The position numbers and the translations under genes were made by a program. Shown here one piece after another: positions 1-42,771 of a stretch of 42,771 nucleotides of DNA. The DNA comes from Indolivaga alginatilytica. GTDB taxonomy: Bacteria; Bacteroidota; Bacteroidia; Bacteroidales; Dysgonomonadaceae. How positions within the stretch are numbered: position 1 is the stretch's first letter; each line of letters opens with the position of its first letter. The stretch lies in NCBI RefSeq assembly GCF_003201355.1, contig NZ_QICL01000035.1, positions 1 through 42,771 of the forward strand. Reading direction: 5' to 3'. The notes under the pieces were generated by a model. It had not been told where the DNA came from. It did no database searches and worked only from the letters and a program-made list of their open reading frames with translations.

Positions 1-555
1 CGAAGCAACAAGGTAGCTGTATGTTTAGGATTTCAGGATTTCAGCCAGTTGAACCGTGACTATGGCGATAAGGAAAGCAAGGTCGTAATGAATACAGTCG
101 GCAATATCTTTTCGGGACAGGTGGTAGGAGAGACAGCCAAGACCTTATCCGACCGCTTCGGCAAAGTTTTGCAGAAACGCCAGTCGATGACCATTAATAA
201 GCAGGATAAATCCACTTCGATCAGTACCCAATTAGATAGCCTGATTCCTGCCAGTAAGATCAGTAATCTCACTCAGGGCTTGTTTGTGGGTGCAGTGTCC
301 GATAACTTCGATGAACGGATTGAGCAGAAGATATTCCATGCCGAGATTGTAGTGGACAATGAAAAAGTAGCTGCCGAGGTGAAAGCGTATCAACCGATTC
401 CCATTCTTACCGACTTTATAGATGAAAATGCGATGAACGATCAGATTGAAGAGAACTACAGGCAGATAAAACTCGATACACAACAAATTGTGATAGATGA
501 GATGATACGGATTAAAGGAGATCCGTTATTGAAACATCTGATTAAGGACTGTTAA
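1..555 (+). CDS. mobC: Conjugative coupling protein MobC/TraG type, C-terminal part
   Basis: This is the C-terminal 184 residues of a VirD4/TraG-class coupling ATPase, the inner-membrane protein that brings relaxosome-bound DNA to the type IV secretion channel. The frame is open from base 1, so the gene begins outside the window and the first in-window TTG/Met is not its start. The segment running from VCLGFQDFSQLNRDYG through GNIFSGQVVGETAKTLS and STQLDSLIPASKISNLTQG to VGAVSDNFDE is typical of the distal part of Bacteroidales conjugative-transposon MobC proteins (the post-Walker-B region). The Walker motifs themselves lie upstream and cannot be checked. It ends 25 bases before an inverted-repeat element that seems to mark the border between transfer and cargo genes. 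The family call is firm; the name mobC rests on recalled similarity to CTnDOT-type elements. Confidence 0.88.
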   Translation, partial: RSNKVAVCLGFQDFSQLNRDYGDKESKVVMNTVGNIFSGQVVGETAKTLSDRFGKVLQKRQSMTINKQDKSTSISTQLDSLIPASKISNLTQGLFVGAVSDNFDERIEQKIFHAEIVVDNEKVAAEVKAYQPIPILTDFIDENAMNDQIEENYRQIKLDTQQIVIDEMIRIKGDPLLKHLIKDC

Positions 556-579
556 AGAATAGAAAATAATAGTTTTCTT

Positions 580-773
580 AGAGTCTGTTTAAATTTATCT
601 CATTCAAATTTTTAGGATTATTTTCAGGCTAATTTATTCATTTGAGAAGCGATAATAGCGAGCTATTAGAGCTGAGCAAAGGGGTAAATTAGACAAAAAG
701 AGACTAAAAATGAATGAAGAAACACAAATAATAGCTCTTAAGAAAATATTCGTGAAAAATTTAAACAGACTCT
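580..773. repeat. MITE-like inverted-repeat element, copy 1
   Basis: This roughly 194 bp non-coding element has near-perfect terminal inverted repeats: AGAGTCTGTTTAAATTT at the left and its complement AAATTTAAACAGACTCT at the right. An internal segment with AAATTAGACAAAAAGA is shared with the copies at 3271-3450 and 30872-31052. Flanking CTT and TAA could be part of a short target duplication, but this is not certain. No reading frame inside looks real. It fills the gap between mobC and the reverse-strand gene pair. The parent transposase is not in the window. Confidence 0.75.
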
Positions 774-855
774 TAAAATGTCAGATATATTCTGAAGTGT
801 TATTTATCCGGATACTCTCTCCCTACTGACTTTGTAAGTTAGGAGAGAAACGAAT

Positions 856-1722
856 TTATTTAAAGAAAGGAATAGCCCCCAAGGCAATCGATATCAGTCC
901 TAATCCGGCTCCAATATAAAAAGCCAGCCATGCTATATTAAAAGAGATTTTTGCATTGTCAAATCCAAACTCATTATGAGCTTTCTCTTCAATATATTTA
1001 ATGTTTGCCAGTGCATTTTCTATATTAAAAGCAATTTTGGATAATTGGGATTCTTCTTCCGAATCATTTCCTAAACCGGATTTACATAAGGTATTGTACT
1101 TTGACTTATTTAAGGAATTATAATAAAGTTCTTCGCCTCTAACTTTACAGCAGAAATCACTAAAAGCTTCATGCGAATCTGTAGCTAGTTTATATCTTTT
1201 ATTTGATTCTTTTTTTCTGGAAAGTAATCCTGCATAAGCATTCTGTATTTGACTTAAATAAGCTACGAATTTCTTTTCGTAATTTCTTAAATAATGAATT
1301 AAGGCTTCATTATTTAAAGCTTTAATGTCTGGTCTTATCTTATTTGTATATGCAGCAAGGTGCGTATCTTCATCTTCTCCATGATGTTCATGGGTATGAT
1401 AGAATTCCTTGACTATATGATAAATTGCAAAAGGAAAATCGTCCCCAATAAGAGCTCGGTTTTCCTTTTTATCTTCAATATCATATTCATAAAGAAAAAG
1501 ACCATTATTGCTATAATCTATTCTTTTAAGCAGAATCGAATGGGAATCTGGAGAGTCTGATTTGATAATTATATTTTCGTCTTGATCTAAATCAACAGAT
1601 ATGTTGTGTGGTATATTGTCAATATCTGAAATATTAACATTCTTTATTATTGTAACATCGGGCTTACGCAAAGGTTTTTTATGGAATACTGTTGGTATCC
1701 ATAAAACGCAGTAGTATTTCAT
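856..1722 (-). CDS. Uncharacterised protein with C-terminal membrane anchor
   Basis: I do not recognise this 288-residue protein. The N-terminal half is polar and rich in beta-prone stretches. A His/Asp/Glu cluster (HTHEHHGEDEDTH, near residues 113-125) could bind metal. Residues about 130-250 look helical and may form a coiled coil. A single hydrophobic segment near residues 264-286 (IAWLAFYIGAGLGLISIALG) ends just before the C-terminus, which suggests a tail-anchored inner-membrane protein with most of its mass in the cytoplasm. It starts 7 bases after the stop of the small protein at 1730-2005, so the two are almost certainly co-transcribed. The AT-rich composition and position beside an ICE boundary suggest acquired cargo. 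A defence or toxin role is possible, but nothing in the sequence proves it. Confidence 0.7.
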   Translation of the reverse strand: MKYYCVLWIPTVFHKKPLRKPDVTIIKNVNISDIDNIPHNISVDLDQDENIIIKSDSPDSHSILLKRIDYSNNGLFLYEYDIEDKKENRALIGDDFPFAIYHIVKEFYHTHEHHGEDEDTHLAAYTNKIRPDIKALNNEALIHYLRNYEKKFVAYLSQIQNAYAGLLSRKKESNKRYKLATDSHEAFSDFCCKVRGEELYYNSLNKSKYNTLCKSGLGNDSEEESQLSKIAFNIENALANIKYIEEKAHNEFGFDNAKISFNIAWLAFYIGAGLGLISIALGAIPFFK

Positions 1723-1729
1723 AAATGAA

Positions 1730-2005
1730 TCAGAATCTTAAAACATAATGACAGAAGTAGCCTTTTATTTTTTGGACAAGAGTAGGCTCTCCATAAATTG
1801 ATTTAAAAAATGAATTCGCAGATGGTACTGCTTTCCATGTTGCTTGTGTATCGGCGGTTATACCTCTTTTGATAAAACCAACCAATTCAAATTCACGAAC
1901 AACATCAGATCCTAATTCATTGATAAGAGTATCTATTGAGCCACTTTTCCGATTGCAGATATACCCCAATGCTTCCTGTTGATTCTTTTTGTTTTTTTCT
2001 GACAT
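1730..2005 (-). CDS. Small winged-helix-like protein
   Basis: This 91-residue protein is the first gene of the minus-strand pair with 856-1722, separated by 7 bases. The pattern ALGYICNRKSGSIDTLINELG, then VVREFELVGFIKRG and a TQATWKAV strand, resembles a small winged helix-turn-helix: three helices followed by a beta wing. The fold is inferred by eye only. It could be a DNA-binding regulator of the pair or a protein-interaction module for its partner. No enzymatic motif is visible. Confidence 0.6.
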   Translation of the reverse strand: MSEKNKKNQQEALGYICNRKSGSIDTLINELGSDVVREFELVGFIKRGITADTQATWKAVPSANSFFKSIYGEPTLVQKIKGYFCHYVLRF

Positions 2006-2347
2006 GACTTTAGTATTGTTTCCCTCAAATAAAGCGTAGACTTAATAATTAGGAATATTACTATTATTAAAACCGATTGAACTTCATGTACTCAATTTGT
2101 CGTACTAATTGATTCTATATCACAAATATAAGAAATAATCTGACAACTTGTATTTTTATAGTTAAATTTAGTTAATATAAACGATAGATTATCCAATGTA
2201 TTGAAATGCAATAGATAGATAAAGGTAGAATTATTTATTGGTATTAAAATACCTTTTTTTAGTTTAGAATGAATTTAAATTAGTTTGATCATGAATTTAT
2301 ATTTCATACTTCTTTGCACAGTGTAAGGTCTATCTTTGTTGTACATC
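2006..2347. other. AT-rich intergenic stretch without a gene
   Basis: The stretch is AT-rich and has stops in all frames. It should hold the promoter of the minus-strand pair ending at 2005, but I see no convincing Bacteroidota promoter for it. A TATCTTTG at 2331-2338 matches the -7 consensus on the plus strand but lacks a properly spaced -33 TTTG. Confidence 0.5.
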
Positions 2348-2352
2348 TGAAT

Positions 2353-2395
2353 AACAACAAAGGGAGTACAACTCCTATACACTCCCTTTGTCGTT
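2353..2395 (-). terminator. Hairpin terminator of the S24-like repressor gene
   Basis: The arms AACAACAAAGGGAGT (2353-2367) and ACTCCCTTTGTCGTT (2381-2395) pair at 14 of 15 positions around a 13-base loop. The structure lies just 3' of the reverse-strand repressor gene. Either strand ends in A/T-rich sequence, so it may act in both directions. Confidence 0.65.
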
Positions 2396-2425
2396 TTATA
2401 TTGACTATAATCTATTATATTACAT

Positions 2426-3148
2426 TCAGCCAAGCATCCTTACCCGTGTTACCGATACCACAACCGCCCAGTCAAGCACTTCCTCATAAGGCATATCATA
2501 CGGCATAAACCCTTCCTTCTCATTATAGGAAACACAGGTAATATACCCCTCTTGCGACGACGGAATTACTTTTTGGATAATACAGCCTTGCAAGGTTATC
2601 AGCACATATATTTCTCCCCAACGCAGGTGTGAGCGGCTTTGCCTAAGTTTACAGGCGATAATATCCCCGTTATAAATACTTAAGTCGGGATGATCAGGGT
2701 CGATCATGTTACGTCCGGCTTGTCGGAACGAAAAATCATAATCACGTATAAAAGGCAAAGCTATCTTATCCTTTTTAAAAGCATTGAGAGCCAGAGCAAA
2801 ACCATTCTTAGTCAGCGGCACAGCCTGCAAAGTATCAAAAAACGGAAGAACTTCCAATGGCTTTATTTGGTAAGAGGGGTTATCTTCAGCGACTACAGAT
2901 AGCGGGTTACTGATGGGTTTATCATATAATTTATACATCGAACCCTTTCCCGTAACAAACCATTCTGCGTTGATAATCTTTACCGAACTGATAATCTTAT
3001 CCGCCACCTCAAAAGAAGGGCTGCTCTGCCGTTTGCCCACAATATGGGCAATTACCGAAGGAGACACACCTACGGCAGTCGAGAAAGCCCTGTCATTGCC
3101 TTCAAACAATTCCTCTATTATTCTTTTTATACGCTGATTTATAGACAT
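2426..3148 (-). CDS. CI/S24-like repressor lacking the catalytic serine
   Basis: This 240-residue protein has an N-terminal helix-turn-helix (residues about 3-60, with FSTAVGVSPSVIAHIVGKRQ as the recognition region) and a C-terminal S24/LexA-like fold (about 97-232). In CI/LexA relatives the nucleophile sits in a G-D-S-M motif before an N/D-G-D turn. Here the equivalent is GRNMIDPDHPDLSIYNGD, with Asn147 in place of Ser. The general-base lysine appears kept (Lys193 in IIQKV). Self-cleavage is therefore unlikely, and it may be a non-inducible or ligand-relieved repressor. The start at 3148 (MSINQRIKRI) is preferred over an upstream ATG at 3202, which would add a non-homologous hydrophobic extension and overlap the operator-like palindromes. 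It is probably autoregulated (see 3203-3253). Its target may be the neighbouring cargo or ICE genes. Confidence 0.82.
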   Translation of the reverse strand: MSINQRIKRIIEELFEGNDRAFSTAVGVSPSVIAHIVGKRQSSPSFEVADKIISSVKIINAEWFVTGKGSMYKLYDKPISNPLSVVAEDNPSYQIKPLEVLPFFDTLQAVPLTKNGFALALNAFKKDKIALPFIRDYDFSFRQAGRNMIDPDHPDLSIYNGDIIACKLRQSRSHLRWGEIYVLITLQGCIIQKVIPSSQEGYITCVSYNEKEGFMPYDMPYEEVLDWAVVVSVTRVRMLG

Positions 3149-3202
3149 TCTAAAAAAACTTAGGAGTACACGAAAAATAATTGCATATTTATTTGCATTC
3201 AT

Positions 3203-3253
3203 TTACAACTGTAACTACATTTGCAAATGTAAATAATTATATAATCTTGTAAA
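3203..3253 (-). promoter_or_regulatory. Promoter and palindromic operators of the S24-like repressor
   Basis: Read on the minus strand there is TTTA (3250-3253), an 18-base spacer and TACATTTG (3224-3231), a good match to the Bacteroidota TTTG/TAnnTTTG promoter. A perfect 16-base palindrome TACATTTGCAAATGTA (3216-3231) covers the -7 box, and a second dyad TTACA-AC-TGTAA lies at 3203-3214. Both are well placed for autorepression by the adjacent repressor. Confidence 0.6.
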
Positions 3254-3270
3254 GGTAACTGTTTTTTTTT

Positions 3271-3450
3271 GAGTCTGTTTAAAATTTACTCATTCAAATT
3301 ATCAGGGCTAATTTCAGGCTATTTTTTCATTTATGAAACAATAATAGCGGGCTGTTAGAGTCGGGCAAAGGGAAAAATTAGACAAAAAAGATGGAAGAAA
3401 CGCAGAAAAGAGCTCTGAAGAAAGTATTCGCGAAAATTTTTAACAGACTC
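3271..3450. repeat. MITE-like inverted-repeat element, copy 2
   Basis: This is a 180 bp copy of the element at 580-773. The ends are GAGTCTGTTTAAAATTT and AAAATTTTTAACAGACTC, and the interior shares GGGCTAATTTCAGGCTA-type sequence and AAATTAGACAAAAAAGA. I see no clear target-site duplication. It separates the repressor from the fimbrial regulatory genes. Confidence 0.72.
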
Positions 3451-3611
3451 AGAGTTGCGGAAAACATTAAAAATATTAAAAAAATGATATATATTTGTCA
3501 ACATTTTATTAGGAAGAACATTATGTTCACAAAAGTCTCGCAACGAAAACTGTCAATTTTCAAAACCATCGGGACAACAGATTTAAAATTCATTCTATAC
3601 ATAAAAGTATG

Positions 3612-3686
3612 GCGTGGAGTTACCTGTTTTGATGGTTAGGTATGACAGTGCCTCGTTACGGAACAGTGTGGCTTCCACGCTTTTTT
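3612..3686 (+). ncRNA. Candidate structured RNA ending in a U-run
   Basis: A stem made by GCGTGGA (3612-3618) and TCCACGC (3674-3680) closes a roughly 55-base loop that contains a smaller ACCT/AGGT pairing, and TTTTTT follows at once. This looks like an intrinsically terminated small RNA or the end of an attenuated leader. It lies about 155 bases upstream of the ECF sigma gene, in otherwise gene-free DNA (3451-3839). I cannot match it to a named RNA family. Confidence 0.3.
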
Positions 3687-3839
3687 GATTCCGGGGTAAC
3701 AAATCGTTATGACTGTAGGTTATTATTGCTTCAGTGTAAAATACATACAAATAACCAACAGGAAAGAAACCCTATATTCTAATTGTACAAAAGAGTAATT
3801 ATTGCCTGCTATTATGGAACATGTTAAACAAATAATCTT

Positions 3840-4526
3840 ATGAAACAGTCTATCAGAGATGAAATAGTACTAATCGAAGCATTACATCGGGGAAGCCAGA
3901 GATCCTTCGAACAGCTTTACGCTAACTATACTGATTTTGTTTATAAAAGTATTGACCGGATTATTCGTTCCAAAGATGATGCATACGAACTGACAAACGA
4001 TATCTTTATGAAAGTCTGGCATAACCGGGATAAGATCGACAGTAGTCAGCCCATGAAAAATTATCTCCTTTTGCTGGCACAACGTGAAGCGTATAATTTT
4101 CTGAATAGTAAATCCGCAGGAAAAACCAATGCCAATATTCGTATGGATGATTATCTGACCGAGCTTTCGGAATTTATCGACTTGACGGATAGCGAAAATA
4201 CCCTGTATGCAAAAGAACTGGCTATGACCATCCGCTTAGTCGTAGACCGTATGCCTGCACAACGAAGAATTATTTTCGAACAAAGCCGGTATGAAGGGCT
4301 GTCAAATATGCAAATAGCTCTCAATATGGACTTAAGCATTAAGACAATTGAAACGCATATCAGTGCCGCTCTAAGGGATCTCAAAAGAGTTGTCCTTGCA
4401 TTTTGCATTCTATACAGCTCGGCTCATTTCTTAAAAGCAGCCAGTGATATAAGGGACTTTAATAATCAACCGTCAATAAATATTATTCAGGCTTTTGAAG
4501 GGAAAGAAGAGGAAAAACCATCCTGA
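3840..4526 (+). CDS. ECF RNA polymerase sigma factor (Bacteroides expansion family type)
   Basis: A 228-residue sigma-70-like factor of the extracytoplasmic-function class. Region 2 spans about residues 23-66 (FEQLYANYTDFVYKSI ... NDIFMKVWHNRDKI). Region 4 spans about 138-185, with MPAQRRIIFEQSRYEGLS and the recognition helix MQIALNMDLSIKTIETHIS. Both are characteristic of factors that act with FecR-type anti-sigmas. A hydrophobic C-terminal stretch (VVLAFCILYSSAHFL) extends past region 4 and is unusual; it might touch the membrane or the anti-sigma. The FecR gene follows at 4807 and the fimbrial genes after that, so the likely regulon is the downstream pilus operon. The ATG at 3840 gives the normal family length. 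Confidence 0.88.
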   Translation: MKQSIRDEIVLIEALHRGSQRSFEQLYANYTDFVYKSIDRIIRSKDDAYELTNDIFMKVWHNRDKIDSSQPMKNYLLLLAQREAYNFLNSKSAGKTNANIRMDDYLTELSEFIDLTDSENTLYAKELAMTIRLVVDRMPAQRRIIFEQSRYEGLSNMQIALNMDLSIKTIETHISAALRDLKRVVLAFCILYSSAHFLKAASDIRDFNNQPSINIIQAFEGKEEEKPS

Positions 4527-4806
4527 TTATGTTAAATAAATGTTAAATAAAGATTTTAACTAAGGGTTAAGCCAAAAAATCTTGTGAGTATATGTAGAGG
4601 GTAATTCTTCGAACAACGAAAAATAAAAAGAGTTTACAAAAAAGGATTCAATACGACAAATAAATGCAACTAAGAAAAAAGCAAGTACTGACAACTACTT
4701 TTTCGGAAATCAGATCGTTTTCCGTAACAAGCTTTATTGCATTTAATAAATTCATTGCTGGTTACTCAACACGCACACTAACACTATAAATAAAGTACCG
4801 GGTAAA
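4527..4806. other. Intergenic gap between sigma factor and FecR genes
   Basis: No gene is visible. The 280-base spacing is wide for a co-transcribed sigma/anti-sigma pair, so the fecR-like gene may have its own promoter, perhaps one read by the upstream sigma factor. I see no strong terminator. Confidence 0.45.
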
Positions 4807-5925
4807 ATGAAAAAAGAACAAACAGACATACTAAGGAACAGCCCGGGTTATAAAATAATCTATAACCTGCTTAAAGAATATATGGATTATCCGCATTCCG
4901 TTGAATTGGAAGCTCAGATTCAAAACTGGCTCATTAATGACGAGCACCACGAAGTAAAAAATTTGGCGTTGAATGACCTTCTTCTGGAAATAGAATTTAC
5001 GAAAAAAAACGTGAGTGAATTAAACGGTAAGCAGAAAGAAAATCTGGAATTACTTAAACGAAACCTAAACTTTGAATCGAATAAGGAAGATTATCTGGAA
5101 TTACTCATTCAGGAACAAGGCACTAAGAGAACAAAGCGAATCCGTTTACGCAATTATTTGTTCAGGGCGGCTGCTGTTTTATTACCGATCATTGCATTTG
5201 CAGGTTGGTACTTAAGCATACAAAATAATCTCGATTCCGTAACCCTTGCTCAGACCGAACAAATCGAGCAGGTAGGATCTCTTGAGATCTCCACTCCTAA
5301 GGGGCAGTTCAAGGAGCAGGAACTGTCCGATGGTAGCCATGTCGTACTCAATGCCGGTAGTAAGCTCACTTACAGCAATAACAAACAGGCTGGATCCCGC
5401 AAAGTAACACTGGTAGGAGAAGCCTATTTTTCGGTATCAAAAGTAGAAGAAAAGACTTTTGTCGTGCAGACAGAATATCTCAATGTAAAAGTATTGGGAA
5501 CCAAATTCGACGTAAAAGCATATCCCGAAGAGAATAAAACAGTAGTAACGCTCAACGAAGGTAAAATAGAAGTAGAAACAATAAACAAGGAGATTTTCAA
5601 TATCGAGCCCGGACAACAACTCGTGTACGACAAAAATACCGGAGAGGTAAAGATAAAATCCGTAGCCGCCGCCGAATCCTCTGCCTGGAAAGACGGACAC
5701 CTGTATTTCGAAGATGCGACTATCAACGAGATTATCCGCGAACTGGAACGTACAGACGGAGTCAGCTTTGTCTTTGAGACTCCACTGCCCGACAAAGAAC
5801 ACTATTCGCTGAAATTTACAGGTAATGAAAGCCTGAACCAAAAGATGAGTGTCCTCAAAGACTTAATAGGTGGATTCTCGTATACAATAGAAAATAATAA
5901 AGTAATAATAGTACAGGATAAATAA
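4807..5925 (+). CDS. FecR-family transmembrane anti-sigma factor
   Basis: A 372-residue FecR-type regulator. A cytoplasmic N-terminal part (about 1-110) would bind the sigma factor. One membrane span (about 117-137, LFRAAAVLLPIIAFAGWYL) follows. The periplasmic FecR domain (about 157-270) contains ISTPKGQFKEQELSDGSHVVLNAGSKL and VKVLGTKFDVKAYPEENKTVVTLNEGKIEV. The C-terminal domain (about 290-372) resembles the secretin/TonB short domain found at the end of many Bacteroidota FecR proteins (DATINEIIRELERTDGVSF). In known systems FecR touches an STN domain of an outer-membrane transducer. Here the next gene encodes an STN-bearing DUF3575 protein rather than a TonB-dependent receptor. Confidence 0.9.
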   Translation: MKKEQTDILRNSPGYKIIYNLLKEYMDYPHSVELEAQIQNWLINDEHHEVKNLALNDLLLEIEFTKKNVSELNGKQKENLELLKRNLNFESNKEDYLELLIQEQGTKRTKRIRLRNYLFRAAAVLLPIIAFAGWYLSIQNNLDSVTLAQTEQIEQVGSLEISTPKGQFKEQELSDGSHVVLNAGSKLTYSNNKQAGSRKVTLVGEAYFSVSKVEEKTFVVQTEYLNVKVLGTKFDVKAYPEENKTVVTLNEGKIEVETINKEIFNIEPGQQLVYDKNTGEVKIKSVAAAESSAWKDGHLYFEDATINEIIRELERTDGVSFVFETPLPDKEHYSLKFTGNESLNQKMSVLKDLIGGFSYTIENNKVIIVQDK

Positions 5926-5949
5926 TCGAATTAAAAAAGAGACATAAAA

Positions 5950-5991
5950 AAAACCGGAGGACTAGACTTGAGACCCTTTCCACCCGGTTTT
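5950..5991 (+). terminator. Hairpin between anti-sigma and transducer genes
   Basis: AAAACCGG (5950-5957) pairs with CCGGTTTT (5984-5991) around a 26-base loop, 25 bases after the FecR stop. It could end or attenuate the regulatory transcript before the structural pilus genes. Confidence 0.5.
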
Positions 5992-6064
5992 ATATAGTCA
6001 ATAATTAAAACATGGATTGTATTCATTAAAGATGATCCAATGTTTTAAAAACAAAATATTAACA

Positions 6065-7330
6065 ATGCAAAGTTATAAAAAAAATCAAAATCCCCAAATT
6101 TTATGGAGCTGTAAAAGCGGCAGGATATTCCTGTGCTTGCTACTGCTTTCCTTATCGATAGTCACGGTATCTGCACAGAAACAGACTATTACATTTGAGG
6201 ATACCAAGCTAACCATCGGTAAAGTCTTTCAAACAATTGAGCAACAGACAGACTTCAATATCGCCTACAACCGCAGTAAACTCAATGTTTCGAAAGAGAT
6301 ACAACTGAGCAAAAAAACAGCACCGCTCAACGAAATACTGCTTGAGTCGCTTGCAGGTACAGACCACACCTACAAGATAAACGGCAAACATATTGTCATC
6401 ACCGCAAAAAGCGGAAAAGACAAACTCCTAACCCAGACCCTCAGAGGAACAGTGTTGGACGACGAAACAGGCAAGCCCGTTGCCTTGGCCGACGTAGCCG
6501 TAGCCGGAAAAACCGACCTGAAGACAAAAACCGATGAGCAAGGGCATTTTTCCATCGAAAATATTCCACTCGGTTCACAAACTGTCGCTATTACGGTCGA
6601 TGGTTACAAATCCCGTGAACGGGGAGCAGAGCTTACCGCAAGCAAACCTGCCGATATGCAGATTATGCTCAAAGCAACAGAAGCAGCCGAACCCGCAACC
6701 CGCATCGAAGAAGCGATGCCGGTTACAACCGACAACGATGCCCAACAGGAAATCCCTGCGGACACCATCCGTCAGGAGATAATCCCTGTCATCCGAACAA
6801 TAGAACCCGAAATGCTTCCGCTAAAAAAGCATCCCGTTTTTGCACAAAAAACCAATCTCCTATACTGGGCTACAACCACAATCAATTTTGGAGCAGAAGT
6901 GTACCTTGCCAAAAAATGGACAGCCGAAGCCTCAATAGGATACAACCCGTGGGAACTGTCGGGCAGAAGCTCCTTGCGTCACTGGCTCGTACAACCTGAG
7001 CTTCGTTACTGGACGTGCCAATCTTTCGAAGGACACTTCTTCGGCTTGCATGGGCTATACGGCAAATTCAATGTAGGAGATATACCGCTCATAAACGCAC
7101 TCAAAGACTATACCTACAGAGGCAATATGTACGGAGCAGGATTATCCTACGGCTATCATTTCCCACTCAAAGGCAAATGGGGACTGGAACTCACATTAGG
7201 ACTCGGATACGTGCACCTCGACTATGACAAATACTCCTGTAAGGACTGTCTCGAATTAGAAGGTAGCTACAAGCGAAACTATTGGGGGCCCACCAAAGCA
7301 GGTATATCACTCATCTACCTACTCGAATAA
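6065..7330 (+). CDS. STN-carboxypeptidase-like-DUF3575 outer-membrane transducer
   Basis: A 421-residue exported protein with three recognisable parts. After a signal peptide (about 1-38, core IFLCLLLLSLSIVTVSA) comes a secretin/TonB short N-terminal (STN) domain at about 41-113 (FEDTKLTIGKVFQTIEQQ ... FNIAYNRSKL ... HIVIT). A carboxypeptidase-regulatory-like beta domain follows at about 126-203 (LRGTVLDDETGKPVALADV ... GHFSIENIPLG). A DUF3575 outer-membrane barrel makes up the rest (about 258-421, from FAQKTNLLYWATTTINFG to GPTKAGISLIYLLE). STN domains signal to FecR in TonB-linked regulation, so a barrel with an STN next to sigma and FecR suggests surface signalling to the pilus genes. In-frame upstream starts exist at 6032 (ATG) and 6017 (TTG); 6065 gives the most normal signal peptide and an A-rich upstream region. 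Confidence 0.85.
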   Translation: MQSYKKNQNPQILWSCKSGRIFLCLLLLSLSIVTVSAQKQTITFEDTKLTIGKVFQTIEQQTDFNIAYNRSKLNVSKEIQLSKKTAPLNEILLESLAGTDHTYKINGKHIVITAKSGKDKLLTQTLRGTVLDDETGKPVALADVAVAGKTDLKTKTDEQGHFSIENIPLGSQTVAITVDGYKSRERGAELTASKPADMQIMLKATEAAEPATRIEEAMPVTTDNDAQQEIPADTIRQEIIPVIRTIEPEMLPLKKHPVFAQKTNLLYWATTTINFGAEVYLAKKWTAEASIGYNPWELSGRSSLRHWLVQPELRYWTCQSFEGHFFGLHGLYGKFNVGDIPLINALKDYTYRGNMYGAGLSYGYHFPLKGKWGLELTLGLGYVHLDYDKYSCKDCLELEGSYKRNYWGPTKAGISLIYLLE

Positions 7331-7340
7331 AAAGAACGAC

Positions 7341-7385
7341 AACCCGTAACCCGTACCCGTAACTTGTAACTTGTAACTTGTAACT
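7341..7385. repeat. Heptamer tandem repeats (GTAACTT/GTAACCC type)
   Basis: Imperfect 7-base units of the TTGTAAC type sit between two pilus genes. Related heptamers occur at 8988-9032, 10215-10250, 13711-13782, 39486-39512 and 39703-39741. Such arrays are common in Bacteroidota intergenic DNA and no function is claimed. Confidence 0.6.
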
Positions 7386-7436
7386 AATTTTAACATCCCT
7401 CTCGTGGGGTAAGGGGCATCCTAAATTAAAAAAGAT

Positions 7437-8957
7437 ATGATTTTGAATAAATTGAACATACATACAGTCGTTTTACTGGTGCTTTTCGCACTGCTTTCGG
7501 GCAATGTGCAGGCACAGCAAAAGGCACACATCAGCCTGAACAATCAGACTATTGCCAGACAAGGCGACAGCCTGCGGATTGCCCTGACTATACAGGCGAA
7601 AAACGTACAACTCAATAGCGACCAGTCGTTGCGTCTCGAACTCACACTCGAAGATGCCGACAAATGCCTTGTACTGCCCTGTATGATCTATACCGGCAAC
7701 AGACGCTACAAATACGATCGCCGCAACGAACTGCTGGCAGGTAAACCCATGTTTGCGAAAGGATCGGTATACAAAACCATCCGACCGATTGATAAGAACA
7801 CCGCCTATGTTGTCGATTATACCCTGACCATCCCTTACCAAACGTGGATGGATCACGCCTCTATCAATGCCGTACAACTCTTTCACGACTGTTGCAACGA
7901 ATCGGCTATCGCCTCGCAGGTATTAGTGACAGATGTAAACATATCGCCACGCAAACCGATAGAACCGCCAAAAACCGTGTGGACACCCGACCCCAAGGTA
8001 TATACCCAAATGGTCAGTTTCCTGACACCACCTGTCGAAGAAGTAAAGAACCGTGTAGCCACCGTATCGGCAAGGCTCAACTATCCCGTGAACGTTTACA
8101 AGGTATTGCCCGATTTCAAGAATAACCCTGTCGAACTGCAAAAAGTCGATTCGCTTATGCAGACGATCATCGGAACCGACATTATCACACTCGGAGCCAT
8201 GCGTATCACCGGCTATGCCTCACCCGAAGGAACTTACAAATCGAACGAGCTATTGGCACAAAGACGCTCCAAAGGATTCGCCGATTATATAAAAACAAAA
8301 TACCGACTGGGCAAGTTGCCTGTCCATACCGACTGGATAGCCGAAGACTGGGACGGACTCGTAGACCTCGTAAACGACCGTGAAATGTCGTACAAACAAG
8401 AAGTCCTCGATCTCATAGCCGGAACCGATATATTCGATGCACGAGAAAGGAAACTGATGATGATCGGTGGAGGAAACCCGTACAAAGAAATGAAAGCCGA
8501 ACTGTTTCCACTACTACGCCGTATCGAACTGCGTGTCGATTACATTGTAGAGAAGCTATCCGACAGCCGTGCCAAAGAACTCTTGTACACACGCCCCGAA
8601 TTACTTTCGTTGGACGAAATGTACCATGTGGCACTCTATTACGCTATTGGCAGCGAGCAGTACCGCGAAGTCTATGAAATTGCAGCGAAGCAATATCCCA
8701 ACGACCTCATCGCCAACAACAATGCCGCAGCAGCACTCTTGCTGCAAGGCAACACAAAAGAAGCCGCTGCTTATCTCGACAAAATAAAGAATAACCCTCT
8801 GGGATTGATAAACAAAGGAGTAAGTGCCTATATACAGGGCGACTTCGAACAGGCGAAACACCTCTTCGAACAGGCGAAACTAAACGGATACAAAGAAGGA
8901 GACGTAAACCTATTTCTGATACAGCCCCACCTAGCCTCCCCCAAGGGGAGGAACTAG
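7437..8957 (+). CDS. DUF3868/OmpA-like fimbrial accessory protein, C-terminus repeat-encoded
   Basis: A 506-residue exported protein. The signal peptide is about 1-26 (VVLLVLFALLSGNVQA). A DUF3868-like beta domain follows (about 28-170). Then comes an OmpA-like peptidoglycan-contact region (about 215-370) with the typical ITGYASPEGTYKSNELLAQRR, and finally a helical TPR-like region (about 395-490, repeating AAALLLQGNTKEAAAYL and KHLFEQAK). Proteins of this build recur in Bacteroidales Mfa/Fim operons, where they probably help assemble or anchor the fibre. The last 12 or so residues (PHLASPKGRN) and the TAG stop are encoded by a GC-rich palindromic repeat at 8922-8966, so the original end has been replaced. 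The following gene is the FimB/Mfa2-like anchor. Confidence 0.85.
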   Translation: MILNKLNIHTVVLLVLFALLSGNVQAQQKAHISLNNQTIARQGDSLRIALTIQAKNVQLNSDQSLRLELTLEDADKCLVLPCMIYTGNRRYKYDRRNELLAGKPMFAKGSVYKTIRPIDKNTAYVVDYTLTIPYQTWMDHASINAVQLFHDCCNESAIASQVLVTDVNISPRKPIEPPKTVWTPDPKVYTQMVSFLTPPVEEVKNRVATVSARLNYPVNVYKVLPDFKNNPVELQKVDSLMQTIIGTDIITLGAMRITGYASPEGTYKSNELLAQRRSKGFADYIKTKYRLGKLPVHTDWIAEDWDGLVDLVNDREMSYKQEVLDLIAGTDIFDARERKLMMIGGGNPYKEMKAELFPLLRRIELRVDYIVEKLSDSRAKELLYTRPELLSLDEMYHVALYYAIGSEQYREVYEIAAKQYPNDLIANNNAAAALLLQGNTKEAAAYLDKIKNNPLGLINKGVSAYIQGDFEQAKHLFEQAKLNGYKEGDVNLFLIQPHLASPKGRN

Positions 8958-8966
8958 CAAGCCACG
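8922..8966 (-). repeat. GC-rich palindromic repeat forming a gene's 3' end
   Basis: The core CTCCCCCAAGGGGAG is flanked by AGCCCCACCTAG and GCAAGCCACG. Read in reverse it matches the repeat that forms lipoprotein leaders at 12659-12708 and 15347-15394. It supplies the final codons and stop of the DUF3868 gene. Confidence 0.75.
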
Positions 8967-9078
8967 GTAACAGTCAACAGTTTTTCTACTCGTAACTTGT
9001 AACTGCCCACTAGGGCGAAGTAACTTGTAACTAAACAGCGTGTCTGCCCAAAATAAAAAAAGAACGATAAACAGGATA

Positions 9079-10212
9079 ATGATTAAATATATACTAAATA
9101 GAAAGCCCCTCCCAACCTCCCCTAAAGGGAGGAGATTGGCAAGCCCTGATAAGCAATCATCGTGGCTTTGCTCAAAGTCCCCCTTGGGGGGATTGAGGGG
9201 GCTGGGAGGCTGGGTAGGGCTGCTTTTGCTTCTCCTCTTTACCTCCTGCGACATAGACGGCGACATAGAAGTTTGCGAATACAACACCCGCATTATCTAT
9301 CGTTACAACAGGGAAAATACAAGCACCGACAATATACTGCCGATGTATGTACAAACCCTCGATGAATACATCTTCGATGAGCAGGGAGTACTGGTAATGA
9401 TAAACCGCCTGCCCGGCACATCGTGTTTTGGCGAATACGTATCCGAAACCAACCTGCCCGAGGGCAAGTACTCGGTTATCACATGGGGTAACAAGGCGGA
9501 ACCGAGCAAGGTAAACAAAGAGCAGATAGGCGTAACCACCAAACAGGAAATGATGCTTTACCTCGACAATGCCCATACAGCCCTTAAAAGTGCAGCAGCC
9601 GTACAAAGCAACGCCGAACGCCTCTATTACGGATACCGTACATTCACCATCGAAAAATACGGAGTAAGCAAGATAAATGTAGATATGACCCACGCACACT
9701 GCGTACTGAATATAACCGTAAAGTGGAAAAATGCAGCCGAAGCACCCGAAAATACAGGCGATTTTCACCTTATGCTCAGGGATATTGCACCGCAGGAAGC
9801 ATTTGTACCCGAATATACATTCCGTGGCAATACGCTGATGAACTACACACCCGATGTAGACACCTATCAAAAAAGCCCTGCCACCGTGCGGCACAACATA
9901 CCGTTTGTAGATGCTCCCTGTAGCTATATGCTCGACCACCGCACCGTTGCGACGATGAGTTACGAACAGGTGCTCAACGGCGAGTTTATCACCTACCGTC
10001 ACCGTGACCTTTCGCAACCCTTGCTCAGCCTCTATGCAGGAAGCAACCGGCTGATGAAAGAGATAGACCTCCAACGCTTCTTTCAGGATATGGGCATACA
10101 ACTCGATACTAACCTTCGCCAAGAATTCGCAATAGAAATAGTGATTGACGGCGATAAGGTTATGGTAGGATTGGTAAATATTGACGACTGGGAAGAGGGA
10201 GGCATCTTGTAG
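9079..10212 (+). CDS. FimB/Mfa2-family fimbrial anchor lipoprotein
   Basis: A 377-residue lipoprotein of the FimB/Mfa2 class, which caps the base of Bacteroidales type V pili and tethers them to the outer membrane. The lipobox is LFTS-C57. The mature part has family features: a first beta-sandwich with YVQTLDEYIFDEQGVLV and LPEGKYSVITWGN, then YYGYRTFTIEKYGVSKINVDMTHAHCVLNITVKW, and a second domain ending in VMVGLVNIDDWEEGGIL. The leader before the lipobox is abnormally long (about 45 residues before the hydrophobic core) because GC-rich repeats are read through in frame (LPTSPKGRR, WLCSKSPLGGLRGLGGW). ATG 9079 is preferred over the GTG at 9040. It is followed by the fimbrillin gene at 10374. 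Confidence 0.87.
   Translation: MIKYILNRKPLPTSPKGRRLASPDKQSSWLCSKSPLGGLRGLGGWVGLLLLLLFTSCDIDGDIEVCEYNTRIIYRYNRENTSTDNILPMYVQTLDEYIFDEQGVLVMINRLPGTSCFGEYVSETNLPEGKYSVITWGNKAEPSKVNKEQIGVTTKQEMMLYLDNAHTALKSAAAVQSNAERLYYGYRTFTIEKYGVSKINVDMTHAHCVLNITVKWKNAAEAPENTGDFHLMLRDIAPQEAFVPEYTFRGNTLMNYTPDVDTYQKSPATVRHNIPFVDAPCSYMLDHRTVATMSYEQVLNGEFITYRHRDLSQPLLSLYAGSNRLMKEIDLQRFFQDMGIQLDTNLRQEFAIEIVIDGDKVMVGLVNIDDWEEGGIL
9104..9223 (+). repeat. Two GC-rich palindromic repeats translated inside a lipoprotein leader
   Basis: A first unit (about 9104-9145, CTCCCCTAAAGGGAGGAG core) and a second (about 9160-9223, TCGTGGCTTTGCTCAAAG then CCCCCTTGGGGGG and GGGGGCTGGGAGG). Both lie within the coding start of the FimB/Mfa2-like gene and encode most of its pre-lipobox segment. 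Confidence 0.75.
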
Positions 10213-10373
10213 AGGCAGTCAACAGATAACAGATAACAACAGGTAGCAGTAGGGGCAGCGGCTCTGCCCTGCCCAAAACAAAAATGATTTTATTAACTAA
10301 ATAACTAAACGTGAATCGAATTAAAAAACAAACAACTAAACAAGTATTAAGCAACAATTTTAAAACAAAAAAA

Positions 10374-12353
10374 ATGAAGAAGTATTTTAATTTTACACTA
10401 CTGACATTCGCAATTCTACTATTCACAGGATGTAGCAGCGAAGAAGAGATCGCCGACAATGGCGGTGTCCCAAGCCTCAAAGGTACACTTACCTTTGTGC
10501 TGCCTATGGCTAAAGGAGCAACAACCTATGCTATAGCAACCACCAATGAGAACAAACTGGATATTCCCGGTATGAAAATTTACATGTTCAGCGATGCTGC
10601 CGATCCTGTATTGGAGAAAGTATATAGCGGTGCTGATATAGTAAGCGGATCGAATGGAACAAACGCAACTGCATCTATTACAGTTCCCGAAGGAGTAAGC
10701 GGTAACAAAACATTTTATTTCGCAGGCAACACCGCCACCGTACAAGGTACGGCAACCAACCAACTTGGTACAACTGCTGAGGGTATGTTATTATCGGTAT
10801 TCTCTAAATTGATAACTGACAACCAACTTGCACCGGCTCATCTGTCGTCTGCCAACGGACTGTTACTTACAGGTAAAAGTGCAACTATCAACGTAGCAAG
10901 TACAGCAAGTGCTAATGTAAGCCTAAAACGCCGTGTAGCACGTTTCGATGTGGATAATACAACTTCTGCCTCGAACGTAACAATCAAAGAAATATTGATC
11001 TACAATGCTAACCTTGCAGGCTATGTCTTTGAAAACCCCACTCCTGACATTGCTGCAAATTTAACAAAAGGCGATTTAACTAAAATCACATATACAGGAC
11101 AAACAAATGCCAATACAGGAATAACCGAGAGCGTATTCTACCTGTATCCTACCGTAGTAGGTTCAACTACAACAATCATACAGTTGGTAACTGATGTAAA
11201 AGGAACAGAAAAGATTTTTACAGTAAAAGCGGCAGATATTTTGCCAAACAAACGCTATTTTATTAAAGCAAAAGAGAATAACGGTATTGAGTTCGTATTG
11301 GAAGTGGCTGACTGGGAAAGTGCTGGTGATTTAGAAACAGAAGTACAAGGTGCTGTAGGTTTCTCTAACGTTGCGTCATCTGATCTTACGGGATGGAATG
11401 CAAATACTTATATGTTTGACGCTACCAACAATGGAACAACAATTACATTAGACGTAGCAACGCCAAGTTCAAAAGGGGCGGAATTTGAAATAGTAAATAC
11501 GCTGGGAAGCTTTCCGGGCATAACAACAGAAACGACATCGACTCCTGCATTAACATATGCAGCTTCTTACAAACAGGGAGTGAAAATTACTATACCTAAA
11601 TATGAAGGAACAGATGATTTGACTGTTGAAATTCGTATCAAGGACAAGGCAAATCCTAAATTGTATGCTACAGTAGTGGTGTATTCAGATAAAACGGGGA
11701 CGTATTATCCGGGAACAACTCTTAAACCAGTTGTAGTGGCTGGTGTAACTTGGGCTCCGGTAAATGTGGGGGCAACAACTGATGATGCTACAGTATTGAA
11801 TTTGGCTTCAACTGGTTATTATTATCAGTGGGGAAGAAATTCTTTTAAAGGAGCATCTTCAAATTTAACAAATACAATAGCTGGACCTTTAGGTTATGAT
11901 GAAGCAAATAATTCAACTCAATTTATTTCACGAGCAGATAATATCAATGGTGACTGGTTAAAGAAAGATGATTCAAAATATACTGATAGAGCTAGCTTAT
12001 GGACTACTGGAGCAACATCTCCATGTCCTGCTGGATGGTCAGTACCAACAGTTTCACAATTAGATTTATTGAATAAATCTGCACTTGTTTCTATTACAGG
12101 AAATACAGAAAAGAAACGCAATGAAATAAAAGATAAAACTACTAATGCCATAATTTATCTTCCTTTTGGTGGAGCAATTATGCCTAATGGAGGAGCTACA
12201 TGGCTAGGTACAGGTGCTATGCTTTGGTCATCAACACCTGCGATAACTGCTTCAAAAACTAATGGTCAGATGTTACTTTCTGGTGGAGCAACACCTAAGA
12301 TAATAGAAACTCCAGTTTCATACGGAGCTCCTATCCGTTGTGTAAAAAACTAA
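10374..12353 (+). CDS. Fimbrillin-like lipoprotein with C-terminal FISUMP-like domain
   Basis: A 659-residue exported lipoprotein (lipobox LLFTGC, Cys near 21). Residues about 30-350 look like a FimA/Mfa1-type fimbrillin: a repeated beta-sandwich with FDVDNTTSASNVTIKEILIYNA, YLYPTV, and a closing FVLEVADWES that matches the C-terminal strand of fimbrillins. The last ~190 residues (GVTWAPVNVGATT ... YYYQWGRNSF ... LWTTGATSPCPAGWSVPT ... ATWLGTGAMLWSST ... APIRCVKN) match the Fibrobacter-succinogenes-major-paralogue (FISUMP) domain, often found on large surface proteins. The DNA for roughly the last 1 kb is visibly richer in A/T-ending codons than the first part, which points to a swapped C-terminal module. 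It may be a tip or adhesive subunit. ATG 10374 is chosen because it begins a clean lipoprotein signal; an in-frame upstream start at 10311 is not needed. Confidence 0.82.
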   Translation: MKKYFNFTLLTFAILLFTGCSSEEEIADNGGVPSLKGTLTFVLPMAKGATTYAIATTNENKLDIPGMKIYMFSDAADPVLEKVYSGADIVSGSNGTNATASITVPEGVSGNKTFYFAGNTATVQGTATNQLGTTAEGMLLSVFSKLITDNQLAPAHLSSANGLLLTGKSATINVASTASANVSLKRRVARFDVDNTTSASNVTIKEILIYNANLAGYVFENPTPDIAANLTKGDLTKITYTGQTNANTGITESVFYLYPTVVGSTTTIIQLVTDVKGTEKIFTVKAADILPNKRYFIKAKENNGIEFVLEVADWESAGDLETEVQGAVGFSNVASSDLTGWNANTYMFDATNNGTTITLDVATPSSKGAEFEIVNTLGSFPGITTETTSTPALTYAASYKQGVKITIPKYEGTDDLTVEIRIKDKANPKLYATVVVYSDKTGTYYPGTTLKPVVVAGVTWAPVNVGATTDDATVLNLASTGYYYQWGRNSFKGASSNLTNTIAGPLGYDEANNSTQFISRADNINGDWLKKDDSKYTDRASLWTTGATSPCPAGWSVPTVSQLDLLNKSALVSITGNTEKKRNEIKDKTTNAIIYLPFGGAIMPNGGATWLGTGAMLWSSTPAITASKTNGQMLLSGGATPKIIETPVSYGAPIRCVKN

Positions 12354-12381
12354 TTTATACTTGTAATACACTATCATATCA

Positions 12382-12415
12382 AACAGGTGGGTGCTTTCCA
12401 CTCACCTGTTTTTTT
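12382..12415 (+). terminator. Intrinsic terminator after the FISUMP fimbrillin
   Basis: AACAGGTGGGTG pairs with CACTCACCTGTT around a short loop (CTTTC), followed by seven T. It is a strong rho-independent terminator, so the first pilus transcript probably ends here. Confidence 0.8.
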
Positions 12416-12554
12416 CAACAAATACAATAGGGTATTATTCGCCCTGCCGCAAGGCAAAAGTGATAAAAGGGTAGCCCCCGGGCGACTTTTTGAGCAAGCC
12501 ACGATAGGCTATTAAAATAGGAAATAAAATGTACTGCAAGGTACTCAATATATA

Positions 12555-12597
12555 GCAGCCCCCTGAATCCCCCAAGGGGGACTTAAGAGCAAAGACA
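12555..12597 (-). repeat. GC-rich palindromic repeat (CCCCCAAGGGGG type)
   Basis: GCAGCCCCCTGAATCCCCCA then AGGGGGACTTAAGAGCAAAG. Close copies are at 13891-13956, 14034-14080 and 14782-14821, and a decayed one at about 12472-12508. This copy is intergenic, directly upstream of the lipoprotein gene at 12619. Confidence 0.7.
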
Positions 12598-12600
12598 ACA

Positions 12601-12708
12601 AATTAATTGAAGGAAAAAATGACAACAAAAAATAGAACCACATTAAGAGATACCCTCTTTCGTGGCATTGCCAAGTTCCTCCCTTTTGGGGAGGCTAGGT
12701 GGGGCTGG
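12601..12708 (+). repeat. Duplicated lipoprotein-leader segment, copy 1
   Basis: About 105 bases covering the ribosome-binding region (TTGAAGGAAAA), the start codon and the GC-rich repeat TCCTCCCTTTTGGGGAGGCT. The same block recurs at 14829-14955 and 15266-15394. It encodes the first 30 residues of the lipoprotein at 12619-13665. Confidence 0.72.
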
Positions 12709-13665
12709 GTGTTATTACTGTTGCTCCTCGTCTCATGCAGCCACGATGACGATAATGCCGTTATTCCCCCTGCCGGGACAGCAAAAACCACGCAGTTGCA
12801 ACTCTCTTTCGGTGGAGCATCTACATACACCACGCCTGCCACCGAGAACGAAAAGAAACTGGGATCTATCGCCATCTTTGTACAAGTAGGTACTAGTGAG
12901 ACGTTCAGTTCGCACTTCACAACCAAAGATCAATTGATTAATAACATCTTCACAATCGATATACAAGCGGATAACCTGTCGGCAGCCGCTCAAATTATTG
13001 TAATAGCCAACTACAAAGAAAACGGCATATCAGACAGTCAGCTTTCGCTAACGCATACCCTTGACGACCTCCAAAGTTTCCAAACCCCTGCCATTGCCAA
13101 CAATGGATCGATGCCGGGTTATCCACTAAACGAACGCCCCCTACTGATGTATTACACCCAGAGTTTCGAGAATCTGCAAACCTACATCGAAACCAATGGC
13201 AAAATAACCGTCAACCTCAAACGCATGGCTGCACGGGTGGATGTGATAGACAATACAGAAACAAATACCGGACTATTCGGGTTGTATTCGGCACAGGTAA
13301 TCAATCCCAAATCGGCGACCTATCTTTTGCCCAACAATACAACAACGAATATAGCAGCAATAATGCCCCTCGTAGATTTTCTGCCCGTAACCACAGTTAC
13401 CCCAACCGCAACCGACAAGAGAATAACGCTCTACACCTACGAATGTGGCGAAAGCCATTTGCCCACGGTACAGGTGGTTTACCAACTGATAAGCACAGGC
13501 GAAAAATTCATGAGAGATTTTCCAATCACAACTAAAGAGAGTGTCCCGGTCGCTTCCATCAAGCGTAACAGCTATTACGAAGTGTATTCCACACCACCCT
13601 CTGTTCTTATTCTTGATCCTGGAGATTGGGATGAGGAAGACGAAGAGTGGGTAGCAATTCCATAA
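12619..13665 (+). CDS. Fimbrillin-like (Mfa-like) lipoprotein with repeat-encoded leader
   Basis: A 348-residue lipoprotein. The leader contains RGIAKFLPFGEARWG at residues 15-29, read from a GC-rich palindromic repeat, followed by the hydrophobic core VLLLLLLVS and lipid Cys40. The mature part has fimbrillin-type signatures: IIVIANYKENGISD, LLMYYTQSFENL, a KITVNLKRMAARVDVID strand (typical of Mfa-like subunits) and a final strand ending in ILDPGDWDEEDEEW. It is probably an accessory or minor pilin of the first module. The ATG at 12619 follows GAAGGAAAAA. The strong terminator at 12382-12415 lies between it and the FISUMP fimbrillin, so it is likely transcribed separately. Confidence 0.78.
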   Translation: MTTKNRTTLRDTLFRGIAKFLPFGEARWGWVLLLLLLVSCSHDDDNAVIPPAGTAKTTQLQLSFGGASTYTTPATENEKKLGSIAIFVQVGTSETFSSHFTTKDQLINNIFTIDIQADNLSAAAQIIVIANYKENGISDSQLSLTHTLDDLQSFQTPAIANNGSMPGYPLNERPLLMYYTQSFENLQTYIETNGKITVNLKRMAARVDVIDNTETNTGLFGLYSAQVINPKSATYLLPNNTTTNIAAIMPLVDFLPVTTVTPTATDKRITLYTYECGESHLPTVQVVYQLISTGEKFMRDFPITTKESVPVASIKRNSYYEVYSTPPSVLILDPGDWDEEDEEWVAIP

Positions 13666-13710
13666 CATCCCTGAGCAGCGGCTCAGAACAACAAAGAAGA
13701 ACAGATAGCA

Positions 13711-13782
13711 GATAATTGTTGACTGATAACTGATAACTGATAACTGTTGACTGTTGACTGATAACTGTTGACTGCTAACTGA
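13711..13782. repeat. Heptamer array (TAACTGA/TTGACTG units)
   Basis: About ten imperfect 7-base units such as TGATAAC and TGTTGAC occur in a row. They fill much of the 13666-13981 gap together with the possible hairpin at 13824-13857 and the GC-rich repeats at 13891-13956. No gene is visible there. Confidence 0.7.
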
Positions 13783-13823
13783 AATAATATACAATGAGGC
13801 ACTGTCAGCCTACCCTTTTTCAT

Positions 13824-13857
13824 AAAAGGAGGCTTTGTCCTTCGGCTTCCTCTTTTA
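13824..13857 (+). terminator. Possible hairpin terminator
   Basis: AAAAGGAGGC pairs imperfectly with GCTTCCTCTTTT around a TTTGTCCTTCG loop, and T-rich sequence follows. It would close transcription from the lipoprotein gene at 12619. Confidence 0.35.
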
Positions 13858-13890
13858 CATTTTTTGTGGGAGCCGATTAGGAGAAGAATA

Positions 13891-13956
13891 GCAGCCCCCT
13901 GAATCCCCCAGTAGCCCCCTGAATCCCCCAAGGGGGACTTTGAGCAAAGCCACGAT
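13891..13956 (-). repeat. Tandem pair of GC-rich palindromic repeats
   Basis: Two directly repeated AGCCCCCTGAATCCCCCA units, the second continuing into AGGGGGACTTTGAGCAAAGC and CACGAT. The partial duplication suggests slippage or nested insertion. Confidence 0.72.
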
Positions 13957-13981
13957 AATGAGTGTATAATAGAAAAGAAAT

Positions 13982-14620
13982 ATGACAACAAACGATAGTA
14001 ATAAAAGAAAACAACAGCTACCTATATCGCCCAGTAGCCCCCTCAATCCCCCCAAGGGGGACTTAAGAGCAAAGCCACGAAAACAGGGCATCGCCAATCC
14101 CTCCCCCTCGGGGAGGCTAGGAGGGGCTCATTCTTCCCCTTCGGGGAGGTCAGGTGGGGCTGAGAGGCTAGGAGGGGCTGCTTACACCGATATAATAACA
14201 ACCTATCTCAATAATAACAATATCCCTTTCTGCCGTCAGGGAGTGAATAAACCCCTCTGTATCCTGTTCGAAATAGGCACTGCCACTATCTATTGCCTTT
14301 TCGACATCACAGAAAAAATGATTATGAACTGGTCGCTACTCTCGTGGGCAGTACCCGAGTCACGAAAAGCCGCAATCACGAACCTGCTTACAGGCATAAA
14401 TTCGGGTCTGAAAGACGGGATGTTCTGCGTGGATGAGCAGACAGGATGCGTTGCCTTTAGCCGCACCTATATGCCACCGCAGGACAAAGCCCCTGACCGT
14501 CAGTCGATCGAAAACTTTTGTCGCGACGTACTCGAGGCGATGCCCCTCTATCACGATAAGATATGGAATATCGCTTTCGGCAGTAAGAATATGCGCTACA
14601 AGGCAAACGTAGCAAGGTAA
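13982..14620 (+). CDS. YbjN-like protein with repeat-derived N-terminus
   Basis: A 212-residue protein. Residues about 65-210 fit the YbjN (bacterial sensory transduction regulator) fold: a first helix TDIITTYLNNNNI, strands LCILFEIGTATIYCLFDI, the helix SRKAAITNLLTGINSGLKDG, the hallmark MFCVDEQTGCVAFSRTY, and the last helix QSIENFCRDVLEAMPLYHDKIW. Such proteins act in the cytoplasm, often as chaperone-like or regulatory factors, and their role is poorly defined. Residues about 12-62 (SPSSPLNPPKGDL, then SPSGRLGGAHSSPSGRSGG) are translated from at least three GC-rich palindromic repeats and are probably disordered. The true ancestral start may have been nearer residue 60. Its place inside the pilus cluster is unexplained. 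Confidence 0.68.
   Translation: MTTNDSNKRKQQLPISPSSPLNPPKGDLRAKPRKQGIANPSPSGRLGGAHSSPSGRSGGAERLGGAAYTDIITTYLNNNNIPFCRQGVNKPLCILFEIGTATIYCLFDITEKMIMNWSLLSWAVPESRKAAITNLLTGINSGLKDGMFCVDEQTGCVAFSRTYMPPQDKAPDRQSIENFCRDVLEAMPLYHDKIWNIAFGSKNMRYKANVAR
14034..14180 (+). repeat. Cluster of GC-rich palindromic repeats inside a coding start
   Basis: One CCCCCCAAGGGGG-type unit (14034-14080) is followed by units with CTCCCCCTCGGGGAGG (about 14100) and CCCCTTCGGGGAGG (about 14136), then AGGCTAGGAGGGGCTG. All are read in frame in the YbjN-like gene without creating a stop. Confidence 0.75.
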
Positions 14621-14740
14621 AGGTACGGATTAATTAAACTTATATAAAGAATGTGCCAGGTCAGTAGACTCGGCAGATGTGTAGTTTTGTAAAGTTTGTG
14701 TTAAAGGAGATTGGTGAGCAGTGATGCACGCCAGTCTTTA

Positions 14741-14821
14741 CCCCACCTCCCCAATCGGGGAGGATATAGGGGTCACTAATACAGCCCCCTGAATCCCCCG
14801 AAGGAGGACTTAAGAGCAAAG
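14741..14821. repeat. Intergenic GC-rich palindromic repeats
   Basis: CCCCACCTCCCCAATCGGGG with AGGATATAGGGG (14741-14772), then AGCCCCCTGAATCCCCCGAA with GGAGGACTTAAGAGCAAAG (14782-14821). They lie in the 14621-15305 stretch, which holds repeats and a leader remnant but no intact gene. Confidence 0.7.
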
Positions 14822-14833
14822 ACAACAAATTAA

Positions 14834-15079
14834 TTGAAAGAAGTAAAGACAACAAAAGATAAAATAGTGACAACAATAAATAGATACACATTCATAAAGA
14901 TCCTCTCTCGTGGCATCGCCAAGTTCCTCCCCTTTGGGGAGGCTAGGAGGGGCTACTCTCAAGGCTTTGCCAGGTTCCTCCCCTTTGGGGAGGTCGGGAG
15001 AGGTGCAGCTAAAGTAATAAAAAGGTCTGCGACCTTATATACGCAATTTCAGGTGACAGAATTGTGTAATTCTATATAA
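14834..15079 (+). pseudogene. Orphan copy of a lipoprotein leader, not a functional gene
   Basis: An 81-codon frame whose first 40 residues nearly repeat the N-terminus of the C11 protease at 15306 (TTINRxTFIKILSRGIAK, FLPFGEAR), followed by a second GC-rich repeat (ARFLPFGEVGRG). There is no hydrophobic core and no lipobox. It then runs into the inverted-repeat element at 15005-15212. The DNA at 14829-14955 is nearly the same as at 15266-15394, so this is most simply a duplicated 5' region left without a body. Confidence 0.6.
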
Positions 15080-15212
15080 TTTGTAATAAAAACAGGCGGT
15101 ATCAAGGTAGTGATTATATGGATGCCTCCGATAGTCTCCCCAACCCTTTCTGTAGTCGTGAAAGGGAAGGGGAAAACTTAAGGTTGCAGACCTTTTTATT
15201 GCTTTGGCTGGG
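15005..15212. repeat. Roughly 208 bp inverted-repeat (MITE-like) element
   Basis: The left arm AGCTAAAGTAATAAAAAGG with TCTGCGACCTT (about 15005-15037) and the right arm AAGGTTGCAGACC with TTTTTATTGCTTTGGCT (about 15179-15212) are complementary at roughly 27 of 30 positions. The interior has no gene. It is unrelated to the elements at 580 and 3271. Confidence 0.5.
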
Positions 15213-15265
15213 CATAATAACTAGAGATAGTTATTGCTGATAAAACATCGCATTAAATAGTTAGC

Positions 15266-15394
15266 ATTAATTGAAGGAAAGTAAAGACAACAAAAGATAA
15301 AACAAATGACAACAATAAATAGATCTACATTCATAAAGATCCTCTCTCGTGGCATCGCCAAGTTCCTCCCTTTTGGGGAGGCTAGGTGGGGCTC
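15266..15394 (+). repeat. Duplicated lipoprotein-leader segment, copy 3
   Basis: This repeats the block at 14829-14955 with few differences, including AGTAAAGACAACAAAAGATA, the start codon region and the GC-rich palindrome CCTCCCTTTTGGGGAGG. It gives the C11 protease its first 30 codons. Confidence 0.75.
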
Positions 15395-16502
15395 CCTTTT
15401 GCTATTACTCTTACTCTTCTCCTGTACCAACGAAGTAGAGTTAGATCTGCCTGTTTCCCCCCGTAATGTCCTACTTGTCTATATGGGAGGCGATAATAAT
15501 CTCTCGGACGAAACCGATCAGAAGATCGAAGCCATACGCTCAGGCTGGAAAGCATCGGACGGCGATAAGCTACTGATTTATCAGGATGCCGCAGGAACTG
15601 CACCGACCCTAACCGAAATTGTCAACCGCAACGGACAAAATACATTGAATATACTCAAAACCTACCCCGAAGAAAACTCCGCCGATCCCGAAGTTTTCGC
15701 CCGTGTGATTAGCGAAGTACACGGTTTATACCCCCTTTCGGGAGGCAGGAAGGCTAGTCTTTTAGTATTCTCCCATGCTTCCGGCTGGCTTCCCAAAGGA
15801 GCCTTACTAAGTCCCCGATCGACCACCCGATCCATTATCATAGACGGTAGCGATGAAATGAATCTCACCGATTTTGCCACTGCCATACCCGATAACACTT
15901 TCGACTACATCGTTTTCGAAGCCTGTTTTATGGCAGGGATCGAAGTCGCTTATGAACTCAAAGACAAAACCAATTATATACTGGCATCGAGTGCGGAGAT
16001 TGTTTCGCCGGGGTTTACTGAAAGTTATCCGCAGACTATTAATAACCTGTTTGAAAATACGCCCAATCTGACACAATTTGCTCAATCCTCTTTCGATTAC
16101 TTTAGTAATAATACAGGCTATGAACAATCGGCAACCTTTTCGATTATTAAGACCTCGGAGTTGGATAATCTGGCAGACTTTGTAAAAAATAACTGCGATT
16201 TTAATAAAGAAATTAGCCTAAACGACATACAACATTTCGACCGTTACAGTTACCGCTTGTTCTTCGATTTTGAGGATTATTATTCCAGCCTCTTGGAAAA
16301 CGACACGCAGAAAACCGAACTATCGGCATTGATAGAAAAGGCGGTAATCTGGAAAGCGGCAACACCCTCTTTTATGATCGGATACAACGGCTTTATCATC
16401 AATAAACATTCGGGATTGACAAGCTATATCCCGCAGGAAAGGTTTGCGTATCTGAACAATGAATATCAAAAACTCAAATGGAGCGACTCTATAATCAACT
16501 AA
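15306..16502 (+). CDS. Clostripain-like C11 cysteine protease lipoprotein
   Basis: A 398-residue lipoprotein. The leader again contains RGIAKFLPFGEARWG from a GC-rich repeat, then a Leu-rich core and Cys40. The mature protein matches peptidase family C11 (clan CD, clostripain): NVLLVYMGGDNNLSD (about 54-68), LLVFSHASGW with the catalytic His157, and FDYIVFEACFMAGIEVAYEL with the catalytic Cys207, followed by ILASSAEIVSPGF. C11 enzymes generally cut after Arg or Lys and act here in the periplasm or at the cell surface. Clan CD also includes gingipains, which process fimbrillin precursors in Porphyromonas, so a pilin-maturation role is a reasonable inference. The start at 15306 aligns exactly with that of the lipoprotein at 12619: both place the lipid Cys at residue 40. 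Confidence 0.85.
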   Translation: MTTINRSTFIKILSRGIAKFLPFGEARWGSLLLLLLLFSCTNEVELDLPVSPRNVLLVYMGGDNNLSDETDQKIEAIRSGWKASDGDKLLIYQDAAGTAPTLTEIVNRNGQNTLNILKTYPEENSADPEVFARVISEVHGLYPLSGGRKASLLVFSHASGWLPKGALLSPRSTTRSIIIDGSDEMNLTDFATAIPDNTFDYIVFEACFMAGIEVAYELKDKTNYILASSAEIVSPGFTESYPQTINNLFENTPNLTQFAQSSFDYFSNNTGYEQSATFSIIKTSELDNLADFVKNNCDFNKEISLNDIQHFDRYSYRLFFDFEDYYSSLLENDTQKTELSALIEKAVIWKAATPSFMIGYNGFIINKHSGLTSYIPQERFAYLNNEYQKLKWSDSIIN

Positions 16503-16513
16503 CATGGCATAAC

Positions 16514-16975
16514 ATGAAGAATCTATTCCGATTATTATTTGGTAAGCGAAAGCCCATTGTTTTAGAGTTAGAGCGTTATTTCCCCGAATCACATAAACGT
16601 TCGGGACAGCCGACCCACTTCGGCTCGAAGATACTATCGGGAGCCAAGTCGAAGATACATGCCCTGCGTCTGAATCACGACCAATGGAATCAGCTAAATG
16701 GCAATTCGGGTAAAGCACCCCTGCGTATTGTATATCGCAGCCTGCGTGATATGAAGATATCGACTACCCTGATTCACGAATGCAAAAAGATGGGGTTGCA
16801 ACAGGCAGTAATACCGCATTGCGAAGAACATCTCATACTGGTAGACGGTAAAGAAATCCCTATCGAGGATTTTGTACGTCACGAAGGACTTTGTGAAGAC
16901 GACTTCCGGGAGTGGTACAAAAACGATGGCGGCAAACAGGCGGTAGTGATTCACTTCACCGATTTCAGGTATTAG
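16514..16975 (+). CDS. Uncharacterised small protein after the C11 protease
   Basis: A 153-residue protein, probably cytoplasmic, with no signal peptide and no membrane span. The stretch SKILSGAKSKIHALRLNHDQW followed by PLRIVYRSLRD loosely recalls small phage and Bacteroidota proteins of an ASCH-like type with a KIHTIR-x-N-x-x-x-W motif, but this is weak. The C-terminal part alternates helices and strands (EDDFREWYKNDGGKQAVVIHF). It begins 12 bases after the protease stop, so the two are probably co-transcribed. An alternative ATG at 16478 would overlap the protease gene; 16514 is preferred. Function unknown. Confidence 0.68.
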   Translation: MKNLFRLLFGKRKPIVLELERYFPESHKRSGQPTHFGSKILSGAKSKIHALRLNHDQWNQLNGNSGKAPLRIVYRSLRDMKISTTLIHECKKMGLQQAVIPHCEEHLILVDGKEIPIEDFVRHEGLCEDDFREWYKNDGGKQAVVIHFTDFRY

Positions 16976-17058
16976 ACTCAACATACTTCATTGATTAATT
17001 TCCTAACAGTTACTAAGAAAACAGATAAAAAACACGGCGATAAAAAAATGCCAATACG

Positions 17059-18306
17059 ATGAAACGAATAACCGTATCTATACTCAAAAACACACTGCTA
17101 TGGCTGGCGTTGCTGCCACCGGGAATTGTCAGTGCCCAGCAGAGCCTGCACCAAGAGGACTGCGGACAGATACATTTCCGTGTAAATCAGGCAACTATCG
17201 ATAGCAGCTATTTGAGTAACAATGCTCAGATCGTACAGATGCGGCAACTATTCACTAAATTGCTGTCGGAACAAAATGTTACCGTCGACAGCATCTGCAT
17301 TGCCTCTACGACCTCCCCCGAGGGCAGCCCCTCATTCAATACCTTACTGGCAAAAAGACGCATCGCTTTCTTAAAGCGGTTTATCATGGAGGAGTTCCCT
17401 GTTATAGACCCCTCACTGATACGCACCGCTACGGCTGTGGAACAATGGACGAGCCTTCGTGAGCTGGCAGCAGCCGATCCCGGTCTTCCCTTTCGTGAAG
17501 AGGTACTCGCCATTGTAAGTTCTACAGACAGCGATACCGAAAAAAGCCGCCGCCTCAAAGCACTCGACAACGGGCGTGTCTACATTTATATTGCCCGCTA
17601 TATGCTTCCGCCTCTCAGAAGTATGAACCGCTGTAAGGTTTACTACCGCATCAATACCATACCCTCGGACACAGTTGCAGACAACGGTCTTGCACATACG
17701 CCACCTATCGAAAATATCGCCCCGAAAGATACACTCCCCGACAGGCATCCGGTCGAAGAATTTATGCCGTCGCCGCTTACCCTAAACACCGATCGTATGT
17801 TTCTGGTGAAATCAAACCTCGCCTACCTCTCAGCCGCTGTAGCCAATATAGGCATCGAATACCCGCTGGCAAAACACTGGTCGCTGGACTTACCCGTAAT
17901 CTATAGCCCTTATACCATCTCCCGCAATTACAAGCTCAGGTTGCTTGCCTTTCAACCGGAAATCCGCTACTGGAAAGACCGGGCATTAAAAGGGCATTAT
18001 CTGGGAATGCATCTGCATACCGCCTGGTTCAATGTGGCTACCGACAGTAAAAACCGCTATCAGGACAGGGACGGAAATACTCCTTTATGGGGGGCGGGAC
18101 TTGCCTACGGATACAGCCTGCCGCTAAAAGGCAACTGGGGGATAGACTTTGGCATCGGTGCCGGCTATACCCGTATTGTTTATGATACATTCGTCAATGA
18201 ACCGAACGGACAAAAATATGCCACCGATACCCGCAATTACTGGGGCATCACCCGTGTAGGCATCACCCTGACTTACCGCATAAACCTTAAAACCGGCGAG
18301 CAATGA
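17059..18306 (+). CDS. OmpA-like/DUF3575 outer-membrane protein, pilus module 2
   Basis: A 415-residue exported protein. The signal peptide is about 1-26 (LLWLALLPPGIVSA). The N-terminal half (about 30-195) resembles an OmpA-type domain (IHFRVNQATIDSSYLSNN, then STTSPEGSPSFNTLLAKRR). The C-terminal half (about 250-411) is a DUF3575 barrel with MFLVKSNLAYLSAAVANIGIE, FQPEIRYWKDRALKGHYLG, PLWGAGLAYGYSLPLKGNWG and YWGITRVGITLTYRI. It resembles the DUF3575 protein at 6065 but has an OmpA-like rather than an STN/carboxypeptidase-like N-terminus. It probably forms the outer-membrane platform of the second pilus. Its stop overlaps the start of the next gene by four bases (ATGA), which shows translational coupling. 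Confidence 0.84.
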   Translation: MKRITVSILKNTLLWLALLPPGIVSAQQSLHQEDCGQIHFRVNQATIDSSYLSNNAQIVQMRQLFTKLLSEQNVTVDSICIASTTSPEGSPSFNTLLAKRRIAFLKRFIMEEFPVIDPSLIRTATAVEQWTSLRELAAADPGLPFREEVLAIVSSTDSDTEKSRRLKALDNGRVYIYIARYMLPPLRSMNRCKVYYRINTIPSDTVADNGLAHTPPIENIAPKDTLPDRHPVEEFMPSPLTLNTDRMFLVKSNLAYLSAAVANIGIEYPLAKHWSLDLPVIYSPYTISRNYKLRLLAFQPEIRYWKDRALKGHYLGMHLHTAWFNVATDSKNRYQDRDGNTPLWGAGLAYGYSLPLKGNWGIDFGIGAGYTRIVYDTFVNEPNGQKYATDTRNYWGITRVGITLTYRINLKTGEQ

Positions 18307-19277
18307 AAACAACAGATACGCTTATCGCCTTTCTTATGGTATGCTGCCTGCTTGTCTTAGGAGGTTGCGACACGGTACACGAATTTCCCGATACGCTCCC
18401 CGCGGCAGAACAAACCGTAGAGATCCGGTTTTGCTTCAAAGACAAGGCTCCTTTGGACGAATACAAGACCATCAGTTACCGTCAATTGAAATCCACCGCT
18501 CAGGCGGAAAGCTACCAATCACGCTTTGTGGTTGAAGTCTATGATAACGGGCAGTGTCTGGTGCATAAGCAACTCTTTACCGATGTCGATTATGACGAGG
18601 GTATCTCCCTGCAACTGCGACTGGCTACAGGTAAGGATTACCGGATAGTGACATGGGTGGATAAGGTGGCTTCGGGCAGCAGTACCGATATGCACTACCA
18701 GACAGCTTCGCTCAATAGCATAGAATTGAATTGGGATTTCCATCAGGCTTGTGCCGATCACAAAGAGGCTTTTGCAGGCACGTTGGATGTAAGCCTTGGT
18801 ACAGCTTCCGACGGAAAAGCGGTAGTGACACATACGGTCGATCTGTATCGCCCCCATGCTAAGTTCAGGATTGTCACCACCGATCTGGACGCATACAACC
18901 TGACGGGGCATAAACCACCCCAAAAAGTGAAGCTTATCTACTTGCAGGACTTACCGTCTTTATATCATTTCACATCTTCGTCTGTGACTACCAGCAGTTC
19001 GGAAGTCGAGGTATGGGGTACGGTCTGTGAGTTCACCGAAAATACGTGTACACTGGCTTTCGACTGGATATTTTGCCCCGGCAAGGGGATAACCCTTCCG
19101 GTGGTATTCGAGGTGTATGACGCAGACCAAAAACTCATTCTGCGTTCGCCTCAGATAGACATTCCACTGATGTGCAACAAGCTGACAACGGTCAGAGACC
19201 GCTTTCTGACGACCAGATTCAGTGACGGCATCGGTATAGACGACAATTTCGAAGGAGAAATTAGTATAGAATTATAA
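18303..19277 (+). CDS. DUF6562-like fimbrial anchor lipoprotein, pilus module 2
   Basis: A 324-residue lipoprotein (VLGGC, Cys near residue 22). The mature protein is a two-domain beta-sandwich of the kind seen in Mfa2/FimB-position genes: FVVEVYDNGQCLVHKQLF, LRLATGKDYRIVTWVDK, VDLYRPHAKFRIVTTDLDAY and a closing LTTVRDRFLTTRFSDGIGI with DDNFEGEISIEL. The last motif is shared with the fimbrillin at 19307, so both seem to belong to a DUF6562-type family. The likely role is to anchor the second pilus at the outer membrane. It sits directly between the barrel protein and the beta-helix fimbrillin. Confidence 0.8.
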   Translation: MKTTDTLIAFLMVCCLLVLGGCDTVHEFPDTLPAAEQTVEIRFCFKDKAPLDEYKTISYRQLKSTAQAESYQSRFVVEVYDNGQCLVHKQLFTDVDYDEGISLQLRLATGKDYRIVTWVDKVASGSSTDMHYQTASLNSIELNWDFHQACADHKEAFAGTLDVSLGTASDGKAVVTHTVDLYRPHAKFRIVTTDLDAYNLTGHKPPQKVKLIYLQDLPSLYHFTSSSVTTSSSEVEVWGTVCEFTENTCTLAFDWIFCPGKGITLPVVFEVYDADQKLILRSPQIDIPLMCNKLTTVRDRFLTTRFSDGIGIDDNFEGEISIEL

Positions 19278-19306
19278 GTATTCATCATTAAATTTTAGGT
19301 GTAACT

Positions 19307-21100
19307 ATGAAAAAAAAGAGTTTTCTGATACTGGCGTCCCTGGCGGCACTCTGGTCGTGTAACAATGAAGATGCCCTTGAAAATGCGGCGGGAGGAAATC
19401 AGGTAGTCCGGGTATCTGTCGCCGCACAGCTTCCCCCGTCGTCCGCTGTAGGGACGTATGCCCTGAATGCGGGCAGTCAGAACAGCGGCATAGACAATGT
19501 AGACCCGAATACATACATGCTGCGTTATCAACTCGAGATTAGAGATGTAACCGATGGGGACAAAGTCATTTATAAAGAAAAGTTGGTACAAGGCATCGCT
19601 GCCGGAACCAAACAAACGAGCTTTACAGCCGACCTGATCAAAGGCAAAGAATACAGGTTTGTTCTATGGGCGGATATTACCTTAAAAACAGCTCCCCAAG
19701 CCGATCATTTCTATAAGACTAGCGATGCAGTTTTGGGTCTGGGCAATATCGAGCTGGATGCGGACAAATTCACTGTGAACGATGAAGCCAAAGACGCTTT
19801 CTTTGTATCGGAGCTGAAAACAGTCAGCGGTACCTCTATCGGTCTGACGCTGCAACGCCCGCTGGGTAAAATACGCTTTATCGCCACAGATTATAAACTA
19901 GTTAGTGCCAAAGACAAACCCTCCGTAATCAGTTTGTCGGGTGCCAGGTATTACTCAACCAATACCACTGTTTATACCAGATTCAATGCCGTAACCGGCG
20001 ATGTGGACAAAACAGCGGCATTAGCCACGGCTGCTAAAACGAAGGCGGTTATAAATACGGCAGTAGCCAACAGTGACGGTACACTGACTATGTTCTGGGA
20101 TTATGCCTTTGCACCCAAAGCAGAGCAAGTACGTCTGGGCTTTACTGTCGACTATACCCTGTCTGCAAAATGTTCGAAAAGCTATACGCAAGATGCAATT
20201 CTTATCGAACGCAATAAACTGACTACCGTCAGAGGAAGTGTATTTTCGGTAAGCCAGAAGATCGATGTAACTATCGACGATGATTTTACAGGAGCACTGA
20301 CTGCCGATAATCAGAAAATACATATCGGACAAACCCCTTATGCCGATATTGCCACAGCCATGACTGCTGCACAGGCAGGAGAAACTATTGAATTGTTGGA
20401 AGGAGTATATGCCGAAGACGTTACGCTAAAAGCCGGTGTATCAATTCAGGGAGCAGGCAAACTGTCGGTAATTACCGGATACATAAAAGCTGCGTCTAAC
20501 TCGACACTCAAAGATTTTACAAGCAGCTATATGGGTAAAACGCTTTCTACGGGAACATCGACCCGCACAGCCCTTGCTGTTTCAGGTACGGGAGTAACAG
20601 TAGATAATGTTATTTTTGAGATACCTGCTACCGGGCATAGTTTTACAGGAGGAACCAAACCGGAAGCCATTGTTACTACAACAGGCGGTTTTATCTTCAA
20701 AAACTCGGTTATCAGCGAACCCTACTGGAAAGGCATTTACCTGAATACAGGTCAGAATGTACAGATACTAAACAACCGTTTTAATAATATCAATCCTTTC
20801 AGCACGGATGTATTCGACGCTTCGATGACAGTAACAGGCAACACGTTTATACGCAGTGGCTTTTACGATACACGTATGCCGCACATCACTGCTCCGACAG
20901 CATTGACCAATGATGTTGCCAATTGGCCTGCCGGATTAAAGGAACTGGTAGGACAAATCAAGGAAAGCAATACCTGGACCGAAAGCGGTTCAAGTACCGG
21001 TATCGGTGCATCTGCCGGTCATTACAGCAAAGCGGTTAAGATTAACTCGTTTTATGTAGGCAAACCGGGGCTTGATCCCGCCGGATGGATCTTTAAATAA
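19307..21100 (+). CDS. DUF6562-like fimbrillin fused to a right-handed beta-helix
   Basis: A 597-residue lipoprotein (AALWSC, Cys18). Residues about 30-330 resemble the preceding lipoprotein, including YRFVLWADIT, PLGKIRFIATDYKLV, LTTVRGSVFSVSQ and DVTIDDDFTGAL. From about 345 the protein changes into a parallel beta-helix: AQAGETIELLEGVYAEDVTL, KAGVSIQGAGKLSVITG, VTVDNVIFEI, FIFKNSVISEPYWKGIYL and NVQILNNRFNNINPFS. This pattern is typical of pectate-lyase-like surface proteins that bind or cut polysaccharide. No catalytic residues can be assigned. It may be the adhesive tip of pilus 2. It starts 30 bases after the anchor gene. Confidence 0.82.
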   Translation: MKKKSFLILASLAALWSCNNEDALENAAGGNQVVRVSVAAQLPPSSAVGTYALNAGSQNSGIDNVDPNTYMLRYQLEIRDVTDGDKVIYKEKLVQGIAAGTKQTSFTADLIKGKEYRFVLWADITLKTAPQADHFYKTSDAVLGLGNIELDADKFTVNDEAKDAFFVSELKTVSGTSIGLTLQRPLGKIRFIATDYKLVSAKDKPSVISLSGARYYSTNTTVYTRFNAVTGDVDKTAALATAAKTKAVINTAVANSDGTLTMFWDYAFAPKAEQVRLGFTVDYTLSAKCSKSYTQDAILIERNKLTTVRGSVFSVSQKIDVTIDDDFTGALTADNQKIHIGQTPYADIATAMTAAQAGETIELLEGVYAEDVTLKAGVSIQGAGKLSVITGYIKAASNSTLKDFTSSYMGKTLSTGTSTRTALAVSGTGVTVDNVIFEIPATGHSFTGGTKPEAIVTTTGGFIFKNSVISEPYWKGIYLNTGQNVQILNNRFNNINPFSTDVFDASMTVTGNTFIRSGFYDTRMPHITAPTALTNDVANWPAGLKELVGQIKESNTWTESGSSTGIGASAGHYSKAVKINSFYVGKPGLDPAGWIFK

Positions 21101-21129
21101 ATGAAATCAAACCTCTTTTAAAAACATCC

Positions 21130-21155
21130 CCTGCGGTAGTTACCCCTCCCGCAGG
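21130..21155 (+). terminator. Possible hairpin after the beta-helix fimbrillin
   Basis: CCTGCGG (21130-21136) pairs with CCGCAGG (21149-21155). The following ATTTGTT is a weak U-tract. It may partly separate modules 2 and 3. Confidence 0.4.
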
Positions 21156-21229
21156 ATTTGTTCCAACAACAGATAGAATATACATCCGCAAACAAAAAAA
21201 CCTCTCAATACTCTAAAAATAAACTGAAT

Positions 21230-21478
21230 ATGAATACACAACCTTCGGTAAAAAAGAAGTGGCTGGCATATCTGGCGGTGTTTCTGATTATGCTTAGCTT
21301 TCATCACCTGATGGGAGAAAACCGTTCGGGCAGACAATATACAGCCGATGCAAACCATAGCGGGCAATTCACACTGTGTATGGATTACCTGACCGATGCC
21401 GAATATTACCGGCTGAACTGTCCTGTATGCAGAGCATTGATAGAATCGTTGTCTGCTCATAAAACGCTTAACCTGTAA
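21230..21478 (+). CDS. Small membrane-anchored protein, start of pilus module 3
   Basis: An 82-residue protein with one N-terminal hydrophobic segment (about 11-26, WLAYLAVFLIMLSFHHL) and a short exported tail with two cysteines in LNCPVCRALIESL, a CxxC arrangement. I do not recognise the family. It lies 11 bases before the next small gene and is probably part of module 3. The CxxC could be redox active or bind metal. Confidence 0.6.
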   Translation: MNTQPSVKKKWLAYLAVFLIMLSFHHLMGENRSGRQYTADANHSGQFTLCMDYLTDAEYYRLNCPVCRALIESLSAHKTLNL

Positions 21479-21489
21479 ATCGAATAACG

Positions 21490-21840
21490 ATGAGACATAA
21501 CATAAACCTCCCCTCCGTACTGGTCTGGATAATCTATCCCCTAGGCTTTACCATCTTCGTCATTTTTTGCTTTATGACCTGCAACAGCAAACCTTTGGGT
21601 AGCGAAAATGCGGAACCACCTGTCCAAAAAGATACATCCTCCCTGGTCATGACATTCATGCCGGATAACTTCAAACAGCCTGTCGAAAGAACAGCTTACC
21701 GGAGTTATAAGACAATGCCGGATATTAATTGTTCGTCCCGGGTAGATCATATTCCCGCCGAACGCTTTCGGGTAGCCAATTATTTCTCCCCCGGGCAGAA
21801 ATTAGGGGTTGTGGATACCGAATGTTTAATCAGTCTTTAA
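21490..21840 (+). CDS. Small lipoprotein or membrane protein, pilus module 3
   Basis: A 116-residue protein with a hydrophobic N-terminus ending in IFCFMTC, which could be a lipidation site near residue 31. The rest is polar and lacks known motifs. The N-terminus parallels the 53-residue product at 25487-25648 (both have xFCFMTCxS after a W-containing core), so the two are probably paralogues. It starts 11 bases after the previous gene and ends 13 bases before the next. Confidence 0.6.
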   Translation: MRHNINLPSVLVWIIYPLGFTIFVIFCFMTCNSKPLGSENAEPPVQKDTSSLVMTFMPDNFKQPVERTAYRSYKTMPDINCSSRVDHIPAERFRVANYFSPGQKLGVVDTECLISL

Positions 21841-21853
21841 AATTTACCCTCCA

Positions 21854-23287
21854 ATGGATATGTACACTCTATTCCGCAGATTGATCAAAAGCTTAGCATT
21901 CATGTGTGTATGCCTGCCCGGTTTGCTGTCTGCACAAACAGCATCCATAAAAGGAGCTGCACAAACCCCTGCTTCCGTGATGGGACGGCAAGTGAACAGG
22001 GTTGCCGATCCATTGAGTAAAAATACGGTATGGTTTGACAACTACACAATCAAGAATCTGCCTGCCGATCAACAAAAAGAGGGAGACATCGCCCATATCG
22101 TGGTATTCCATTTCAGGGTAAACAGTATTTTGTTAGAACCCGATTATATGGATAATGCCCGATCGATGGAACTTCTGGATCGGATCTTTTCCGATTCGAC
22201 TATCTTCAGCAACAACAAACCGGCGGTTATCATCGGTTCGGCATCGCCCGAAGGTTATACCGATCTGAATGAGAAACTTGCTATAGGACGATCCTTAGCG
22301 ACCAAAAAATACATCATGGACACGCATCCCCATATCGATCGTGACAGAATAGCCACATACGCCGTGGACGAAGACTGGCAGGGCTTTCGAAAGATCGTAA
22401 TGGCTGACATCTATATGCCCGCCCGCAACCAAGCCATCGAGATACTGGATCGTGAGATAAGCGGCAAACAAAAACTGGATGCCCTGCAAAAGCTAAATGG
22501 AGGCACGACATACCGCTATATACAAACCAATATATTTCCCTATTTAAGAGGAGGTGTAAGTTGTACCTTCTATACACCGGATACGCCAAAAAACGAAGCA
22601 GCAACACCGCTATGCCCTCCTGTTGAATACCGGGATCGTGTGGTTGAGATTGTACGGACAGACACCATCTATATAGACCAAAGCACACGATTATTGCCTG
22701 TGAAATCACCGGCACAAAACACTACGTTGAACAACAAGAAACCCTACTATCTGGCAATCAAAACCAATGTACTCTACGGTTTGGCATTACTGCCCAATCT
22801 GGCAATAGAGCTATCGTTGGGTAAACGCTGGTCTGTTGAAGTCGAAGGCATGGAATCGTGGTGGAATACCAAGAATGACAAACGCTATAATCACCGCATA
22901 CAAACCGCAGGACTCGAAGTGCGTAAATGGCTCGGAAGCCACGACCGAACACCGCTTAACGGTCATTTTCTGGGCGTTTACGGCATGGGAGGCACTTACG
23001 ATGTAAAGTACCAAAAAGAGAAGGGGGAGCTGAGCAACTGGAGTTACTCGGCAGGTATCAGCTATGGATATGCGATGCCCATCGCACGCAGGTTTAATCT
23101 TGAATTTGCCATCGGTATCGGTTATGTGGCAGGCGAGTACAAGAACTACACATACGATTTCGAACGCAGTTGCTATTCGCGCGTCGATGCCTTTAACCGA
23201 TCCTATTTGGGACTTACCAAAGCGAAAATATCCTTGGTCTGGCTCATTGGCAGTGGTGTAAACAAACAAAAAGAAAATAAGAGATGA
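21854..23287 (+). CDS. OmpA-like/DUF3575 outer-membrane protein, pilus module 3
   Basis: A 477-residue exported protein with signal peptide about 1-25 (LAFMCVCLPGLLSA). The OmpA-like N-terminal part (about 40-235) has VVFHFRVNSILLEPDYMDN and IIGSASPEGYTDLNEKLAIGRS. The DUF3575 barrel (about 295-470) has YYLAIKTNVLYGLALLPNLAIE, LEVRKWLGSHDRTPLNGHFLG, WSYSAGISYGYAMPIARR and YLGLTKAKISLVWLIGSG. It plays the same platform role as the proteins at 6065 and 17059. The stop overlaps the next start by four bases (ATGA). A second in-frame ATG two codons in (21860) cannot be excluded as the start. Confidence 0.84.
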   Translation: MDMYTLFRRLIKSLAFMCVCLPGLLSAQTASIKGAAQTPASVMGRQVNRVADPLSKNTVWFDNYTIKNLPADQQKEGDIAHIVVFHFRVNSILLEPDYMDNARSMELLDRIFSDSTIFSNNKPAVIIGSASPEGYTDLNEKLAIGRSLATKKYIMDTHPHIDRDRIATYAVDEDWQGFRKIVMADIYMPARNQAIEILDREISGKQKLDALQKLNGGTTYRYIQTNIFPYLRGGVSCTFYTPDTPKNEAATPLCPPVEYRDRVVEIVRTDTIYIDQSTRLLPVKSPAQNTTLNNKKPYYLAIKTNVLYGLALLPNLAIELSLGKRWSVEVEGMESWWNTKNDKRYNHRIQTAGLEVRKWLGSHDRTPLNGHFLGVYGMGGTYDVKYQKEKGELSNWSYSAGISYGYAMPIARRFNLEFAIGIGYVAGEYKNYTYDFERSCYSRVDAFNRSYLGLTKAKISLVWLIGSGVNKQKENKR

Positions 23288-24204
23288 GCAAGATATATTT
23301 CGTTTTCGTCATAGCTCTGCTTATGATTTCATGTGAGAACAAAGACCTGTGCCCGACCTGCCGGAATATCGATGATCAGCCCCTGCGATTGGTTATTAAC
23401 TGGCGTGTCGGTCAGGTGAAGCCGGTGCAGGGGATGCGGGCGAATCTATTTTCACTCAACGATATGCCGTCCTATGGCATCGACCAGGTGAGCTGCGATG
23501 GAGACATCCTTTATCTGCCGCTACAATCGAAAGTTAAAACCTTTTGCTACAGCTATCAGGGCAATAATATCTATTTCCGCAACGAAACGGACATCAATCA
23601 GCTGGAGGCATACACCTCGCAGACCACCCGTGCAACATACAGCAAATCTTTTCCCGACGAAAAAACATATGCCGAGCCTTTAGGCCCCTTTTATGCAGGC
23701 ACGAACGAAAGCTTCGAGGTTACCCCAAGTACGGTACCCTTGGTATTGAATGTATGGGTGGAGAACCTGATCAAAACATACACCTTTGAAGTGCGAAACG
23801 TAAAAGGAACCCGCTTTATCTCATCTACCCGGGGAGCAATAGCAGGGATGTCCAACTCTATCTTTTTAGAGACAATGGCTTTATCGCCATCGGTATCGAC
23901 ACTGCTGTTCAATGCGACCGCCAATACGAGCGAGAATAAAATAGAAGGGTCTTTTCAGACCTTTGGTCATCAATCGTTCGCTTCAAACATCTTTACCATA
24001 GAGATACTTTACCCTTCAGCCACGGGCGGTATTTTGCAGAAGAGCTGGGATGTGAGTAGTCAGGTGAATATACCGGGCAATTACCACATTATTATAGACG
24101 ATGCCGATATCGACATCCCCGACGGAGGGAGTAGCGGCAGCACCGATTCGGGATTTGAGGTCGATGTGAATGAATGGGAGAACGAAACTGTAATACTCAA
24201 TTGA
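23284..24204 (+). CDS. DUF5119-like fimbrial anchor lipoprotein, pilus module 3
   Basis: A 306-residue lipoprotein (LLMISC, Cys17). The family pattern is ENKDLCPTCRNIDDQPLRLVINW at the mature N-terminus, a first beta domain with FCYSYQGNNIYFRNETD, TRATYSKSFPDEKTYAEPLG, and a second domain with LNVWVENLIKTYTFEVRNV, TRGAIAGMSNSIFLETM and a C-terminal FEVDVNEWENETVIL. This fits the DUF5119/fimbrillin-anchor group that occupies the Mfa2 position. It is translationally coupled to the barrel gene by a four-base overlap. Confidence 0.8.
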   Translation: MSKIYFVFVIALLMISCENKDLCPTCRNIDDQPLRLVINWRVGQVKPVQGMRANLFSLNDMPSYGIDQVSCDGDILYLPLQSKVKTFCYSYQGNNIYFRNETDINQLEAYTSQTTRATYSKSFPDEKTYAEPLGPFYAGTNESFEVTPSTVPLVLNVWVENLIKTYTFEVRNVKGTRFISSTRGAIAGMSNSIFLETMALSPSVSTLLFNATANTSENKIEGSFQTFGHQSFASNIFTIEILYPSATGGILQKSWDVSSQVNIPGNYHIIIDDADIDIPDGGSSGSTDSGFEVDVNEWENETVILN

Positions 24205-24262
24205 GCATACAATAACAAAATCACTTTTGAATACAACAACAAAATTAAACAAAAACAGATTT

Positions 24263-25345
24263 ATGATGAAAAAAATGATGACTCTGGCAGCGATGGCTGC
24301 TCTCGTACTAACCGGTTGCTCGAATGATACCGAAGGTATCTCCGAAACAGCCAACCCGGCAAAGCTGATAGCGTTCCGCACGGTAAGTGACAAGACCGAA
24401 ACCTATGCTACACCGATGGACATTAATAACATGTCGAGTTTTACCATGAACGCATCCTATGAGGATTTAGTCACATCTACTTCGGGATTCAATTTCATGA
24501 ACTACACCTCCGTTACCAAGACCAAAGAGGGTTCTACTGCATGGGCTTACGCCCCTCAGAAATACTACCCGATGGATGGGTCTTTCGTATACTTCTATGC
24601 ATACAGTCCTGCGGGTTCGGTCAATGCTGAGAGTATGGTTGCCAGCGGATCGCCGGCTGGAATTAGTGCGACTCTTAAATATATTGTGCCTCTAAGATAC
24701 TCAACCTCGGGAAAAAATCCGGAAGATTTTTTGGTTGCATCTACAAAGCAAAATGGAGGAGCGGTTGTTTTGAGTTTTCAACATGCCTTATCTATGGCGA
24801 CATTTAAGGCTAGAAATACAAGTACAGCAGCTACATTTATTGTAAAAAGTATTCAACTGATTCATTTAGAGAATACAGGTACACTTGATTTAGAGCCAAC
24901 AGGCCCGGCAGCTACAACACAAACATGGACAAATAATACAACTCTTGACAAGACCTACCAAGTATCCCTCCCCGAGGCCGGTGTTCCGTTGATCCCCAAT
25001 CCGGCACAACCGATACTCAATCTGACATCTGAAAACGAAGGCTTGATGATTATGCCACAAACGCTGGGTACTTATGCCGGAGGTACTGGCATCATTGATA
25101 GTGGATCAGGCCAGCCTAATGACATAAACACAAAGACATACATAAAAGTAAGTTACAATGTTGTTGATGCTGATTTTAAATCAACAGTTGCCATTAAATA
25201 TCTCCCGATGCCAACCGGTTTTACATTTGTACAAGGGAAAAAATATCAATTCGTTCTTTCGTTTGGAAACGAGATAGGTAATCCTGTTAGTTTTTCTGTA
25301 AATATGACGACTTGGAGTGCAATTACTGACACAACTATTAATTAA
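24263..25345 (+). CDS. Fimbrillin-family lipoprotein, pilus module 3
   Basis: A 360-residue lipoprotein (LVLTGC, Cys20). It is a typical Mfa-like fimbrillin: LIAFRTVSDKTETYATPMDINNMSSF, FMNYTSVTK, AWAYAPQKYYPMDGSFVYFYAYSP, the central VLSFQHALSMATFKARN, and a final YQFVLSFGNEIGNPVSFSV with a W near the end. It is probably the fibre subunit of module 3. Codon composition changes twice: a central block (about 24660-24960) is AT-rich, with more GC-rich codons either side, suggesting recombination among fimbrillin alleles. Starts at 24263 and 24266 are both possible. Confidence 0.82.
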   Translation: MMKKMMTLAAMAALVLTGCSNDTEGISETANPAKLIAFRTVSDKTETYATPMDINNMSSFTMNASYEDLVTSTSGFNFMNYTSVTKTKEGSTAWAYAPQKYYPMDGSFVYFYAYSPAGSVNAESMVASGSPAGISATLKYIVPLRYSTSGKNPEDFLVASTKQNGGAVVLSFQHALSMATFKARNTSTAATFIVKSIQLIHLENTGTLDLEPTGPAATTQTWTNNTTLDKTYQVSLPEAGVPLIPNPAQPILNLTSENEGLMIMPQTLGTYAGGTGIIDSGSGQPNDINTKTYIKVSYNVVDADFKSTVAIKYLPMPTGFTFVQGKKYQFVLSFGNEIGNPVSFSVNMTTWSAITDTTIN

Positions 25346-25362
25346 TTCCCTAAAATCATACA

Positions 25363-25392
25363 GGTCGGGCGGGGTTGATCCCCTTCCCGATC
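25363..25392 (+). terminator. GC-rich hairpin after the module 3 fimbrillin
   Basis: GGTCGGG-C-GGGG (25363-25374) pairs with CCCC-TT-CCCGATC (25380-25392). There is no U-run, so if it terminates it would need help; it may instead stabilise the 3' end. Confidence 0.35.
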
Positions 25393-25486
25393 ACAAGTAA
25401 TGCGAACCGAATATAGAAACAAAAGTATGGATGATTGTACAAGGCAATATTCGGAAGAATGAATCTTAACCGATAAAAAAAATAGG

Positions 25487-25648
25487 ATGAAACATCATGT
25501 ACATATTCCCGAAGTACGCTTGTGGTTGATTTTTTCGCTTATTCTGACCATTCTGCTCACTTTTTGCTTTATGACGTGCAGCAGCAATAAGGAAAAAACA
25601 GACGACAAAAGTACGCGGGAAATAATAGTACCTAATGCTAATCAGTAG
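25487..25648 (+). CDS. 53-residue lipoprotein, paralogue of 21490-21840, perhaps truncated
   Basis: Translation from ATG 25487 gives a short protein with a hydrophobic core (LWLIFSLILTILLTFCFMTC) and a probable lipid cysteine, ending in IIVPNANQ. The ATG follows AATAGG. The N-terminus resembles that of the 116-residue protein at 21490 (same FCFMTC-S pattern), but the mature part is much shorter. An inverted-repeat element begins right after the TAG stop, and beyond it (25844-25887) an open stretch reads SLYNNQNLPEPAK then stop. The element may therefore have cut off an originally longer protein, but this is a guess. Confidence 0.6.
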   Translation: MKHHVHIPEVRLWLIFSLILTILLTFCFMTCSSNKEKTDDKSTREIIVPNANQ

Positions 25649-25843
25649 AAGAGCCTGTCTAAATTTTATTGCTTTTTTTAAAAAGGCTATTTTGAGATAG
25701 ATTTTTTACTAATGACTAGTCGATTCAGCGGGCTGAATCAAGAGGTGTAAGTGAAAAAGATGCTCAAAGGAGCTTTAAAAAGCAGCAAAGAACAATGGTC
25801 GTGTCCTATAAAAAATATTTCGGTAAAATTTAAACAGGCTCTT
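25649..25843. repeat. MITE-like inverted-repeat element, copy 3 (divergent)
   Basis: About 195 bp with ends AAGAGCCTGTCTAAATTTT and AAAATTTAAACAGGCTCTT. The termini match the element family at 580 and 30872, but the interior is different (AGCGGGCTGAATCAAGAGG). It lies between the small lipoprotein and the thioredoxin-fold gene. Confidence 0.65.
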
Positions 25844-25894
25844 AGTCTGTATAATAATCAAAACCTGCCGGAACCGGCTAAATAGATAATTAAC

Positions 25895-26908
25895 ATGGTT
25901 TATTTACTTACTTATATGAAAAAAATAAAGTGCTCCGTTTCTACGCTGCGGGTTGTTTATTCGGCGGTATTCCTGACAGGAATGATTCTTTTTTTTACCA
26001 CCTGTAAGAATGCGGAGAACAAGCAAAACGCAGCACGACAGCAGACAACTCAAACAGGGACACCCGACAAGAAAACCGGCTTTATAATGCCGGCAATACC
26101 CGACAGCCTGAAACAGCCAAAAGACCGTGCGGAGTATTTGGTCATGCATTACTGGGATAACTTCAACTTTTCAGATACAAGCTATACACATCTGCCCGAA
26201 GTGACCGAACAGGCTTTTGCCAACTATATAGAGATATTACCGCATACCCAAAAACAGATTGCCGAGTCGTCAATAGAAGCATTGCTCAACAGAGCCAAAG
26301 AAGAACAAACAGGAACGATGTACCCTTACTTCTGTGGACTGTTCAAAAAATACCTGTATGAACCGAACTCTCCTTTACGCAACGATGAGTTTTATATACC
26401 CGTTGTGCGATACATTATCGAAGACAGAACAAGCGATGAAGCGGAAAAGGAGCGTGCTAAATTCCAACTGGCAATGATGCTCAAAAACCGTATCACAGAA
26501 CAGGCAGCCGATTTCAGTTATATACTCTTATCGGGAAAAACAGGGACATTGCATCAACTCAAGAGTGACTACACTCTGCTCTTATTTTACAATCCCGATT
26601 GCCATGCCTGTGAAGAAACAATTGCAGGGATAAAAGCATCGCCCGTACTTAGCCAACTGATACAAGACAAAACCCTTACAATGCTCTCTTTCTATCCTGA
26701 TGCCGATATCACAATCTGGAAAAAGCACCTGAGCGACATCCCCAAAGATTGGATCAACGGCTATGACAGGGAGTTGGCGGTACAGAACAAACGTTTGTAC
26801 GACCTTAAAGCCATCCCTTCGCTTTACTTGCTCGACAGGGATAAGAAAGTGATCTTAAAAGATACCGAACTCACACTGATTGAAGAATACCTGAAAACAA
26901 GGAAATAA
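25895..26908 (+). CDS. DUF5106/thioredoxin-fold lipoprotein with CHAC motif
   Basis: A 337-residue lipoprotein (ILFFTTC, Cys37 from this start). Residues about 64-205 match the helical DUF5106-type region (IPDSLKQPKDRAEYLVMHYWDNFNF; FANYIEILPH). A thioredoxin-like domain follows (about 206-335) with LLLFYNPDCHACEETI, where Cys236 and Cys239 form the CxxC, and the cis-proline region LKAIPSLYLLD. It is probably a periplasmic disulfide reductase or isomerase. An alternative start at 25916 (MKKIKCSV) also gives a good signal. Its TAA overlaps the ATG of the bactofilin gene by one base. Confidence 0.8.
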   Translation: MVYLLTYMKKIKCSVSTLRVVYSAVFLTGMILFFTTCKNAENKQNAARQQTTQTGTPDKKTGFIMPAIPDSLKQPKDRAEYLVMHYWDNFNFSDTSYTHLPEVTEQAFANYIEILPHTQKQIAESSIEALLNRAKEEQTGTMYPYFCGLFKKYLYEPNSPLRNDEFYIPVVRYIIEDRTSDEAEKERAKFQLAMMLKNRITEQAADFSYILLSGKTGTLHQLKSDYTLLLFYNPDCHACEETIAGIKASPVLSQLIQDKTLTMLSFYPDADITIWKKHLSDIPKDWINGYDRELAVQNKRLYDLKAIPSLYLLDRDKKVILKDTELTLIEEYLKTRK

Positions 26909-27363
26909 TGTGGAAAAAAAATAGACAGCAGCAGAAAAATAATCCGACCAGCGGCAATCACAGTTGTTTTTCAGCGGGTGTGATTATCGAGGGTGATCTG
27001 CACGGTAATGACAATATACGCATCGACGGAACAATAACCGGGAATATCAACTGTTCGGGAAAAATAGTGGTCGGGCAAACGGGAATCGTTACCGGAGATA
27101 TAACCTGTGCGGAGATAGAAGTGGCTGGAAGCCTGACGGGCAATGTACAGGCAGAGGAACTGCTGTCACTGCACGCCGGATCTTCTTACAGGGGCGATGC
27201 TCTGGTTAATCGGATACAGATAGAACAGGGAGCCTCTTTTTTCGGCACTTGTACGATGGCTCAATCCCGATCTGCCCGGATCGGTGACGAACCGGGTCAC
27301 CATCTGATGAATATATTAATCCCCAATAAAAAGATAATTAAAGAGCAAACAGCAACAATATGA
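26908..27363 (+). CDS. Bactofilin
   Basis: A 151-residue bactofilin, a polymer-forming cytoskeletal protein that assembles without nucleotide. The beta-helical core (about 20-115) shows the regular Gly-Ile/Val repeats: VIIEGDLHGNDNIRIDGTITGNI, SGKIVVGQTGIVTGDITC, EIEVAGSLTGNVQAEELLSL, SYRGDALVNRIQIEQGASFFG. Flanking tails are polar. It is translationally linked to the thioredoxin-fold gene by a one-base overlap and closes the pilus locus. A scaffold role in placing the surface apparatus is plausible but inferred from position only. Confidence 0.88.
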   Translation: MWKKNRQQQKNNPTSGNHSCFSAGVIIEGDLHGNDNIRIDGTITGNINCSGKIVVGQTGIVTGDITCAEIEVAGSLTGNVQAEELLSLHAGSSYRGDALVNRIQIEQGASFFGTCTMAQSRSARIGDEPGHHLMNILIPNKKIIKEQTATI

Positions 27364-27538
27364 ACAGGTATAACTTCTTTTCAATCAAAGCAACCGGTTA
27401 TGAATTTCAACTGTGCCATTAAATACTTTCAGTTACTTAAAAGGCACACAACTAAACAAACAAATAAAAAGCAGACCAAACTAAACAACTAAGATCAAAT
27501 TGAATAGGAATAAATACTGAGCCCATGAATTAACGTGT

Positions 27539-27580
27539 CGCCTGATAGCAATGTTCATCCCAAATGACAGCTTTCAGGCG
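27539..27580 (+). promoter_or_regulatory. Leader hairpin upstream of rteC
   Basis: CGCCTGATAGC (27539-27549) pairs with GCTTTCAGGCG (27570-27580) around a 20-base loop, ending 31 bases before the rteC start. It could be an attenuator or an mRNA-stabilising stem. The 27364-27611 gap has no other feature. Confidence 0.45.
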
Positions 27581-27611
27581 GCATAATTAAAATCTCATAA
27601 AAACAGTATTT

Positions 27612-28505
27612 ATGAAACAATTTGTGAAATCACTTCAACAGGAAGTGCAGGCTACACTTTGCCGTATCGAAAAAAAAGAGGGTTGCCAATTGAAGAAAAC
27701 ACAGGAAGGAATCGGGTGTCTGGAAGAATCCTTCGTGCGGTTAAAAACATTTATCCGAGCTTACAGCTTTGAAGACGAATCGCAGGAAATCCTGTTCTTC
27801 AAAGAATATAAGCCCGGGCTGACTTGTCATCTGATCTTTTACCGCAAGAAGTACAGCATCGAACTCAGCCGTCCTACCGGAAGTCATGCCGGGCAGATCG
27901 CCTATCTGGAGAAGGAGCTATCCCGCATCCGTGACTACTTCGACAAGACGGCAGGTTTCTACCGTTATTACCGTTCGGGCGGAACCCACCTGGATCACCT
28001 TTATTTCTTACGCTGTAAACCCTGTATCGGGATGCACTTGGAATCATTTTACGACGAGCGTGACCCGTCGTTTTCGACTATTGCAGACTTTCAGGTAGCC
28101 AAGATACAGGCGAATGAACTCTTGGAAGATTACCTCAAGGTAAAGATAAGAAGCATCGAACAGGGAACAACCTCGGACAGCTATCCGCCCTTGCCGGCAG
28201 TGAGACTGAGCTGGACCGCATCCAAAAGAGACCTGATGGAAATAATCTACGCAAAACACTTCCTTGAGGCATTCAATCACGGAAAAGCGGGGGTCAAAGA
28301 AATTACCCGTTATTTCGAGCTTGTCTTTAATGTTGATCTGTCTTCTACCGCTCAAAGGGCATGGTATGACCTGACCATTCGGGAAAATCCGACCGCTTTT
28401 CTGGATAAGATGCGCGAGATTATACGGCAACGCATGGAGGATGAAGACCGGAAGAATAACCGGAATAAACCTAAAGATGATGATGACGATGATGATAACA
28501 TCTGA
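27612..28505 (+). CDS. rteC: RteC-family regulator of ICE excision
   Basis: A 297-residue RteC-family protein. In CTnDOT, RteC is the last factor of the tetracycline-responsive cascade and activates the excision genes. Family features seen here are EEILFFKEYKPGL-type sequence (residues about 56-68), an FYRYYRSGGTHLDHLYFLR core (about 118-136), the DFQVAKIQANELLEDYL helix and the C-terminal winged-helix-like part (about 205-280) with LMEIIYAKHFLEAFNHGKAGVKEI and WYDLTIRENPTAFLDKMREII. The tail is highly acidic (seven consecutive Asp). No RteA/RteB pair is in the window. It shows that the surrounding fimbrial genes ride on an ICE. Confidence 0.88.
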   Translation: MKQFVKSLQQEVQATLCRIEKKEGCQLKKTQEGIGCLEESFVRLKTFIRAYSFEDESQEILFFKEYKPGLTCHLIFYRKKYSIELSRPTGSHAGQIAYLEKELSRIRDYFDKTAGFYRYYRSGGTHLDHLYFLRCKPCIGMHLESFYDERDPSFSTIADFQVAKIQANELLEDYLKVKIRSIEQGTTSDSYPPLPAVRLSWTASKRDLMEIIYAKHFLEAFNHGKAGVKEITRYFELVFNVDLSSTAQRAWYDLTIRENPTAFLDKMREIIRQRMEDEDRKNNRNKPKDDDDDDDNI

Positions 28506-28529
28506 ATCTTGGGGTAGATAAGACTATAT

Positions 28530-28601
28530 ATGGCGTGAATAGCAACTTCCTTTCTGATATCAATCATAACTTATAAGATCGAATAGTTGCTTTCACGCCA
28601 T
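28530..28601 (+). terminator. Long hairpin after rteC
   Basis: ATGGCGTGAATAGCAACT (28530-28547) pairs with AGTTGCTTTCACGCCAT (28585-28601) with a single bulge. There is no U-run, so termination is uncertain. The remaining gap to 28930 is AT-rich and holds only a CGTAACTTGTAAC heptamer fragment near 28736. Confidence 0.45.
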
Positions 28602-28930
28602 TCTAATCCTACATAAGAAACATTTAATACGATATTCCTAACTTATAATTTATGATTTACAACATATAAGCTGTAAATCGTTTATCTGTCAATTCTTCTA
28701 CTTTCTGTATTTCTCAAGTCGTCTGCTCGTTTACACGTAACTTGTAACTCTACATCAAAGGCTCAGTCAAAGAATTTCTAAAAGCACATCGTCTTTTTCT
28801 TTTATTACTCCTAAATTATTGTTTTAGAATTACATACATTTTATTTAAAGAAACACGCACTCAACTGAGTACACACCTAGAGCCAAATCCGGACCTTTGA
28901 TTTCAGAAAAAGAAACTGAAAATCAGCTGT

Positions 28931-29227
28931 ATGGACATAGAAGATAACAAATTCGAAAAAAGCATTACCATGATACTCGAATTACTCGGTGAGTTGCGTA
29001 AACTACTCAAAGCCAGGAACCGTTTGAACGGAGAGAACATATACGACAATCAGGATTTATGCATGATGCTTAAAATAAGCAAGCGGAGTCTCCAGCGGCT
29101 TCGTAGCCTCGGGGCATTGCCCTATATGCAAATCGGACAGAAAACCTTCTATCTCGAGTCCGATGTGCTTAACTATATACAAGCTCAGATAGACAATAAG
29201 AAAACACGGGGAGAGAGCGATTCCTAA
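28931..29227 (+). CDS. Helix-turn-helix (HTH_17-like) ICE protein
   Basis: A 98-residue DNA-binding protein of the excisionase/MerR-like HTH_17 type found beside rteC in many Bacteroidales ICEs. An N-terminal helix (EKSITMILELLGELRKLLKA) is followed by IYDNQDLCMMLKISKRSLQRLRSLGALPYMQIGQKTFYLESDVLNYI, the usual winged-helix pattern with F/Y-L-x-S-D-V at the wing. It probably acts as a recombination directionality factor or a regulator of transfer. Confidence 0.82.
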   Translation: MDIEDNKFEKSITMILELLGELRKLLKARNRLNGENIYDNQDLCMMLKISKRSLQRLRSLGALPYMQIGQKTFYLESDVLNYIQAQIDNKKTRGESDS

Positions 29228-29325
29228 ATAAACCCGTGAAGATATAACTCTTTTTAAAACGAGAGATTCTTAACTCCTCTCTTTGCTTTGAACAGATAAA
29301 TTCCAACCGTTTTTTGAAAATAAAT

Positions 29326-30618
29326 TCAGATGCCTTCTTTTTTATGGTATTTAAAGAATATACATTTATCATATGCCAATGATAGGATAATTATATAGTT
29401 ATTATCGTCAATCTTATGTGCATTCTGAAGTTCCAATTCGTTTATGTTTTGTATCTGAAAGGTATCCTGATTGCAAACTAGTTCATAATCGTGAATATAT
29501 TTAAGATCTACTCCGATATTCCCTCTGCCCCTTCCTCCCTCAATACCTATAAAATCTTTGCTTATTTCGTTCAATGAGACTCCATCCGGTATTTTTGTAA
29601 TGGGATCTGCCTCGGGTGTAATATAGACTGGTATATCAACTAATATTGGCTCTCTGTTTTTTGTAAAACTTTCTATATTTAGTGCAATGCCTATTTTATC
29701 GAATATCAGGAAACAATCATCGCATGTACTATTATTATAATAAGATTCTTTAGAAAAGTGACCATGTGTGGTATGAAAGTAGCTGTCTTTTTTGCTGTTT
29801 TTAATTAGGTTAGTCAAATAAATCTCGTAAATAGAATCTATTCTATGATCATAATTGATTAATGCTCTCTCAAATTTGAGAATTTCAGCATCTGATTTTC
29901 CAAAATCTTTTTCTAAGGGCTTTTTGATGGATTCGATAGCAAATGGTGGCAAATATTTCTTTATAAGTTGTGAAATAAATTCACTATCATTCTTTTTTAT
30001 CGAAGTCCCATCAAACTCACTATAGGCAGATTGGTAGAAATCTTTTCGGTCAATTCCATAAAATATACCTTTGTTAATTCCATTGTCAAAATCGAACCGG
30101 TAAAAATTGACTCTGGAATTATCATTATCGGATTCTTTATCATAATTGTCTAGATTATAATATATGTATTCCCCATGAATATTTTTACCTTTCTTTAATG
30201 CATAGCTTATATTATCATAAGTATAATCATCTGCATCCTTAATGTTTTTGAATGCATTTTTCTTTATTACTTCCCCACGATCATTGTAATATATATATTC
30301 TTTTTGATCATCTTTATTGTAGATATATGTCTCATAAATCCACTTGCCATCCATTGCAATCGGCGTTAATATAGGTATCTGTCTAGCCGAGTCACCGCCC
30401 ATATATGCATCCGTATACATGTATCCAAAATCCATGTATTCACCTGACAAATAAGTGTCACTTTCCAGATCTAACAATTCAATCGTAAAATCTAAGCTGT
30501 CTTTTTGTTGAGTCGTTTTCCGATCTGCTTCAACTTTAAATTGATTGATACAACTATTGAGTGGGATTCCGAATGAGATGGATAATAGGAAGAAAAGAGT
30601 ACGAGATATAACTGGCAT
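29326..30618 (-). CDS. Uncharacterised large lipoprotein in the AT-rich island
   Basis: A 430-residue lipoprotein: signal LFFLLSISFGIPLNSC with a lipid Cys near residue 23. The mature part is beta-rich and full of Tyr and Asp (YIYYNDRGEVIKKNAF, GEYIYYNLDNYDKESDND), reminiscent of YD-like or MORN-like strand repeats near residues 90-160. A C-terminal section has VDIPVYITPEADPITKIPDG. I do not recognise the family. ATG 30618 is chosen because it starts a clean signal peptide; the in-frame start at 30705 would add 29 residues before it. It is divergent from the genes at 31159 onward and differs in codon use from the pilus genes. Confidence 0.68.
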   Translation of the reverse strand: MPVISRTLFFLLSISFGIPLNSCINQFKVEADRKTTQQKDSLDFTIELLDLESDTYLSGEYMDFGYMYTDAYMGGDSARQIPILTPIAMDGKWIYETYIYNKDDQKEYIYYNDRGEVIKKNAFKNIKDADDYTYDNISYALKKGKNIHGEYIYYNLDNYDKESDNDNSRVNFYRFDFDNGINKGIFYGIDRKDFYQSAYSEFDGTSIKKNDSEFISQLIKKYLPPFAIESIKKPLEKDFGKSDAEILKFERALINYDHRIDSIYEIYLTNLIKNSKKDSYFHTTHGHFSKESYYNNSTCDDCFLIFDKIGIALNIESFTKNREPILVDIPVYITPEADPITKIPDGVSLNEISKDFIGIEGGRGRGNIGVDLKYIHDYELVCNQDTFQIQNINELELQNAHKIDDNNYIIILSLAYDKCIFFKYHKKEGI

Positions 30619-30871
30619 AAAATAGTTGTGTTTCTTAAAAAATCTAATTGTAAAACTTTTTATAAAAGATAATAGAAAAATAGAGATGGCTTTCCGATAA
30701 TCCATAGGATAAATTCTTATTTTCTATTTTTTTTTGACTAAATTTTCATTAAGTTGCTGTCTTTAAGTTTTTACAAGATTATTGTCTGAAAACAATCATA
30801 TAACTTGTAACTACTTATTATACAAATATAGAGCTTTTTTAACAAGAAAGTTAAGAAACTGCTCAAGTTTT

Positions 30872-31052
30872 AGGGGCTGTTTAAATTTTACACATACTAA
30901 TTTTCAGGGCTAATTTATTCTTTTAAGAAGCGATAATATTCGTTTATTGGTACTGAACAAAGGAAGAAATTAGACAAAAGAGGCGAAAGATAAATGAAAA
31001 AATAAAGAGATAGTTCTTAACAAAAGAGCCGGGAAAAATTTAAACAGGCTCT
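30872..31052. repeat. MITE-like inverted-repeat element, copy 4
   Basis: About 181 bp, with left end AGGGGCTGTTTAAATTTTA and right end AAAAATTTAAACAGGCTCT. The interior shares GGGCTAATTTATTC and AAATTAGACAAAA with copy 1. It occupies most of the divergent gap 30619-31158, which otherwise shows no gene. Confidence 0.72.
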
Positions 31053-31158
31053 AAATACTTTGTAAATGACGGGATCTTTCTAATTTGTTGATTAGCCATT
31101 GCTAAACCAACACTTTCTTATTATTTTAACAGACTTAAATGAATCAAGCCCACTTTGT

Positions 31159-31767
31159 ATGCTGAATAAATTACTTGGAAGAAAGAATAAACCCGAACGA
31201 ATGTATTTCCCCGGTCAAAAAAGAGAAACTGTCTTTACAAAACTATTTCGTAAAGTCAAAGCATTAGCTGAGTCATTCAGCAGAAGATATAAATTAACTA
31301 AATCTGTACATATTTATATTTCCGGTCAAAAAGAACAATTAATTATTGCTCCTCAATATGTAGACAAGTCCGGTCTTATTATTGAACAGGAAGAATGCTT
31401 TGTTTATGAATATCCTGTCAATAGTACTAAATTGGGCGAAGAACTATTCAGATGTATAAATCTGTTCTACTATAAAGATGAAAATATAAGAATAGAAAAG
31501 GATTCAGACTGGCCTGCTTTTAAACATAGCAAGTGTAAAACGATGAAAGCATTTATGAATGAATATATCCTTATCTCTGTAAGTTCCACGAATGACGGTA
31601 ATATTATTTTGAAAATGGAAGGTCATCCTTATAAGGATAGTCTGTTAACAATTAATTCTACTATATCCTGTTATCTGGGCGGAACACTTTCTAAAAAGAG
31701 AGCAGATGAATTAGGGAACAGAATTTTCTTAGTTTATGAAGCCTGTCTAAGTAAACAGTTCAGTTAA
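31159..31767 (+). CDS. Uncharacterised protein, possible immunity-type
   Basis: A 202-residue cytoplasmic protein with no signal peptide. An Arg/Lys-rich N-terminus (LLGRKNKPERMYFPGQKRE) precedes an alpha/beta body with SVHIYISGQKEQLIIAPQYVDKSGL and VYEYPVNSTKLGEELFRCINLFYY. The last pattern loosely resembles small toxin-immunity proteins, but I cannot assign a family. ATG 31159 is preferred to the TTG at 31099. It precedes an exported protein gene and lies in the AT-rich island. Confidence 0.6.
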   Translation: MLNKLLGRKNKPERMYFPGQKRETVFTKLFRKVKALAESFSRRYKLTKSVHIYISGQKEQLIIAPQYVDKSGLIIEQEECFVYEYPVNSTKLGEELFRCINLFYYKDENIRIEKDSDWPAFKHSKCKTMKAFMNEYILISVSSTNDGNIILKMEGHPYKDSLLTINSTISCYLGGTLSKKRADELGNRIFLVYEACLSKQFS

Positions 31768-31905
31768 TTCATTGCTAAACAATGATTATTTCAAAACAAT
31801 CGGGGGCATATAAGAACCATTATGCGAAAGGACGATTTTAGAAATTGCCGTTGTCGCGAGAAATATTTACTACATTTACAGGAATTTATTTTATGTCTGT
31901 TTAAG

Positions 31906-32874
31906 ATGAAACCAACAAGTAATAAACGAACAACACTTCTATTGATCGTATTTTCAATAATGCTTTCAAGCCAGATCTATTCACAAGCCGGTGATAAAAG
32001 ATACACCCATTTTGTTTCAGTTTTCAATGCGGAATTGAAAAAATATAATATCGGGGATATAAAAAAACATTATGATAAAGGTTATTTCAGAACAACCTCT
32101 GAAAGTGAATATTTAGATAAAGATGTTGAAGTCGGGCTGACGACATTATTTGAACGATGCGGCAATAAAGACGACAGCTCCATAAAAGAAGAAATTAAAA
32201 TTTACTTTGAACAGCTGAAGCAATTGAAAAATGAACGCAAATCATTGAATGAGGAAATATTGAATTTTGATTCAACGAAAGAAAAGCTGAAAATAAGGAT
32301 GTATCCCGACCTCTTAAAGAATACCTATAGTAAGAACGACGCTATTATAAAAACAAAGAATCCCGGAATAATCGAAGTTGTTGTCATCGATTTACCCACA
32401 GGAATCGGAAGTTTAGAAGCTAAATATTTAAAGCATTGGGGCATTTCCATAGACTCTGTTTACACTATATCTAAAGAAAATACGTTGAAACAGATCAGAG
32501 CCCGTTTTGTAGAAATGCAGCCAACGCAGAATGGTATAATCTTTAACCTGTTTGCCGATGACGATGATTTATTTGTTACCTCCTGTATTTTAGACTTAGG
32601 CAGATTTAATATTCCTAAAGGTAAATATGGAAGCTTTGTGTCCATCCCCAACAGTGCAATGGTCATTGTAATTGCATTAGATGATAAAGAAGCTATCGAA
32701 AACAGTGCTGCTGATTTGATAGGAGCAGCAGACTCTATGTATGGAATTGAAGAGATGAAACCAATCTCCAATAATCTTTTTTGGTACAACGGAAAAGAAC
32801 TTAAGGTTATTGAAAAAAACTATAAACAAAGAAAATTAATATATCCGACAGAACTCAAGGATTTAATCAGATAA
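31906..32874 (+). CDS. Uncharacterised exported protein
   Basis: A 322-residue protein with a signal peptide (TTLLLIVFSIMLSSQIYSQA, about 8-27) and probable periplasmic location. The mature part has a helical segment (EEIKIYFEQLKQLKNERKSLNEEI, possible coiled coil) and an alpha/beta C-terminal part with KNPGIIEVVVIDLPTGIGSL and FNIPKGKYGSFVSIPNSAMVIVIALDDKEAIENS. No motif is recognised. ATG 31906 is preferred because it begins a clean signal peptide. Confidence 0.62.
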   Translation: MKPTSNKRTTLLLIVFSIMLSSQIYSQAGDKRYTHFVSVFNAELKKYNIGDIKKHYDKGYFRTTSESEYLDKDVEVGLTTLFERCGNKDDSSIKEEIKIYFEQLKQLKNERKSLNEEILNFDSTKEKLKIRMYPDLLKNTYSKNDAIIKTKNPGIIEVVVIDLPTGIGSLEAKYLKHWGISIDSVYTISKENTLKQIRARFVEMQPTQNGIIFNLFADDDDLFVTSCILDLGRFNIPKGKYGSFVSIPNSAMVIVIALDDKEAIENSAADLIGAADSMYGIEEMKPISNNLFWYNGKELKVIEKNYKQRKLIYPTELKDLIR

Positions 32875-32922
32875 GCAATCCGACATCAGTTAATTAGTTG
32901 TAATCAATTAAATACAAACCAA

Positions 32923-33368
32923 TTGAAATTTTTCAGCAAAAAACCCACATTAAAATCAATTGATATTGACTCTCTTTTAAAGACTGACAACAATACCAAT
33001 ATTATCATGGTAATCGATGAATACCTGAACAAGTATTGTTCATCGAGAATTTGGAGAGGGAAATTAACAATGGCGGATTTAACCAATTCTATTTTAATTC
33101 AAGCGGCGATTTCAGCTTAGAAACAGTTGATGCCTTATTAGCTATCGGAGCCTCAAAAACTGCTTTAATTGTCAAGAAAGCTAACTCACAATTTCCTGAT
33201 ACGAATATACTTAAAGACAGAGGACAAAGGCAGGAGATTTTATTGCAAATAGAGGATAATGCTCAACCGGTGTGGGATGAGTGTGACACAGAATTTTATA
33301 AGTATCAAGAACATATTAGTGATCTACTGGTAAAATACATAGAAGAAAACAAAGAAAAATTCAGATAG
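32923..33368 (+). pseudogene. DUF4375 (DMP19-like) gene broken by a frameshift
   Basis: Two frames together read like one DUF4375-type protein. The first (32923-33120, TTG start) gives FSKKPTLKSIDIDSLL then IIMVIDEYLNKYC. The second (from about 33036 to 33368) gives FIENLEREINNGGFNQFYFN then SSGDFSLETVDALLAIGASK, the conserved N-G-G-F/Y-N-S-S-G-D core. The frame changes near 33035-33040. Such proteins often sit in immunity or conflict loci. Sequencing error, decay or programmed frameshifting cannot be told apart from this sequence alone. Confidence 0.6.
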
Positions 33369-33452
33369 TTAAGATAAAATATAAATATCCACACCTGAAT
33401 ACGATTATTCCAGATTTTTTTCAGGCAAATGATATGCAAGATACCATATTCA

Positions 33453-33721
33453 CTATTTAGGTGCGTGGTGTCTTGGATCTTCTAGCCATTTGATAGTTAT
33501 TTCGATAGAGGCATAAAGATCCTGCGCCGGTATTTATTTATAGGATAGAAGATCATATACTGGAAGAATCCTATTAAATCATTTTGATTGCTATTCTTGT
33601 CTCCACAATAATAATCATCTCATAATAATTCATCTATTTCGTCAGTGTATTCTTGGGGAGCATCTCTATTGTATTTAATGGTTTCATCTGATTTAATTTT
33701 CGTATAATCAATAATTCCCAT
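33453..33721 (-). pseudogene. Probable decayed reverse-strand gene
   Basis: On the minus strand ATG 33721 opens a 33-codon frame (MGIIDYTKIKSDETIKYN, then RDAPQEYTDEIDELL, stop at 33620). In another frame a credible C-terminus (AQDLYASIEITIKWLEDP then RHHAPK, stop at 33453) appears further on. The two pieces look like the ends of one small protein with a broken middle. The rest of 33369-33883 shows nothing. Confidence 0.3.
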
Positions 33722-33883
33722 GGATGCCAATTAAAGACGAACAATATTGCTGGAAATAATCTACTTAACTTTATTATTGTGTGCATAAAAGAATTCAACC
33801 GGACGCAAAATATGCAAAGTTTATATTATAAAATTAACTATCTTAGTAAGATGTTTTTTATTTTTAAAATTTGATCTATATAG

Positions 33884-36800
33884 ATGAAAGAAAAGATTAT
33901 TGAAACAACCGCATGGTTAATAAAAAAATTGCACAAACTGCATTTCAGCCTCACATATAAAGATGTTGGTGAAGTTGGTTATTCATCTTTATCTCCAATC
34001 GATAATTATTCAATAGAAAACGACGAAACACAGATAGACACAACAGTTGATGATAATCAAATTATAAAAAGTGATGATTATTTAAAAGCTTTATTATGGG
34101 CATTAAAGAATAGAAGAACAGAAAATATCAAGAATATTGCACTTACAGGTCCCTACGGATCGGGAAAAAGCAGTATTTTGAGAACATTCCAAAAGCATTA
34201 TAGAGGTGAGGATTTAAAGTTTTTGGAGATCTCATTAGCTACTTTTAAAGAAGAAAATCCAAAGATTGATGTAAATGGCGATAAAATTGAACCTGATAAA
34301 GGCCAATTATTACGATTAATAGAAACAAGCATATTGGAACAAATATTTTATCATGAAGATGATAATAAAGTTCCTGATTCTCGTTTTAAAAAGATTAGAA
34401 GTTATAGTAAAAAACAATTGTTTGGTAATGCAACTTGTCTATTACTATTTATCATAGCAGTTTTAAATTATTTTTTTCCTTATTTGACTCAAAGCATATT
34501 TAAAGATAATCCTTTTAGTGGAAATGTTTGTAATTGGCTGCATTATGGTGGAATAGTCATTATAATAATAGGTATTTTCTTTATTATTTATAAATCTATT
34601 CGATTGATTAACTCTGTAACACTTAATAAATTAAATATTCAAAATGCAGAGATTGGTTTTGGGGATAATAATTCAAATAAATCCATTCTTAATCACCACA
34701 TTGATGAAATTTTATACTTTTTCAGTGTCAGACCTTATAATGTGGTAATTATCGAAGACCTTGACCGTTTTAGAGAAACAGAAATATTTACAAAACTAAG
34801 AGAGGTAAATCTATTATTAAATAGTTCAGAAAGAACCAAAAGAAAAGATATTGTATTTATTTATGCTGTAAGAGATGAAATGTTTACAGATAAAGAAAGA
34901 GCTAAATTTTTCGATTTCATTATCCCTATAATACCAATTATAAACTCGTCCAATTCAGGTGAAATATTACGTAGTAAAAAAATAAAATATAGCTATGATA
35001 TATCAGATCGTTTCATAGAAGATATATCTTTCTATATTGATGATATGCGTTTATTGAATAATATATGTAATGAATTTTATCTTTATAAACAGAAACTAAA
35101 TGAAAGTTTAAACCAAGATAAGTTATTTGCAATTATCACATATAAGAATATGTATCCAAACGATTTTGTTCAATTAAGCTGCAATGAAGGAGACTTATAT
35201 GGCACATTGCACTCCAAAAGAACTTACATAAAGCAAGAAGCCGATAAGATTGATAAACAAATAAAGGAATATAAAGCTGAAATATCAAGTTTGGAAAATT
35301 TATTTATAAAAAATGTTTCTGATCTTAGAAAATTATACATTTTACTTCTCATACAGAAATTAGATCGATATAAAATTTTTATTGTAAATGAAGAAGAAAT
35401 TACTGTTGATAAATTATCTCAAGATGAAAACTTTGCCTATTTCATTAAAAATGAATTAAAGTATCAATCATGGAATTATAGTAGTTATTATGGTTGGCAA
35501 TCTGTAAACTCTGAAATATCTATATCTTTTTCTGAAATTGAACGTGAATTTGATGCAAATAAGACATACTCACAAAGAGAAATAGAAATAAAAGAATACA
35601 ATCAAGGAAAAACAAATTTATTAAAGAACAAGATAAAAGAATCAGAGAAGGAAAAGTTAAAAACACGAAGCCTTAAAATAGAGGAACTACTAAAATTGAA
35701 TTTAAGTATTGAATTAAATATTAGTGGGGATTTAAATAAGAATTTCATATACACATTATTAAAAAATGGTTACATAACCGAAGATTATATAGATTACATA
35801 TCTCTATTTCATGAAGGAAGTATAACACGCACAGACCATCAGTATATTATTAGTCTTAGGAATGGTATAAAGTTAGAAGCTGACTATGCATTAAATAAAC
35901 TTGATAAATTGGTGGAAAAACTCAATCCATTGGATTTTGAGACCGAATATATATTAAATTATAATCTCGTTGATTTCCTTTTATATAGTTCTTCTTCATA
36001 TACAAATCAACTTCAAGCAGTATTTAATAAACTGAAAGATGAATCAAGTGCTTCTATTGAATTTATAAATGGTTTTATTGAAACTTCTGAAAATCTTGAA
36101 GTCTTTGTTAAGATCCTATGTAACTGTTGGGTTAATATATGGGCATATATTAACAATGAATTATCTTATTCTGATCAAGATAACCTGAAATATCTTAAAT
36201 TGATTCTTGAGTATGCTGAACTATCTTCTATAAAAGAGATCGCAAAACAATCTAATCTTGAACAAACAATTTTAGGGAAGAAAGATTTTCTTTCTATTAT
36301 ACAGAATGAAGATAAGCTAATACAAATCATTCAAGAATTAGATATACTTTTTACAGATATTGATTTTCAGAATTCACCTGATTCATTATTAGAGTTTATA
36401 TATGAAAATGACTATTATCAAATAGATACCTCAATAATTGTGCCTATAATCAAAAAGTTTGGAAAGTTTGATCAAGTAGCTTTTGATACTAGTAATTATA
36501 CCGCCATATTAAAATCAGAATGTCCTTACCTTATTGAGTTTATTGAAAGTAATATTGAGTTATACATTGATGATATATATTTAGAGATTGAGACAAATGT
36601 AAAAGAGGAAGAAAATTCATATTTGAAGTTACTTAATAATAAAGAAATAAGTCTTGATGATAAAATCATATTAATACACAAGATTAACACCAAAATTACA
36701 ACTTTAAGTAATGTAAAAGATAAAACTTTCTATCCTACACTTTTTTCTGAAAACAAAGTCATTCCAAAATGGCAAAATCTTTTGTTATATTATAATATTG

Positions 36801-37618
36801 ATGAAAAAATAACTGATCAAATGATTGTTTTCTTGAATAATCACGACAATGCAAATGAGTTGTCAACTGTTAAAATGGAAACCAAAGTTAATGATAAAGA
36901 TATCTATGGAAAGATGTGTCGAAATATCATCTTATGTGATGATATAAATAATGAAAATTTCGATTTAATATTAATATCTGTCCCTTGGTGGTATGATAAT
37001 ATAGATATAAGTAATCTTTCTATCCACAAAGTAACTTCATTAATTAAGAGAGTTAAAATTAGACCTACTTTAGATGGCTATAAGTTGATTAAAGAATATT
37101 CAAATGAATTAGTTATCCTTTTGATTGAAGAACGAAAAAATTTAATTCTTGAAATTGTTGGTCAAATAGAATGGGATAGTAATGATCTTAATTTAATATT
37201 GAAATCAAATAGAATAACCAATTCTGAGAAGAAGACATTTTTAAACAACTGTGCTGATGGAACAATTGCAGATAACAAAGAGAATCTGAATTTAATCAAT
37301 CAAATAATGTTGGATGATCTGAACTTTGTTGTTAATAATAACCTTATCAAGATGATGATTTTAGAAAAACGAAATTCAATAGTTAATAGAATCCGATTAT
37401 TTAATCAATATTCTTCATTGATCACATCTCTTGATGATCTTATCGATAGTTTATCAGGTAATTATTTAGAAATACCGAATAAAAGCAAGAGGGCAATATT
37501 GGATGATACACAATACAATAGACGTTTCTTAGATATATTGAAGAATCGGAATTATATAGCGAGTTATTCTGATAAAAAAGGAGATTTAAGGGTGTATCAT
37601 AGTAAAAAGAATGATTAA
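33884..37618 (+). CDS. YobI/KAP-type membrane P-loop NTPase
   Basis: A 1244-residue STAND-like or KAP-related NTPase closest to the YobI group. A Walker A motif GPYGSGKSS lies at residues 89-97 and a Walker B VVIIEDLDRF at 287-296, with two membrane spans inserted between them (about 184-204 and 222-238), as in KAP-type enzymes. Downstream signatures TKLREVNLLLN, DIVFIYAVRDEMFTDKERAKFF-DFIIPIIP and a conserved DDMRLLNNICNEF helix match YobI proteins. Residues about 450-1244 are a long helical region, probably a scaffold or sensor. NTPases of this group are considered conflict or antiphage components. The gene leads a tight four-gene cassette and is strongly AT-rich. ATG 33884 gives the expected N-terminus before the SDDYLKALLWAL helix. 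Confidence 0.85.
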   Translation: MKEKIIETTAWLIKKLHKLHFSLTYKDVGEVGYSSLSPIDNYSIENDETQIDTTVDDNQIIKSDDYLKALLWALKNRRTENIKNIALTGPYGSGKSSILRTFQKHYRGEDLKFLEISLATFKEENPKIDVNGDKIEPDKGQLLRLIETSILEQIFYHEDDNKVPDSRFKKIRSYSKKQLFGNATCLLLFIIAVLNYFFPYLTQSIFKDNPFSGNVCNWLHYGGIVIIIIGIFFIIYKSIRLINSVTLNKLNIQNAEIGFGDNNSNKSILNHHIDEILYFFSVRPYNVVIIEDLDRFRETEIFTKLREVNLLLNSSERTKRKDIVFIYAVRDEMFTDKERAKFFDFIIPIIPIINSSNSGEILRSKKIKYSYDISDRFIEDISFYIDDMRLLNNICNEFYLYKQKLNESLNQDKLFAIITYKNMYPNDFVQLSCNEGDLYGTLHSKRTYIKQEADKIDKQIKEYKAEISSLENLFIKNVSDLRKLYILLLIQKLDRYKIFIVNEEEITVDKLSQDENFAYFIKNELKYQSWNYSSYYGWQSVNSEISISFSEIEREFDANKTYSQREIEIKEYNQGKTNLLKNKIKESEKEKLKTRSLKIEELLKLNLSIELNISGDLNKNFIYTLLKNGYITEDYIDYISLFHEGSITRTDHQYIISLRNGIKLEADYALNKLDKLVEKLNPLDFETEYILNYNLVDFLLYSSSSYTNQLQAVFNKLKDESSASIEFINGFIETSENLEVFVKILCNCWVNIWAYINNELSYSDQDNLKYLKLILEYAELSSIKEIAKQSNLEQTILGKKDFLSIIQNEDKLIQIIQELDILFTDIDFQNSPDSLLEFIYENDYYQIDTSIIVPIIKKFGKFDQVAFDTSNYTAILKSECPYLIEFIESNIELYIDDIYLEIETNVKEEENSYLKLLNNKEISLDDKIILIHKINTKITTLSNVKDKTFYPTLFSENKVIPKWQNLLLYYNIDEKITDQMIVFLNNHDNANELSTVKMETKVNDKDIYGKMCRNIILCDDINNENFDLILISVPWWYDNIDISNLSIHKVTSLIKRVKIRPTLDGYKLIKEYSNELVILLIEERKNLILEIVGQIEWDSNDLNLILKSNRITNSEKKTFLNNCADGTIADNKENLNLINQIMLDDLNFVVNNNLIKMMILEKRNSIVNRIRLFNQYSSLITSLDDLIDSLSGNYLEIPNKSKRAILDDTQYNRRFLDILKNRNYIASYSDKKGDLRVYHSKKND

Positions 37619-37621
37619 GGA

Positions 37622-38203
37622 ATGAATTGCTTCTTAGAAAATATAATAGTTGATTTGAATATTTCTTTATTTCAAATACTAACTTTAGTAATTGCTTCCA
37701 TCACAGCAATTGTAGGGTTATTCACTTATAGGAAAAATACAAAATGGAAAAAGGCTGAGTATGTAGCAAGTTTAGTCAATAAAATGAAGGATAACAGAAA
37801 CTTTGTTAGAGCTACATTAATGCTTGATTGGTCAAAAACAACCATACCTGTTTATCCAAATGAATTTGAAGATACTAATATAAAATCATTTGATTTTGAA
37901 AGTTATATGCTAATAAATGCACTAAACAAACCAATTTTAGAATTTGACGAAAAAGAAGCTTTGATTCGTTTAATTTTTGATGAATTATTTGAATGCTTTG
38001 AAACAATAAATACACATATTGATAAGAAATTATACACAACAAAAGATATTGATACATATATAATCTATTGGATAAATAAATTAGCAAATAAAAAAGAATG
38101 GGAACATAATCCTGAAGTGAAAATTGCAATTGATACTTTCTTAAACCAATACAATTATAAAGGGGTTATAAAATTATGTAATAAACTTTTAAATAAAAAG
38201 TGA
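37622..38203 (+). CDS. Single-span membrane protein in the YobI cassette
   Basis: A 193-residue protein with one N-terminal membrane span (about 14-36, ISLFQILTLVIASITAIVGLF) and a cytoplasmic helical body. The pattern WKKAEYVASLVNKMKDNRNFVRATLMLDW recalls a widespread family of bacterial membrane-anchored proteins with an FVAKEIKEF...MLDW-like core; I cannot give it a domain number. It starts three bases after the NTPase stop (AAGGAATG supplies the ribosome site), so it is co-translated with it and may be its partner or effector. Confidence 0.75.
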   Translation: MNCFLENIIVDLNISLFQILTLVIASITAIVGLFTYRKNTKWKKAEYVASLVNKMKDNRNFVRATLMLDWSKTTIPVYPNEFEDTNIKSFDFESYMLINALNKPILEFDEKEALIRLIFDELFECFETINTHIDKKLYTTKDIDTYIIYWINKLANKKEWEHNPEVKIAIDTFLNQYNYKGVIKLCNKLLNKK

Positions 38204-38280
38204 ATTCCTCAAATAGTATAGTGAATAGATTAAGATATCATCATTAGGTAATTATCAACTAATAAATAAAAAACAAGGTC

Positions 38281-38757
38281 ATGTATAGAGAACAATATTT
38301 AAGGGAGGGAAATTGGATTGAAGTCCAAATGGTAGATTCAAATATTAAAAAGCACTATGGAATTGTGAAAGAGGTGGGGGGAAATAATAGCTATTTAAAA
38401 GTAAAGTTGATAGAAAGCGATGAAATAATTAGGATATTACCTGACATTGTGAATGCTCCAACAAAACTTATTCCTTTTACAAAAGAAATATTGCTTAAAA
38501 ATCCATCAATTTTTATTCCATTTATTAATAGCGATATAGTATTTTATTCAGACAATGATATACGTAACAGTAATTCATTGGATATTAATATTTCGAATAA
38601 TAGAGATATCAAAATATTATATAAAAATGAAGGATGCATTGATAAATGGATGTTTTTAAGAATTGAAAGTCAGCAATTAAGACCTTTTACTTTTGTACAT
38701 GAACTCCAAAACTTATATTTTGAGTTAACGAATAATGAGTTAAAAATACTTTTATGA
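38281..38757 (+). CDS. Protein with HELQNLYFELT motif, phage-associated family
   Basis: A 158-residue cytoplasmic protein. The start LREGNWIEVQM with YGIVKEVGGNNSYLKVKL suggests a small SH3-like barrel, followed by a LIPFTKEILLKN segment and a C-terminal FVHELQNLYFELTNNELKI. This order (R-x-G-N-x-I, then I-P-L-T-E-E-x-L, then V-H-Q-L-Q-N-L-Y-F-x-L-T-G-x-E-L) is typical of small proteins common in Bacteroidota phages and prophages, with no known function. It sits 77 bases after the second cassette gene and overlaps the fourth by four bases. Confidence 0.75.
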   Translation: MYREQYLREGNWIEVQMVDSNIKKHYGIVKEVGGNNSYLKVKLIESDEIIRILPDIVNAPTKLIPFTKEILLKNPSIFIPFINSDIVFYSDNDIRNSNSLDINISNNRDIKILYKNEGCIDKWMFLRIESQQLRPFTFVHELQNLYFELTNNELKILL

Positions 38758-39239
38758 ATGATGCAATGATAACAGCAATTTTCACACTCTTAGGTGTAAT
38801 AATTGGGGGAATAATTTCTACTGTTGTATCTTTTTATACAACAAAAAAAATAATTAAAGCTGAATTGAAGAAGCAGAGGATTATCTTACTTTCTCAAAAA
38901 AAGGAAAAGCTCGAAAATGAATTGATTAAAATTTATGTTAATGATTCAGAGTATACCAACGAAAATAATATTCGAAAATCTTTTAATATATTATCTATGA
39001 ACTCTCATTATTTTGACCAATATTCATTTAGTTTAATTAAAAATGAATATTGGGATTTATTATATATAATGTCCAATGACAACATAGAAAAAGCTATGAA
39101 TGGTGACTATTCTGCGGTCCTTCCCAATGACGAATCTTTTATTATCCAATGTGCTGAATTCATAAATAAAAATAGAAATATATTTTCTGTTGAAATAATA
39201 AATACTACAAAAGAAATAAATAAAAGTTTGACAGTGTGA
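38754..39239 (+). CDS. Single-span membrane protein, last gene of the YobI cassette
   Basis: A 161-residue protein with an N-terminal glycine-rich membrane span (about 5-28, TAIFTLLGVIIGGIISTVVSFY) and a basic then coiled-coil-like cytoplasmic domain (KAELKKQRIILLSQKKEKLENEL). The C-terminal helices lack known motifs. Small proteins with this span and a charged coil occur in several membrane-associated defence sets, but no direct assignment is possible. Its ATG overlaps the previous stop (ATGA), so expression is coupled. Confidence 0.7.
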   Translation: MNDAMITAIFTLLGVIIGGIISTVVSFYTTKKIIKAELKKQRIILLSQKKEKLENELIKIYVNDSEYTNENNIRKSFNILSMNSHYFDQYSFSLIKNEYWDLLYIMSNDNIEKAMNGDYSAVLPNDESFIIQCAEFINKNRNIFSVEIINTTKEINKSLTV

Positions 39240-39630
39240 ATCAAAATAAAGCGTACCACATATCCCATATTACTACATTCTAGTTCAAATCTGGCAATTA
39301 GTAATTGCACGTTAATTAATCTGTTAATTATTACGTTTTATACTATTCTTGATCTACCAAAAACTGTCCCTCTTCGTTTAATTTTTCTTCCACCTCTTTT
39401 CCTCCGGCAAAATTCTCTCTTTCATAATTCCTTATCCTAATCTAGATCAAACAGCACAGCCAAGCGTAATACGTAAACAAGAAAATGTTAACTGTTGACT
39501 ACTCACTGTTTACTTAATTATACTTACCAAAGGAACGTTTAAAGCAGAGAGAGTCAGGTTTACTGAACTATGGCGAATCGCGATAAACGACTAATACAAT
39601 TGAATAAAAAGAGCGACCTTAATTGTTGAT
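39240..39630. other. AT-rich gap after the YobI cassette
   Basis: No gene is visible. It contains a GTTAACTGTTGACT heptamer fragment near 39486 and otherwise unremarkable sequence. It joins the AT-rich island to the ICE core genes. Confidence 0.5.
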
Positions 39631-39668
39631 AAATCCCTTCACTAAATTGATAGTGTAGGGATTTTTTT
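39631..39668 (+). terminator. Intrinsic terminator
   Basis: AAATCCCT-T-CACTA pairs with TAGTG-T-AGGGATTT around AATTGA and runs into TTTT. The stem is 13 base pairs with one T-T mismatch. It would stop transcription from the island before the DUF4099-type gene. Confidence 0.75.
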
Positions 39669-39702
39669 ATGATAACTAGCGAAAAACACCCGATTAACAA
39701 TG

Positions 39703-39741
39703 TTGCCAACTGCCAACCGCTAACTGTTAACTGTTAACTGA
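39703..39741. repeat. Heptamer repeats (TAACTGT units)
   Basis: GTTGCCAACTGCCAACCG followed by CTAACTGTTAACTGTTAACTG. Same class as 13711-13782. Confidence 0.6.
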
Positions 39742-39860
39742 TTTTCACCCTACCAAACCGACGCCAAACACTGCCACCGGATAGTAAATCAAACCACAAA
39801 TAATCAATTAGTTATACATTAGCCCCCGAGCGTTTTTTTGTGCATAATACGCTCTCCTTT

Positions 39861-39973
39861 ATGGACGGCTATATAAATAACGGAGGCTGCTATTTATAGT
39901 CTCTGTAATAACAAAACGGTCTTCCGAATGGATGACTTTGTAAATAAAAGAGGCTGTGCCTCCACTAATTATC
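39861..39973 (+). promoter_or_regulatory. Leader element upstream of the DUF4099-type gene
   Basis: A 63-base segment (39911-39973) with GGATGACTTTGTAAATAAA, a GAGGC-TGT-GCCTC hairpin and CACTAATTATC is almost identical to 41421-41482 in front of topB. A degraded third copy (39861-39891, ATGGACGGCTATATAAATAA then CGGAGGCTG) lies just upstream. Each intact copy ends about 20 bases before the start codon, so it is probably a shared cis-regulatory element in the mRNA leader. Confidence 0.6.
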
Positions 39974-39990
39974 TCCAAAATTATTTTCTT

Positions 39991-41403
39991 ATGAATGACA
40001 AACAAAAAGACCTTAAAAACCAAGATGTTCTGCTGGTCACAGAAAAAGGCAGCAACAAACTAAAAGTTGTCAGCGGTATCAACGAAGACGGAACGCCCAA
40101 AACCGTTGATCCAAAAACAAAGAATGAACCCGAGTTTCTCAAAATCGACAAACACGCCGATGTGCTGGAGAATTTCATGTCGAATTTCCTGCGTCAATGC
40201 AAAGATCCCACCCACTTTCAGTTCTTCAAAATCCCATTTGAACAATTGGAAAAGATTGTTCCGGTCTTGCAGGAAATGCTCAAAAACCCCGAAGAACCCT
40301 CCAACAAAGAAATCTTGGATAACCACCGGGTGCTCCCCGAAGCATTCTCCAAAAAAGAATATCAGGCGGTAGACGAATCCCGTATCGACTGGAAACAGTT
40401 TGAACAACTGGGAGTAACCAAAGAAATGCTCGAACAAACCAAGAGCATGGACAAACTGCTCAACTGGCAAAAGACCCCGGTCTTATTACCAATCAAAGCC
40501 GAGATAGGCGAAACAGTTATCCGCACCGATGCCCGGTTATCGTTTCGGGAAACACCCGAAGGCAAACTCTCTCTTGTTGTCCATGCCCTGCGAAAAGAAC
40601 CCCAACTCGAGGGACTTGTATACGGAGCCCGGCTATCTGAAGACGACAAGCAAAATCTGCGTCAGACAGGCAATGCAGGACGATTAGTCGAAGTCGAACC
40701 CGTCAAAGACCACAAGATGATGGCATTTGTCTCAGTAGACAAACTGACCAATGAGTTGATAGCCGTTCGGGCCGATAAAATTAAAATACCCAATGAGATA
40801 AAAGGTGTAACGCTGAACGAAGCTCAGAAAACAGACCTGTCGCAGGGAAAAGCAACCTATATAGAAGGTATGACCTCTAAGAACGGCAAGGAGTTCAACG
40901 CCACCGTACAGATCAATGCCGACAAACGGGGCTTGGAATTCAAATTCGACAATGGCAATAAATTAGAAAAATCGCAAAACCAAAACCAACAACAGGATCA
41001 ATCCGAAGGAACAAAATTCCGTATCCCGACTAAACTGTTAGGAGCAGAACTCTCTCCACAGCAACAAACTCAATTGAAAGCCGGACAAACCATCTATGTA
41101 ACAGGGATGACCGACAAAGCCGGAGAGAAATTCAATGCCTATATCAAAGTCAATACCGAAAAAGGCAAACTCGATTTCTTCAAATGGAATCCCGACAAAG
41201 CACAGAAGCAGGGAGCAGAAGTCACGCCCGATAATACCGCCAAGACACAGGTAGCGGTCAATTCCGAAGGCAAAACAGACGAAGCCACCAAGAATCTGAC
41301 AGAGCCTATCAAGCAAGGACAGACCGCACCGAACGAAAAACAAGAACAAAAGAAAGAGGAGCAAAAGAAAGAGGTCAAAAAATCCAAAGGAATGAAAATG
41401 TAA
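39991..41403 (+). CDS. DUF4099/DUF3945-type ICE protein
   Basis: A 470-residue soluble protein typical of the region beside topoisomerase in Bacteroidales ICEs. An N-terminal DUF4099-like part (about 5-165, with QDVLLVTEKGSNKLKVVSG, HFQFFKIPFEQLEKIVPVLQ and DWKQFEQLGVTKEMLE) is followed by repeated DUF3945-like units (about 165-290 and two shorter ones, IPNEIKGVTLNEAQKTDLSQG with YIEGMTSKNGKEFNATVQIN, and IPTKLLGAELSPQQQTQLKAG with YVTGMTDKAGEKFNAYIKVN). The tail is Lys/Glu/Gln rich. Its molecular job is unknown; it is probably linked to DNA processing during transfer. A longer frame from 39928 is rejected because its first 21 codons fall in the leader element shared with topB. Confidence 0.84.
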   Translation: MNDKQKDLKNQDVLLVTEKGSNKLKVVSGINEDGTPKTVDPKTKNEPEFLKIDKHADVLENFMSNFLRQCKDPTHFQFFKIPFEQLEKIVPVLQEMLKNPEEPSNKEILDNHRVLPEAFSKKEYQAVDESRIDWKQFEQLGVTKEMLEQTKSMDKLLNWQKTPVLLPIKAEIGETVIRTDARLSFRETPEGKLSLVVHALRKEPQLEGLVYGARLSEDDKQNLRQTGNAGRLVEVEPVKDHKMMAFVSVDKLTNELIAVRADKIKIPNEIKGVTLNEAQKTDLSQGKATYIEGMTSKNGKEFNATVQINADKRGLEFKFDNGNKLEKSQNQNQQQDQSEGTKFRIPTKLLGAELSPQQQTQLKAGQTIYVTGMTDKAGEKFNAYIKVNTEKGKLDFFKWNPDKAQKQGAEVTPDNTAKTQVAVNSEGKTDEATKNLTEPIKQGQTAPNEKQEQKKEEQKKEVKKSKGMKM

Positions 41404-41420
41404 GGGCTCTCTATCGCTTC

Positions 41421-41482
41421 AAAAACGGTCTCCCTAAGGGATGACTATGTAAATAAAAGAGGCTGTGCCTCCACTAATTATC
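41421..41482 (+). promoter_or_regulatory. Leader element upstream of topB, copy of 39911-39973
   Basis: About 55 of 62 bases match the copy upstream of the preceding gene, with the last ~34 identical, including the GAGGC-TGT-GCCTC hairpin. It lies 21 bases before the topB start. Its presence at both genes suggests coordinated post-transcriptional control. Confidence 0.6.
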
Positions 41483-41503
41483 CACAATTACAAGTAAACA
41501 AAA

Positions 41504-42771
41504 ATGAAGAATATAAATAACAACAGAGGCATTTCAGCTCCTTCTCCTTTGGAGAAGGTTGGGATGAGGTGCATCATCGCAGAAAAACCTTCGGTAGCCC
41601 GCGAAATCGCCGCCATTGTCGGAGCCACAAACAAACAGTCCGGATACATGCAAGGCAACGGTTACCTTGTGACATGGGCATTCGGACACCTGATTCAACT
41701 GGGTATGCCCGAACACTACGGGCTGACAGGGTTCAATAAAGAACGATTACCCATTATCCCCGATACCTTTATCTTAAAACCCCGGCAAGTCAGATCCGCA
41801 GATGGCTATAAAGACGATCCGGGAGCACTCCGGCAACTGGAAATCATCCGGTCGGTCTTTGATAAGTGTGACAGGATCATTGTCGCTACCGATGCAGGGC
41901 GTGAGGGCGAACTTATATTCCGCTACATCTATCAGTATCTCGGATGTACCAAACCATTCGACAGGCTATGGATAAGTTCTCTAACCGAAAAAGCCATTGC
42001 AGACGGCTTACAGAACCTCAAAAACGGCAAAGACTACGATACCCTGTATCAGGCAGCCAAAGCACGCAGCCAAGCCGACTGGCTCGTCGGTATCAATGCC
42101 AGTCAGGCAATCAGCATTGCCGCCGGACAAGGCGTATTCTCACTCGGACGGGTGCAGACTCCGACCCTGGCAATGGTTTGCAGCCGTTATCTGGAACATA
42201 AGGGCTTTGTACCTGTTCCATTCTGGGATATTCGGCTGGATACATCCTTCGGCAAAACAACATTTTCGGCTGTCACCAAAGAACGTATCTCGTCACGCCA
42301 GCAAGCAAAAGACTTGTTTGATAAACAGAAGCAACAACGCATCGTTTGTGTCGAATCAGTCGAACAAAAAGAAGCCGTACAGGAAGCACCTTTGCTCTAC
42401 GACCTGACTACACTTCAAAAAGAAGCGAATAACAAATACGGATTCTCAGCCGACAAGACCCTGTCTACCGCTCAAAAGCTCTATGAGTCCAAACACATCA
42501 CCTATCCCCGGACAGGCAGCCGCTATATTTCGGATGATGTCTTTGAGCAGATACCCGCATTGATTCAAAAACTCGGAGACTATCCGTTTTTTGCCCTCTA
42601 TGCAAAAAAAATGGCAGAAGAACACCTGAACACCCGTTCGGTAGATACCTTAAAAGTAACCGACCACCACGCCCTGTTAATCACCGATTGCCTGCCCCAA
42701 ACCTTGAACTACGATGAACGCAAGATATACGACCTGATAGCCGGACGGATGCTCGAAGCCTTTTCAGGGGC
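41504..42771 (+). CDS. topB: DNA topoisomerase III, N-terminal part
   Basis: The frame is open from ATG 41504 to the window edge (422 codons seen). It is a type IA topoisomerase that would unlink single-stranded intermediates during ICE transfer. The Toprim part shows IIAEKPSVAREIAAIVGA with the catalytic Glu, and ATDAGREGELIFRYIY holding the metal-binding acidic residues. Further on are AAKARSQADWLVGINASQAIS, VFSLGRVQTPTLAMV, and ITYPRTGSRYIS with the active-site Tyr. The first 20 codons are unusual: SAPSPLEKVGMR is read from a repeat of the CTCCTTTGGAG type, and a second in-frame ATG at 41564 (MRCIIAEKPS) sits where normal TopB proteins begin, right after a GGAGAAGG that resembles a ribosome site. 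Confidence 0.88.
   Translation, partial: MKNINNNRGISAPSPLEKVGMRCIIAEKPSVAREIAAIVGATNKQSGYMQGNGYLVTWAFGHLIQLGMPEHYGLTGFNKERLPIIPDTFILKPRQVRSADGYKDDPGALRQLEIIRSVFDKCDRIIVATDAGREGELIFRYIYQYLGCTKPFDRLWISSLTEKAIADGLQNLKNGKDYDTLYQAAKARSQADWLVGINASQAISIAAGQGVFSLGRVQTPTLAMVCSRYLEHKGFVPVPFWDIRLDTSFGKTTFSAVTKERISSRQQAKDLFDKQKQQRIVCVESVEQKEAVQEAPLLYDLTTLQKEANNKYGFSADKTLSTAQKLYESKHITYPRTGSRYISDDVFEQIPALIQKLGDYPFFALYAKKMAEEHLNTRSVDTLKVTDHHALLITDCLPQTLNYDERKIYDLIAGRMLEAFSG
41537..41571 (+). repeat. Palindromic repeat translated at the topB N-terminus
   Basis: CTCCTTCTCCTTTGGAGAAG followed by GTTGGGATGAGGTG. This is the same general design as the GC-rich palindromes in the pilus locus (CTCC-TTT-GGAG core with a G-rich tail) but a different sequence type. 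It lies in frame between two candidate start codons. Confidence 0.55.

Follow-up and report, generated by a model that had tools for sequence, protein, structure and literature searches.

The large gene of the four-gene set described here is, by its profile matches, a copy of Tmn, an already described single-gene phage-defence system. The set was found in a window (the whole stretch of DNA that was analysed, 42,771 nucleotides from Indolivaga alginatilytica), and we consider it very probable that a horizontally acquired Tmn is carried there as ICE cargo upstream of a TopA-associated gene, with the three small genes behind it (O2, O3 and O4) being passengers or lineage-specific accessories. A known, mechanistically unexplained defence protein is now placed on an rteC-type ICE.

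Layout of the set and identity of the large gene

Four ORFs were read from the sequence, with spacings of 3 and 77 bases followed by a 4-base overlap, exactly as a first-pass annotation of the window had given them. That annotation had also described a 1244-residue NTPase with two membrane spans between Walker A and Walker B, which was borne out by the sequence and its hydropathy. The features of the set are the following:

33884..37618, + strand, tmn, a 1244-aa KAP/YobI-type P-loop NTPase (Tmn anti-phage protein); PF20693, PADLOC Tmn
34148..34174, + strand, Walker A GPYGSGKSS, residues 89-97 of tmn; sequence
34430..34606, + strand, two hydrophobic segments, residues 183-201 and 223-241, in the NTPase domain; hydropathy, model
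34742..34771, + strand, Walker B VVIIEDLDRF, residues 287-296 of tmn; sequence
37622..38203, + strand, O2, 193 aa, one N-terminal membrane span; unnamed family
38281..38757, + strand, O3, 158 aa, soluble, of a phage-associated LRIGN...YVHELQNLYFALT-type family; phrog_10066, viral loci
38754..39239, + strand, O4, 161 aa, one N-terminal membrane span

The Pfam profile YobI-ATPase (PF20693) was matched over its entire length (1-363 of 363) by residues 66-439 of tmn, with E 8.4e-121. The PADLOC model of Tmn (PDLC02220) matched residues 62-1124 over positions 38-1156 of 1273 (E 3.4e-85, 284.9 bits), the assignment being judged by E, bits and coverage and not by PADLOC's own cut-off; relatives in three other loci (L023, L024 and L034) scored 288-302 bits. 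In an alignment of 46 rows, G89 and Y91-S96 of Walker A were nearly invariant and D292-F296 of Walker B invariant, and the window tmn is an open ORF with complete motifs.

PMC11846954, which cites Gao 2020 as its source for the system, presents Tmn as an NTPase of the KAP family whose two transmembrane domains are unusual. Several phages are inhibited by it, through a mechanism still to be explored, and phages escape from it through an anti-Tmn protein or through mutation of nmad5. As the NTPase matches Tmn, whose other members have published anti-phage activity according to the same paper, the word 'undescribed' in the first-pass annotation fails, and the claim of a new system is removed along with it, the large gene being already named. 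The titles and abstract openings of the literature searched held no account of Tmn with partners like O2-O4. A listing in PMC10013915 gives one tmnA for Tenacibaculum larymnensis LAR25, from which one of our relatives of the window tmn (L097) also comes. The placing of YobI/KAP NTPases among counter-invader factors, given in the first-pass annotation, found no confirmation in the comparative-genomics paper PMC8195603, which has two uses of 'KAP' and none of 'YobI'.

The AF2 model of tmn residues 1-1199 (pLDDT 81.9) shows a predicted ORC/STAND-like ATPase that carries a membrane hairpin and is followed by a long C-terminal half that is helical; its helices 176-197 and 212-245 overlap the two hydrophobic segments. 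A sequence search of solved structures turned up nothing convincing for tmn, O2 or O3, and none of the 50 structure matches listed for the tmn model was titled KAP, YobI or Tmn.

Distribution of tmn and its place on the ICE

Matches to tmn were present in 10/393 genomes sampled from a larger group of the order Bacteroidales, the window's own counted; one of them was a C-terminal fragment only and another had an internal stop. A wider scan gave at least 272 relatives, of which the best 80 were taken together with flanks of up to 8 kb at either end. A tree of 79 proteins was built by a quick method and rooted at the midpoint; in it the window protein fell inside an 11-row clade with support of 100, together with Flavobacteriaceae (Flavobacterium, Formosa, Zunongwangia, Tenacibaculum, Myroides), one Flavobacteriales bin, Cognataquiflexum and Sphingobacterium, and the proteins from the window's own order fell elsewhere. 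The nearest relatives among the matches listed came from Flavobacteriaceae, Cyclobacteriaceae and Sphingobacteriaceae, with a top identity of 54% among the relatives compared.

The distinct AT-rich composition that had been ascribed to the set is there, with 24-26% GC in tmn, O2, O3 and O4, against 31-35% in four other insert genes that were measured and 42-50% in five measured ICE genes. However, it is not special to this copy: tmn was GC-poorer than its locus in 10/10 sister loci, and AT-richness as a mark of the window copy alone was rejected. The placement in the tree and the low GC of tmn fit the horizontal spread of an AT-rich gene, and horizontal acquisition is the best reading for the window copy. 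In a plasmid collection, 638 records had a match to the family, every one below 60% identity; 8 of them matched over at least 80% of the query and 480 were typed as conjugative.

Restriction genes lay near tmn more often than in control stretches. HsdM-like genes were found near tmn in 13/80 loci (the seed's own locus, L041, excluded) and any restriction seed in 16/80 (own-locus matches excluded), versus 0/32 in both cases for control stretches, which came from 19 genomes, were not taxon-matched and were compared with seeds some of which had been drawn from tmn loci. HsdS lay directly 5' of tmn in 6/80 loci, this time with L041 counted, and was confirmed by PADLOC in L041, L043 and L052; an AbiP2-like reverse transcriptase was recognised by PADLOC in a further tmn locus (L053). 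The zoning of L027, L038 and L158 was judged by eye.

The set lies on an ICE, as had been proposed, with rteC and a topoisomerase gene as the landmarks on either side of the set:

27612..28505, + strand, rteC, ICE regulatory gene, left of the insert; PF09357, E 9.1e-66
28931..29227, + strand, HTH_17 protein, left edge of the insert; PF12728
33036..33368, + strand, DMP19-like gene; PF14300, E 3.7e-25
39928..41403, + strand, DUF3945/DUF4099 TopA-associated gene, right edge of the insert
41504..42769, + strand, topoisomerase gene of the ICE, which runs off the window; PF01131, E 3.6e-71

By these genes, the element is rteC-type and ICE-like. The DMP19-like gene seems to be decayed, its N-terminal part (32923-33120) apparently lying in another frame when read by eye. 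To this extent the decayed conflict-type neighbours of the first-pass annotation stand. For the remaining upstream genes PADLOC did not bear out the label 'conflict-type', giving nothing for 31099-31767 or 31822-32874 at E up to 1 nor for 29326-30705 at E up to 0.001, and it gave nothing at E up to 1 for the DMP19-like gene (33036-33368) either.

Copies of the TopA-associated gene were present in 36/61 genomes of the family, the window's own counted. Nine other stretches upstream of it were read, one of them (L161) from the window's genome; the identity of the gene was 55-75% in these nine elements, and HTH_17 homologues lay near it in 7/9. PADLOC was run on 10 chosen cargo proteins, on ten more from L153, L156 and L159, and on every longer protein (34 in all) of the four elements that lack strong defence cargo. 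Strong defence-type genes were found upstream of the TopA-associated gene in 5/9 elements: a SIR2/ThsA-like gene about 9 kb away in L153 (E 1e-13), a class II pAgo accompanied by its partner Aga and by a type II methyltransferase in L156, SspC and SspD in L157, a TIR/ThsB-like protein (E 1.8e-21) and, further out, a Ppl-like one (E 7e-23) in L159, and DndB, DndC, DndD/PbeC, DndE-like and methyl-directed restriction genes in L161. The stretch of L154 stops after 4 kb, and the remaining three (L152, L155 and L158) contain other genes. Generic PADLOC matches were obtained in 3/4 of the elements without strong defence cargo (an RT in L158, by eye of a diversity-generating element; an IstB-like protein matching the DrmD model in L152; a beta-galactosidase-like protein in L155), as they were for small HTH proteins; a PADLOC match by itself is therefore weak evidence.

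The order of the landmarks varies between elements, and the cargo region is looser than one exact slot. The cargo of L156 and L157 lies beyond the HTH homologue, L153 has HTH homologues among its cargo, and in L159 and L161 the place of rteC/HTH as the next landmark is taken by a homologue of the window gene 49-555.

The restriction neighbours of tmn and the defence cargo in related ICE regions support a defence role for the window NTPase, which is likely. The earlier conflict or defence reading of this protein is thus upheld by its match to Tmn and by the comparison of its restriction neighbours with the controls, and the defence surroundings hold for tmn and for the ICE region but not for O2-O4 as a set.

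The three small genes

An N-terminal hydrophobic segment was detected by hydropathy in O2 (residues 16-34) and in O4 (residues 9-27), and none in O3. The two single-span proteins described earlier are therefore confirmed in their spans; because a basic stretch follows each hydrophobic segment, the positive-inside rule makes cytoplasmic bodies plausible for both. Homology between O2 and O4 was rejected (BLASTP E 0.65). A scan for promoters and terminators gave a result no better than shuffles, and no unit-end-like repeats were seen around the four genes.

None of the three proteins had a PADLOC match, and no Pfam match above the cut-off was obtained for O2. In the order sample, O2 matched in 8/393 genomes at E up to 0.01, its own counted, with a clear non-self match in genome G300 (E 3.5e-21) and the other six between 3.5e-4 and 0.0054. 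The G300 relative (locus L160; 35% identity over 176 residues) lies directly behind McrB and McrC. An O2 profile matched in 6/238 genomes of a phylum sample, these being its own, two weak ones and three from a single genus (E 1.7e-50 to 1.4e-53; an internal stop in one of them); the three same-genus relatives (L202-L204) adjoin cobalamin-type genes, as judged by eye. Among plasmids, a Gloeothece protein gave E 1e-6 to O2 and E 1e-19 to the G300 protein, and the matches in Pseudomonas (about 23% identity, E 3e-4 to 5e-4) and Stutzerimonas were weak; where viewed, the plasmid relatives were annotated as hypothetical. Judged by such matches, O2 is a family with scattered relatives.

The soluble protein of a phage-associated family that had been proposed is O3, which has no span and matches phrog_10066 (E 5e-7). 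Six viral loci (L187-L192) were confirmed for its family out of 436 pattern matches, and the protein of L191 is identical to one found among phage-like genes in a genome (L031, in G165). With matches accepted at E up to 0.01, O3 had 12 in the 393 genomes (the best non-self one at 4.3e-4), no relative confirmed in a single-sequence scan of genome contigs, and no match in the phage and plasmid collections. For O4, 19/393 genomes matched (best non-self 3.5e-4) and plasmids gave no match. Single-sequence scans of viral contigs with O2, O3 and O4 confirmed no relative, and for O4 no convincing relative was found across the order sample, plasmids and viral contigs.

Genes like O2, O3 or O4 were absent from the best 80 of the at least 272 tmn loci (1228 ORFs; phmmer, E up to 1), 6 of which have less than 1 kb of sequence 3' of tmn and are weaker tests of partner absence. 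A search of these 80 with another 19 loci added (99 in total, holding 96 distinct tmn genes and 4759 ORFs), made with profiles of O2 and O3 and the single sequence of O4, again found none, there being no sure O4 relative by which to gauge the sensitivity of the O4 search. The loci without such genes include those of the ten nearest relatives of the window tmn. In nine other tmn loci of the order neither O2 nor O4 gave a match at E up to 10, and O3 matched in the same comparison only in two loci fetched with O3 itself. The four-gene set recurred in the same order in 0/80 and 0/99 loci. The three partners named with the NTPase were thus found beside none of the relatives examined, an outcome that the first-pass annotation had itself named as refuting its claim, and the 'undescribed four-gene system' was rejected, its large gene being Tmn and its partners not common to relatives. 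The combination of tmn with O2-O4 looks local, and the genomic pattern, in which O2-O4 are unshared, is compatible with a single-gene Tmn.

Alternative readings and comparison with known systems

A four-gene variant of Tmn, in which O2 and O4 would be membrane partners (regulators, anchors or pore parts), O3 a sensor, decoy or inhibitor, and all four genes needed, is suggested by the gaps of 3 and -4, which point to translational coupling of tmn with O2 and of O3 with O4, by a GC content in all four genes below that of the rest of the insert, and by the similar position of the G300 relative of O2 directly behind McrC. We regard it as improbable, because O2-O4 are absent near tmn in the 80 and 99 loci, ten nearest relatives included, no tmn-like ORF was found in six loci with O2 relatives (L160, L202, L203, L204, L033 and L205; 7 to 20 kb each), and the 77-base gap between O2 and O3 splits the set into two pairs. 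A bolder form of this reading, equally doubtful, is an expanded Tmn, in which O2, O4 and a captured phage protein, O3, joined the operon, with O3 as bait or brake and O2/O4 as gates, say; if true, O2-type proteins would be modular accessories of different NTPase-driven defences, McrBC in G300 and Tmn here.

That O2-O4 are one or two separate small conflict modules (a toxin-antitoxin or an anti-phage pair) placed beside tmn by chance is a minor possibility, to which the 4-base overlap of O3 and O4 and the gathering of unrelated cargo in the ICE region of other elements would lend themselves; nevertheless, PADLOC recognised none of the three, and two of them matched together, among the 393 genomes, only in their own genome and weakly in G149, where O3 and O4 lie on different contigs. 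It is very improbable that the NTPase is a housekeeping cellular KAP protein with no tie to defence. KAP-type NTPases are found in animals too, as in Kidins220, which we take to be a KAP protein, but tmn is sporadic (the 10/393 genomes above), its family occurs on plasmids and an ICE, and it has restriction neighbours and a long match to the Tmn model.

We retain the reading of a horizontally acquired Tmn as ICE cargo, under which O2-O4 would have come from a similar AT-rich donor and would lie outside any conserved part of the Tmn system. Infection would probably be sensed by the long helical C-terminal half; the ATPase would then be expected to switch and assemble in the manner of STAND/ORC-like ATPases, the membrane hairpin within its domain would likely carry the effect to the inner membrane, and the phage or the infected cell would presumably be stopped. 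From the model comes a proposal for Tmn that can be tested, namely a STAND/ORC-like switch whose membrane part sits inside the ATPase domain, and the analysis yields a broad alignment of the family beside it.

Among known systems, Tmn is, like the window gene, a KAP-type NTPase in which two membrane segments separate Walker A from Walker B, and its family members occur on plasmids and close to restriction genes; the window ICE copy differs in the three small genes close behind it, which are absent beside the other copies examined. YobI-ATPase PF20693 is matched as a whole by the window gene, although this profile takes in the NTPase part alone, unlike the full window protein. The phrog_10066 / YVHELQNLYFALT proteins of Bacteroidota phages have a C-terminal HELQ motif in common with O3, which differs in its location, next to tmn on an ICE, and shares 22-31% identity with the six viral proteins of the family. 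Finally, the STAND/ORC-type defence ATPases (Avs3, Avs4, RdrA and the plant NLR resistosome) are among the closest known systems to tmn.

Schlafen-type genes near tmn

The neighbourhood of tmn, which encodes the described anti-phage KAP/YobI NTPase Tmn, was compared in the best 80 of at least 272 relatives, with up to 8 kb taken on each side. A gene of the Schlafen AlbA_2 type was found near tmn in 9 of these 80 loci, five of which had supplied the search seeds, compared to none of 32 taxon-unmatched control stretches. The assignment to PF04326 was confirmed in seven loci (L045, L052, L053, L063, L072, L100 and L107), the other two being L041 and L061. The gene was located 3' of tmn at a distance of no more than about 640 bases in seven loci, in one of these on the opposite strand. 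This gene may be a commoner neighbour of tmn than O2, O3 and O4, the three small genes that follow it in the window, or else an accessory of restriction loci.

Other genes of the window

Two further features were recorded:

4807-27363, left of the ICE regulatory gene rteC: FecR, DUF3575, DUF3868, clostripain-family, DUF5106/thioredoxin-like and bactofilin genes, perhaps a surface-protein cargo
32923-33368, just upstream of tmn: DMP19-like gene (PF14300), apparently split over two frames

Surroundings of related genes and elements

In loci L027 and L038, from other Bacteroidota, apparent conjugation (tra) genes adjoin tmn, as judged by eye. A relative of O2 (G300:C86, locus L160, 4734-5369) is directly preceded by McrB/McrC and followed by a T5orf172 protein, and a type I restriction subunit also adjoins it.

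The genome of the window carries a second ICE-like element (G000:C26, locus L161), in which a DndB/C/D/E-like set and a methyl-directed restriction enzyme lie upstream of the TopA-associated (DUF3945/DUF4099) gene. In the related element L159, the protein adjoining this gene (3566-4720) has a TIR/ThsB-like C-terminal part (E 1.8e-21) and an N-terminal sequence that, by eye, is leucine-rich-repeat-like.
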